DNA from: Gammaproteobacteria bacterium
GTDB taxonomy: Bacteria > Pseudomonadota > Gammaproteobacteria > HK1
Direction: 5' to 3'
Assembly: GCA_018224385.1 (NCBI GenBank)
Contig: JAGTVB010000351.1
Span: forward strand, 1-39,273
Length of the DNA stretch: 39,273 nt
Made by a program: the position numbers and the translations under genes. Below the pieces are notes generated by a model that did no database searches, was not told where the DNA came from, and saw only the letters and a program-made list of their open reading frames with translations. Below are positions 1 through 39,273 of this stretch, in pieces. Position 1 is the stretch's first letter, and every line of letters begins with the position of its first letter.

Positions 1-1
1 C

Positions 2-361
2 GATGCTTCCGTGGTCCTAAATGGCGCCCAGAGCGGCATCGAACCCGGTATCGCCGACTACGTGGTGTTGCCGAAGGAGCGGGCCCTGCCCGCGGCCGGA
101 AGGATGGAAGTGCTGCTGGATGCCTCCTCCGCGGATACGGTGCGCATCAAGTCCCTCGAGACGGACAGTGCTGCGGCGGTTGCCGGAATGAAAGCCGGAG
201 ATGCGCTGGTGACGGTGGGCGGGCGGCCCATTCGGGCACTTGCCGATATCAAAATTGCGCTATGGGATAAACTGCCGGGAGATCGCGTGTCGGTGCGCGT
301 GCGGCGCGATCGTAACCTACTTGGGCAAGAGGACCGCGCTTTCGAAGTCGAACTGCGTTGA
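2..361 (+). CDS. C-terminal fragment of a PDZ-domain protein (truncated by window start)
   Basis: Frame is open to the window edge (DASVVLNGAQSG...). PDZ-like core 'VRIKSLETDSAAAVAGMKAGDALVTVGGRPIRALADIKIALWDKLPGDRVSVRVRR'. Confidence 0.7.
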   Translation, partial: DASVVLNGAQSGIEPGIADYVVLPKERALPAAGRMEVLLDASSADTVRIKSLETDSAAAVAGMKAGDALVTVGGRPIRALADIKIALWDKLPGDRVSVRVRRDRNLLGQEDRAFEVELR

Positions 362-574
362 CCGCTTTCCGCTCGCCCATCACCGGCAGTCGCAGAAAAC
401 CCACTGCCGCATAGCGCTGGCGGTCGGAAATAATTTCTGTATACTCAGTTCCCAGAAAGAGTCTTCAGCGCCCACCGCGCAACAAAGCCTTTTCTAAAGA
501 CAATAATCCTTGCGGAAACAAAAAAGCCCAGCAGGCCGGAGAAAGCTAGCGGGCATGTGAGCCCCGGAGTTGGA

Positions 575-2335
575 ATGATGGAAAAAATCCAGACAGACGT
601 TGCTATCGTCGGTGCTGGTGGTGCAGGTCTACGCGCTGCCATTGCGCTGGCCGAGGCTGACCCAAAGCTTCGCATTTCTTTAATTTCTAAGGTCTATCCG
701 ATGCGAAGTCACACGTGCGCCGCTGAGGGAGGCGCCGCGGGTGTCATCAAGCCCGACGACAGCATGGATCTTCACTTCAACGACACCGTCGGCGGAGGGG
801 ACTGGCTGTGTGATCAGGACGCGGTTGAGTATTTCATCAAGGAAGCGCCTAAGGAGCTCACTCAGCTTGAGCACTGGGGCTGTCCTTGGAGCCGGGAAGC
901 GGATGGCTCGGTAGCCGTGCGACCTTTCGGCGGGATGAAGATTAAGCGCACGTGGTTTGCCGCCGACAAGACCGGCTTTCATCTGCTGCATACGCTGTTT
1001 CAAACATCGCTCAAGTATCCATCCATTCAGCGCTTTGACGAACATTATGCAACGGACTTGCTGGTGGATGCCGGTCGTTGTCAGGGATTGACCGCTATCG
1101 AGATGCGCAGCGGCCAGCTGCGGCAGTTTCAGGCGAAGGCTGTGATCATTACCACCGGCGGCGCTGGCCGGATGTTTCCCTTTACCACCAACGGCGCCAT
1201 CAAGACCGGAGACGGAATGGCGATGGCTTACCGCGCCGGTGTGTCCCTAAAGGACATGGAATTTGTTCAGTACCATCCGACCGGCCTGCCCAATACCGGC
1301 ATATTGTTGACCGAAGGTTGCCGCGGCGAGGGCGGAATATTGGTTAACAAGCACAATTACCGGTATCTGCAGGATTACGGTATGGGTCCTGAGACGCCTA
1401 TTGGTCAGCCGGTTCTCAAGACCATGGAGCTTGGTCCGCGGGATCGTCTCAGTCAGGCATTCTGGCATGAGCAGAAGAAAGGCAATACCGTTCCAACCCC
1501 CTGGGGGGACTGCGTGCTCTTGGATATGCGCCACCTCGGTGAAAAGCTCATTGACGAGCGCCTGCCGTTCGTACGCGAACTCGCCACCAGCTATCTTCAA
1601 AAGGACCCGGTCCACGAGCCGATTCCTATTCGGCCGGTTGTGCATTACATGATGGGCGGTATTCACACCGACATCAATGCGGCGACGGTGCTGCCGGGGT
1701 TGTTTGCAGCGGGCGAATGTGCGTGCGTAACCATTAATGGGGCAAATCGGCTCGGCTCGAACTCATTAACCGAGCTTCTCGTGTTCGGTAAGCGGGCCGC
1801 GCTGAGTGCGGTAGAGTACATTGGCTCCGGGGTGACACCAAATGATGCGGCCATCACGAAGCAAGCGGAGCGAGTTCAGGGCCGAATCCGTACGCTCTTT
1901 GAGAAGAGTGGTGGAACGGAATCCATTTCCGGTTTGCGCAAGGAAATGACGGATAGCATGGAAGAGCACGCGGGTATTTACAGAACCGCAGAGGGCCTGC
2001 AATCCGCGTGTGCCAAGATTGGCGAGCTCAGGCTTCGCTATGCAGATATAGAGCTGCATGACAAGACGAATGTCTACAATACCGATCTGCTGCAAGCGCT
2101 TGAACTCGGCGCGATGCTCGATTGTGCAGAAGCCGTAGCGGTCGGCGCGCTGGAACGAAAGGAATCCCGTGGTGCCCATCAGCGATTGGATTTTGAAGCG
2201 CGCGATGATCAGAACTACCTGAAACACACGCTGGCTCATTATCACCCTAACGAGCCCCCACGGATCGAATATCTGGATGTGGTGATAACCAAGTCCCAGC
2301 CAAGCGTGCGTGATTATTCAGGAGCGAAGAAATGA
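575..2335 (+). CDS. frdA: Fumarate reductase flavoprotein subunit FrdA
   Basis: FAD-binding [67 protein letters not shown]. Followed by FrdB and E. coli-type FrdC and FrdD. ATG 575 chosen over the GTG at 557. Confidence 0.95.
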
Positions 2336-3075
2336 GCGAACGGCAGATTCAGCTGGAAGTCTTGCGCTATAACCCTGAGACCGATAGCGAGCCGCGCTTC
2401 CAGACCTATTCGGTGCCCTGCGAGGCGGAATGGGTGGTTCTTGATGCGCTGAACTATGTCAAGGACCATCTGGACACCACGCTAAGTTACCGGTGGTCCT
2501 GTCACATGGCGGTATGCGGCAGCTGTGGCATGATGATAAATGGTGAACCCACACTTTCCTGCAAGGCGTTCCTGCGAGATTATCCGGATACTATTCGCGT
2601 GGAACCCCTCGTGCACTTTCCCATTGAACGGGATTTGGTCACGGTCATCGATGATTTCATGGAAAAGCTTAATCGCGTCAAACCCTATCTCATTCCCAAA
2701 GAGGCGCGAACGATCGCCGAAGGCGAATACCGGCAGTCTCCCGCAGAGCTTAAGCGGTTTAAACAGTACACACTGTGTATCAATTGCATGCTGTGTTATT
2801 CCGCGTGTCCCGAATATGGGTTGATACCGGATTTCATTGGTCCCGCAGCGATTGCGTTGGCGCACCGTTATAACAGTGATTCGCGCGATGGCGGGCGCGA
2901 GCAGCGCCAGCAGGTTATTGCGACCAAGGAGGGTGTCTGGGAATGTTCATTTGTCGGCGCATGCTCTGAGGTGTGCCCAAAGCACGTCGATCCGGCCGCC
3001 GCGCTACAGCAAGTGAAGATTGCGAGCACCGTGGATTGGTACAAAGAGCACTTGATGCCGTGGGGGAAGTCATGA
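2332..3075 (+). CDS. frdB: Fumarate reductase iron-sulfur subunit FrdB
   Basis: 2Fe-2S ([16 protein letters not shown]) and [15 protein letters not shown] plus [11 protein letters not shown] cluster motifs. ATGA overlap with frdA. Confidence 0.95.
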
Positions 3076-3464
3076 GCCGTAAACCATACGTGCGAGAGGT
3101 TCCGAAGACCACCTGGTATTTCCGGCAGGGACGCTACATGCGCTACATGGGGCGCGAAGTGACCTGTATTTTTGTGGGTGCCTACGCGCTGTTTTTGCTG
3201 GTTGCAATTAAGCGCTTATCGGAAGGGCGAGCGGCATACGAGGCTTTTCTCGAAGGCCTCAGCAGTCCGGCGGGCATTCTATTTCAGGTCGTCACGCTTA
3301 TTTTTGTTCTGTACCACGCGACGTCCTGGTTCAATTTGACTCCAAAGGCAATGCCTGTCCAGAGGGGTGAACAGTTCCTGCCAGGGGGCGTCATTGTTGG
3401 CGCTCACTACGCTGGCTGGGTAGTCGTGTCACTTGTTGTTTTGTTTTTGGCGGGGGTGTTCTAG
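3072..3464 (+). CDS. frdC: Fumarate reductase membrane subunit FrdC
   Basis: [43 protein letters not shown]..., three TM segments, E. coli FrdC-like. ATGA overlap with frdB. Confidence 0.92.
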   Translation: MSRKPYVREVPKTTWYFRQGRYMRYMGREVTCIFVGAYALFLLVAIKRLSEGRAAYEAFLEGLSSPAGILFQVVTLIFVLYHATSWFNLTPKAMPVQRGEQFLPGGVIVGAHYAGWVVVSLVVLFLAGVF

Positions 3465-3466
3465 TC

Positions 3467-3808
3467 ATGGCAAAGTCGAACAAGCCCATCGTTTGGGGAC
3501 TATTTGCTGCGGGAGGCACCCTAACCGCTTTCTTTCTTCCGGCGCTGATCGTCCTGACGTTGCTGGCGGCACTCGGTTATGTGCCCGATTTATTGGCGTA
3601 TGAAAACATGCGCGCGTTTGCTGAGCACTGGTTCGGCAAATTGGTGCTGTTCGTCATAGTCTCTCTGTCCCTGTGGCATGCCGCACATCGCCTGCGGATT
3701 ACCTTGCATGACTTTGGCTTCCGCAGTGATACGCTGATTGCCAGCGCTGTTTATTTAGTTGCGGCGCTCGGCACGATTGCAGCGATTGTCTATTTATTAC
3801 GAATTTAA
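3467..3808 (+). CDS. frdD: Fumarate reductase membrane subunit FrdD
   Basis: MAKSNKPIVWGLFAAGGTLTAFFLPALIVL...HAAHRLRITLHDFG, FrdD-like, directly after frdC. Confidence 0.92.
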   Translation: MAKSNKPIVWGLFAAGGTLTAFFLPALIVLTLLAALGYVPDLLAYENMRAFAEHWFGKLVLFVIVSLSLWHAAHRLRITLHDFGFRSDTLIASAVYLVAALGTIAAIVYLLRI

Positions 3809-3884
3809 CAATAACGACAAGAGGTTTGAGATCCCGTTAGGGGCCCTCCGGTAGCCTGGTGATAAGCGCTCAGCAGCACAGGTT

Positions 3885-3912
3885 CGCTGCCAGCGAAGGC
3901 AGCGCATTTTAG
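3885..3912 (+). terminator. Possible intrinsic terminator downstream of frdD
   Basis: CGCTGCC-AGCGAA-GGCAGCG perfect 7-bp stem followed by CATTTTAGG. The T-tract is short and weak. Confidence 0.35.
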
Positions 3913-4233
3913 GCGCTCTGTTGCACTCCCAACGACGCTGCCATGCTTTAGGATGCCTAACGGCGGCACGCCGTAGATTCTTCCAGACAAATCTGCGTGC
4001 GTGCTTTCTGTAGGATTAATGGGATCTGTTTTGCCGACAATCGCCCACGGCATCGCTCATCGACCGGGTTTCGACCTGGATCCGAAGATCGCGATTGTAA
4101 CAAGCCCGATCCTTTTTCTGCGGCCTCTGCGCCGTGTCGGCGTTGCAGAGTATCCCCAAAAGAGCCGCTCGAATACTGGGTCGACTTGCGGAGCACAGTG
4201 CGACGGCCCAGACCATCAGTGGAGAGCATTGGT

Positions 4234-4974
4234 ATGGAAAAAACGATACCGATAGAGGGAGTCAAGACCTGTTCGCCGATCCGGCGTTATGAACCGTCAA
4301 CGGATATACCGCTACCAAAGTATTTGGAGCAGACCTATTGGTGGGCCTACTTGCACCCAAATGCGGTGCGTGTTTTCGAACGCCAATGGCTGGTGAACTT
4401 GATTCTGTGGGGCAACTTTACGGTACTGCGCGATGCCGCCTTGGGGGAGATGGAATCACCGATTAGCGGTAATGTGCTGCAGGTTGCTTGCGTCTATGGC
4501 GACTTTTCTCAGCAAGTGGCGCGCCGCTTGGGACCACAGGGGCACTTGGATGTGATCGATGTGGCACCGGTACAGTTAGAGAACCTCATCAGCAAGGTGA
4601 AAGATTATTCTAACGTCTCCTTGCACCATCGGGACTCGACCGACCTTGGCTTTGCCGATGATAGCTATGATCACGTGGTGGTATTCTTTCTCCTTCACGA
4701 ACAACCCGCAAGTGCACGTATCCGCACCATCGAGGAAGCACTTCGAGTGGTCAAGCCGGACGGTAAAGTCATTTTCGTTGATTATCATAGCCCAAACTGG
4801 TTTAACCCTTTTCGCTACGTCATGATCCCGATTCTGACTTTCCTGGAACCGTTTGCTTTAGACCTGTGGCGAAATGATATCGTTGGCTGGATACGCAAGC
4901 CATCGCGAGCGAAAAAAGTGCACAAAGAAACGTTTTTTGGAGGGTTGTATCAGAAGGTGGTCGTTACTGTTTGA
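4234..4974 (+). CDS. rquA: RquA, rhodoquinone biosynthesis enzyme (class I methyltransferase-like fold)
   Basis: YWWAYLHPNAVRVFERQWLVNLILWGNF, VLQVACVYGDFSQQVARRLG (non-canonical motif I), IDVAPVQLENL, VVVFFLLHEQP, FFGGLYQKVV. Start taken at ATG 4234 (246 aa) rather than the upstream extension. Confidence 0.88.
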   Translation: MEKTIPIEGVKTCSPIRRYEPSTDIPLPKYLEQTYWWAYLHPNAVRVFERQWLVNLILWGNFTVLRDAALGEMESPISGNVLQVACVYGDFSQQVARRLGPQGHLDVIDVAPVQLENLISKVKDYSNVSLHHRDSTDLGFADDSYDHVVVFFLLHEQPASARIRTIEEALRVVKPDGKVIFVDYHSPNWFNPFRYVMIPILTFLEPFALDLWRNDIVGWIRKPSRAKKVHKETFFGGLYQKVVVTV

Positions 4975-5023
4975 CTGCGCAGGATTGGGTGGCGGGTTCA
5001 CCTTATAGCGGTTCTTCGTTGCA

Positions 5024-5125
5024 GGCCGCCCATCTCCCGGCCTCGAGTGGCGCCGTGAATCATCCCCTGTAGATTTGGGTCCGGCATCCGTGCCGAACAC
5101 CCTTGTGGCCGGAAGATGGGCGGCC
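5024..5125. repeat. Second repeat family, copy 1: inverted arms around a conserved inner segment
   Basis: Arms ggccgcccatctcccggcc (5024-5042) / ggccggaagatgggcggcc (5107-5125), 18 of 19 paired. Inner GTGAATCATCCCCTGTAG...GGTCCGGCATCCGTGCCGAACAC matches the copy near 22803-22900 in inverted orientation. Confidence 0.7.
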
Positions 5126-5188
5126 CCATCGGCGAACCCTGGCGGAAGCCGCTGAGCCGGGCTCTGGTATCGATCAACACCACCTTGG

Positions 5189-5581
5189 TTAATCAGGAAT
5201 CATCTGCAAGTGTTTTCGGAGCGCGCCGCTATTGACCGGGTAGGGCAGGGCGGCATAGATCGAGAAGCGACTCCGTACTCGCTCAAACTGATGCAAGTAC
5301 TGAGGTTCATAAAACACAATGACTTTTGTCTTGGGCTGGCGCTGCACCGCCGCCAGCAGGGATTCCAAATTGCTGGTTCGGTCCCGAAAGTCGGACTGGT
5401 AGTTGAACTCCGCCACGACGACTCTGGGTTGCGTCTTCTTCATCGCGGCCAGAGCCTTGCGCAACGAACGCGCGCTCAATACTTCGAAGCCGGCCTCCGC
5501 GTAAAGGGGAGCGAAGTTGGGATAGCCCCCAAGCTCAATGATCGACAGCAAAGTGCCTCTTGAAGATGGCTTGTTGTCCAT
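5189..5581 (-). CDS. Receiver-like (pseudo-receiver) domain protein
   Basis: 130 aa with alternating alpha/beta pattern resembling a CheY-type fold: 'LLSIIELGGYPNFAPLYAEAGFEVLSARSLRKALAAMKKTQPRVVVAEFNY...TKVIVFYEP'. Confidence 0.5.
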   Translation of the reverse strand: MDNKPSSRGTLLSIIELGGYPNFAPLYAEAGFEVLSARSLRKALAAMKKTQPRVVVAEFNYQSDFRDRTSNLESLLAAVQRQPKTKVIVFYEPQYLHQFERVRSRFSIYAALPYPVNSGALRKHLQMIPD

Positions 5582-5909
5582 CGCCTGCAGATTTCCTTCA
5601 GCTTTCGCAGAAAAATCAGTTTACACTATTCTCGATGGCCTCCCGGCGTCTTGGGCTGTCTGTTTGTGTACGTGATTGCTTTTGTTTGACTTTGGCGCGC
5701 AACGGGTGGCACACAATCAGAATGTTTTGACAGACCAACAATGAATCCGTATGCTGTTGATCCGTATACCATTGAAGCACATATGCGGCGCCGATTGAAG
5801 GGCCCTTATCGCCGCCCGACGAGCTCAGCACCTAACGCCGTCATGAGCAGTGCAGAAATTGGGTAAATCAGCCCCACCTCTGCTGGATAACTTTTGATTG
5901 GGAAAGCCC

Positions 5910-6278
5910 ATGGGAAGTAACAAGAAGATTGTCTATGGCGTGATCATCTTGGGCACCCTTCTGGCAGCGGCGATCTCCCTGGTACCCCATTACAACGCAG
6001 GACATCGGTTTGCTTTTGGGCCATTTCTTTGGAGCATGGTGCCATATTACGCCTATTTGCTGCTGAGTGGAGTCGCCTCCGGTAAACGGCTGATATTGCC
6101 CGGTGTGCTGATGATCAGCATCGATGTTATCGCCAAGGGCTATCAAGCCTTCAACCGTGACTCACCCTTGGGTGAGGCGCTCGGCCTGTATATACCCGTT
6201 GTTTTGCTTGTGGTGTTAGCAGCGGGGTATGTTATCGGCGCTAAACAAGAGACGGGCAAGTCAGAAATCGTCAGATAG
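5910..6278 (+). CDS. Small membrane protein of unknown function
   Basis: About four hydrophobic segments: KIVYGVIILGTLLAAAISLV, FLWSMVPYYAYLLLSGVA, LILPGVLMISIDVIA, LGLYIPVVLLVVLAAGYVIGA. Confidence 0.6.
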   Translation: MGSNKKIVYGVIILGTLLAAAISLVPHYNAGHRFAFGPFLWSMVPYYAYLLLSGVASGKRLILPGVLMISIDVIAKGYQAFNRDSPLGEALGLYIPVVLLVVLAAGYVIGAKQETGKSEIVR

Positions 6279-6307
6279 CATCATCGCCAATGGCAGATGC
6301 TGTGCTC

Positions 6308-6344
6308 AGAGGATGGTTTAGAACCTGCTGCGCTTGCCTTAGGG
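6308..6344 (+). repeat. Dispersed MITE/REP-like repeat, single end (copy A)
   Basis: AGAGGATGGTTTAGAACCTGCTGCGCTTGCCTTAGGG; aligns with copy B and others. Confidence 0.65.
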
Positions 6345-6386
6345 TCGAAGTTCAGTGTACACCTCAAGGCAAGGAGTCCTCGCGCA

Positions 6387-6713
6387 ATGATGCTTGATGT
6401 TTATTTCGAAGATCAGCACTATCAGCTTGAGGTGGACGAGGCTCTTGTGCGCCAAGGAAAAGAGTTTTTTGAGAGGATAGATCGGGACATGGACGCCGGT
6501 TGGCAGATGGGTCCGTCTTTTGTTGACGAGCTCGGCGATAAAAACCGCGCCCAGATTGCGGCGTCGAAGCTCATGATCGCATTGGAAAATCGCAATGAGG
6601 CCATGAGTAAGGCGATGTCCGCCTACATTGTGTTTCGTCTGCCACGCGTCAGTGCTGTGCACATCGACACGACCGGGCAAATGCTCAATACCGAGTTTGT
6701 GATGAGGGAATGA
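6387..6713 (+). CDS. Conserved-looking hypothetical protein
   Basis: ATG 6387: MMLDVYFEDQHYQLEVDEALVRQGKEFFERIDRDMDAGWQMG... The upstream part of the ORF overlaps repeat copy A, so the shorter start is preferred. Confidence 0.6.
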   Translation: MMLDVYFEDQHYQLEVDEALVRQGKEFFERIDRDMDAGWQMGPSFVDELGDKNRAQIAASKLMIALENRNEAMSKAMSAYIVFRLPRVSAVHIDTTGQMLNTEFVMRE

Positions 6714-6741
6714 GTAGCCAAAGTTGGCTCGGGCGCATAGC

Positions 6742-6895
6742 CTAAGAGGATGTTTTAAAACCGGCTGCGCTTGCCATAGCGACATTGTGCGGAAGGTCGC
6801 GATCCTCATCGTATCTCCCCTTGTACATCCCGACAGCTCGCCGCCGTACGCTTCGCTCTGGCGGCCCTCACGACAGTTTTAAAGCCGCTTTCTAG
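6742..6895. repeat. Dispersed MITE/REP-like element, both ends (copy B)
   Basis: Left end CTAAGAGGATGTTTTAAAACCGGCTGCGCTTGCCATAGCG; right end (reverse complement) CTAGAAAGCGGCTTTAAAACTGTCGTG. Confidence 0.7.
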
Positions 6896-7871
6896 TTGCC
6901 GACGTAATCTCCTGTAAGAATCGGGCCGCTTCTTGAAATGCCTGCTTCGTACACTGGCGGTTGGCAAAATACAAGAAGCCGTGATAGGCATCCGGATATA
7001 TCGATTTGCCAAGGAAAACCATTCTTGTTTTGACCCCTTTGCTCTGTAGCGCCCGCGCATATTGCTTGGATTGCTTCCATAGGCTGTCTTTTTCCCCAAC
7101 GCAGAGGAAAGTGGGAGGCAGGGTGTGCGTTACATATTTTATCGGCGATAGCAGATTAGCGAGTTCCGTGAAAGGCCGAGTTTGATCCTCCGATAAGAAG
7201 TTACGCACATACGTTCTGATAAAGGGGAACCCGGTATGCATTACCGCATTAAAATTATACAAACCATAAAAGAGCAGCAGGCCTTTCAAGGCCGTTCGCG
7301 GAACGGTCCGTTCTACTCCCACATGATTAAATAGCTCGCGCTTTTCCAGCGCGCTTGCATACCAGCTGGCGTGCAACGCACCTGCGGAGTCTCCCGCCAA
7401 GACAATTTGCTGGCAGTCACCGCCATAATCGCCCGCATGCTGGTATGTCCAAGCGATGGCATTAGCGACGTCTTGTGTTTGTGCCACATAGCGATACTTA
7501 GGCGCGAGGCGATAATTTACATTGAATGTCACATAGCCGTAATCAGCTAGAGTACGGCAGATTCCGTTATAGCCGTTTTTATCGCCCACCAGGAACCCAC
7601 CCCCATGAAAGTAGATCAAAACTGGGTAGAGGTGCGTTTGTTTCCCTCGTGGCTGGAAAATGTTGATTCTTTGTTTGCGATGCGTCCCATACGCCGCTTC
7701 AGCGTCCGGATCCTTGTCTCCTTGCCAGTTCCTCTGCAGAATTAATTGGTTACCAATGATGTCCAGAGAATGGAATAATGCCTTTAGGGCATAAGCTTTA
7801 AGAGCGCTGGCAGTGAAGTTTTGCTTAACGCTGGTCTGCGTTACCATGGGGCCGCCGATTGCGAGGCGCAT
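6879..7871 (-). CDS. Alpha/beta hydrolase (HSL-like lipase/esterase)
   Basis: Oxyanion HGGGFLVGDKNGYN, nucleophile elbow GDSAGA, CVGEKDSLW, catalytic His in DAYHGFLYF. Confidence 0.88.
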   Translation of the reverse strand: MRLAIGGPMVTQTSVKQNFTASALKAYALKALFHSLDIIGNQLILQRNWQGDKDPDAEAAYGTHRKQRINIFQPRGKQTHLYPVLIYFHGGGFLVGDKNGYNGICRTLADYGYVTFNVNYRLAPKYRYVAQTQDVANAIAWTYQHAGDYGGDCQQIVLAGDSAGALHASWYASALEKRELFNHVGVERTVPRTALKGLLLFYGLYNFNAVMHTGFPFIRTYVRNFLSEDQTRPFTELANLLSPIKYVTHTLPPTFLCVGEKDSLWKQSKQYARALQSKGVKTRMVFLGKSIYPDAYHGFLYFANRQCTKQAFQEAARFLQEITSATRKRL

Positions 7872-7937
7872 CGATGATTTGATTGCGACCGATGGCCATG
7901 ATATTCAGTTGAAGTCTTCAGCGGGCGGGCCTCCTTC

Positions 7938-8594
7938 ATGACAACAGCTCCAGCTATCCGAAAGTATGATCCATCGCGTGGCGATCGGGGAGAGATCGCA
8001 ACAATATGTTGTGACGCCGCCTTCTTGGGATCGCCGATCGATCCCATTTTCTCCGATCGATCGTGGTTTGCTAATGCTATGGTGACACCCTATCTCCTTT
8101 GGGAGCCTGAACACACATGGGTCGCCGAGTATGACGGCCATCTGGTAGGGTATTTGACCGGGTCTTTGACCGAAACATTTGGTTATGTGCGCGCTTATAT
8201 GTTGGCCACTCAAGTCCTGGTGGAGCTGATTTCCCGGTACGTGACAGGCAGGTACGACGCTCACCCTAGAAGTAAGCGCTTTGTCGAGTTCGTCATCAAT
8301 CAGGGATTGTTGCAAATTCCCAAGCACCCGCAGAATGCCGCACATTTCCATTTTAACGTTTCTGCCTCACATCGGCATCAAGGATTAGGGGGCCGGCTGT
8401 TATCGACGTTTGAGGAGACGCTCAAGGCCAAGGGTAAGCGGCGTTACTATGCGGAAGTCATGTCCTCAGCGACCGAGAAATCAGAGCGCCACTTCGCAGC
8501 ACTGGGTTACCGAATCTATGATAAGGTAAAGACCACCATCTTCGAGCCTGAGGTGACTGATCTGTATGTGCTTTGCGTTGTACGCGACATTTAG
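7938..8594 (+). CDS. GNAT-family N-acetyltransferase
   Basis: Acetyl-CoA binding 'VSASHRHQGLGGRLLSTFEETLKAKG' and 'SERHFAALGYRIYDKVKT'. Confidence 0.8.
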   Translation: MTTAPAIRKYDPSRGDRGEIATICCDAAFLGSPIDPIFSDRSWFANAMVTPYLLWEPEHTWVAEYDGHLVGYLTGSLTETFGYVRAYMLATQVLVELISRYVTGRYDAHPRSKRFVEFVINQGLLQIPKHPQNAAHFHFNVSASHRHQGLGGRLLSTFEETLKAKGKRRYYAEVMSSATEKSERHFAALGYRIYDKVKTTIFEPEVTDLYVLCVVRDI

Positions 8595-8695
8595 AAGGTG
8601 CATTGAGACCATCGCGATCGCAGACCGTCGGATCTGCTGTGGAACGTGATGTTTACTGCGGTGCAAAGACCAGCTGATGAAAGGATAAGATTGCT

Positions 8696-11614
8696 ATGCC
8701 CCATCCCACGTTTGAGCTCATCAGGCGAAAAGCCGTTTCCTCTCTTAACTTATTGGTGGAGGAGTATGAGCACTTACCGACCAGGGCGCGCCATCTACAT
8801 CTGAATGCGGACGACAACAATAATGCATTTTTGGTGGCTTTTTCCACCGTGCCGCAGGACTCTACGGGCGTAGCGCATATCCTTGAGCACACGGTACTGT
8901 GCGGCAGTGAGCGCTATCCGGTGCGTGATCCATTTTTTATGATGATGCGCCGTTCATTGAACACGTTTATGAATGCCTTGACGGCCAGTGATTGGACGGC
9001 GTACCCCTTTGCGACGCAGAACCGCAAGGATTTTGACAATCTACTCAAGGTGTATCTCGATGCCGTGTTTTTTCCTCGGCTCAATCGGCTGGATTTCGCC
9101 CAGGAGGGGCACCGTGTGGAGTTTGTACAGCCGACGGATCCGAGCTCTGAGCTGACCTACAAAGGCGTCGTGTACAACGAGATGAAGGGCGCCATGAGTG
9201 CTCCGACGAGCCAGCTTTGGCAGGAACTGCAGTCGCACCTGTTTCCCACCATCACCTATCACTATAACAGCGGCGGCGATCCGGATGTGATTCCTGATCT
9301 GAGCTATGAGCAGCTGAGGGCGTTTCACCGCAAACATTATCATCCATCGAATGCCTGCTTCCTCACCTACGGAAATTTCAAGTTAGAGGAGCACCAGGCT
9401 CTCATGGAGCACTGGGCGCTGTCACGCTTTGATTTCGAGCCGCTGGACTTCTCGATTCCGGATGAACGCCGCTATGGGACTCCCCTGAGGGTGCAGACGG
9501 CGTATCCGCTCGAAAGTGACGAGGGGACCTCGGGGAAAACGCACGTCATGCTGGGGTGGTTGCTCGGAAGGAGCGCCGATCTTCGCGAAGCGCTGGAGAG
9601 TCACTTATTGACGGGTGTATTACTTGATAACAGCGCTTCCCCGCTGCGCAAGGCATTGGAGACAACATCGCTTGGGAGCGCGCCGTCGGAGCTCTGTGGT
9701 CTTGATGATTCTGGGCGGGAGATGGTTTTCGCCTGTGGCCTCGAGGGATCGGATCCAGGACGGGCCGATGCGGTTGAGCAACTGATTCTCAATGTGCTCG
9801 ACGATGTGGCGCAGAAGGGGGTTCCTTTGTCCCAGGTGGAATCGGTACTGCACCAACTCGAGCTAAGCCAGCGCGAAGTGGGCGGCGGTCGTTTTCCGTA
9901 CGGGTTACAGCTCATGATGCGGGTGCTGCCGGCGTCGATTCATGGGGGAGATCCAATCGCGTTCCTCAATATCGATCCGGTGTTGGAGGAATTGCGGGAA
10001 AGAATTAAGATGCCGGACTTTATCAATACGCGGGTCCGCTCTTTGTTTCTCGACAATCCGCACCGGGTCCGGCTCACCATGGTTCCCGAGCAAGGGCTCG
10101 CAGCCCAGCGCACTGCAGCCGAGAAAGCGCGCCTGGGCGCCGTGAGGGCGGCCATGAGCCAGGAGCAGGTTGCACGTGTGATCGAACAGGCGCAGATTCT
10201 CAAGGCGCGCCAAGAAGCAGAGGACAATCCGGAACTCCTTCCCAAGGTGGGGTTACCGGATATTCCTGCTGAGCTGCCAATCCCCGAAGGGCATGATGAC
10301 GTTGCGGCGGGTGTGCCTCTGACGTGGTTTTACGCGGGAACCAATGGACTCGTTTATCAACAACTCGTGGTTGATCTGCCGCAGTTTGATGCGGAGCTGG
10401 TCGATGACCTGCCGCTATTCTGCGTGCTGATGGCCGAGGTAGGATATGGCGAGCTCGATTATCTCCAGGCCCAGGCGTGGCAAGCGGCAGTGAGCGGCGG
10501 CATCAGTGCGCGCGCGTCGATCCGTGGCCATATTAACGATGTCCAGCAGATCGGTGCGTACTTTGCCCTCGGTGGGAAGGCGCTGGCACGCAACCAGGAA
10601 TCACTGTCGCAGTTGCTTCGGGAGACCTTTTTGAGGGCCCGCTTCGATGAGCTGACCCGGCTGCGAGAACTCGTGTCCCAAATACGCGCGTCTCAAGAGG
10701 CGAGGGTGACCGATCATGGGCATGTGCTGGCGATGTCCGCGGCCACTGCGGGCATGGGACCTTGCGGTGCATTGGCGCATCGATGGGAGGGCTTGGAAGG
10801 CCTGCGTCGATTGAAGCGCCTCGATGATGCGCTTGCGGAAGAGAGCGTACTTGAGGCGCTTGCCCTGCGCTTACAGCGTATTCAGGCGGCCCTTCTTAAC
10901 TCGAGGCGCCAGCTATTGGTAGTGAGCGAGGAAGGCCACCAAGAATCCATTCACTCAGTGCTCGAGCAGGGTTGGAGCGAGGTTCCCCAGGGAAGCCCGA
11001 CCGCTGGTAAGTTTGCAGCAGAACCGGCGCGCTTTGCGGTCAAGCAGGGGTGGACGACCACTACTCAGGTGAATTTTTGCGCTAAGGCTTACATGACTGT
11101 GCCGCAAGAGCACCCTGACGCCCCCGCTTTGACCGTTCTCGGTCCATTTCTGCGTAACGGCTTTCTGCATCGAGCGATTCGTGAGCAAGGGGGCGCCTAT
11201 GGCGCTGGCGCGAGCTACCGTCCCGACACGGGCGCTTTTGGTTTTTCGTCATACCGGGATCCGCGGCTGGCAGAGACCTTGGCCGATTTCGACCGGGCCG
11301 TTGCATGGATAGCGTCCGGCGATCATGAGTTCCGCCTGCTGGAAGAGGCCATCCTCAGCGTCATCAGCGAAATCGATCGGCCGGATTCGCCGGCGGGAGA
11401 AGCCATTGGAACGTTTTTCGGGGCTCTGCATGGCCGTGATGCGGCACAGCGGCGCCGCTTCCGTCGCGCCATCTTGGAAGTCACGCTTGAAGATTTGAAG
11501 CGTGTCAGTCATGAGTATCTCGTGCCCGAGACGGCCAGTATGGCAGTGCTGAGCAATCACGAGACATTAATGGCTGAGGGCCAGCATCTGGGACTTCAGA
11601 TCGAGAAGCTTTGA
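8696..11614 (+). CDS. M16C metallopeptidase, presequence protease (PreP)-like
   Basis: 972 aa; inverted zinc motif HxxEH in 'GVAHILEHTVLCGSERYPVRDPFFMMMRRSLNTFMNALTASDWTAYPFATQN'. Confidence 0.92.
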   Translation: MPHPTFELIRRKAVSSLNLLVEEYEHLPTRARHLHLNADDNNNAFLVAFSTVPQDSTGVAHILEHTVLCGSERYPVRDPFFMMMRRSLNTFMNALTASDWTAYPFATQNRKDFDNLLKVYLDAVFFPRLNRLDFAQEGHRVEFVQPTDPSSELTYKGVVYNEMKGAMSAPTSQLWQELQSHLFPTITYHYNSGGDPDVIPDLSYEQLRAFHRKHYHPSNACFLTYGNFKLEEHQALMEHWALSRFDFEPLDFSIPDERRYGTPLRVQTAYPLESDEGTSGKTHVMLGWLLGRSADLREALESHLLTGVLLDNSASPLRKALETTSLGSAPSELCGLDDSGREMVFACGLEGSDPGRADAVEQLILNVLDDVAQKGVPLSQVESVLHQLELSQREVGGGRFPYGLQLMMRVLPASIHGGDPIAFLNIDPVLEELRERIKMPDFINTRVRSLFLDNPHRVRLTMVPEQGLAAQRTAAEKARLGAVRAAMSQEQVARVIEQAQILKARQEAEDNPELLPKVGLPDIPAELPIPEGHDDVAAGVPLTWFYAGTNGLVYQQLVVDLPQFDAELVDDLPLFCVLMAEVGYGELDYLQAQAWQAAVSGGISARASIRGHINDVQQIGAYFALGGKALARNQESLSQLLRETFLRARFDELTRLRELVSQIRASQEARVTDHGHVLAMSAATAGMGPCGALAHRWEGLEGLRRLKRLDDALAEESVLEALALRLQRIQAALLNSRRQLLVVSEEGHQESIHSVLEQGWSEVPQGSPTAGKFAAEPARFAVKQGWTTTTQVNFCAKAYMTVPQEHPDAPALTVLGPFLRNGFLHRAIREQGGAYGAGASYRPDTGAFGFSSYRDPRLAETLADFDRAVAWIASGDHEFRLLEEAILSVISEIDRPDSPAGEAIGTFFGALHGRDAAQRRRFRRAILEVTLEDLKRVSHEYLVPETASMAVLSNHETLMAEGQHLGLQIEKL

Positions 11615-11653
11615 GGGACGCAAGGGAATAAAGCGGCGGCTTCCGCGGGGTGC

Positions 11654-11726
11654 TGATAAGCCGTTCTAAAAGTGTTGTGCCACGCCGCTCTGGGAAGCGC
11701 AGCAGGTTTAACACACCCTCTAAGAG
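11654..11726. repeat. Dispersed MITE/REP-like element, both ends (copy H)
   Basis: GATAAGCCGTTCTAAAAGTGTTGTGCC...GGGAAGCGCAGCAGGTTTAACACACCCTCTAAG; both ends align to the family. Confidence 0.65.
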
Positions 11727-12292
11727 GAATCGGTGTGGCGGTTGTCATCAGACGCCGGTAATAGCGGTCCACTCGGCTTGGCCGACGATGGGTGCGTAAA
11801 CTCGATCTCAGCTTCAGGATGATGGGACTGAATAAGCGCCGTTACTTCATCCACCCGCTGCCTGGGTACATCTACCATGAATAACAGCTGACCGGCTGCA
11901 ATCGCGCCTTGGAATGCGGCCAACTGTCGATTTGGAATGTCTTTGCTGATGAGGGCCGAGACCAGGGCGCCCAATCCTGCGCCCGCAAGGGTGCTGGCCA
12001 CCAGGGCGGCGCCCCCGAGAACGAGCCCTGCAGGAGGGAAGGTGACGGCCAGCAAACCTCCCAGCAAGCCGGCGACGCCGCCTAAGCCGAGACCCTCCTC
12101 CAAGCCGTGCTTGAACTCCGTAGTTTGCAGTATGGAGGCTTCGTGTAATCCCTCGAGGGGTGCTGTATGGGATGCGATGACATGGGTATGAGATTCTTTG
12201 ATGCCAATGTCTCGAAGTTCCTCGACAATGGCTTTGCATGTTGCCGCGTCGGGTACCAAGAAATAAAGTCGCCTGGTCATTGGTCTACTCAC
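11720..12292 (-). CDS. DUF1269-like membrane protein with glycine-rich hydrophobic core
   Basis: RRLYFLVPDAATCKAIVEELRDIGI... and GLGLGGVAGLLGGLLAVTFPPAGLVLGGAALVASTLAGAGLGAL. Confidence 0.65.
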   Translation of the reverse strand: MSRPMTRRLYFLVPDAATCKAIVEELRDIGIKESHTHVIASHTAPLEGLHEASILQTTEFKHGLEEGLGLGGVAGLLGGLLAVTFPPAGLVLGGAALVASTLAGAGLGALVSALISKDIPNRQLAAFQGAIAAGQLLFMVDVPRQRVDEVTALIQSHHPEAEIEFTHPSSAKPSGPLLPASDDNRHTDSS

Positions 12293-12391
12293 CCTATATT
12301 CTGAATACAGCCGCTCAGTTGAAATCTTACGCCGATTAAACGATAGCGGTTAGCCAAGGGGCTGGGAAGCTGTCGTCGGTGGTTTCTTGCC

Positions 12392-13339
12392 TTAGCTTCC
12401 TAACCCCCAGAATAGTCCAATGTGATAGCTGGCGCAGATGTCGGCGTCGGGGAAAAAGTAGCTTTCCTCACCACATCGATCCGGTCCATCGCCCGGATCG
12501 ACGGGCATTCCGTGGCCCATGTTGCTAATAAGGTACATTTCCACCAAGTCCTTTCCTGATGAATCTTGGTAGGTGTTGCGAACATGACCGGAGATTGTCT
12601 TCTGCGTGTCAGCATCGGCATCGATACCGTGTGCGTCGGTCCATTGCTGCACGAGCCTCTCGGCGTTGGCGGGTTTGACGATGCGATCGGCACCTCCGTG
12701 CCAGATGGAAATGATTGGCCAGGAACCGCCCGCATTAGAAGCGCCCCTTACGGGCATGGGCCAGCCTCGGGCGCTGCTTTCCTCGCTTGCACGCATGCAG
12801 GCGATCGCCTGGAACAAGCCATCGGCCCAGCCATAGGGAACGGTGGCAATCAGGGCGCCGCCGGCGAACATCTCAGGATGCGTTGCGAGGAGAGCGCCAG
12901 CCATCGCACCACCGCCTGATACCCCGGTCACGAAGATGCGCGCTTGATCCACGCCGTGATCCGCAATCATGCGGTCGATCATCTGCCGGATGGAGAGCAC
13001 CTCGCCGCTGTCACGCTGGATATCCTCGGATCGAAACCAGTTGAAACACCGAGTCAGATTGTTGCGGCGCTTCTGCTCCGGCAGAAGTAACAACACGTTC
13101 CAACGCATGGAAAGCTTGATCCAGCCGCTCGCCACGGCATGACCCGCTGCTGATTGTCCGCACCCGTGCAAGACGACGACAAGCGGCGCGCCGGTCGCTG
13201 TCTGGGGCGGGACATATTTCAACATACGCAAGTTCCCGGGGTTGGATCCAAAGCGCGTTACTTCCACCGGCTCCTCGAGGGCATAGAGAGCACTTGCCCA
13301 TAGGAGCAGTGGAAGCGCCCTACAGATTTTTCTCATCAT
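12392..13339 (-). CDS. Secreted PHB depolymerase-family esterase
   Basis: Signal peptide MMRKICRALPLLLWASALYA; PLVVVLHGCGQSA; nucleophile GVSGGGAMAG; SIWHGGADRIV; GHGMPVDPG. Confidence 0.85.
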   Translation of the reverse strand: MMRKICRALPLLLWASALYALEEPVEVTRFGSNPGNLRMLKYVPPQTATGAPLVVVLHGCGQSAAGHAVASGWIKLSMRWNVLLLLPEQKRRNNLTRCFNWFRSEDIQRDSGEVLSIRQMIDRMIADHGVDQARIFVTGVSGGGAMAGALLATHPEMFAGGALIATVPYGWADGLFQAIACMRASEESSARGWPMPVRGASNAGGSWPIISIWHGGADRIVKPANAERLVQQWTDAHGIDADADTQKTISGHVRNTYQDSSGKDLVEMYLISNMGHGMPVDPGDGPDRCGEESYFFPDADICASYHIGLFWGLGS

Positions 13340-15744
13340 CGCGAAATGCCACCATACTTCGCGCGCAATTTCTCGGCCAAGGCTTGTGCCTGCCGAAGCT
13401 CCTCGGAGGTCATTTTACCCGCCGCCAGATCGCGGTTCCGCTGCGCTTGCCGGTTACCCCGAGTAGCGGCCAGAGAGAACCAAGCATAGGCTTGCCGCTC
13501 GTCCTGAGGCACGCCGTGGCCCATCCCGTACATGTAGCCGAGATTAGCTTGCGCCTTGTCATATCCTTGCTCAGCCGCTCGCTGATACCATTGCACCGCG
13601 AGTGGGTACTGCTGGTCCACGCCCTTGCCCTCGTCATACAATAGTCCGAGGCTAAATTGGGCCGGCACGAATCCCTGGTTGGCTGCTTTTTGATGCCAGG
13701 TGAAAGCCTGCTCGAGATCCTGAGGCACGCCTTTGCCGTGTTCGTACAAGAGGCCGAGGTTGTATTGGGCCGATGCCCATCCTTGGTCCGCGGCGGCGCG
13801 GTACCAGCGAGCGGCTTGCTCCAAATCCTGCGCTACCCCTCGCCCGTTCTCGTAAAGGAGCGCCAATCCGGTCTGCGCCGCCGGCAGGCCGCGAGCGGCG
13901 GCCTTTGCGTACCACTCGGCTGCTTTCTCGGGATTCATCGCGACGCCTCTGCCCTGGTCATAGAACAGGGCAAGATTGTGCTGTGCTGCCGTAACCCCTT
14001 GAGCCGCCGCTTCCTGGTACCAGTGGGCGGCTTGAGTCGGATCCTGCGGCACTCCTTTGCCTTGATCATGGCGCATGCCGAGCTGGTACTGGGCCTCGGC
14101 ATATCCGTGTTCTGCTGCCTTTAGAAACCATACCGCCGCCTGCGCGTCGTCCTTCGGTACGCCGTCTCCCATGGCGTACTGCAAGGCGCGCTTGTAGTCA
14201 GCCAACGCAGCGTCTAAGGAACTCCCCGGTCCAGTAACTCCTGTCTCTGGAATGGTCCTACGCAGGGATATCATTTGATCCGCGTGTTGCGTGTGCGGAT
14301 CGTTGGCGCGTGGCTCTGGGAGCGCTTTGGGCGGCTTCGCCGGCGGTAGCTTCGTCTGCACCGACTCTCTGACAGGTGCGGTCACCGCCCGTCTTGGTGC
14401 GTGCTGAACCACGGCTTGAGGCTCAGGCGTTGGCGCAGCGGCATTGTTTTCCACCGCAGTGGGGGCGGGCTCGGGCTCCGGTGGCGGCGGCCTCGCAGCG
14501 CTGGGGCTCACTGGGGAGGGCGGCTGCGCTGGCGCATCGCTCGGCTCTGGGGTGGCGGGCGGGGCGACTGGTGTCGGCGTGGGTGATGATTCGCTCGGCG
14601 CGGTGGCTGGTGCAGGGGAATCTCTCGCGATTCGCGGCGCAGCGGGCTCCTGTGCGGGCTGCTGATGCTCGGGCAGTAAAACGACAACAAGCGCCAGTCC
14701 GAGCACTACCCCGATCACGCCGACCGCACCAAATTCAGCCATTAGCCTAAGCCAACGGGGTAACGGGGGTAAGGAGAATCGCCGTGCCGGCGCCGGCGCT
14801 AGGGGCGGAAAGCAGCGGCGCCAGGTAGCGATGTCTTGCGGGCGCTCGCTCGCTGAAAAACGCAGGGCTTCATCGATTGCCAGCAGGAACCGAGGGCTGT
14901 ATCTACCCTTACCGGCCTCAACGGCGGGCTTCAGGGGATCGCGCCGCCCGTCGATCTGTGTCTCGCCGCGCAGAATGGCATCCGCCGGGGCCTTATCTGC
15001 AACGGCTCGATAGAGTGTTGCTCCCAGCGCATAGATATCCCCCCAAGGACCCTGCCGATCACCCTGCACGTTATATTGTTCATAGGGTGCGTAGCCCGGT
15101 GTGACCAAGCCGGTAAGGGCCCGGGTATGCGTGCCCAGGGCCATCCTTGCCGAGCCGAAATCCAGTAATACCGGGCTGCCATCGGTACGAACATAGATAT
15201 TTGAGGGTTTAATGTCGCGATGGATAAACCCTGCCGCATGCATATGTTCCAAACCATCGAGCAACGGGAACACGAGAGCCAAAAGATCCGTCTCATTAAC
15301 ATAGCGGTTGGCAGAAAAGAGCGCTTCGAGGTTATCGCCCTGCTCATACTCCATCACCATGTAGGCGGTATTGTTAGCCTCGAACACGGTGTGAACCTGA
15401 ACGATGTTGGGGTGTTTAAAGCGCGCCAGGGCACGGGCCTCCGCGACAAATCGCTCGAGTCCCCAGCGGTACATCTGGGCGCGGTTATCCGTGATGGGAT
15501 GGACCGAATGATCCTGCTCGCGAAGCGCCAGATCGATGGGCAGATATTCCTTCAGCGCCACCTGGCGATCCAAGTTTGTATCGGTGGCCAGATAGGTGAT
15601 GCCGAAGCCGCCTTGGCCGAGCACCCGTTCGGTTCGATACCACAGCAGGCGATAGCCGCTTGGAAGCGCGTGACGATGCGCTTTGATACGTGGAGGAGCA
15701 CGCCGTGCGCGGGCATCGGACGATGTGGGCAATGACAAAGGCAA
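13336..15744 (-). CDS. Transmembrane Ser/Thr protein kinase with C-terminal Sel1 repeats
   Basis: GQGGFGITY, HRDIKPSNI, DFGSAR, APYEQY; TM FGAVGVIGVVLGLALVVVLL; Pro/Ala-rich linker; about seven Sel1 repeats (AQYNLGLLYEHGKGVPQDLEQAFTWHQKAANQGF). Confidence 0.93.
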   Translation of the reverse strand: MPLSLPTSSDARARRAPPRIKAHRHALPSGYRLLWYRTERVLGQGGFGITYLATDTNLDRQVALKEYLPIDLALREQDHSVHPITDNRAQMYRWGLERFVAEARALARFKHPNIVQVHTVFEANNTAYMVMEYEQGDNLEALFSANRYVNETDLLALVFPLLDGLEHMHAAGFIHRDIKPSNIYVRTDGSPVLLDFGSARMALGTHTRALTGLVTPGYAPYEQYNVQGDRQGPWGDIYALGATLYRAVADKAPADAILRGETQIDGRRDPLKPAVEAGKGRYSPRFLLAIDEALRFSASERPQDIATWRRCFPPLAPAPARRFSLPPLPRWLRLMAEFGAVGVIGVVLGLALVVVLLPEHQQPAQEPAAPRIARDSPAPATAPSESSPTPTPVAPPATPEPSDAPAQPPSPVSPSAARPPPPEPEPAPTAVENNAAAPTPEPQAVVQHAPRRAVTAPVRESVQTKLPPAKPPKALPEPRANDPHTQHADQMISLRRTIPETGVTGPGSSLDAALADYKRALQYAMGDGVPKDDAQAAVWFLKAAEHGYAEAQYQLGMRHDQGKGVPQDPTQAAHWYQEAAAQGVTAAQHNLALFYDQGRGVAMNPEKAAEWYAKAAARGLPAAQTGLALLYENGRGVAQDLEQAARWYRAAADQGWASAQYNLGLLYEHGKGVPQDLEQAFTWHQKAANQGFVPAQFSLGLLYDEGKGVDQQYPLAVQWYQRAAEQGYDKAQANLGYMYGMGHGVPQDERQAYAWFSLAATRGNRQAQRNRDLAAGKMTSEELRQAQALAEKLRAKYGGISR

Positions 15745-15808
15745 TCCCCCATTCTCGCAAGTGGCGAGCGCTATGCAAAAATTATAACCTTAATCAGTGG
15801 TTAAATTT

Positions 15809-15895
15809 CTAAGCGGATGCTTATTTGAGGGGGTTACTGAGGTAGCGCAGTGCCACTATGACAAGCGCAGTCGTTTTTGAGACAGCTTCTCTAGC
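15809..15895. repeat. Dispersed MITE/REP-like element (copy C)
   Basis: CTAAGCGGATGCTTATTTGAG...CACTATGACAAGCGCAGTCGTTTTTGAGACAGCTTCTCTAG. Confidence 0.6.
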
Positions 15896-15932
15896 GTGAT
15901 TAGCGCAGCTTACAATCAGAGCATGCATAGTA

Positions 15933-16658
15933 ATGTCTTCAATTCGAAAAACAGATCCACCGGCCTTGCCGACGACGTCTTCCAAAGCGGAGGTCGACGC
16001 ATTTCTGCAAGAAGTAGCTTCAATGCCCAGGCCCCGGTCCAGCGCCGGGCGCGGACGGTTGCTGTTCGCTTTGGATGCCACGGCGAGTCGAGAACCCACT
16101 TGGGACCGGGCGTGCTACCTGCAGGCCGAGATGTTTAAGGAAGCGGCTGCTCTGGGAGGCCTGGATATCCAGCTTTGTTTTTACAGAGGTTACCGGGAAT
16201 TTCACGCGAGCCCATGGTTCAAAGATTCAGCGGGTTTACTGGCTTATATGGCAAAGGTCCACTGCGTTGGCGGCATGACTCAGATCGAGCGCGTTCTCGA
16301 TCATACGCTCGCGGAGACGCAGCACAGGCGGATCAATGCCTTGGTCTTTGTTGGCGATTGTATGGAAGAGAGCATCGATCGGCTTTGTGATCGAGCGGGC
16401 AAACTGGGCCTGCTCGGGGTACCTGCGTTTGTCTTTCATGAGGGCCACGACTGGGTGGCCGCCAAAGCATTTCAACAGATCGCCAAGCTTTCCGCAGGCG
16501 CCTACTGTCACTTCGATGCGACCAGCGCTCAGCAGCTAAGAGATTTGCTGCGGGCGGTAGCGGCCTACGCCGCTGGCGGCCGCCAGGCGCTGGAAGACCT
16601 GGGGCAGAGAGAGGGCGGTTTGGTCCGCCAGCTCGAACATCAGCTCAAGGGAGGCTAG
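15933..16658 (+). CDS. VWA-like domain protein
   Basis: MIDAS-like 'LLFALDATASREPTWDRA', 'GGMTQIERVLDHTLAE', 'ALVFVGDCMEES'. Confidence 0.75.
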   Translation: MSSIRKTDPPALPTTSSKAEVDAFLQEVASMPRPRSSAGRGRLLFALDATASREPTWDRACYLQAEMFKEAAALGGLDIQLCFYRGYREFHASPWFKDSAGLLAYMAKVHCVGGMTQIERVLDHTLAETQHRRINALVFVGDCMEESIDRLCDRAGKLGLLGVPAFVFHEGHDWVAAKAFQQIAKLSAGAYCHFDATSAQQLRDLLRAVAAYAAGGRQALEDLGQREGGLVRQLEHQLKGG

Positions 16659-16663
16659 CCGCT

Positions 16664-17395
16664 GTGGCGCCAAATTTGGTCTTGGGCTTGGTGCTATTTC
16701 TCGGGATCATGATGTTCATCAGCTGGCTGAAGCGTACCTCGCCGGCGACGCGCGCTCAGCTGGTGAGGACAGTATGGATGGCTCTTGGCATTGGCGTTCT
16801 GTTGCTGCTTGTGCTCAGGGGCAATTGGCTGGTGGCGGTGCTGGGTGCAGCGATTCCTTTGGTGCAACGACTGCTGACCGTGAAGCAGCTTTATGGAACA
16901 GTCAAATCCTTTCTGGGCTCGGGAGCGGGATCGAGCCAAGCAAAGCGTTCCGAAGTCGAGACACGGTTCCTGCGCATGGCGCTTGATCACGATACTGGGA
17001 ACATGAGCGGCGAAATAATCGAGGGACGTGGCCAAGGCCGTCAGCTTGGCGCGTTAACACTGCAACAGTTGCTGGAGTTGCTAGACGACTATAGGAGGGC
17101 GGATCCGCAGTCGGCGAACCTCCTTGAGGCCTATCTCGATCGCATGCACGGCAACGACTGGCGTGAGGCGCAACAGGCCAATGAAGCGCCCGGCAGAGGC
17201 ACGGCAGGCCAGGCGCAGATGACTCGGGAGGAAGCATACGCGGTGCTCGGGCTGGATGCGGGAGCCAGCCGGGCGCAGGTGCTGGAGGCGCATCGGCGTC
17301 TTATGCAGAAGGTACACCCCGATCGCGGAGGATCGAATTTTCTTGCCGCAAAAATCAATCAGGCGAAGGACATGCTATTGGGGGGCGTGGCATAA
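16664..17395 (+). CDS. Membrane-anchored J-domain protein (Tim14/Pam18-like topology)
   Basis: N-terminal TM segments; C-terminal J domain EAYAVLGLDAGASRAQVLEAHRRLMQKVHPDRGGSNFLAAKINQAKDML (HPD present). GTG start 5 nt after the VWA gene. Confidence 0.85.
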   Translation: MAPNLVLGLVLFLGIMMFISWLKRTSPATRAQLVRTVWMALGIGVLLLLVLRGNWLVAVLGAAIPLVQRLLTVKQLYGTVKSFLGSGAGSSQAKRSEVETRFLRMALDHDTGNMSGEIIEGRGQGRQLGALTLQQLLELLDDYRRADPQSANLLEAYLDRMHGNDWREAQQANEAPGRGTAGQAQMTREEAYAVLGLDAGASRAQVLEAHRRLMQKVHPDRGGSNFLAAKINQAKDMLLGGVA

Positions 17396-17511
17396 CGAAG
17401 GTAGCTTTGTTGCAGGCGCTGGCAGCGTAGCACCTTCGCTATCGGCCAGCTGAGCCGTTTTCAAAGCAGGCACCAAGCGAAGACGGGGCCAATCATACAG
17501 GAGAAACAACC

Positions 17512-17550
17512 CGCGCAACCCCCTTATCACAAGGCGCCAGGGGTTGCGCG
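17512..17550. terminator. Possible hairpin terminator between convergent genes
   Basis: CGCGCAACCCC (17512-17522) / GGGGTTGCGCG (17540-17550), perfect 11-bp stem. No strong T-tract. Confidence 0.35.
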
Positions 17551-17565
17551 CGGAGGGGCTTGAGC

Positions 17566-17817
17566 TTACAGTTTCGCCTGGCTACCGGGCTGTGATTCGT
17601 GCTCTTGCCGATATTTCTCGATCATGTGGGCCATCTTATCCTTGGCCAGCAGTTTTTGCTTCTTCATAGTACCGAGGGTAAAGTCGTCCACGGGCAGGAT
17701 ACCGAGTTCAGCATTTCGTACTTTTTCTTTAAGCTCGTGATGTTCTTTGTACAAGTCGCGAAACTGCTCATTTTTCGTGAGCAATACCTGAACGATGGAT
17801 TGGTCGTATTCGAACAT
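17566..17817 (-). CDS. DUF465 (YdcH-like) family small protein
   Basis: FRDLYKEHHELKEKVRNAELGILPVDDFTLGTMKKQKLLAKDKMAHMIEKYR is typical DUF465. Confidence 0.85.
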   Translation of the reverse strand: MFEYDQSIVQVLLTKNEQFRDLYKEHHELKEKVRNAELGILPVDDFTLGTMKKQKLLAKDKMAHMIEKYRQEHESQPGSQAKL

Positions 17818-17899
17818 GGCTACCTCGCTGCCCTAGCTCGTCTCGGGCCGTTTTCCGAAGAAAACTCAAAGTTCATTAGTGCCCTTTTGGGCACTCCTG

Positions 17900-18112
17900 G
17901 TAAGAGAGGCTGCTTCAAAAATGTCGTGCATGCCGGCAGAGTGAGGCGGTCGGGACCTCGCGATCGGAATGCGCACGGGAGATATTCCGAATGATTCGTC
18001 CCGGCGGTGTCAGCTTACAGCTATTGAAAATGATGTCGGGCCTTTTGTGTCGAGCCGCCGCGCACCGCACCGCTGCGATGGCAAGCGCAGTCGTTTCAAA
18101 ACAGTCTCTAAA
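17900..18112. repeat. Dispersed MITE/REP-like element (copy D)
   Basis: TAAGAGAGGCTGCTTCAAAAATGTCGTGCATGCC...GCGATGGCAAGCGCAGTCGTTTCAAAACAGTCTCTAAA. Confidence 0.65.
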
Positions 18113-18300
18113 CCCTAGCGTAAAAGCACTTCACCGACAACTACCGGGTTGGCTTTGGGGCCAGCGGGGTTTGCCAATGCACCCGGGTGTGTGCTGATCG
18201 TAGGATACTCAAGAGTGAGCTTCCGTCCTTACCCCAGCAAACAATTGTGCCATGGCTCACATGCAGGTAACACTGGTGCGTTCGATGTCACGCATAACCC

Positions 18301-18326
18301 ATTGAGAAAAAGCTTGTTTTCTCAAT
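18301..18326. repeat. Perfect 10-bp inverted repeat
   Basis: ATTGAGAAAA-AGCTTG-TTTTCTCAAT. Confidence 0.8.
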
Positions 18327-18705
18327 TACGGATTGAACAGCGTGTTCTCTGGCGACCGAACAAGGTGAACCGTGCCATAATTGCCGCGCAGGCGGGGTGC
18401 CGCGGTTGCCACTGTTCAAAAGCATCCCCCGTTGGTTTTGTTCTGTTGCCGCAGGCTCTTGCCACGCCGGCGCTCGCGAGGTTGATCCCACGCCTTGAAG
18501 CACGAACAGGCAGGGATTGGCTAGCATGCTGCCGCCAGCGAGTATATTCTCTCCTAGGATGGCGGAGTTTCAAGCTTATGGCAAGGCTGGCTCAGGGGTT
18601 GGGACCAAGCCATAGCGAGCGTCCCGAGAGCAGGGCGGAGGGCGCGCAACGACCACGCAGAGCCGACACATATCAGCTCGATAGGCGAGGAGCGAGCACC
18701 ACCCA

Positions 18706-18747
18706 ACGCCGCCATCTGGAGGCGCAGTAGGTTTATTCACAAGCTCT
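18706..18747 (-). repeat. Dispersed MITE/REP-like repeat, single end (copy E)
   Basis: Reverse complement CTGAGAGCTTGTGAATAAACCTACTGCGCCTCCAGATGGCG; near-match to the end at 23218-23256. Confidence 0.55.
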
Positions 18748-18950
18748 CAGTGGATTGTCGGCGCTGAACTTATAGTTTACCGAGTGCAGTGCCGTTGCTC
18801 GACACGCAACGCTCCGTTGCCATGCCGGGCGCCGTTACGGCAGTGGCTCGTGACTCGAGGTGCCGAACATCCGACCGATGAACTCGGCATTAAGTAGGCG
18901 TAGGTGGATGGTTCGTCCACAAGGCGTTTAAAAGATAGGGAGAAACCGCG

Positions 18951-19679
18951 ATGGTCAACGAAACAAAACAAACTGAGACGAAAAAAAGCCCAAAGAAGTC
19001 ATCTTCTGCAGCGGCGGCAAGCCGTACCTCAACGGAAAAATCGCGATCGGCTGCTAAGGGGGCTGAAAAGCCGCCCGCGAAGACAGACACAAAGCAGCCG
19101 GTAACGCCGCTGGAAAGGTGGCGAATGATTGGCGAGGCCGCCTATTATCAGGCTGAAAAGCGGGGATTTTTGGGCGGCAACCCGATGGAAGACTGGGCGG
19201 CAGCAGAGCAGGAAATCGACGCAAAATACACGGTGGACATGAGCAAAGTCATGACCGTGTTTGATCCTTCAGAGATGTTCGATGAGCTCACCAAAGCTTT
19301 TGCGGGCGTCGAGCTTCCCGGTGTGGACGTCAGCTCAGTACTGGAAACGCAGCGTAAGAATGTGGAGGCACTGACCCAAGCCAACCGGCGGGCTTTTGAG
19401 ACGGCGCAAGCGATGCTGGACCGCCAAATGGAAATGCTAAAGGAGGCGATGACGGAAGCTTCTGGGGCATTGTCGGAGCTGTCGGCAACAAAATCTCCAA
19501 CGAAGGCCGCGACGAAGCAAGGCGAGCTCTTGAAACAGCTTATGGAACGAGCGCTATCAAATCTCCGTGAGATGACCAATATCGTCACCAAGGCCAATGA
19601 GGATGCGCTAAAGACCATCCGTAAGCGCGTTGAGGAGAGCATAAAGGAGATCCGCCAGGCTTCGAAACGCTCATCATAG
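18951..19679 (+). CDS. DUF2934-phasin-like protein (PHA granule associated)
   Basis: Lys/Ala-rich N-terminus; DUF2934-like ERWRMIGEAAYYQAEKRGFLGGNPMEDWAAAEQEI; phasin-like helix VLETQRKNVEALTQANRRAFETAQAMLDRQMEMLKEAM. Confidence 0.75.
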   Translation: MVNETKQTETKKSPKKSSSAAAASRTSTEKSRSAAKGAEKPPAKTDTKQPVTPLERWRMIGEAAYYQAEKRGFLGGNPMEDWAAAEQEIDAKYTVDMSKVMTVFDPSEMFDELTKAFAGVELPGVDVSSVLETQRKNVEALTQANRRAFETAQAMLDRQMEMLKEAMTEASGALSELSATKSPTKAATKQGELLKQLMERALSNLREMTNIVTKANEDALKTIRKRVEESIKEIRQASKRSS

Positions 19680-19851
19680 TCGAGACGGTACTCGAAGTGC
19701 TCCCCCATCGAATCGCAGCGCGTAGTGGAGAAGCTGTGCGGGAACTTGTTGCCCCGAGGGCGGCGTGAGCTATTTTTCATAGCCGCCGCACGAGCCCGGG
19801 GTGGCACAGCGAGTGCCGCCCCGGTCGAGCCGCCGAGCGCGAGCTTATCGG

Positions 19852-21047
19852 TTAGCTCATGCGCTGTATCGCGAAAGCCGTGGCTTCACCGCCGGCGGCG
19901 CAAAGTGCGGCGATGCCGCGTTTCGCGTCGTATTTCTCCAACGTATGAAGTAAGGTAACAATAATGCGCGTGCCCGAGCAACCCACCGGATGACCGAGCG
20001 CACAGGCCCCACCATGTATGTTCACATGGTCGGCCGGGATGCCAATATCGCGCATTGCCACCATGGAAACGGTCGCAAAGGCTTCATTAATCTCCCAGAA
20101 GTCCACGTCGTTTGCCGTCCAGTTAAGCTCGTCGAGCAGCTTTCTGATAGCGTAGACAGGGGCTGTGGTGAACAGCTCTGGAACCTGTGAAAAGGTCGAA
20201 TGGCCCATTACCTGGACCAATGGCGTTAGGCCGCGCCGTTCCGCTTCGGAGCGTTTCATCAAAACCAATGCAGCGGCACCATCCGAGATGGAGCTCGCAT
20301 TGGCGGCCGTAATGGTACCGTCCTTCTTAAAGGCCGGCCGCAGCATAGGAATCTTCTTGGGATCCGCTGCTTGCGGTTGCTCGTCCTTATCCACCACCAG
20401 TTCCTTCTTGCCCACCTTCACCATCATCGGCACGATTTCTTTGCTGTAGCTGCCGTCTTCGGTCGCTTTCTTGGCCCTCTCCAGCGAGCGAATCGCGAAG
20501 TCGTCCTGCATCTCGCGGGTGAACTGATAAGCAAGGGCCGTATCTTCCGCGAATTCGCCCATCAGCTTGCCGCCGTGGTGAGGATCTTCCAAAGCATCGT
20601 AGAACATATGATCTTTCAGATCGCCATGACCTAGGCGGTATCCCTGCCGACCTTTCAGCAGTAGATAGGGAGCGTTGGTCATGCTCTCCATGCCGCCGGC
20701 CACCATAACAGTGCTGCCGCCGGTTTGAATAATGCAATCAGAAAGCATGGCTGCTTTCATACCCGAGCTGCACATTTTGTTAATGGTCGTGCACCCGGCA
20801 GAGGCGGGGATGCCGGCGCCGAGGGCCGCTTGGCGCGCCGGCGCTCCCTTCTGTCCAGCAGGAAGCACTGTGCCCATGATGACTTCGCTGACATCATGGG
20901 GGGCTATTCCACTTCGCTCCACGGCGGCCTTGATGGCGTCCATACCGAGCTGCGGTGCGGTGACGCTGCTCAGCACACCGTTCATTCCGCCCATCGGAGT
21001 GCGTGCGGCACCGACGATGACGGTAGGATCGGAAACAGTACTCATTA
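19852..21047 (-). CDS. Acetyl-CoA acetyltransferase (thiolase)
   Basis: MSTVSDPTVIVGAARTPMGGMNG; active Cys NKMCSSGMKA; WEINEAFATV; GGACALGHPVGCSGTRI. Start at ATG (21047). Confidence 0.93.
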
Positions 21048-21124
21048 ATCTTTCCCCTTCAGTTGGTGCGGTCGTGGCGTCGAGAAACCGGCCCGAGCCG
21101 CATTCTTTTTGAACCTGTGGCTTC

Positions 21125-21158
21125 CCATCCGCACACAGCATAAGCTGTGTGCGGATGG
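21125..21158. promoter_or_regulatory. Perfect 15-bp hairpin upstream of the thiolase gene
   Basis: CCATCCGCACACAGC-ATAA-GCTGTGTGCGGATGG. Confidence 0.7.
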
Positions 21159-21301
21159 AGGCACACTCCTTGGAAGCGAATGCCTGTCAGGAGTGAAGCG
21201 CCGATTCGAGCGGACTGGAAAACCCATCGATCATGCATCGCTGATGGCCAATATGGGTAATGAACAGCATCTATGTAAGCGAGGCAAACCCGGTTTCCTT
21301 G

Positions 21302-21697
21302 TCAGGAAGATTGGGCCCTGACGGTGTCTTCTTGCACAAGTGCGTGGGCGCAGTGCTGTTCTAGCACGTGCATTTCCCCGAGAACAACATCGATATCGTG
21401 GCGTTGCTGTTCGAGTGCAGCGCGACGCACGCGAATTTTCTCGCAGACGAGCTGAAGTTGGCCAACCTCGCCACTTGGCGTGTCATAAAGATCGAAAATT
21501 TCCCGAATTTCGCTCAGCGAGAAACCAAGCCGCTTTCCCCTCAGAATGAGCTTGAGCCGCACTCGTTCGCGCGCGCCATAAATACGCGTGCGCCCAATGC
21601 GCGCTGGGGCCAGCAAGCCGGCATCTTCATAAAACCGAATAGCGCGAGGGGTCACGCCAAACTCGCGAGCGAGATTGCCGATGGTGTAACGCGCCAT
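21302..21697 (-). CDS. MerR-family regulator, LiuR-like
   Basis: MARYTIGNLAREFGVTPRAIRFYEDAGLLAPARIGRTRIYGARERVRLKLILRGKRLGFSLSEIREIFDLYD; LiuR-like helix-turn-helix and dimerisation region. Confidence 0.85.
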   Translation of the reverse strand: MARYTIGNLAREFGVTPRAIRFYEDAGLLAPARIGRTRIYGARERVRLKLILRGKRLGFSLSEIREIFDLYDTPSGEVGQLQLVCEKIRVRRAALEQQRHDIDVVLGEMHVLEQHCAHALVQEDTVRAQSS

Positions 21698-21746
21698 CAT
21701 TCGGTCCTTCCCATTCTCCGCAGGCATCCGGTACGTTACCTTATCT

Positions 21747-21766
21747 TGACGTTTACGTAAACGTAA
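21747..21766. promoter_or_regulatory. Candidate LiuR-type operator palindrome
   Basis: TGACGTTTACGTAAACGTAA, 20-bp palindrome with one mismatched pair, between the MerR gene (-) and NRDE gene (+). Confidence 0.7.
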
Positions 21767-21882
21767 GCTAGCGTGCTCATGCTTTTGAAGGGCTCCGCGC
21801 GCAATAAATTTCGAACTGTGTGAGGAAAGAAACGTCTGGGGGCGAGTGGCCGGCGGGTTCGCTAAGCACTACCAACGCTGAA

Positions 21883-22716
21883 ATGTGCCTTATCTTTGTT
21901 GCCTACCGGCACCGCGCGGATTACCCACTCATCATCGCTGCTAACCGTGACGAATTCTACCGGCGGCCGAGTGCCGCAGCGCATCACTGGAACGAAGCAC
22001 CCACGGTGCTGGCCGGCAGAGACCTGAAGGCGTGTGGTACCTGGTTGGGAATAACGCGCGAGGGGCGTTTCGCTGCCATTACCAACTTTCGCGATCCTCG
22101 CCGCAACCGCGACGCTGCGCCGTCCCGGGGGCAGTTGGTGCGGGATTATCTTTGTGGTGACACATCCCCACAGGCCTACTGTCAGGCCATCTCATCGAGC
22201 GCCGCCGCATACAACGGCTTCAATTTGCTGCTCGGAAACCGACGTGAGCTTTGGTACTACTCCAGCGAGGGGGATGGGGCGCGCGCGCTCGAAGCGGGGC
22301 TCTATGGGCTTAGCAATTGCTTGCTCGACACGCCGTGGCCGAAGGTTGTCCGGGGTAAGGAATTATTTCGCCGTCTACTGACTCAGGAGCGCCTGTCGGA
22401 AACGGCTTTCCTGCACATGCTGGCCGATCGCACCTGTCCACCCGATGAACTGCTGCCCGACACCGGTGTGGGACTTCCATGGGAGCGCACACTGGCGCCG
22501 ATATTCATTCGCAGCGATCACTATGGGACGCGCTCGTCAACGGTCCTATTGGTGACAGCCGAAGGCCGCGTGCAATTCACCGAACGCAATTTTGTTCAGG
22601 GGCCGAATGAGCACGCAACTCAGCGGTTCGAATTTTCTCTGCGTGCGGTGCCCGCGGGTGGATTTTCTGCAAAGGAGGCGAACCGCTCCGGTGCCGCTGA
22701 CCCCCGGCGTGAGTAG
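21883..22716 (+). CDS. NRDE (TANGO2-like) family protein
   Basis: MCLIFVAYRHRADYPLIIAANRDEFYRRP...GTWLGITREGRFAAITNFRDPR; Cys2 and the NRDE motif set the start at 21883. Confidence 0.9.
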   Translation: MCLIFVAYRHRADYPLIIAANRDEFYRRPSAAAHHWNEAPTVLAGRDLKACGTWLGITREGRFAAITNFRDPRRNRDAAPSRGQLVRDYLCGDTSPQAYCQAISSSAAAYNGFNLLLGNRRELWYYSSEGDGARALEAGLYGLSNCLLDTPWPKVVRGKELFRRLLTQERLSETAFLHMLADRTCPPDELLPDTGVGLPWERTLAPIFIRSDHYGTRSSTVLLVTAEGRVQFTERNFVQGPNEHATQRFEFSLRAVPAGGFSAKEANRSGAADPRRE

Positions 22717-22802
22717 GTCGGGTTTGCGGCTGGATGGGCCATCGTCATGGTTTCGTCAGCGGCACCATTCAGAGGTTAAATCCGCACCCGGAATCTGTAG
22801 GC

Positions 22803-22900
22803 AGCCAGTCTCCTTGCCTCGAGGGTGTGTCCGGCATGGATGCCGGACTCGAGTCTACAAGGATGTATTCACGACGTCCCTAGAGGCAAGGCGACTGGCT
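22803..22900. repeat. Second repeat family, copy 2: inverted arms around a conserved inner segment
   Basis: Arms agccagtctccttgcctcgaggg (22803-22825) / ccctagaggcaaggcgactggct (22878-22900), 21 of 23 paired. Inner hairpin GTCCGGCAT-GG-ATGCCGGAC. Confidence 0.75.
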
Positions 22901-23217
22901 GGCCACCCGGACGAAACGATGACCATGACCGCTGGATGCGACCGGCGGGATGAGAGGAGCGGTGCGCGGGCATGCAATGTCCCTTGGGTAACAGTGGGTT
23001 TTTTCAGTCCGTTGTGTTTCAATAACCTTGCGCCAGCGTAGGGCTGCGGGGTTCGTGGCTGGTGCGCAAGGCGCCTTGGCGTGGCGGGGGGCATTCGGCA
23101 GACAGAGCTCGGGGGTTGTGAACAAACGGGATGCGCGCGGGCCAAGAACCCGGCGAACCATGCGCAACGAACAGATATGCCCGCTAGACACCCGCGGGGG
23201 CGCACCTGGTACCGCCC

Positions 23218-23256
23218 ATCGGCAAGGGCGGTCGGTTCACTCACAAGCTCTCGCTG
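23218..23256 (-). repeat. Dispersed MITE/REP-like repeat, single end
   Basis: Reverse complement CGAGAGCTTGTGAGTGAACCGACCGCCCTTGCCGATGGG resembles copy E. Confidence 0.5.
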
Positions 23257-23268
23257 GCGACGGAAGTG

Positions 23269-23823
23269 ATGAATACCAAGTTGCTTTGTGCACACAATTC
23301 CTGCCTGCTGGTGGTGGATGTTCAAGAGAAGCTCGTTCCAGCCGTTGGCGAGCCGGAGCAACTCGTTGCTAACTGCGCCTGGTTGATCGGGGTGGCGGCC
23401 GTCCTGGATGTTCCCGTGCTGATTTCGGAGCAATATCCGGCGGGGTTAGGGCCGACGGTGGCGAAGCTGAGGGCGGTTGCGCCCCAGGATGCGTGGATGG
23501 AAAAAGTGCATTTTTCCTGCGCCGAGGCACCGAGCTGCAAGGCTCGGATAGAGGCCGTAGGAAGAACGCAGCTGGTAGTGGCTGGAATCGAGGCGCATGT
23601 GTGCGTGCTGCAGACCGCCCTTGGCTTAGTTCAGGCTGGAAAGGACGTGTTCGTGGTGGCTGACGCCGTATCGTCCCGCCGTTCCCTGGATGCGGAGATG
23701 GCGTTGGGGCGCATGCGCGCCGCCGGGGTGCAGGTGGTGACGAAAGAGATGGTCCTGTTCGAATGGGCCCACCAGGCTGCCACAGCTCAGTTTAGGACGC
23801 TCAGCACCAAGTTTCTTAAGTAA
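23269..23823 (+). CDS. Isochorismatase-family hydrolase
   Basis: CLLVVDVQEKLVPAV...VPVLISEQYPAGLGPTV...VVAGIEAHVCVLQTALGLVQAGKDVFVVADAVSSR. Confidence 0.9.
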   Translation: MNTKLLCAHNSCLLVVDVQEKLVPAVGEPEQLVANCAWLIGVAAVLDVPVLISEQYPAGLGPTVAKLRAVAPQDAWMEKVHFSCAEAPSCKARIEAVGRTQLVVAGIEAHVCVLQTALGLVQAGKDVFVVADAVSSRRSLDAEMALGRMRAAGVQVVTKEMVLFEWAHQAATAQFRTLSTKFLK

Positions 23824-23960
23824 TTCGGTACCATGGGTAAGTGGGGGGATGACACGCGGCTTGGTCATTGGACGGTCGTGTCGGTGGCCGCAGCTGTTGT
23901 GCTTTTTTGGACTCCCGTTCCCCTTGTCGTCAATAGGTAAAAAGAAGTGCGGAGGTGGAT

Positions 23961-24725
23961 ATGAAAATTGCGGGACATGCAGCGGTTATCACCGGTGGTG
24001 GTTCAGGTATGGGTGCGGAGACTGGGCGACAGCTTGCCGCGGCCGGGGCGAAGGTCACGCTGCTGGATATGAACTTAGAGGCCGCCGAGGCGGTTGCAAG
24101 CGAGATTGGGGGGCTTGCCATCCAGTGTGATGTTGCCGATTCCGCCAGTACTGAAGCCGCCATAGCGCGGGCTCGGGAGGCCCACGGCGCCGCACGGATT
24201 TGCGTCAGCTGCGCCGGTGTGGCGCCGCCAAAGAAAATGGTAGGCCGCGAGGGGCCGATGCCCCTTGATAGTTACGTGAAGGTTGTCAACATCAATCTCG
24301 TCGGCACATTTAATGTCATGCGCTTGGTGGCGGCGGACATGGCCGGTTTGGATCCGGTCACTGAATCTGGAGAGCGGGGGGTTATCGTCAATACCGCCTC
24401 GATTGCCGCATTCGATGGACAGATTGGCCAGACTGCCTATGCCAGCTCGAAGGCCGGCGTGGTCGGCCTCACACTGCCGGCGGCACGTGAACTCGCGTCG
24501 GTGGGTGTGCGCGTGATGACCATCTGCCCAGGATTGATCGGAACGCCGATGTTGCTTGGGCTTCCGCAGAACGTGCAGGACAGTTTGGCCAAGCAGGTTC
24601 CCTTTCCATCGCGTCTGGGCCGCCCGGATGAGTTTGCCAGTCTCGTCATGCATATCGTCAGCAACGAGCTGCTCAATGGTGAAGTGATCAGGCTCGATGG
24701 CGCCATTCGAATGGCACCGAAATAA
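23961..24725 (+). CDS. SDR-family 3-hydroxyacyl-CoA dehydrogenase-like (HSD10 type)
   Basis: [67 protein letters not shown] (YxxxK). Confidence 0.9.
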
Positions 24726-24978
24726 CGAAATAGAGAGTGCTAAGCACCGGGGTGCTGCCGTCGTTTGCCACCGGAGCCGCCTCGGCGGCTTCCGCCGATA
24801 CTTACCCCTCATGTCGTGAGCGCGGGGCGATCGCCAGTGTCGCGGCGGCCAGCGCGGATTGCCCCATCTTTGAACAGCCGCAGGCTGGCCCCGCACAGGG
24901 GTGAGCCCCAGGGACGGGGGTGACTAAAGCGGGAGTGTACACAGAAGTACGCGTGGGTTCTGAGCCAGCGCGCAACGC

Positions 24979-25020
24979 GGCTGTGGCAAGCGCCGCAGGT
25001 TTTAGAACATCCTTTTTAGG
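24979..25020 (-). repeat. Dispersed MITE/REP-like repeat, single end (copy F)
   Basis: GGCTGTGGCAAGCGCCGCAGGTTTTAGAACATCCTTTTTAGG. Confidence 0.6.
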
Positions 25021-25053
25021 CCCATTAAGATAAAAAGACGCTAGGGATATGCC

Positions 25054-25839
25054 ATGACCTACCAGAATATTCTCCTTGAACAGCCAGAGAGTGGGATCTA
25101 CCTGCTCAGCGTAAATCGCCCCAAGGTGCTCAATGCCTTGAATGCGGAGACTGTAAGCGAGATGGAGTCCGCCATTCGCACCGTGAGCGATGACCGCAAT
25201 GCACGGGTATTGCTGGTTACCGGCGCCGGCGAAAAGGCCTTCGTGGCGGGTGGCGATATCGCCGAGATGCAGGGCCTCCATGCCATGCAAGCCAAGACGT
25301 TTTCGCAGCAAGGACTTCGGGTGCTGCGTAGTTTGGAGCAGCTTGCAGTACCCACCATCGCCGTCGTGAATGGCTACTGCCTGGGAGGGGGTAATGAGCT
25401 GGCGATGGCCTGCGACTGGATTATGGCCAGTGACAAAGCGGTGTTTGGCCAACCCGAAGTCAATCTAGGTGTCACGCCCGGATTCGGCGGCACGCAGCGG
25501 CTGACACGGCGCGTGGGAACGGCGATGGCGATCGAGATGATCACTACCGGGCGCAATGTGAAGGCCGAGGAGGCGATTGCCATCGGTCTGGTCAATCACG
25601 TCTATCCTGCGGAGCAGCTCATGGATGAAGCCCTCAAGGTTGCCCGCACCATCGCGGCAAAGGGTCCGGTATCGGTGCGGCTGGCGAAGGAAGCGATTCA
25701 GCGGGGCCAGCACATGGACCTCGATAGCGCCGGATTGCTAGAGAGCGAGGTGTTCGCGCTGTGTTTCGCGACCACCGATCAGAAGGAAGGCATGACCGCC
25801 TTTGTGGAGAAGCGCAAGGCGGCATTCAAAGGCGAGTGA
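25054..25839 (+). CDS. Enoyl-CoA hydratase/crotonase family
   Basis: LSVNRPKVLNALNAETVSEME; GAGEKAFVAGGDIAEM; AVVNGYCLGGGNELAMACDWIMAS; FGQPEVNLGVTPGFGGTQRL. Confidence 0.93.
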   Translation: MTYQNILLEQPESGIYLLSVNRPKVLNALNAETVSEMESAIRTVSDDRNARVLLVTGAGEKAFVAGGDIAEMQGLHAMQAKTFSQQGLRVLRSLEQLAVPTIAVVNGYCLGGGNELAMACDWIMASDKAVFGQPEVNLGVTPGFGGTQRLTRRVGTAMAIEMITTGRNVKAEEAIAIGLVNHVYPAEQLMDEALKVARTIAAKGPVSVRLAKEAIQRGQHMDLDSAGLLESEVFALCFATTDQKEGMTAFVEKRKAAFKGE

Positions 25840-25957
25840 TGGGGGTAGATTGGGCAAGGCGGCTCTTAAGAGCCGGGATCGGCGCGTGCGGGGGGCCGAC
25901 GTTGAGCCATGTACCGGCCGTCATCCAATGACGCACGCAGACCTGTCGCGAAAGCTG

Positions 25958-26737
25958 ATGCTTCGAGTTTTCCCGATACCCGCGTTTCGGGACAATTACA
26001 TCTGGAGCCTTACTGCGCCCGGTAGCCGCTACGCAGCCATCGTTGATCCCGGCGATGCCTTACCCGTGATTCGCGAACTCGATGCGCGGCATCTCGAGCC
26101 ATCGGCCATCTTGATTACCCATCATCACGGCGACCATGTGGGGGGTATCCGATCGCTGCTCCGGCGCTATCCGGACTTGCCGGTTTTCGGGCCGCGAAAT
26201 GAGGGGATTGCGGGAGTTACCCATTACCTGGCGCAGGGCGACGAGGTCAGCGTGCCGGGCATCAATGCTAAATTCAGCGTATTGGAGGTGCCAGGGCATA
26301 CGCTCGATCATATCGCTTATCATGGTCATGGCATGCTGTTTTGTGGGGATACGGTGTTTTCCGTGGGTTGTGGGCGCCTGTTCGAAGGTAGCGCGGAGCA
26401 AATGCACGACTCCCTTAGCCGGATCGCGGCACTTCCTCCTGACACCCTGGTCTACTGCGCCCATGAATACACTTTAGACAACATCGGCTTTGCCAAGTGG
26501 GTGGAACCGGAGAATGTGGATCTCAGGCAGCGCGAGGCGCAGGCCTTCGCGCTCATCGACCAGGATCGGCCAACGGTGCCGTCGACGTTAGCGCTGGAGC
26601 TAAGAACAAATCCCTTCCTACGCAGCCAAGTACCGTCCGTTGTACAGGCCGCGGAGCGTTATGTCGGGCGCGAACTCCCAAGGGCATCGGCGGTTTTTGC
26701 AGCGATTCGTCGGTGGAAGGATGAGGATTATGATTGA
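25958..26737 (+). CDS. gloB: Hydroxyacylglutathione hydrolase (glyoxalase II)
   Basis: MLRVFPIPAFRDNYIW; ILITHHHGDHVGG; VPGHTLDHIAYH; LFCGDTVFSVGCGRLFEG. Confidence 0.93.
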   Translation: MLRVFPIPAFRDNYIWSLTAPGSRYAAIVDPGDALPVIRELDARHLEPSAILITHHHGDHVGGIRSLLRRYPDLPVFGPRNEGIAGVTHYLAQGDEVSVPGINAKFSVLEVPGHTLDHIAYHGHGMLFCGDTVFSVGCGRLFEGSAEQMHDSLSRIAALPPDTLVYCAHEYTLDNIGFAKWVEPENVDLRQREAQAFALIDQDRPTVPSTLALELRTNPFLRSQVPSVVQAAERYVGRELPRASAVFAAIRRWKDEDYD

Positions 26738-26805
26738 ACATTCGTCGACTGCGGGCGAGCCTTGTGATCAGGGTCTCCCTGAAGTACATTGCCGAGGCAT
26801 GTCTT

Positions 26806-26895
26806 GAGGCTTTTGGGAAGCTGTTTTGCGAGTTGCGCGCGCTGTTATGCAACGCTTTGATGGCAAGCGCGGTAATTGTTGCAGCGGCTTCTTAG
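26806..26895. repeat. Dispersed MITE/REP-like element (copy G, diverged)
   Basis: GAGGCTTTTGGGAAGCTG...TTTGATGGCAAGCGCGGTAATTGTTGCAGCGGCTTCTTAG. Confidence 0.5.
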
Positions 26896-26982
26896 GGATC
26901 TCCTTCCTTCCCGGTGGTACGGGCAGACGGCCTGGTTGTCGAGCACGATAACAAAGAACCTAGCAACGATAGGATAACGACC

Positions 26983-27426
26983 ATGAGCGTATTTCAAGAA
27001 CTGCACGGCAAGTACATCGAAGACCTAGAAGTAGGAATGACTGCCATTTACTCCAAGACCATTACCGAAGCGGCCATCGAAATTTTCGCAGGGCTTTCCG
27101 GTGACACCAACCCGACTCACCTCAGCAATGATTTTGCGAAGGAGGAGCGTTTCAAGGAGCGCATTGCTCACGGCATGCTGGTGGCCAGTAATATTACTGG
27201 GGTGCTTGGAACCAAGCTGCCGGGGCCCGGTTGCCTCTATATGAGTCAAACCATGAAGTTCTTGGCGCCGACTCGCATTGGTGAAACCGTGACCACGCGG
27301 GCCACAGTGACCGGTATCAATCTCGAAAAAAATCGTGTGACATTAAAGACCGACTGTTTTGTGGGTGACACACAGGTTCTCGACGGGGAAGCGTTACTCT
27401 GGGTGCCCTCGCGCGAGAAAATGTAG
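26983..27426 (+). CDS. MaoC-like (R)-specific enoyl-CoA hydratase (PhaJ type)
   Basis: FAGLSGDTNPTHLSNDFAKEERFKERIAHGMLVASNITGVLGTKLPGPG (hydratase-2 motif). Confidence 0.88.
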   Translation: MSVFQELHGKYIEDLEVGMTAIYSKTITEAAIEIFAGLSGDTNPTHLSNDFAKEERFKERIAHGMLVASNITGVLGTKLPGPGCLYMSQTMKFLAPTRIGETVTTRATVTGINLEKNRVTLKTDCFVGDTQVLDGEALLWVPSREKM

Positions 27427-27516
27427 GCTGGCCTGCTCCGCCCAGCACGACCGGCCGTTGCCAGGCACTCGGTGGCGCGCCGGTGGCTAAAAAGATGAGG
27501 GTTTATTTTGCCGCGC

Positions 27517-28056
27517 CTAGGTCTCCTGCAGGCGGGGCATTAGATCGACGAGATTGCAGGGTCGCGTGCGGTAATCGAGCTGATCTCGAAGCAGGCTATC
27601 CCAGGCGGTCCGGCAGGCCCCCGTGGAGCCTGGCAGGCAGAAAATATAAGTGCCGTTGGCCACGCCGGCAAGGGCGCGGGATTGCAGGCTCGACGTTCGG
27701 ATCTCGTCGAAGGAGAGTGCACGAAAGATTTCTCCAAACCCTTCGATCCGTTTGTCGAGCAGCGGCGAAATGGCCTCCGGGGTTCCGTCGCGCCCAGTCA
27801 GGCCAGTACCGCCCGTGGTGATGATGATGTGTACCTGTGGATCGGCGATCCAACGCGAGGCAACGGCGCGTATCTGGTAGATATCATCAGGCACGATCGT
27901 TTTCTCGGCAAGGGAATGGCCGGTCTCGGTCAGACGGCTGACCAATAATTGACCTGATGTATCGGTCTCCTCGGTACGCGAATCGGAAACGGTCATCACC
28001 GCAATATTCAGTGGAATCAGCGCTCGCTGCATGCCTGTATTATCGGTTGTGGACAT
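27517..28056 (-). CDS. moaB: Molybdenum cofactor biosynthesis protein B
   Basis: NIAVMTVSDSRTEETDTSGQLL; IITTGGTGLTGRDGTPEAI; FCLPGSTGACRTAWDSLL. Confidence 0.92.
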   Translation of the reverse strand: MSTTDNTGMQRALIPLNIAVMTVSDSRTEETDTSGQLLVSRLTETGHSLAEKTIVPDDIYQIRAVASRWIADPQVHIIITTGGTGLTGRDGTPEAISPLLDKRIEGFGEIFRALSFDEIRTSSLQSRALAGVANGTYIFCLPGSTGACRTAWDSLLRDQLDYRTRPCNLVDLMPRLQET

Positions 28057-28528
28057 TGGTTGGCCCCATGATGTTGTAGCGAAGTGAGTGGCTTGAGGTC
28101 AGCAACATCGATGACGACATCGCCCCAGTCCGGCGACGCCGTGCGTCAATTGATCATGGTTCACGACCTCAGGCCGATCCGCCCGGCCGTGGTGCTGCAA
28201 ATGGCAAAGCGGTGCCGTGCCCGTAAGCATCACGGCCAAGTAGCCCTGCTTCCAGAATGCCCAAGGATCGGACCATGCTCTGCCAGGTCCTAGGAAAACA
28301 AGTCCGCTTGACCTGGAACAGTGATACGCTCGGCAGAGGAAGCCATCCGCAGAGCAAGTCATTGCCTTCCTGTTGCGGAGGCGATGCTTGGCATCCAATA
28401 CTACGACCACGCTGGGTTTCTATCCAACGGAAAAGTCGCGTGCTATCGCTACCGGCGCCCTAGGATGGCCGCCCGCCGAGGATGCCACGCATGATTATCC
28501 TTATTCCCGCTGTCTAGCGGAATCATTC

Positions 28529-29827
28529 ATGGTCGATCGGCGCTTTTTCCCTGGTCAGGAAAAGCTGCTCTCCATAACGCTGCTCGGCGCATGCGCTGGG
28601 CTTCTCTCGGGAGCTGCGGTGCTTTTGTTTCGGTTCACCATTGATGCCGGGCAGGCGATGCTTCTTCCGGAAGGAAAAGTCGGGAATTACGAGGCCCTGC
28701 CACCTTCCGTGCGCTTTGCTCTGCCGATCGCGGGCGCACTGCTGCTGGGATTTTTTCTTCACCGGGTGCCTAAAGGGACACGCCAGGTGGGTGTAGTGCA
28801 TGTACTCGATCGCTTTTGGTCTCCTAACCAAACGGCGGTGCTTCCCCTTGGCAATGCCATGACACAGTTCGCGACGGGTTCATTGGCGATCGTAAGTGGC
28901 CACTCAATAGACCGCGAAGGACCGGGGGTGCATCTCGGGGCGGCGGCCGCAAGCTTGCTTGGTCAGCGCTTTGGCGTCGCCCAGGAGGATCTGAGGACCC
29001 TGGTGGCGTGCGGGATGGCGGCGTCCATTGCGGCGGCCTTCAACACGCCCTTGGCGGGCGTGGTGTTCGTGGTCGAGGTGATCCGTGTGCGCTATAGCGT
29101 CCCCCGCTTCATGCCCGTGCTTTTGGCCGCTGTCGTTGGCGGGGTCATAGCGCAAGCGTTTTATGGTCCGACGCCCGCATTTGAGGTGCTTCCGGTCAAG
29201 CTGGCATCGCTTTCGGAGTTGCCGAGCCTGGCTTTACTCGGCCTACTCATTGGGCTGCTCGCTGCCGCGTTTGTGGCGCTGTGTGAGTGGATTGCGGAAC
29301 GCAGCCGGGAGTGGCCGATTTTGCCGGCAATGGCGCTCGCGGGGGCCATCACAGGCACGATGGCCCTATGGGTACCGGCCATCATGGGCGTGGGGTACGA
29401 CACGTTGGACAGCATCCTGCGCGCCGAGTTTGGCGTGGGATCGCTGTTAGCTATCGTTGCGTGTAAGCTCGTGGCCACGGCAGTGGCGATTGGTCTTCGG
29501 GTGCCAGGTGGACTTATCGGGCCGACGATACTCATGGGCGCGGCGGCGGGAGCGGCATGGGGATTGGTGGCGGAGCTGGCCCCCCTGGGGCAGCTTGGTT
29601 CCCCGAGTTTCTATGCGATGATTGGCATGGCGGCGATGATGGGTGCCGCACTGCGGGCGCCCTTGGCCGCCTTGATCGCGCTGTTGGAGTTGACTGCCAA
29701 CCCCAACATCATTTTGCCTGGCCTGCTGGCACTGGTGTGCGCCGACGGTGTGGCACGCGCGGTGTTGGGCAGAGACTCGGTTTTTTTCGCCCTGCTCAAA
29801 GTGCAGCCAACCCAGGGGAGAACATAG
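28529..29827 (+). CDS. CLC-family chloride channel/transporter
   Basis: SIDREGPGVHLGAAAASLLGQRFG; ACGMAASIAAAFNTPLAGVVFVVEV; LRVPGGLIGPTILMGAAAGAAWG; multiple TM segments. Confidence 0.9.
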   Translation: MVDRRFFPGQEKLLSITLLGACAGLLSGAAVLLFRFTIDAGQAMLLPEGKVGNYEALPPSVRFALPIAGALLLGFFLHRVPKGTRQVGVVHVLDRFWSPNQTAVLPLGNAMTQFATGSLAIVSGHSIDREGPGVHLGAAAASLLGQRFGVAQEDLRTLVACGMAASIAAAFNTPLAGVVFVVEVIRVRYSVPRFMPVLLAAVVGGVIAQAFYGPTPAFEVLPVKLASLSELPSLALLGLLIGLLAAAFVALCEWIAERSREWPILPAMALAGAITGTMALWVPAIMGVGYDTLDSILRAEFGVGSLLAIVACKLVATAVAIGLRVPGGLIGPTILMGAAAGAAWGLVAELAPLGQLGSPSFYAMIGMAAMMGAALRAPLAALIALLELTANPNIILPGLLALVCADGVARAVLGRDSVFFALLKVQPTQGRT

Positions 29828-29938
29828 ATCGGAGATCAGGGCCTAGGCTATCGGAAAGTTCAGATCTCAGCGCCGCCTGCCTTGTAGTCGTGGCTCTCGC
29901 TCCGGTTTTTTCACAATCCCTCAATTGCCACAGGCCAA

Positions 29939-32011
29939 TCAACTGCCGGGCGCTTGGGGCCGCATCTTAAAGTGTCGCACCACCCGGATACCCACGGTGT
30001 CATACGTCTCATTGGGACGCCGTTTGCCCCGAGCCCGGGATCGAATACTGGGCGGTGGGCTGTGAAAGGAGCCTCCGCGTACGACGCGATGGGTGCAGTC
30101 GCCGCCTTCCCAAACGCTGCCGTCGGTTGGTGCTCCTTCGTAGGACTCATGAAAGCAATCATGTATCCATTCGGCGACGTTACCCGCCGTATCGTGCAGT
30201 CCGAAGGGATTGGCGGCAAATCGCCCTATCTGAGTCGGTTTTTCGGTATCAAGCCCTGTCTCACACTTCTGGCAATGGGCTTGGTTGTGCCCCACTTGAA
30301 AACCCCACCAATAGGGGGTGTCGGTACCACCTAGAGCGGCGTACTCCCATTCCGCTTCACTGGGCAGGCGGTACTCGTTGCCTGTCTCTTCCGAGAGCCA
30401 GCGTGTATAGGCGTGGGCATCCTCCCAGCTCACGGAGTGCATTGGGTAAAGGCTCTTGTCCTTTGACAAGCCGGCCGGAATACGGCGCTGAGTGGCCTTC
30501 GCGAAGCGCAGGTAATCTGCGATGGTGATTTCGTGCTTGCTGATGGCGAAGGGCCTTACAACGACCTCATGCTGGGGACGCTCCTCGGCAATGATGGACA
30601 AACTGGAGCTTCCCATCTGAAAGGCGCCACCGGCGAGCGCGATCATCACCGGGCCGGTGCCGCCGCGGGCTAATGGATCCCGAAAACTCGCACCGGCGAA
30701 CAACTCCGCGTCTGATACCGGTCGAGGGCTGTCACCGGTCGACTCGGTGGCCTCAACCGGTGTGGGTGGCGGCCGTCGGCTCCCGTCTGTACCTGCCTCG
30801 AGTTTTCGTTGCAGTAGCTCGGGAACAGCTTGCGTCGAATGAGGGTCGGGTTGGGAGACATCAACAGCAGCGGTGCCTTCCGCCTTCTCTCCGCCCGGCA
30901 CTTCCTTCTTGTCTGTTCCGATGAAGAAAAAACCCACGAGTAATACGGCAACAAAAAAAACAGCGATTACAGGGTATCGTGGGCGATCCGCGCCCGTCTG
31001 GGTACGAATGGGGTCCAGGGTCGTTGTCTTGCTTGTCGCGGCTTTCGTGGCTGGGGCGCTGGAAACGGTGCCCCGTTGATCTTGCTCCAACCGCAAGTTA
31101 TTGATGGCGACTTGAGGACTCTGGGTTACGGTGGTTCCGCTCTGAACCAGGGACTCGCGCTGCAGGATGTCGATGACGATGACCGTGGTATTGTCTTGAC
31201 GCGGTCGTTCGGCGTCTTCCACGGCTTTCAGCAAATTATCAACGCACTCCTTTGCAGATTTCGACCAAGCACAACACTGGACGATAATGTCGAGACTTAA
31301 CGTATCGAGGCCGTCGCTTGCGAGTATGAGTCGATCACCTGCCCGCAGCGGCAGCGGTTTTTCAGGGCAGTCTATTTCGGCGATTTCCTCCCCAGTAATG
31401 GCACTCATGAGCATATTTCGAGAAAGCGAAGGGTCGGGTTCGAGCTCCAGCCCTTGCGCTTTCATACGGGTAAGATAGCCGCCGTAGCTATGGTCTTCGT
31501 TTTTCTTGACGAGCTCCCTGTCTCGCAGCAAATAGAGGTGGCTGTCGCCGACGCTGATCCACCAGAGCTTTTCCCGGGTTCCGGCCACGGCCACCAGGGT
31601 GCAGCCCATACCATCGAGAGCCGGGGTTTCCTGGATGGATCCCTTTAGGGCATCGTTGGCATTGGCAACACATTCGCGTAGGAGAGGTGGGAATTCTTGC
31701 TGCCCAAAGCCCTTCGTTACCGAGCCGTTGAAGGTAGAAACCACGAGGTTGGCAGCAATGTTGCCAGCCGCGTGTCCGCCCATGCCATCAGCGATGATAG
31801 CGAGCACGGCCGACTTGGAGGTGGCGCGCTCATCGTCAAGATAGGTCGTCAAGAAGGCGTCTTCTTGATAATCCCGTGCCCCGAGGGACTGGCTGCCAGC
31901 GATTTCGAAGTAGAGTTCCACCGATACTACGTGCTTGGGTGCGGGGGGAAGGATGACCTCGTGGTCTTTCTCGCTCGGGTGTGTCGCGTCGTATGTCCAG
32001 GCGGTGCCCAT
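29939..32011 (-). CDS. PP2C phosphatase - TM - FGE-sulfatase-like fusion protein
   Basis: N-term GARDYQEDAF, IIADGMGGHAAGNIAA, ISVGDSHLYLLRD, ILASDGLD; TM VIAVFFVAVLLVGFFFIG; C-term GGAFQMGSS..., YRLPSEAEWEYAA, FGLHDTAGNVAEWIHD, RVVRGGSF. Confidence 0.92.
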   Translation of the reverse strand: MGTAWTYDATHPSEKDHEVILPPAPKHVVSVELYFEIAGSQSLGARDYQEDAFLTTYLDDERATSKSAVLAIIADGMGGHAAGNIAANLVVSTFNGSVTKGFGQQEFPPLLRECVANANDALKGSIQETPALDGMGCTLVAVAGTREKLWWISVGDSHLYLLRDRELVKKNEDHSYGGYLTRMKAQGLELEPDPSLSRNMLMSAITGEEIAEIDCPEKPLPLRAGDRLILASDGLDTLSLDIIVQCCAWSKSAKECVDNLLKAVEDAERPRQDNTTVIVIDILQRESLVQSGTTVTQSPQVAINNLRLEQDQRGTVSSAPATKAATSKTTTLDPIRTQTGADRPRYPVIAVFFVAVLLVGFFFIGTDKKEVPGGEKAEGTAAVDVSQPDPHSTQAVPELLQRKLEAGTDGSRRPPPTPVEATESTGDSPRPVSDAELFAGASFRDPLARGGTGPVMIALAGGAFQMGSSSLSIIAEERPQHEVVVRPFAISKHEITIADYLRFAKATQRRIPAGLSKDKSLYPMHSVSWEDAHAYTRWLSEETGNEYRLPSEAEWEYAALGGTDTPYWWGFQVGHNQAHCQKCETGLDTEKPTQIGRFAANPFGLHDTAGNVAEWIHDCFHESYEGAPTDGSVWEGGDCTHRVVRGGSFHSPPPSIRSRARGKRRPNETYDTVGIRVVRHFKMRPQAPGS

Positions 32012-32236
32012 CTGCCCGGCCAGGATCGGACAAGCCTCGCTGTCAGCTCAAGAAACGAGCCGGATCACAAAAGCGCTTCTGTGAACTGCGGGTAGCGGAG
32101 CCTGTGGAAAAGTAGGCAAAACCTAAGTTGAGATATCGGCCCTCAGACGCCTTTCTTTAACCTGCATGGTCGGAGCGGCCGCGCAACGGCACAGCAGTTT
32201 CGGAAACCGCTTCCTGCGTGACCTGCGCCGCGTTCC

Positions 32237-32980
32237 TTAAGGCGCGGCCAGGAGCTTATCAGCAAGTTGCTGACCTTCGGCGAAATCGAGCGTACCCTCG
32301 TAAATGGCGCGGCCGGTGATAGCACCAATGATGCCTTCGCTAGCGACCTTACACAGCGCGCGGATATCTTCCAAAGACGTGATACCACCCGCCGCAATGA
32401 CGTCGATGGTTATCGACTGAGCCAGTTGCACAGTGCTTTCGACGTTTACGCCGCTCATCATTCCGTCGCGGCTGATATCGGTATAGACGATCGCCTCGAC
32501 CCCGTTCTGCTCAAGTCGTCGTGCCACATCGACGGCGTTGTGACTGGAAAGCTTGGACCACCCGTCGACGGCAACCCTTCCATCGCGGGCATCGAGTCCG
32601 ACCATGATATGGCCCGGGAATTCGGTGCACGCATCAGCGACAAAATGCGGGGCCGTAACCGCTTTGGTGCCCAGGATGACGTACTTTACCCCGGCTTCGA
32701 TATACGCTTCGATAGTATCCTCACTGCGGATACCGCCGCCCACTTGAATGGGCAGGTTCGGAAAAGCGGCGGCAATAGCGCCAACAATCTCAGCGTTCTT
32801 AGGCTGACCAACCATCGCCCCGTCCAAGTCGACAATGTGAAGTCGCCTCGCTCCCGCTTCGACCCAACGCCCGGCAACCGCGATCGGATCGGTGGAAAAG
32901 ATCGTCTCTTCTTCCATCCGACCCTGGCGCAAGCGTACGCATTTACCGTCTTTTAAATCGATCGCGGGTATGAGCAACAT
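32237..32980 (-). CDS. hisA: ProFAR isomerase HisA
   Basis: [77 protein letters not shown]. Confidence 0.94.
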
Positions 32981-33085
32981 GTCGAATATCCGTTGGTGAA
33001 AAAAGAAATAACAAGACTGATTATATTAGAGGGTGTCTGAACTACCTTCTGAATGACGCAGATATTAATCAGCGTTGTTTTGTCG

Positions 33086-35809
33086 TCAATGGGCCTCGTC
33101 CCAGTTTTTCCCAACACCGGCCTCCACTACCAGCGGTATCGAGAGATCTGCGGCGCGGGTCATGTGTGCGACAATCATTTGGCGAGCCTCATCAAGCGAA
33201 TCGTCTGCCACCTCAAACACGAGCTCATCATGCACCTGCATGATCATGCGGGCATTGATTGAGCTTTCTCCAATCCAGCGGTCTAAGCTCACCATGGCTC
33301 GCTTGATGATGTCAGCGGCTGTGCCTTGCATCGGAGCATTGATTGCGGTTCGTTCGGCGTACTGCCGGCGCTGTGCGTTTTGCGATTCAATCTCGGGTAT
33401 GTGCAGCCGCCGCCCGAAGACTGTTTCCACGTAGCCTTGTTGGCGCGCTTGCTTGCGAATGGCTTCCATGTAGGCCTTGACGCCAGGATAGCGCGTGAAG
33501 TAAAGGTCAATGTAGACTTGTGCCTCCTCCCGCGGAATGCCGAGCTGACGGCCGAGGCCATAAGCCGACATGCCATAGATGAGCCCGAAGTTTATCGCTT
33601 TCGCACTGCGCCGTTGGGCGTCGGTGATCTCAGAAAGGGGTAAGCCAAATACCTCTGCCGCTGTTATTCGATGAATGTCCGCTCCCTGGGCGAAGGCGCA
33701 CTTTAGGCCCTCATCGCCGGATAGGTGCGCCATGATGCGAAGCTCGATTTGTGAATAATCGGCAGCTATCAATCGGTGACCAGGGGGTGCTATGAACGCC
33801 TGACGGATACGTCGGCCTTCCGCCGTGCGAACCGGAATGTTTTGTAGATTCGGCTCGGAGGACGAGAGCCGTCCTGTCGATGCTACGGCTTGATGGTAGC
33901 TGGTGTGCACCCGGCCGGAGATAGGATGAATACGGGTGGGAAGTGTATCCGTGTAGGTGGATTTGAGCTTAGAAAAGGAGCGATGTTCGAGGATTATCTT
34001 CGGCAGCGGATAGGTGATCGCGAGATCTTGAAGCACGCTCTCGGAAGTGGATGGCTGACCGGTCGGCGTTTTCGCAAGCACCGGGAGCTTCAGCTTGTCG
34101 AATAGGATGAACTGAATTTGCTTTGGCGAGCCAAGGTTAAACGGTTCGCCGGCAACCGCGCAAGCCTCTTTTTCGAGTAGGTTGATTCGCTGGGCGAGTT
34201 CCTTGCTTTGCTGACCGAGCAGCTCGGCATCGATGCAGACGCCATTCCTTTCCATACGTGAGAGCACGGGTACGAGCGGGATCTCGATTTCCGTAAACAA
34301 GCGCTGAAGATTGGCGTGTTGGCAGAGGCGTGGCCACAGTGTCTGATGCAGCTGCAAGGTAATATCCGCATCTTCTGCGGCATAGGGTGCGGCCTGCTCT
34401 AGCGCCACCTGGTTGAAGCGCAGCTGCTTGATCCCTTTTCCGGCGATGTCCTCAAATCTGGTGGTGCGATAACCGAGGTATTTGAGGGCGAGGGTATCCA
34501 TATCATGTCGGCTCGACGTGCTGTCGAGCACGTAAGACTCGAGCATGGTATCGAATCGGACGCCTTGCAGCTTGATGCCGTAACGAGCAAGCACGCTGAT
34601 GTCGTACTTCAAGTTCTGGCCTACCTTTGTGAGATCGGGGCTCTCGAGTAACGGGCGAAGAAGTTCGAGTACCCTGTTGCGGGGCAGCTGTTGTGGAGCC
34701 CCGAGGTAGTCATGTGCGAGCGGGATATAGGCGGCGTGACCCGGTTCCACGGAAAACGAAAGCCCGACGATTTCAGCGATCATATAATCGAGGCTTGTGG
34801 TCTCGGTATCAACGGCAAAAAGGTTAGCCTGGGCGAGGCGGCCGACCCACTGATGCAGGTGCTGTTCGTCGAGGATGGTCTCGTAGCGTGGTGCGCTATC
34901 GCCGTGCCCATCATTGGCGGTTTGGCCGGCGCTGAGGAGCTCTGAGAGCCACGTCTTAAATTCAAGCTCGGCGTATAACATGCGCAGCGCTTGGCTATCC
35001 TGAGGCCTTCGCTCAAGATCCGTGGGCGAGAGCTCAAGCGGGAGGTCCGTTCGAATGGTGATCAGCTTCTCAGCCAGTGGCAGCTGCGAGAGGTGGGTGC
35101 GCAGCGCCTCCCCAACCTTGCCCGTGATGCTGTCCGCCTCGGCCATCAGCCGCGAGAGAGAGCCATATGTCCTTAACCACTTGGCGGCGGTCTTCGGGCC
35201 GACTTTCGGAATGCCGGGCACATTATCGACGGCATCGCCGATGAGCGCGAGGTACGGCACAATGAGGGTGGCAGGTACACCGAATTTCGCCTCTACGGTG
35301 GTCGGGTTGAGCTCGCTCGCGTCCATGGTGTTGACCAGCGTGATGTCCTCGGTGACGATCTGCGCCAGGTCCTTATCGCTCGTCGATATGATGGTGCGCA
35401 GCCCTAATGCCGCGGCACCGGCGGCGAGCGTACCGATCACATCGTCTGCTTCCACGCCAGGGATCTCCAACAAGGGAAGACCGAGGGCTCGGACGACGGC
35501 GTGAATGGGCTCTACCTGGCGAGCGAGCTCGCCGGGCATTGGAGGGCGATGAGCTTTATACGCCGGATAAAGCTCGTCACGAAAGGTTTTCCCCTTGGCA
35601 TCGAAAACGACCGCGATGTACTCTGGGTCATAATCCCTCAGTAGGCTGCGAATCATGCCCGTTATGCCGTAGATGGCACCGGTCGGCATGCCCTTGGAGT
35701 TGGTCAGCGACGGTAACGCGTGAAAGGCTCGGTACAAATAGGAAGATCCATCCACCAAGACCAGCGATTTGCGTCTCACCGTGTCGCTCTGATTAGAACT
35801 CATGCTCAC
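33086..35809 (-). CDS. polA: DNA polymerase I
   Basis: 907 aa; LVDGSSYLYRAFHALPSL (5' exo), FAVDTETTSLD (3'-5' exo), SADYSQIELRIMAHLSGD-type motif, RRSAKAINFGLIYGMSAYGL, MQVHDELVFEV. Confidence 0.97.
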   Translation of the reverse strand: MSMSSNQSDTVRRKSLVLVDGSSYLYRAFHALPSLTNSKGMPTGAIYGITGMIRSLLRDYDPEYIAVVFDAKGKTFRDELYPAYKAHRPPMPGELARQVEPIHAVVRALGLPLLEIPGVEADDVIGTLAAGAAALGLRTIISTSDKDLAQIVTEDITLVNTMDASELNPTTVEAKFGVPATLIVPYLALIGDAVDNVPGIPKVGPKTAAKWLRTYGSLSRLMAEADSITGKVGEALRTHLSQLPLAEKLITIRTDLPLELSPTDLERRPQDSQALRMLYAELEFKTWLSELLSAGQTANDGHGDSAPRYETILDEQHLHQWVGRLAQANLFAVDTETTSLDYMIAEIVGLSFSVEPGHAAYIPLAHDYLGAPQQLPRNRVLELLRPLLESPDLTKVGQNLKYDISVLARYGIKLQGVRFDTMLESYVLDSTSSRHDMDTLALKYLGYRTTRFEDIAGKGIKQLRFNQVALEQAAPYAAEDADITLQLHQTLWPRLCQHANLQRLFTEIEIPLVPVLSRMERNGVCIDAELLGQQSKELAQRINLLEKEACAVAGEPFNLGSPKQIQFILFDKLKLPVLAKTPTGQPSTSESVLQDLAITYPLPKIILEHRSFSKLKSTYTDTLPTRIHPISGRVHTSYHQAVASTGRLSSSEPNLQNIPVRTAEGRRIRQAFIAPPGHRLIAADYSQIELRIMAHLSGDEGLKCAFAQGADIHRITAAEVFGLPLSEITDAQRRSAKAINFGLIYGMSAYGLGRQLGIPREEAQVYIDLYFTRYPGVKAYMEAIRKQARQQGYVETVFGRRLHIPEIESQNAQRRQYAERTAINAPMQGTAADIIKRAMVSLDRWIGESSINARMIMQVHDELVFEVADDSLDEARQMIVAHMTRAADLSIPLVVEAGVGKNWDEAH

Positions 35810-35893
35810 GCGCCAAGGATAACCGTTTCATCCGGGTACAGCCATGAGCGGCAGCCAGAGCGCACATAGGAAGTCAAGGCAAGGAACGAAAAG

Positions 35894-36322
35894 ATGACCA
35901 TCAGAATGTTAGTGGCTTGCGCGGCGGCGGTTGTCGTTGTCTCCAATAGCGCGGCTGAAGAGTTCCCAGAGACGGGACCCGAGAAGTCACTTGAGCGGCC
36001 GCCCGCATTCTCGGAGGGTACGCGGAGCAGTACAGATAAAAAGGAGAGAACCGGGCCTCTCGAACAGCCGCCACCGTTGTCAGAGGATACGGGCAATGAC
36101 GAGGAGCTCGAACCTACCGTTACCATAAAAGAGCAGGGCGAAGTGACCGTCTACGAGTACCGTCTGAATGGCTTGCTCTATGGAGTCAAGGTCGTACCGA
36201 GAAATGCTCCGGCGTATTACCTGGTCGACACCGACGGTGACGGCTTCATGGATTGGCGCAGGAATGACCTGACGTCACCGGAGATAAATCGAATACCTGC
36301 TTGGGTGCTCTTTCGATGGTGA
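35894..36322 (+). CDS. DUF2782-family secreted protein
   Basis: Signal-like MTIRMLVACAAAVVVVSNSAA; C-term EVTVYEYRLNGLLYGVKVVPRNAPAYYLVDTDGDGFMDWRR...IPAWVLFRW; divergent from polA. Confidence 0.82.
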   Translation: MTIRMLVACAAAVVVVSNSAAEEFPETGPEKSLERPPAFSEGTRSSTDKKERTGPLEQPPPLSEDTGNDEELEPTVTIKEQGEVTVYEYRLNGLLYGVKVVPRNAPAYYLVDTDGDGFMDWRRNDLTSPEINRIPAWVLFRW

Positions 36323-36342
36323 ACAAACCAATCCGTGGCACA

Positions 36343-37596
36343 CTAGAAGAGGCTAAACCCCAGAGGAAGGCGAAGCGTCATCCGGACATCCGGTGCGTCG
36401 TCCGTTACGCCGATGTTCAAGCTTACATTAAGCGTGTTTATACCCGTGAGCTGGTGGGTAAAGCCCACGACGAAAGAACCGACATCCGCGTTTGAACCGA
36501 TAATATTGTTCCCCCTTTGTTTGGTCTCGCCCAGAATGACGTGATCGTAGGCAAGGCTGAACGAGGCGCGTTGGTTGAGCGCAAACCCCATGCCGAAATT
36601 AAAACCAACGGCATCTCCCGGGTTGATTTCGCCGACATCACCCCCGATGTTTTCGCTGAGATTCCACAGGTAGCTCGCATTGGCGAAAAACACAGCCGGG
36701 TCGGACGGATAGAGGACGGTCAGACTAGGCTGGAGGGCCCAGAATCCAGAACCCGTGGGAAGTTCAGTTGGTAATCCCGTGCCGGGGTCGAAGTCGACAT
36801 CGAATGGGCCTTTGCCGGTGGGCGCTTTGGCGCGGACGTTTCCCACAAAAAAAGGCCATCCACCGAGTCCTCGATTGAGCTGGTAGTGCAAGGCGAATTC
36901 CACATCACCAATGCCGTTGCCCTCCGCCGTGAAGACGTCATCGGTTACTGAGCCAATGCCTAGGGGACGGGTACGGGTGCTGTCGTCGCGAAAGACGTAG
37001 GGTACTTTCACTTCAGCCTCCAAGCGATTAACAAACCCGTATCGCAGCGTTATCGCCGGGATGATCGCATCGCGATCGATTTCGCGGATGTCGATTTGGC
37101 CAATGGATATGGCCGGTATAATGGTGAAGCCTTCCAGTGCCACGCGATTGCGCGAGGAATGGGAGTATTCCACGGAAGGCTCGATGACTAACTCGCCCTG
37201 CCGCGTGAGAACGCCCCCCACGTCATCGGAGATTCTTGCCACAACTGGCGGCTCTTCATTTTGCGATTCCTCAGGAGCTGTTCCCACTGTTTGCCTGCTT
37301 GTTGAGCCGGAATCGGCTTGCGCCAGTAGGAGCGGAGCAGGAGCCGGGATGCTCGATCCCGCGGAAGACTGGTTGTTTGCTGAAGGTTGGGTAAGAACAG
37401 CATCCCCGAGGCCGTGTGCAGGTGTCGCTAGCCGGTAGCGGAACTGATCTTGAGAGAAGGCCGAAGTGTCCTCTGGGCCCGGCCAGAGATCCGTTTCAAA
37501 ATTTACGGTGGCAAGGCCGTAGCTGGAAAGCGTACCAAGGACGACAAGGGATAGCGATCGGCAGATGACAAGAGAGCCTGGCTCGTCCTTAATCAT
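36343..37596 (-). CDS. Outer-membrane beta-barrel / transporter-like protein
   Basis: N-terminal hydrophobic segment, Pro/Ser-rich linker, many amphipathic beta strands, C-terminal ...VRMTLRLPLGFSLF ending in Phe (typical beta-barrel assembly signal). Confidence 0.75.
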   Translation of the reverse strand: MIKDEPGSLVICRSLSLVVLGTLSSYGLATVNFETDLWPGPEDTSAFSQDQFRYRLATPAHGLGDAVLTQPSANNQSSAGSSIPAPAPLLLAQADSGSTSRQTVGTAPEESQNEEPPVVARISDDVGGVLTRQGELVIEPSVEYSHSSRNRVALEGFTIIPAISIGQIDIREIDRDAIIPAITLRYGFVNRLEAEVKVPYVFRDDSTRTRPLGIGSVTDDVFTAEGNGIGDVEFALHYQLNRGLGGWPFFVGNVRAKAPTGKGPFDVDFDPGTGLPTELPTGSGFWALQPSLTVLYPSDPAVFFANASYLWNLSENIGGDVGEINPGDAVGFNFGMGFALNQRASFSLAYDHVILGETKQRGNNIIGSNADVGSFVVGFTHQLTGINTLNVSLNIGVTDDAPDVRMTLRLPLGFSLF

Positions 37597-37974
37597 TGCA
37601 GCTCCTCAAATCAAACGTTCTGCGGCAATGGTTAATCGAATGCCCACGATGCGGATTGGTCAGAGCCGACCACGGCGCGGGCCTGTTCCAGCAAACTGCT
37701 TGGGATTCGATAGCAAATGACGGGGCGGTTTAAGGAGCATCTCCCGCGGCTGAACAAGGGTCACGTAAGCAACGCGCCCATTTTGCTATGAACAGTCGAG
37801 TGGGGGAGTGGGTCTTATTTCGGTTATGGCGAAATTCCCTTTCCATTGCTCAGCCTGCCTGCTAAGCGCAAAGAACGGAGCCCTTCAAGGCCATGACTTG
37901 CGCACAGAGTCCAACTGTCTGTATCGACGGTAGCCGGCTCGACTTGAGCGATGATCATGGAGAAGAATGGAGAA

Positions 37975-38030
37975 GAAATGAAGAAAAAGTAGCCGGGCAC
38001 GTCCTTTCGCACCCACGAAAGAGGTGTGCC
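37975..38030 (-). terminator. Candidate intrinsic terminator/attenuator after the double-glycine protein gene
   Basis: Minus-strand GGCACACCTCTTTCG-TGGGTG-CGAAAGGACGTGCC followed by CGGCTACTTTTTCTTC. Confidence 0.5.
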
Positions 38031-38048
38031 GTCCAAACGCTCTTATTC

Positions 38049-38588
38049 CTAAAAGTCACGTGCACTCTCAGCAATCCACCGTGCGGTGGATAAACCAGAA
38101 CGCAGGGTGACAAGGTTAGAGATACGAATATCCATGATTGAAATATTCTGTATCAGCTGGTTATCTAAGGTGTTCTGGGTTAATGAGAATTGGCTCGAAG
38201 CATCTTTTAAGAGCTTCGACGTCATGCCATGGAATGCGTCAGTATAATCAATATCGCCATATTGTTTTCCGGACCCATCGGTAAAATAGCTGGATTCATT
38301 GGCATCAAGCGACCTGTCGATGTGAAGGTTGCCGTTAATCAGCGTGAGCTTCCTTATACCGAAGCTCACTTCCAATCCCCCCGGGGTACGAAATCCGCCC
38401 CGCAAACGATCCAGTTCAGAATCCGCCACTGAATTAAGGGATGAAAAACTACCATTGGCTTCTGTTTCAGCGCTGACAGATTTCGAAATAATCAATACTA
38501 AGGCAAAGCTAAAGTACATAAACAGGGAGCCCAATTGGCGTCGGCTGCCAGGGTGGTTAAGTGAGTGTGATTTGGTTATGAAGCTCAT
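38049..38588 (-). CDS. Sec-exported protein with internal double-glycine leader-like motif
   Basis: Signal-like segment LFMYFSFALVLIISKSVSA then SLNSVADSELDRLRGG|FRTPGGLEVSFGIRKLTLINGNL; C-term FSLTQNTLDNQLIQNISIMDIRISN. Confidence 0.75.
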   Translation of the reverse strand: MSFITKSHSLNHPGSRRQLGSLFMYFSFALVLIISKSVSAETEANGSFSSLNSVADSELDRLRGGFRTPGGLEVSFGIRKLTLINGNLHIDRSLDANESSYFTDGSGKQYGDIDYTDAFHGMTSKLLKDASSQFSLTQNTLDNQLIQNISIMDIRISNLVTLRSGLSTARWIAESARDF

Positions 38589-38598
38589 CGGTGCTTAC

Positions 38599-39273
38599 TC
38601 AAAAGTCATTTGTGCCTGGCAATAAGAGCGTCAGACTAGCTAAACCTTGGTGACTTACTGCCATCGATAATGGTGCACGGGGGATAGCGTTCCATTCTTC
38701 TTGAGTATTGAAGTTCTGTAACCGCTGTCGCGGATTTGCACTCTGCACGATAAAGAGAATCCCACTTTTCCAGCTCTTGGTAAACTGCTCCCGTGGAATT
38801 AAAGTGATTCCTGTTGCCGGATCGCCGATCAGTACACGGTTTCTGTCCATGCCTTTAACGACCACAAAATGCAGGTACCCCTCCGTATCGGTAAGTGCGA
38901 TGGCAGGAAGCCCAGCCTGAGCGAGTTTCTCTAATGAGATCCGATAGCCGTTGGCACTGTAACCCTTGGTCTCCAAGTAATTTTTCATGTCCAATAAAGA
39001 AAATCCCTCTCGGCGTATTTTTTCTGAATCTCCTGCAGCGAGCATGGCGTCAAGGACGATCTGTTCGTCTACCGGCTGGCCATAGTGATAGGTCAACAGG
39101 GTTGCCACCGCTGCAGCGCCGCAACTGTAATCATACTGCTGCTTGACGACGCGCTCGAACGGCTTGTCTTTGTAACTGGTTACGCGGACGGAGAACACTC
39201 CGGCGGATCCGCTCAGCGCCACCGTCCCGGCGTTGGCTCCCCCGAGAAAAAGGCCAAGCATGATTGGCGCCAA
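38599..39273 (-). CDS. C39-family cysteine peptidase (may extend past the window edge)
   Basis: Catalytic Cys VVKQQYDYSCGAAAVATLLTYHYG; His GYLHFVVVKG; Asp RVLIGDPATG. N-term MLGLFLGGANAG looks like the end of a signal peptide. Confidence 0.88.
   Translation of the reverse strand: MAPIMLGLFLGGANAGTVALSGSAGVFSVRVTSYKDKPFERVVKQQYDYSCGAAAVATLLTYHYGQPVDEQIVLDAMLAAGDSEKIRREGFSLLDMKNYLETKGYSANGYRISLEKLAQAGLPAIALTDTEGYLHFVVVKGMDRNRVLIGDPATGITLIPREQFTKSWKSGILFIVQSANPRQRLQNFNTQEEWNAIPRAPLSMAVSHQGLASLTLLLPGTNDF

Follow-up and report, generated by a model that had tools for sequence, protein, structure and literature searches.

C39 peptidase domains classically cut double-glycine (GG) leaders of the register LSxxELxxIxGG. 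This consensus string is also present in PMC12724294. In Fap, the functional amyloid system of Pseudomonas (fapABCDEF), FapD is periplasmic and its C38A variant abolishes secretion, the N-terminal ~70 residues of FapE give no peptides in mass spectrometry, and the FapD substrate is described as undetermined, the Fap proteins being without canonical C39 sites (PMC5557850, PMC6173800). Pairs of fapD and fapF have been reported in five additional phyla (PMC6173800), and a 2025 review again presumes that FapE and FapF are the FapD targets (PMC12822426). Two further systems resemble the locus described here: the PCAT/AMS GG-peptidases and the putative Fil pilus system of Acinetobacter, on which the papers found gave almost nothing. 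The locus very probably holds genes D, E and F at the end of a divergent Fap-like operon, in which the E protein would carry tandem leaders, be cut by the C39 peptidase and exit through the barrel.

The window, the whole stretch of DNA analysed here, is the complete contig C351 (39,273 bases) of a draft genome with 390 contigs and 91% completeness. At its right end, three genes follow one another on the minus strand, encoding a C39 peptidase (38599..39273), a 179-residue exported protein (38049..38588) and a 417-residue outer-membrane protein (36343..37596). The C39 stop codon is separated from the next ATG by 10 nt, and the second and third genes are 452 nt apart. Because the window is the whole contig, the 5' end of the C39 gene, with the start of its signal peptide, is missing. 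The original prediction of two same-strand genes about 10 nt apart is borne out, and the third gene had been overlooked. A possible terminator is located 34 nt past the stop of the second gene (37994..38015, minus strand), although such sites are at chance level (three found versus 2.7 expected). In three other loci, an extra gene for a small exported coiled-coil protein is found between the corresponding second and third genes (L055, 7172-7585; L051, 9612-10073; L049, 8306-8734).

The 224 residues present of the C39 product match the Pfam family Peptidase_C39 (PF03412) at 8e-26 and the NCBIfam family FapD at 4.9e-43 (147 bits against a curated cut-off of 330). None of the catalytic-site residues Q45, C51, H135 and D151 varies among 47 homologues, in agreement with the expected retention of the Cys/His/Asp motifs. 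The C39 domain ends at approximately residue 178 and the protein stops 46 residues further on without any ABC-transporter domain; its homologues likewise consist of a signal peptide and a C39 domain only. The remaining part of the signal peptide (39229..39273, minus strand) comprises the hydrophobic core and an ANA|G site (LAPIMLGLFLGGANA|GTV), with a predicted cut at ...GGANA|GTV, and homologues have complete signal peptides. The peptidase is thus stand-alone and, judging from its sequence, exported, as originally proposed, and a C39 domain forming part of an ABC exporter was seen in no locus read. The AlphaFold model has a pLDDT of 88.7 and, among PDB structures, is most similar to PCAT/AMS GG-peptidase domains, including 6mpz, which was solved with a leader peptide. 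The locus shares with PCAT/AMS the C39 fold, the catalytic residues and the leader register (L-12, S-11, E-8, L-7, I-4, G-2 and G-1), whereas it differs in having no ABC transporter, in the Sec signals on both peptidase and substrate, and in the placement of the leader after the signal peptide.

The 179-residue protein begins with a clear Sec signal peptide (residues 1-40, ...SVSA|ETEAN; 38469..38588, minus strand) and has a GG at residues 64-65, as the original prediction stated. Residues 41-65 (ETEANGSFSSLNSVADSELDRLRGG; 38394..38468, minus strand) form a putative GG-type leader, in which V-12, L-7, L-4, G-2 and G-1 match the leader consensus. Cleavage after GG would release a domain of 114 residues starting with FRTPGGLEVSFG (38052..38393, minus strand), a length in line with the post-GG part of homologues. 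The GG dipeptide alone is present in 67% of shuffles of this protein and is not significant, while the full register with RGG[FY] occurs in 3e-5 of shuffles; the comparative evidence for the predicted leader is far stronger than this statistic. The predicted structure of the protein has a low pLDDT (67.8), and a fold search with it gave no meaningful match.

When public genomes were scanned with an alignment of the C39 family, selecting by C39 similarity only, 80 loci were obtained from Dyella, Halomonas, Methylobacter, Massilia, Cupriavidus, Paraburkholderia, Colwellia, Nitrosomonas, Geotalea, Brevundimonas and others. Together with the loci found earlier, these make 101 C39 genes, one locus being counted twice (L048 = L117). 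The pattern [LMF]xxxRG[GR][FYLIMVW] is found in the gene after C39 in 89 of the 101 loci, versus 86 of 11,709 other ORFs. Among the 12 misses, six have RGG in a frame passed over by the filter, one has RGT, three from halomonads have RAG, and two (contig C21 of the same genome and L056) have a different architecture. After inspection of these misses, the leader is present in the next gene, behind a Sec signal, in 99/101 C39 loci, which are spread over many proteobacterial groups, so the neighbourhood check called for by the original prediction shows a conserved pair. The prevailing residues are V/L at -12, S/D at -11, E at -8, L at -7, L/M at -4, R at -3, G at -2 and -1, and F at +1. The invariance of R-G-G or R-G-(R/K) in alignments A4 and A6 arises partly by construction, since their proteins were picked by motif; the count over all C39 loci is the unbiased figure.

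The distance from the signal-peptidase site, predicted in homologues by a simple heuristic, to the GG is 20-50 residues in most cases (median 32), and 130-560 residues in a few lineages. The long parts before the GG are a transmembrane segment with a coiled coil in two gammaproteobacterial loci and Ala/Pro-rich pro-regions in Burkholderiales. Irrespective of how long the preceding part is, 100-150 residues (median 121) usually follow the GG. A constant C-terminal product after a variable N-terminal part is the expectation for a genuine cleavage site, which the putative site would then be. Very long pro-regions precede the GG leader in the FapE-like proteins of L062, L047, L088, L122, L121 and L134, and consist of a transmembrane segment and coiled coil or of 400-700 Ala/Pro-rich residues.

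The 417-residue product matches NCBIfam FapF at 1.7e-49, below the curated cut-off, as well as PF13557 (2.2e-6) and FilC (6.5e-13), and a FapF-like barrel is found near nearly all C39 loci. The 179-residue protein matches NCBIfam FapE only weakly on its own (0.028 over residues 31-79, below the curated cut-off), and its family has essentially no named relatives in Pfam or NCBIfam. Profile-profile comparison with hhalign of 76 homologues against 15 canonical FapE sequences gave a probability of 92.6% and an E-value of 4.5e-7 over 119 columns, and the leader motifs of the two families superpose in this alignment. On the basis of the FapD and FapF profile matches and the alignment to FapE, we identify the peptidase, the leader protein and the barrel as a divergent fapD-fapE-fapF. 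We call the system Fap-like, rather than canonical Fap, because the matches to FapD, FapE and FapF all fall short of the NCBIfam equivalog cut-offs. The original prediction had regarded FapD as a partial parallel; the link is real, but the peptidase belongs to a homologous family. The comparison that it made of the substrate with FapB and FapC was the wrong test, because this protein occupies the fapE position and is distantly homologous to FapE. What stands of that interpretation is the conserved pairing of an exported C39 peptidase with a Sec-exported GG-leader protein.

The system shares with Fap the D-E-F order, the exported C39 peptidase, the FapF-type barrel, a remote FapE homologue whose leader has the same position and, in related operons, N/Q-rich repeat proteins upstream. 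It differs in that its proteins fall under the curated cut-offs, its E protein is shorter, and the putative site reads RGG|F rather than the RG(R/K)|(Y/F) of canonical FapE. The Fil system is also similar, FilB matching the C39 peptidase at 1.3e-34 in addition to the FilC match of the barrel, but these matches are far under the cut-offs (119.9 versus 475 bits for FilB and 48.8 versus 630 bits for FilC) and weaker than those to Fap.

The unmistakable GG leader of the variant makes a matching, disguised leader visible in canonical FapE. With small variations, the motif L-S/T-D-x-E-L-x-x-M-R-G-(R/K)-(Y/F) is located at the corresponding position in all 16 distinct canonical loci read, and FapA has a similar leader, L...RG(R/L)(Y/F), in three canonical loci. 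Loci of the RG(R/K) type include L010-L024, L057, L093 and L131. L093 and L131, from relatives of Halomonas, have both an operon of the RGG type and a canonical one, at most about 7 kb apart. A plasmid search with canonical FapE gave one weak match, from Acidithiobacillus. In the FapD tree, canonical FapD forms one clade of 12 (support 0.957), so that Gly versus Arg/Lys at -1 tracks the enzyme clade; positions 53, 86, 107, 108, 110, 183 and 194 of the enzyme differ between the RGG-type and RG(R/K)-type clades. Exactly which bond would be cut in canonical FapE is uncertain, because Arg/Lys at -1 is unusual for C39 peptidases.

In about 90 loci, a small Sec-exported protein is encoded directly upstream of C39. 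Most of these proteins have a single C-terminal repeat of the form GxAFxxxxGxxxVIQNSGNNVIIQN, and a tolerant search, which is weaker evidence, found a looser leader in 85 of them (RGG in 26, RGR in 15, SGG in 13, and others). Farther upstream, relatives have large proteins rich in N/Q/S/T or in Gly, and FapC-like repeats are present in some of them; the FapB match of one, from L040, is only 0.08. Related operons usually have a large repeat protein and a small one-repeat leader protein where Fap has fapA-B-C. Pfam and NCBIfam contain no usable named family for the E-like, small upstream or large subunit proteins. The small-protein model also picks up the repeats of the large proteins and has a weak match to the E protein of G042; the three substrate families therefore look related. 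Searches of the same genome (91% complete) with a FapC-like relative and the small-upstream-protein alignment did not find the missing upstream genes. As the small-protein query finds matches in five other genomes, these genes probably lie in an assembly gap, and any FapC-like repeat genes upstream here would fall past the contig end.

The C39 and E genes are absent from all 16 genomes of the same family, and the G+C content of the E gene is 46%, versus 57% for the window. Both observations are consistent with horizontal acquisition, without amounting to proof. Further C39-type sequences were noticed in the same genome. On contig C21 (L053), a second exported C39 protein, possibly a lipoprotein (3046-3720, plus strand), directly follows a FapF/COG4313-like barrel (1970-3019, plus strand). 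A divergent gene (981-1310, minus strand) encodes a 109-residue Sec-signal protein with LDADAMDRIVGA|F, a GA-type leader whose register matches that of the GG leader. The end of contig C225 (L054, 6484-6899) carries a fragment of C39 type next to genes for minor-pilin-like and large surface proteins; this fragment may belong to the beginning of a type 1 exporter.

We propose a processing pathway for the E protein based on the gene cluster and its homologues. The upstream genes of the Fap-like (functional amyloid or fibre) operon would have been lost past the contig end. The first leader of E, the Sec signal, would deliver the protein to the periplasm, where the second leader would be recognised by the exported C39 peptidase and cut after GG. 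The mature domain, predicted to have about 114 residues, would then be handed to the FapF-like barrel and leave the cell. Outside, by analogy with Fap, it may help to start or anchor a fibre.

Non-cutting C39-like domains are known in some type 1 exporters (PMC5557850), and the peptidase could accordingly be a docking or chaperone domain that binds the leader as a targeting tag without cutting it. We consider this unlikely, because the four catalytic-site residues are invariant in the 47 homologues, the GG itself is conserved, and the FapD C38A variant abolishes Fap secretion (PMC5557850). Somewhat less probable again is that the main target is the linker of the outer-membrane barrel and that the E leader is merely structural. 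FapF was proposed as the target in Fap because GG/GA motifs precede its barrel (PMC5557850), and the fapD-fapF pairs in five additional phyla (PMC6173800) favour this idea. E nevertheless conserves the R-G-G register, of which the small upstream protein has a looser form, while an unsystematic reading of FapF-like proteins noticed no such leader.

The resemblance of the leader to those of GG bacteriocins might also suggest that the C39 peptidase was left over from a bacteriocin or ABC export system, with E as the bacteriocin. This is highly improbable: the peptidase has its own signal peptide and lacks an ABC-transporter domain, a FapF-like barrel is near nearly all loci, and the E family is related to FapE. 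The ABC-exporter or bacteriocin reading was rejected, as no transporter domain was found. As the likely reading we retain that the exported C39 peptidase of a Fap-like operon cuts the E leader.

Beyond this locus, periplasmic processing of GG leaders may be widespread. In this broader proposal, for which we see an even chance, a Sec signal precedes a GG leader, in some proteins by hundreds of residues, and one exported C39 peptidase cuts at least two substrates (FapE-like proteins, the small upstream repeat protein and, in canonical Fap, FapA), licensing their secretion through a FapF-type pore. The second gene set on contig C21 suggests that such processing extends beyond Fap.

The system is ordinary in kind, being Fap-like, but more informative than the original prediction supposed. 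The open question of the FapD target is narrowed to specific candidate bonds in E and canonical FapE, and the hints in the published Fap record gain a defined site. Furthermore, the variant suggests a second substrate family and suggests that leader processing by C39 peptidases can come after Sec export.
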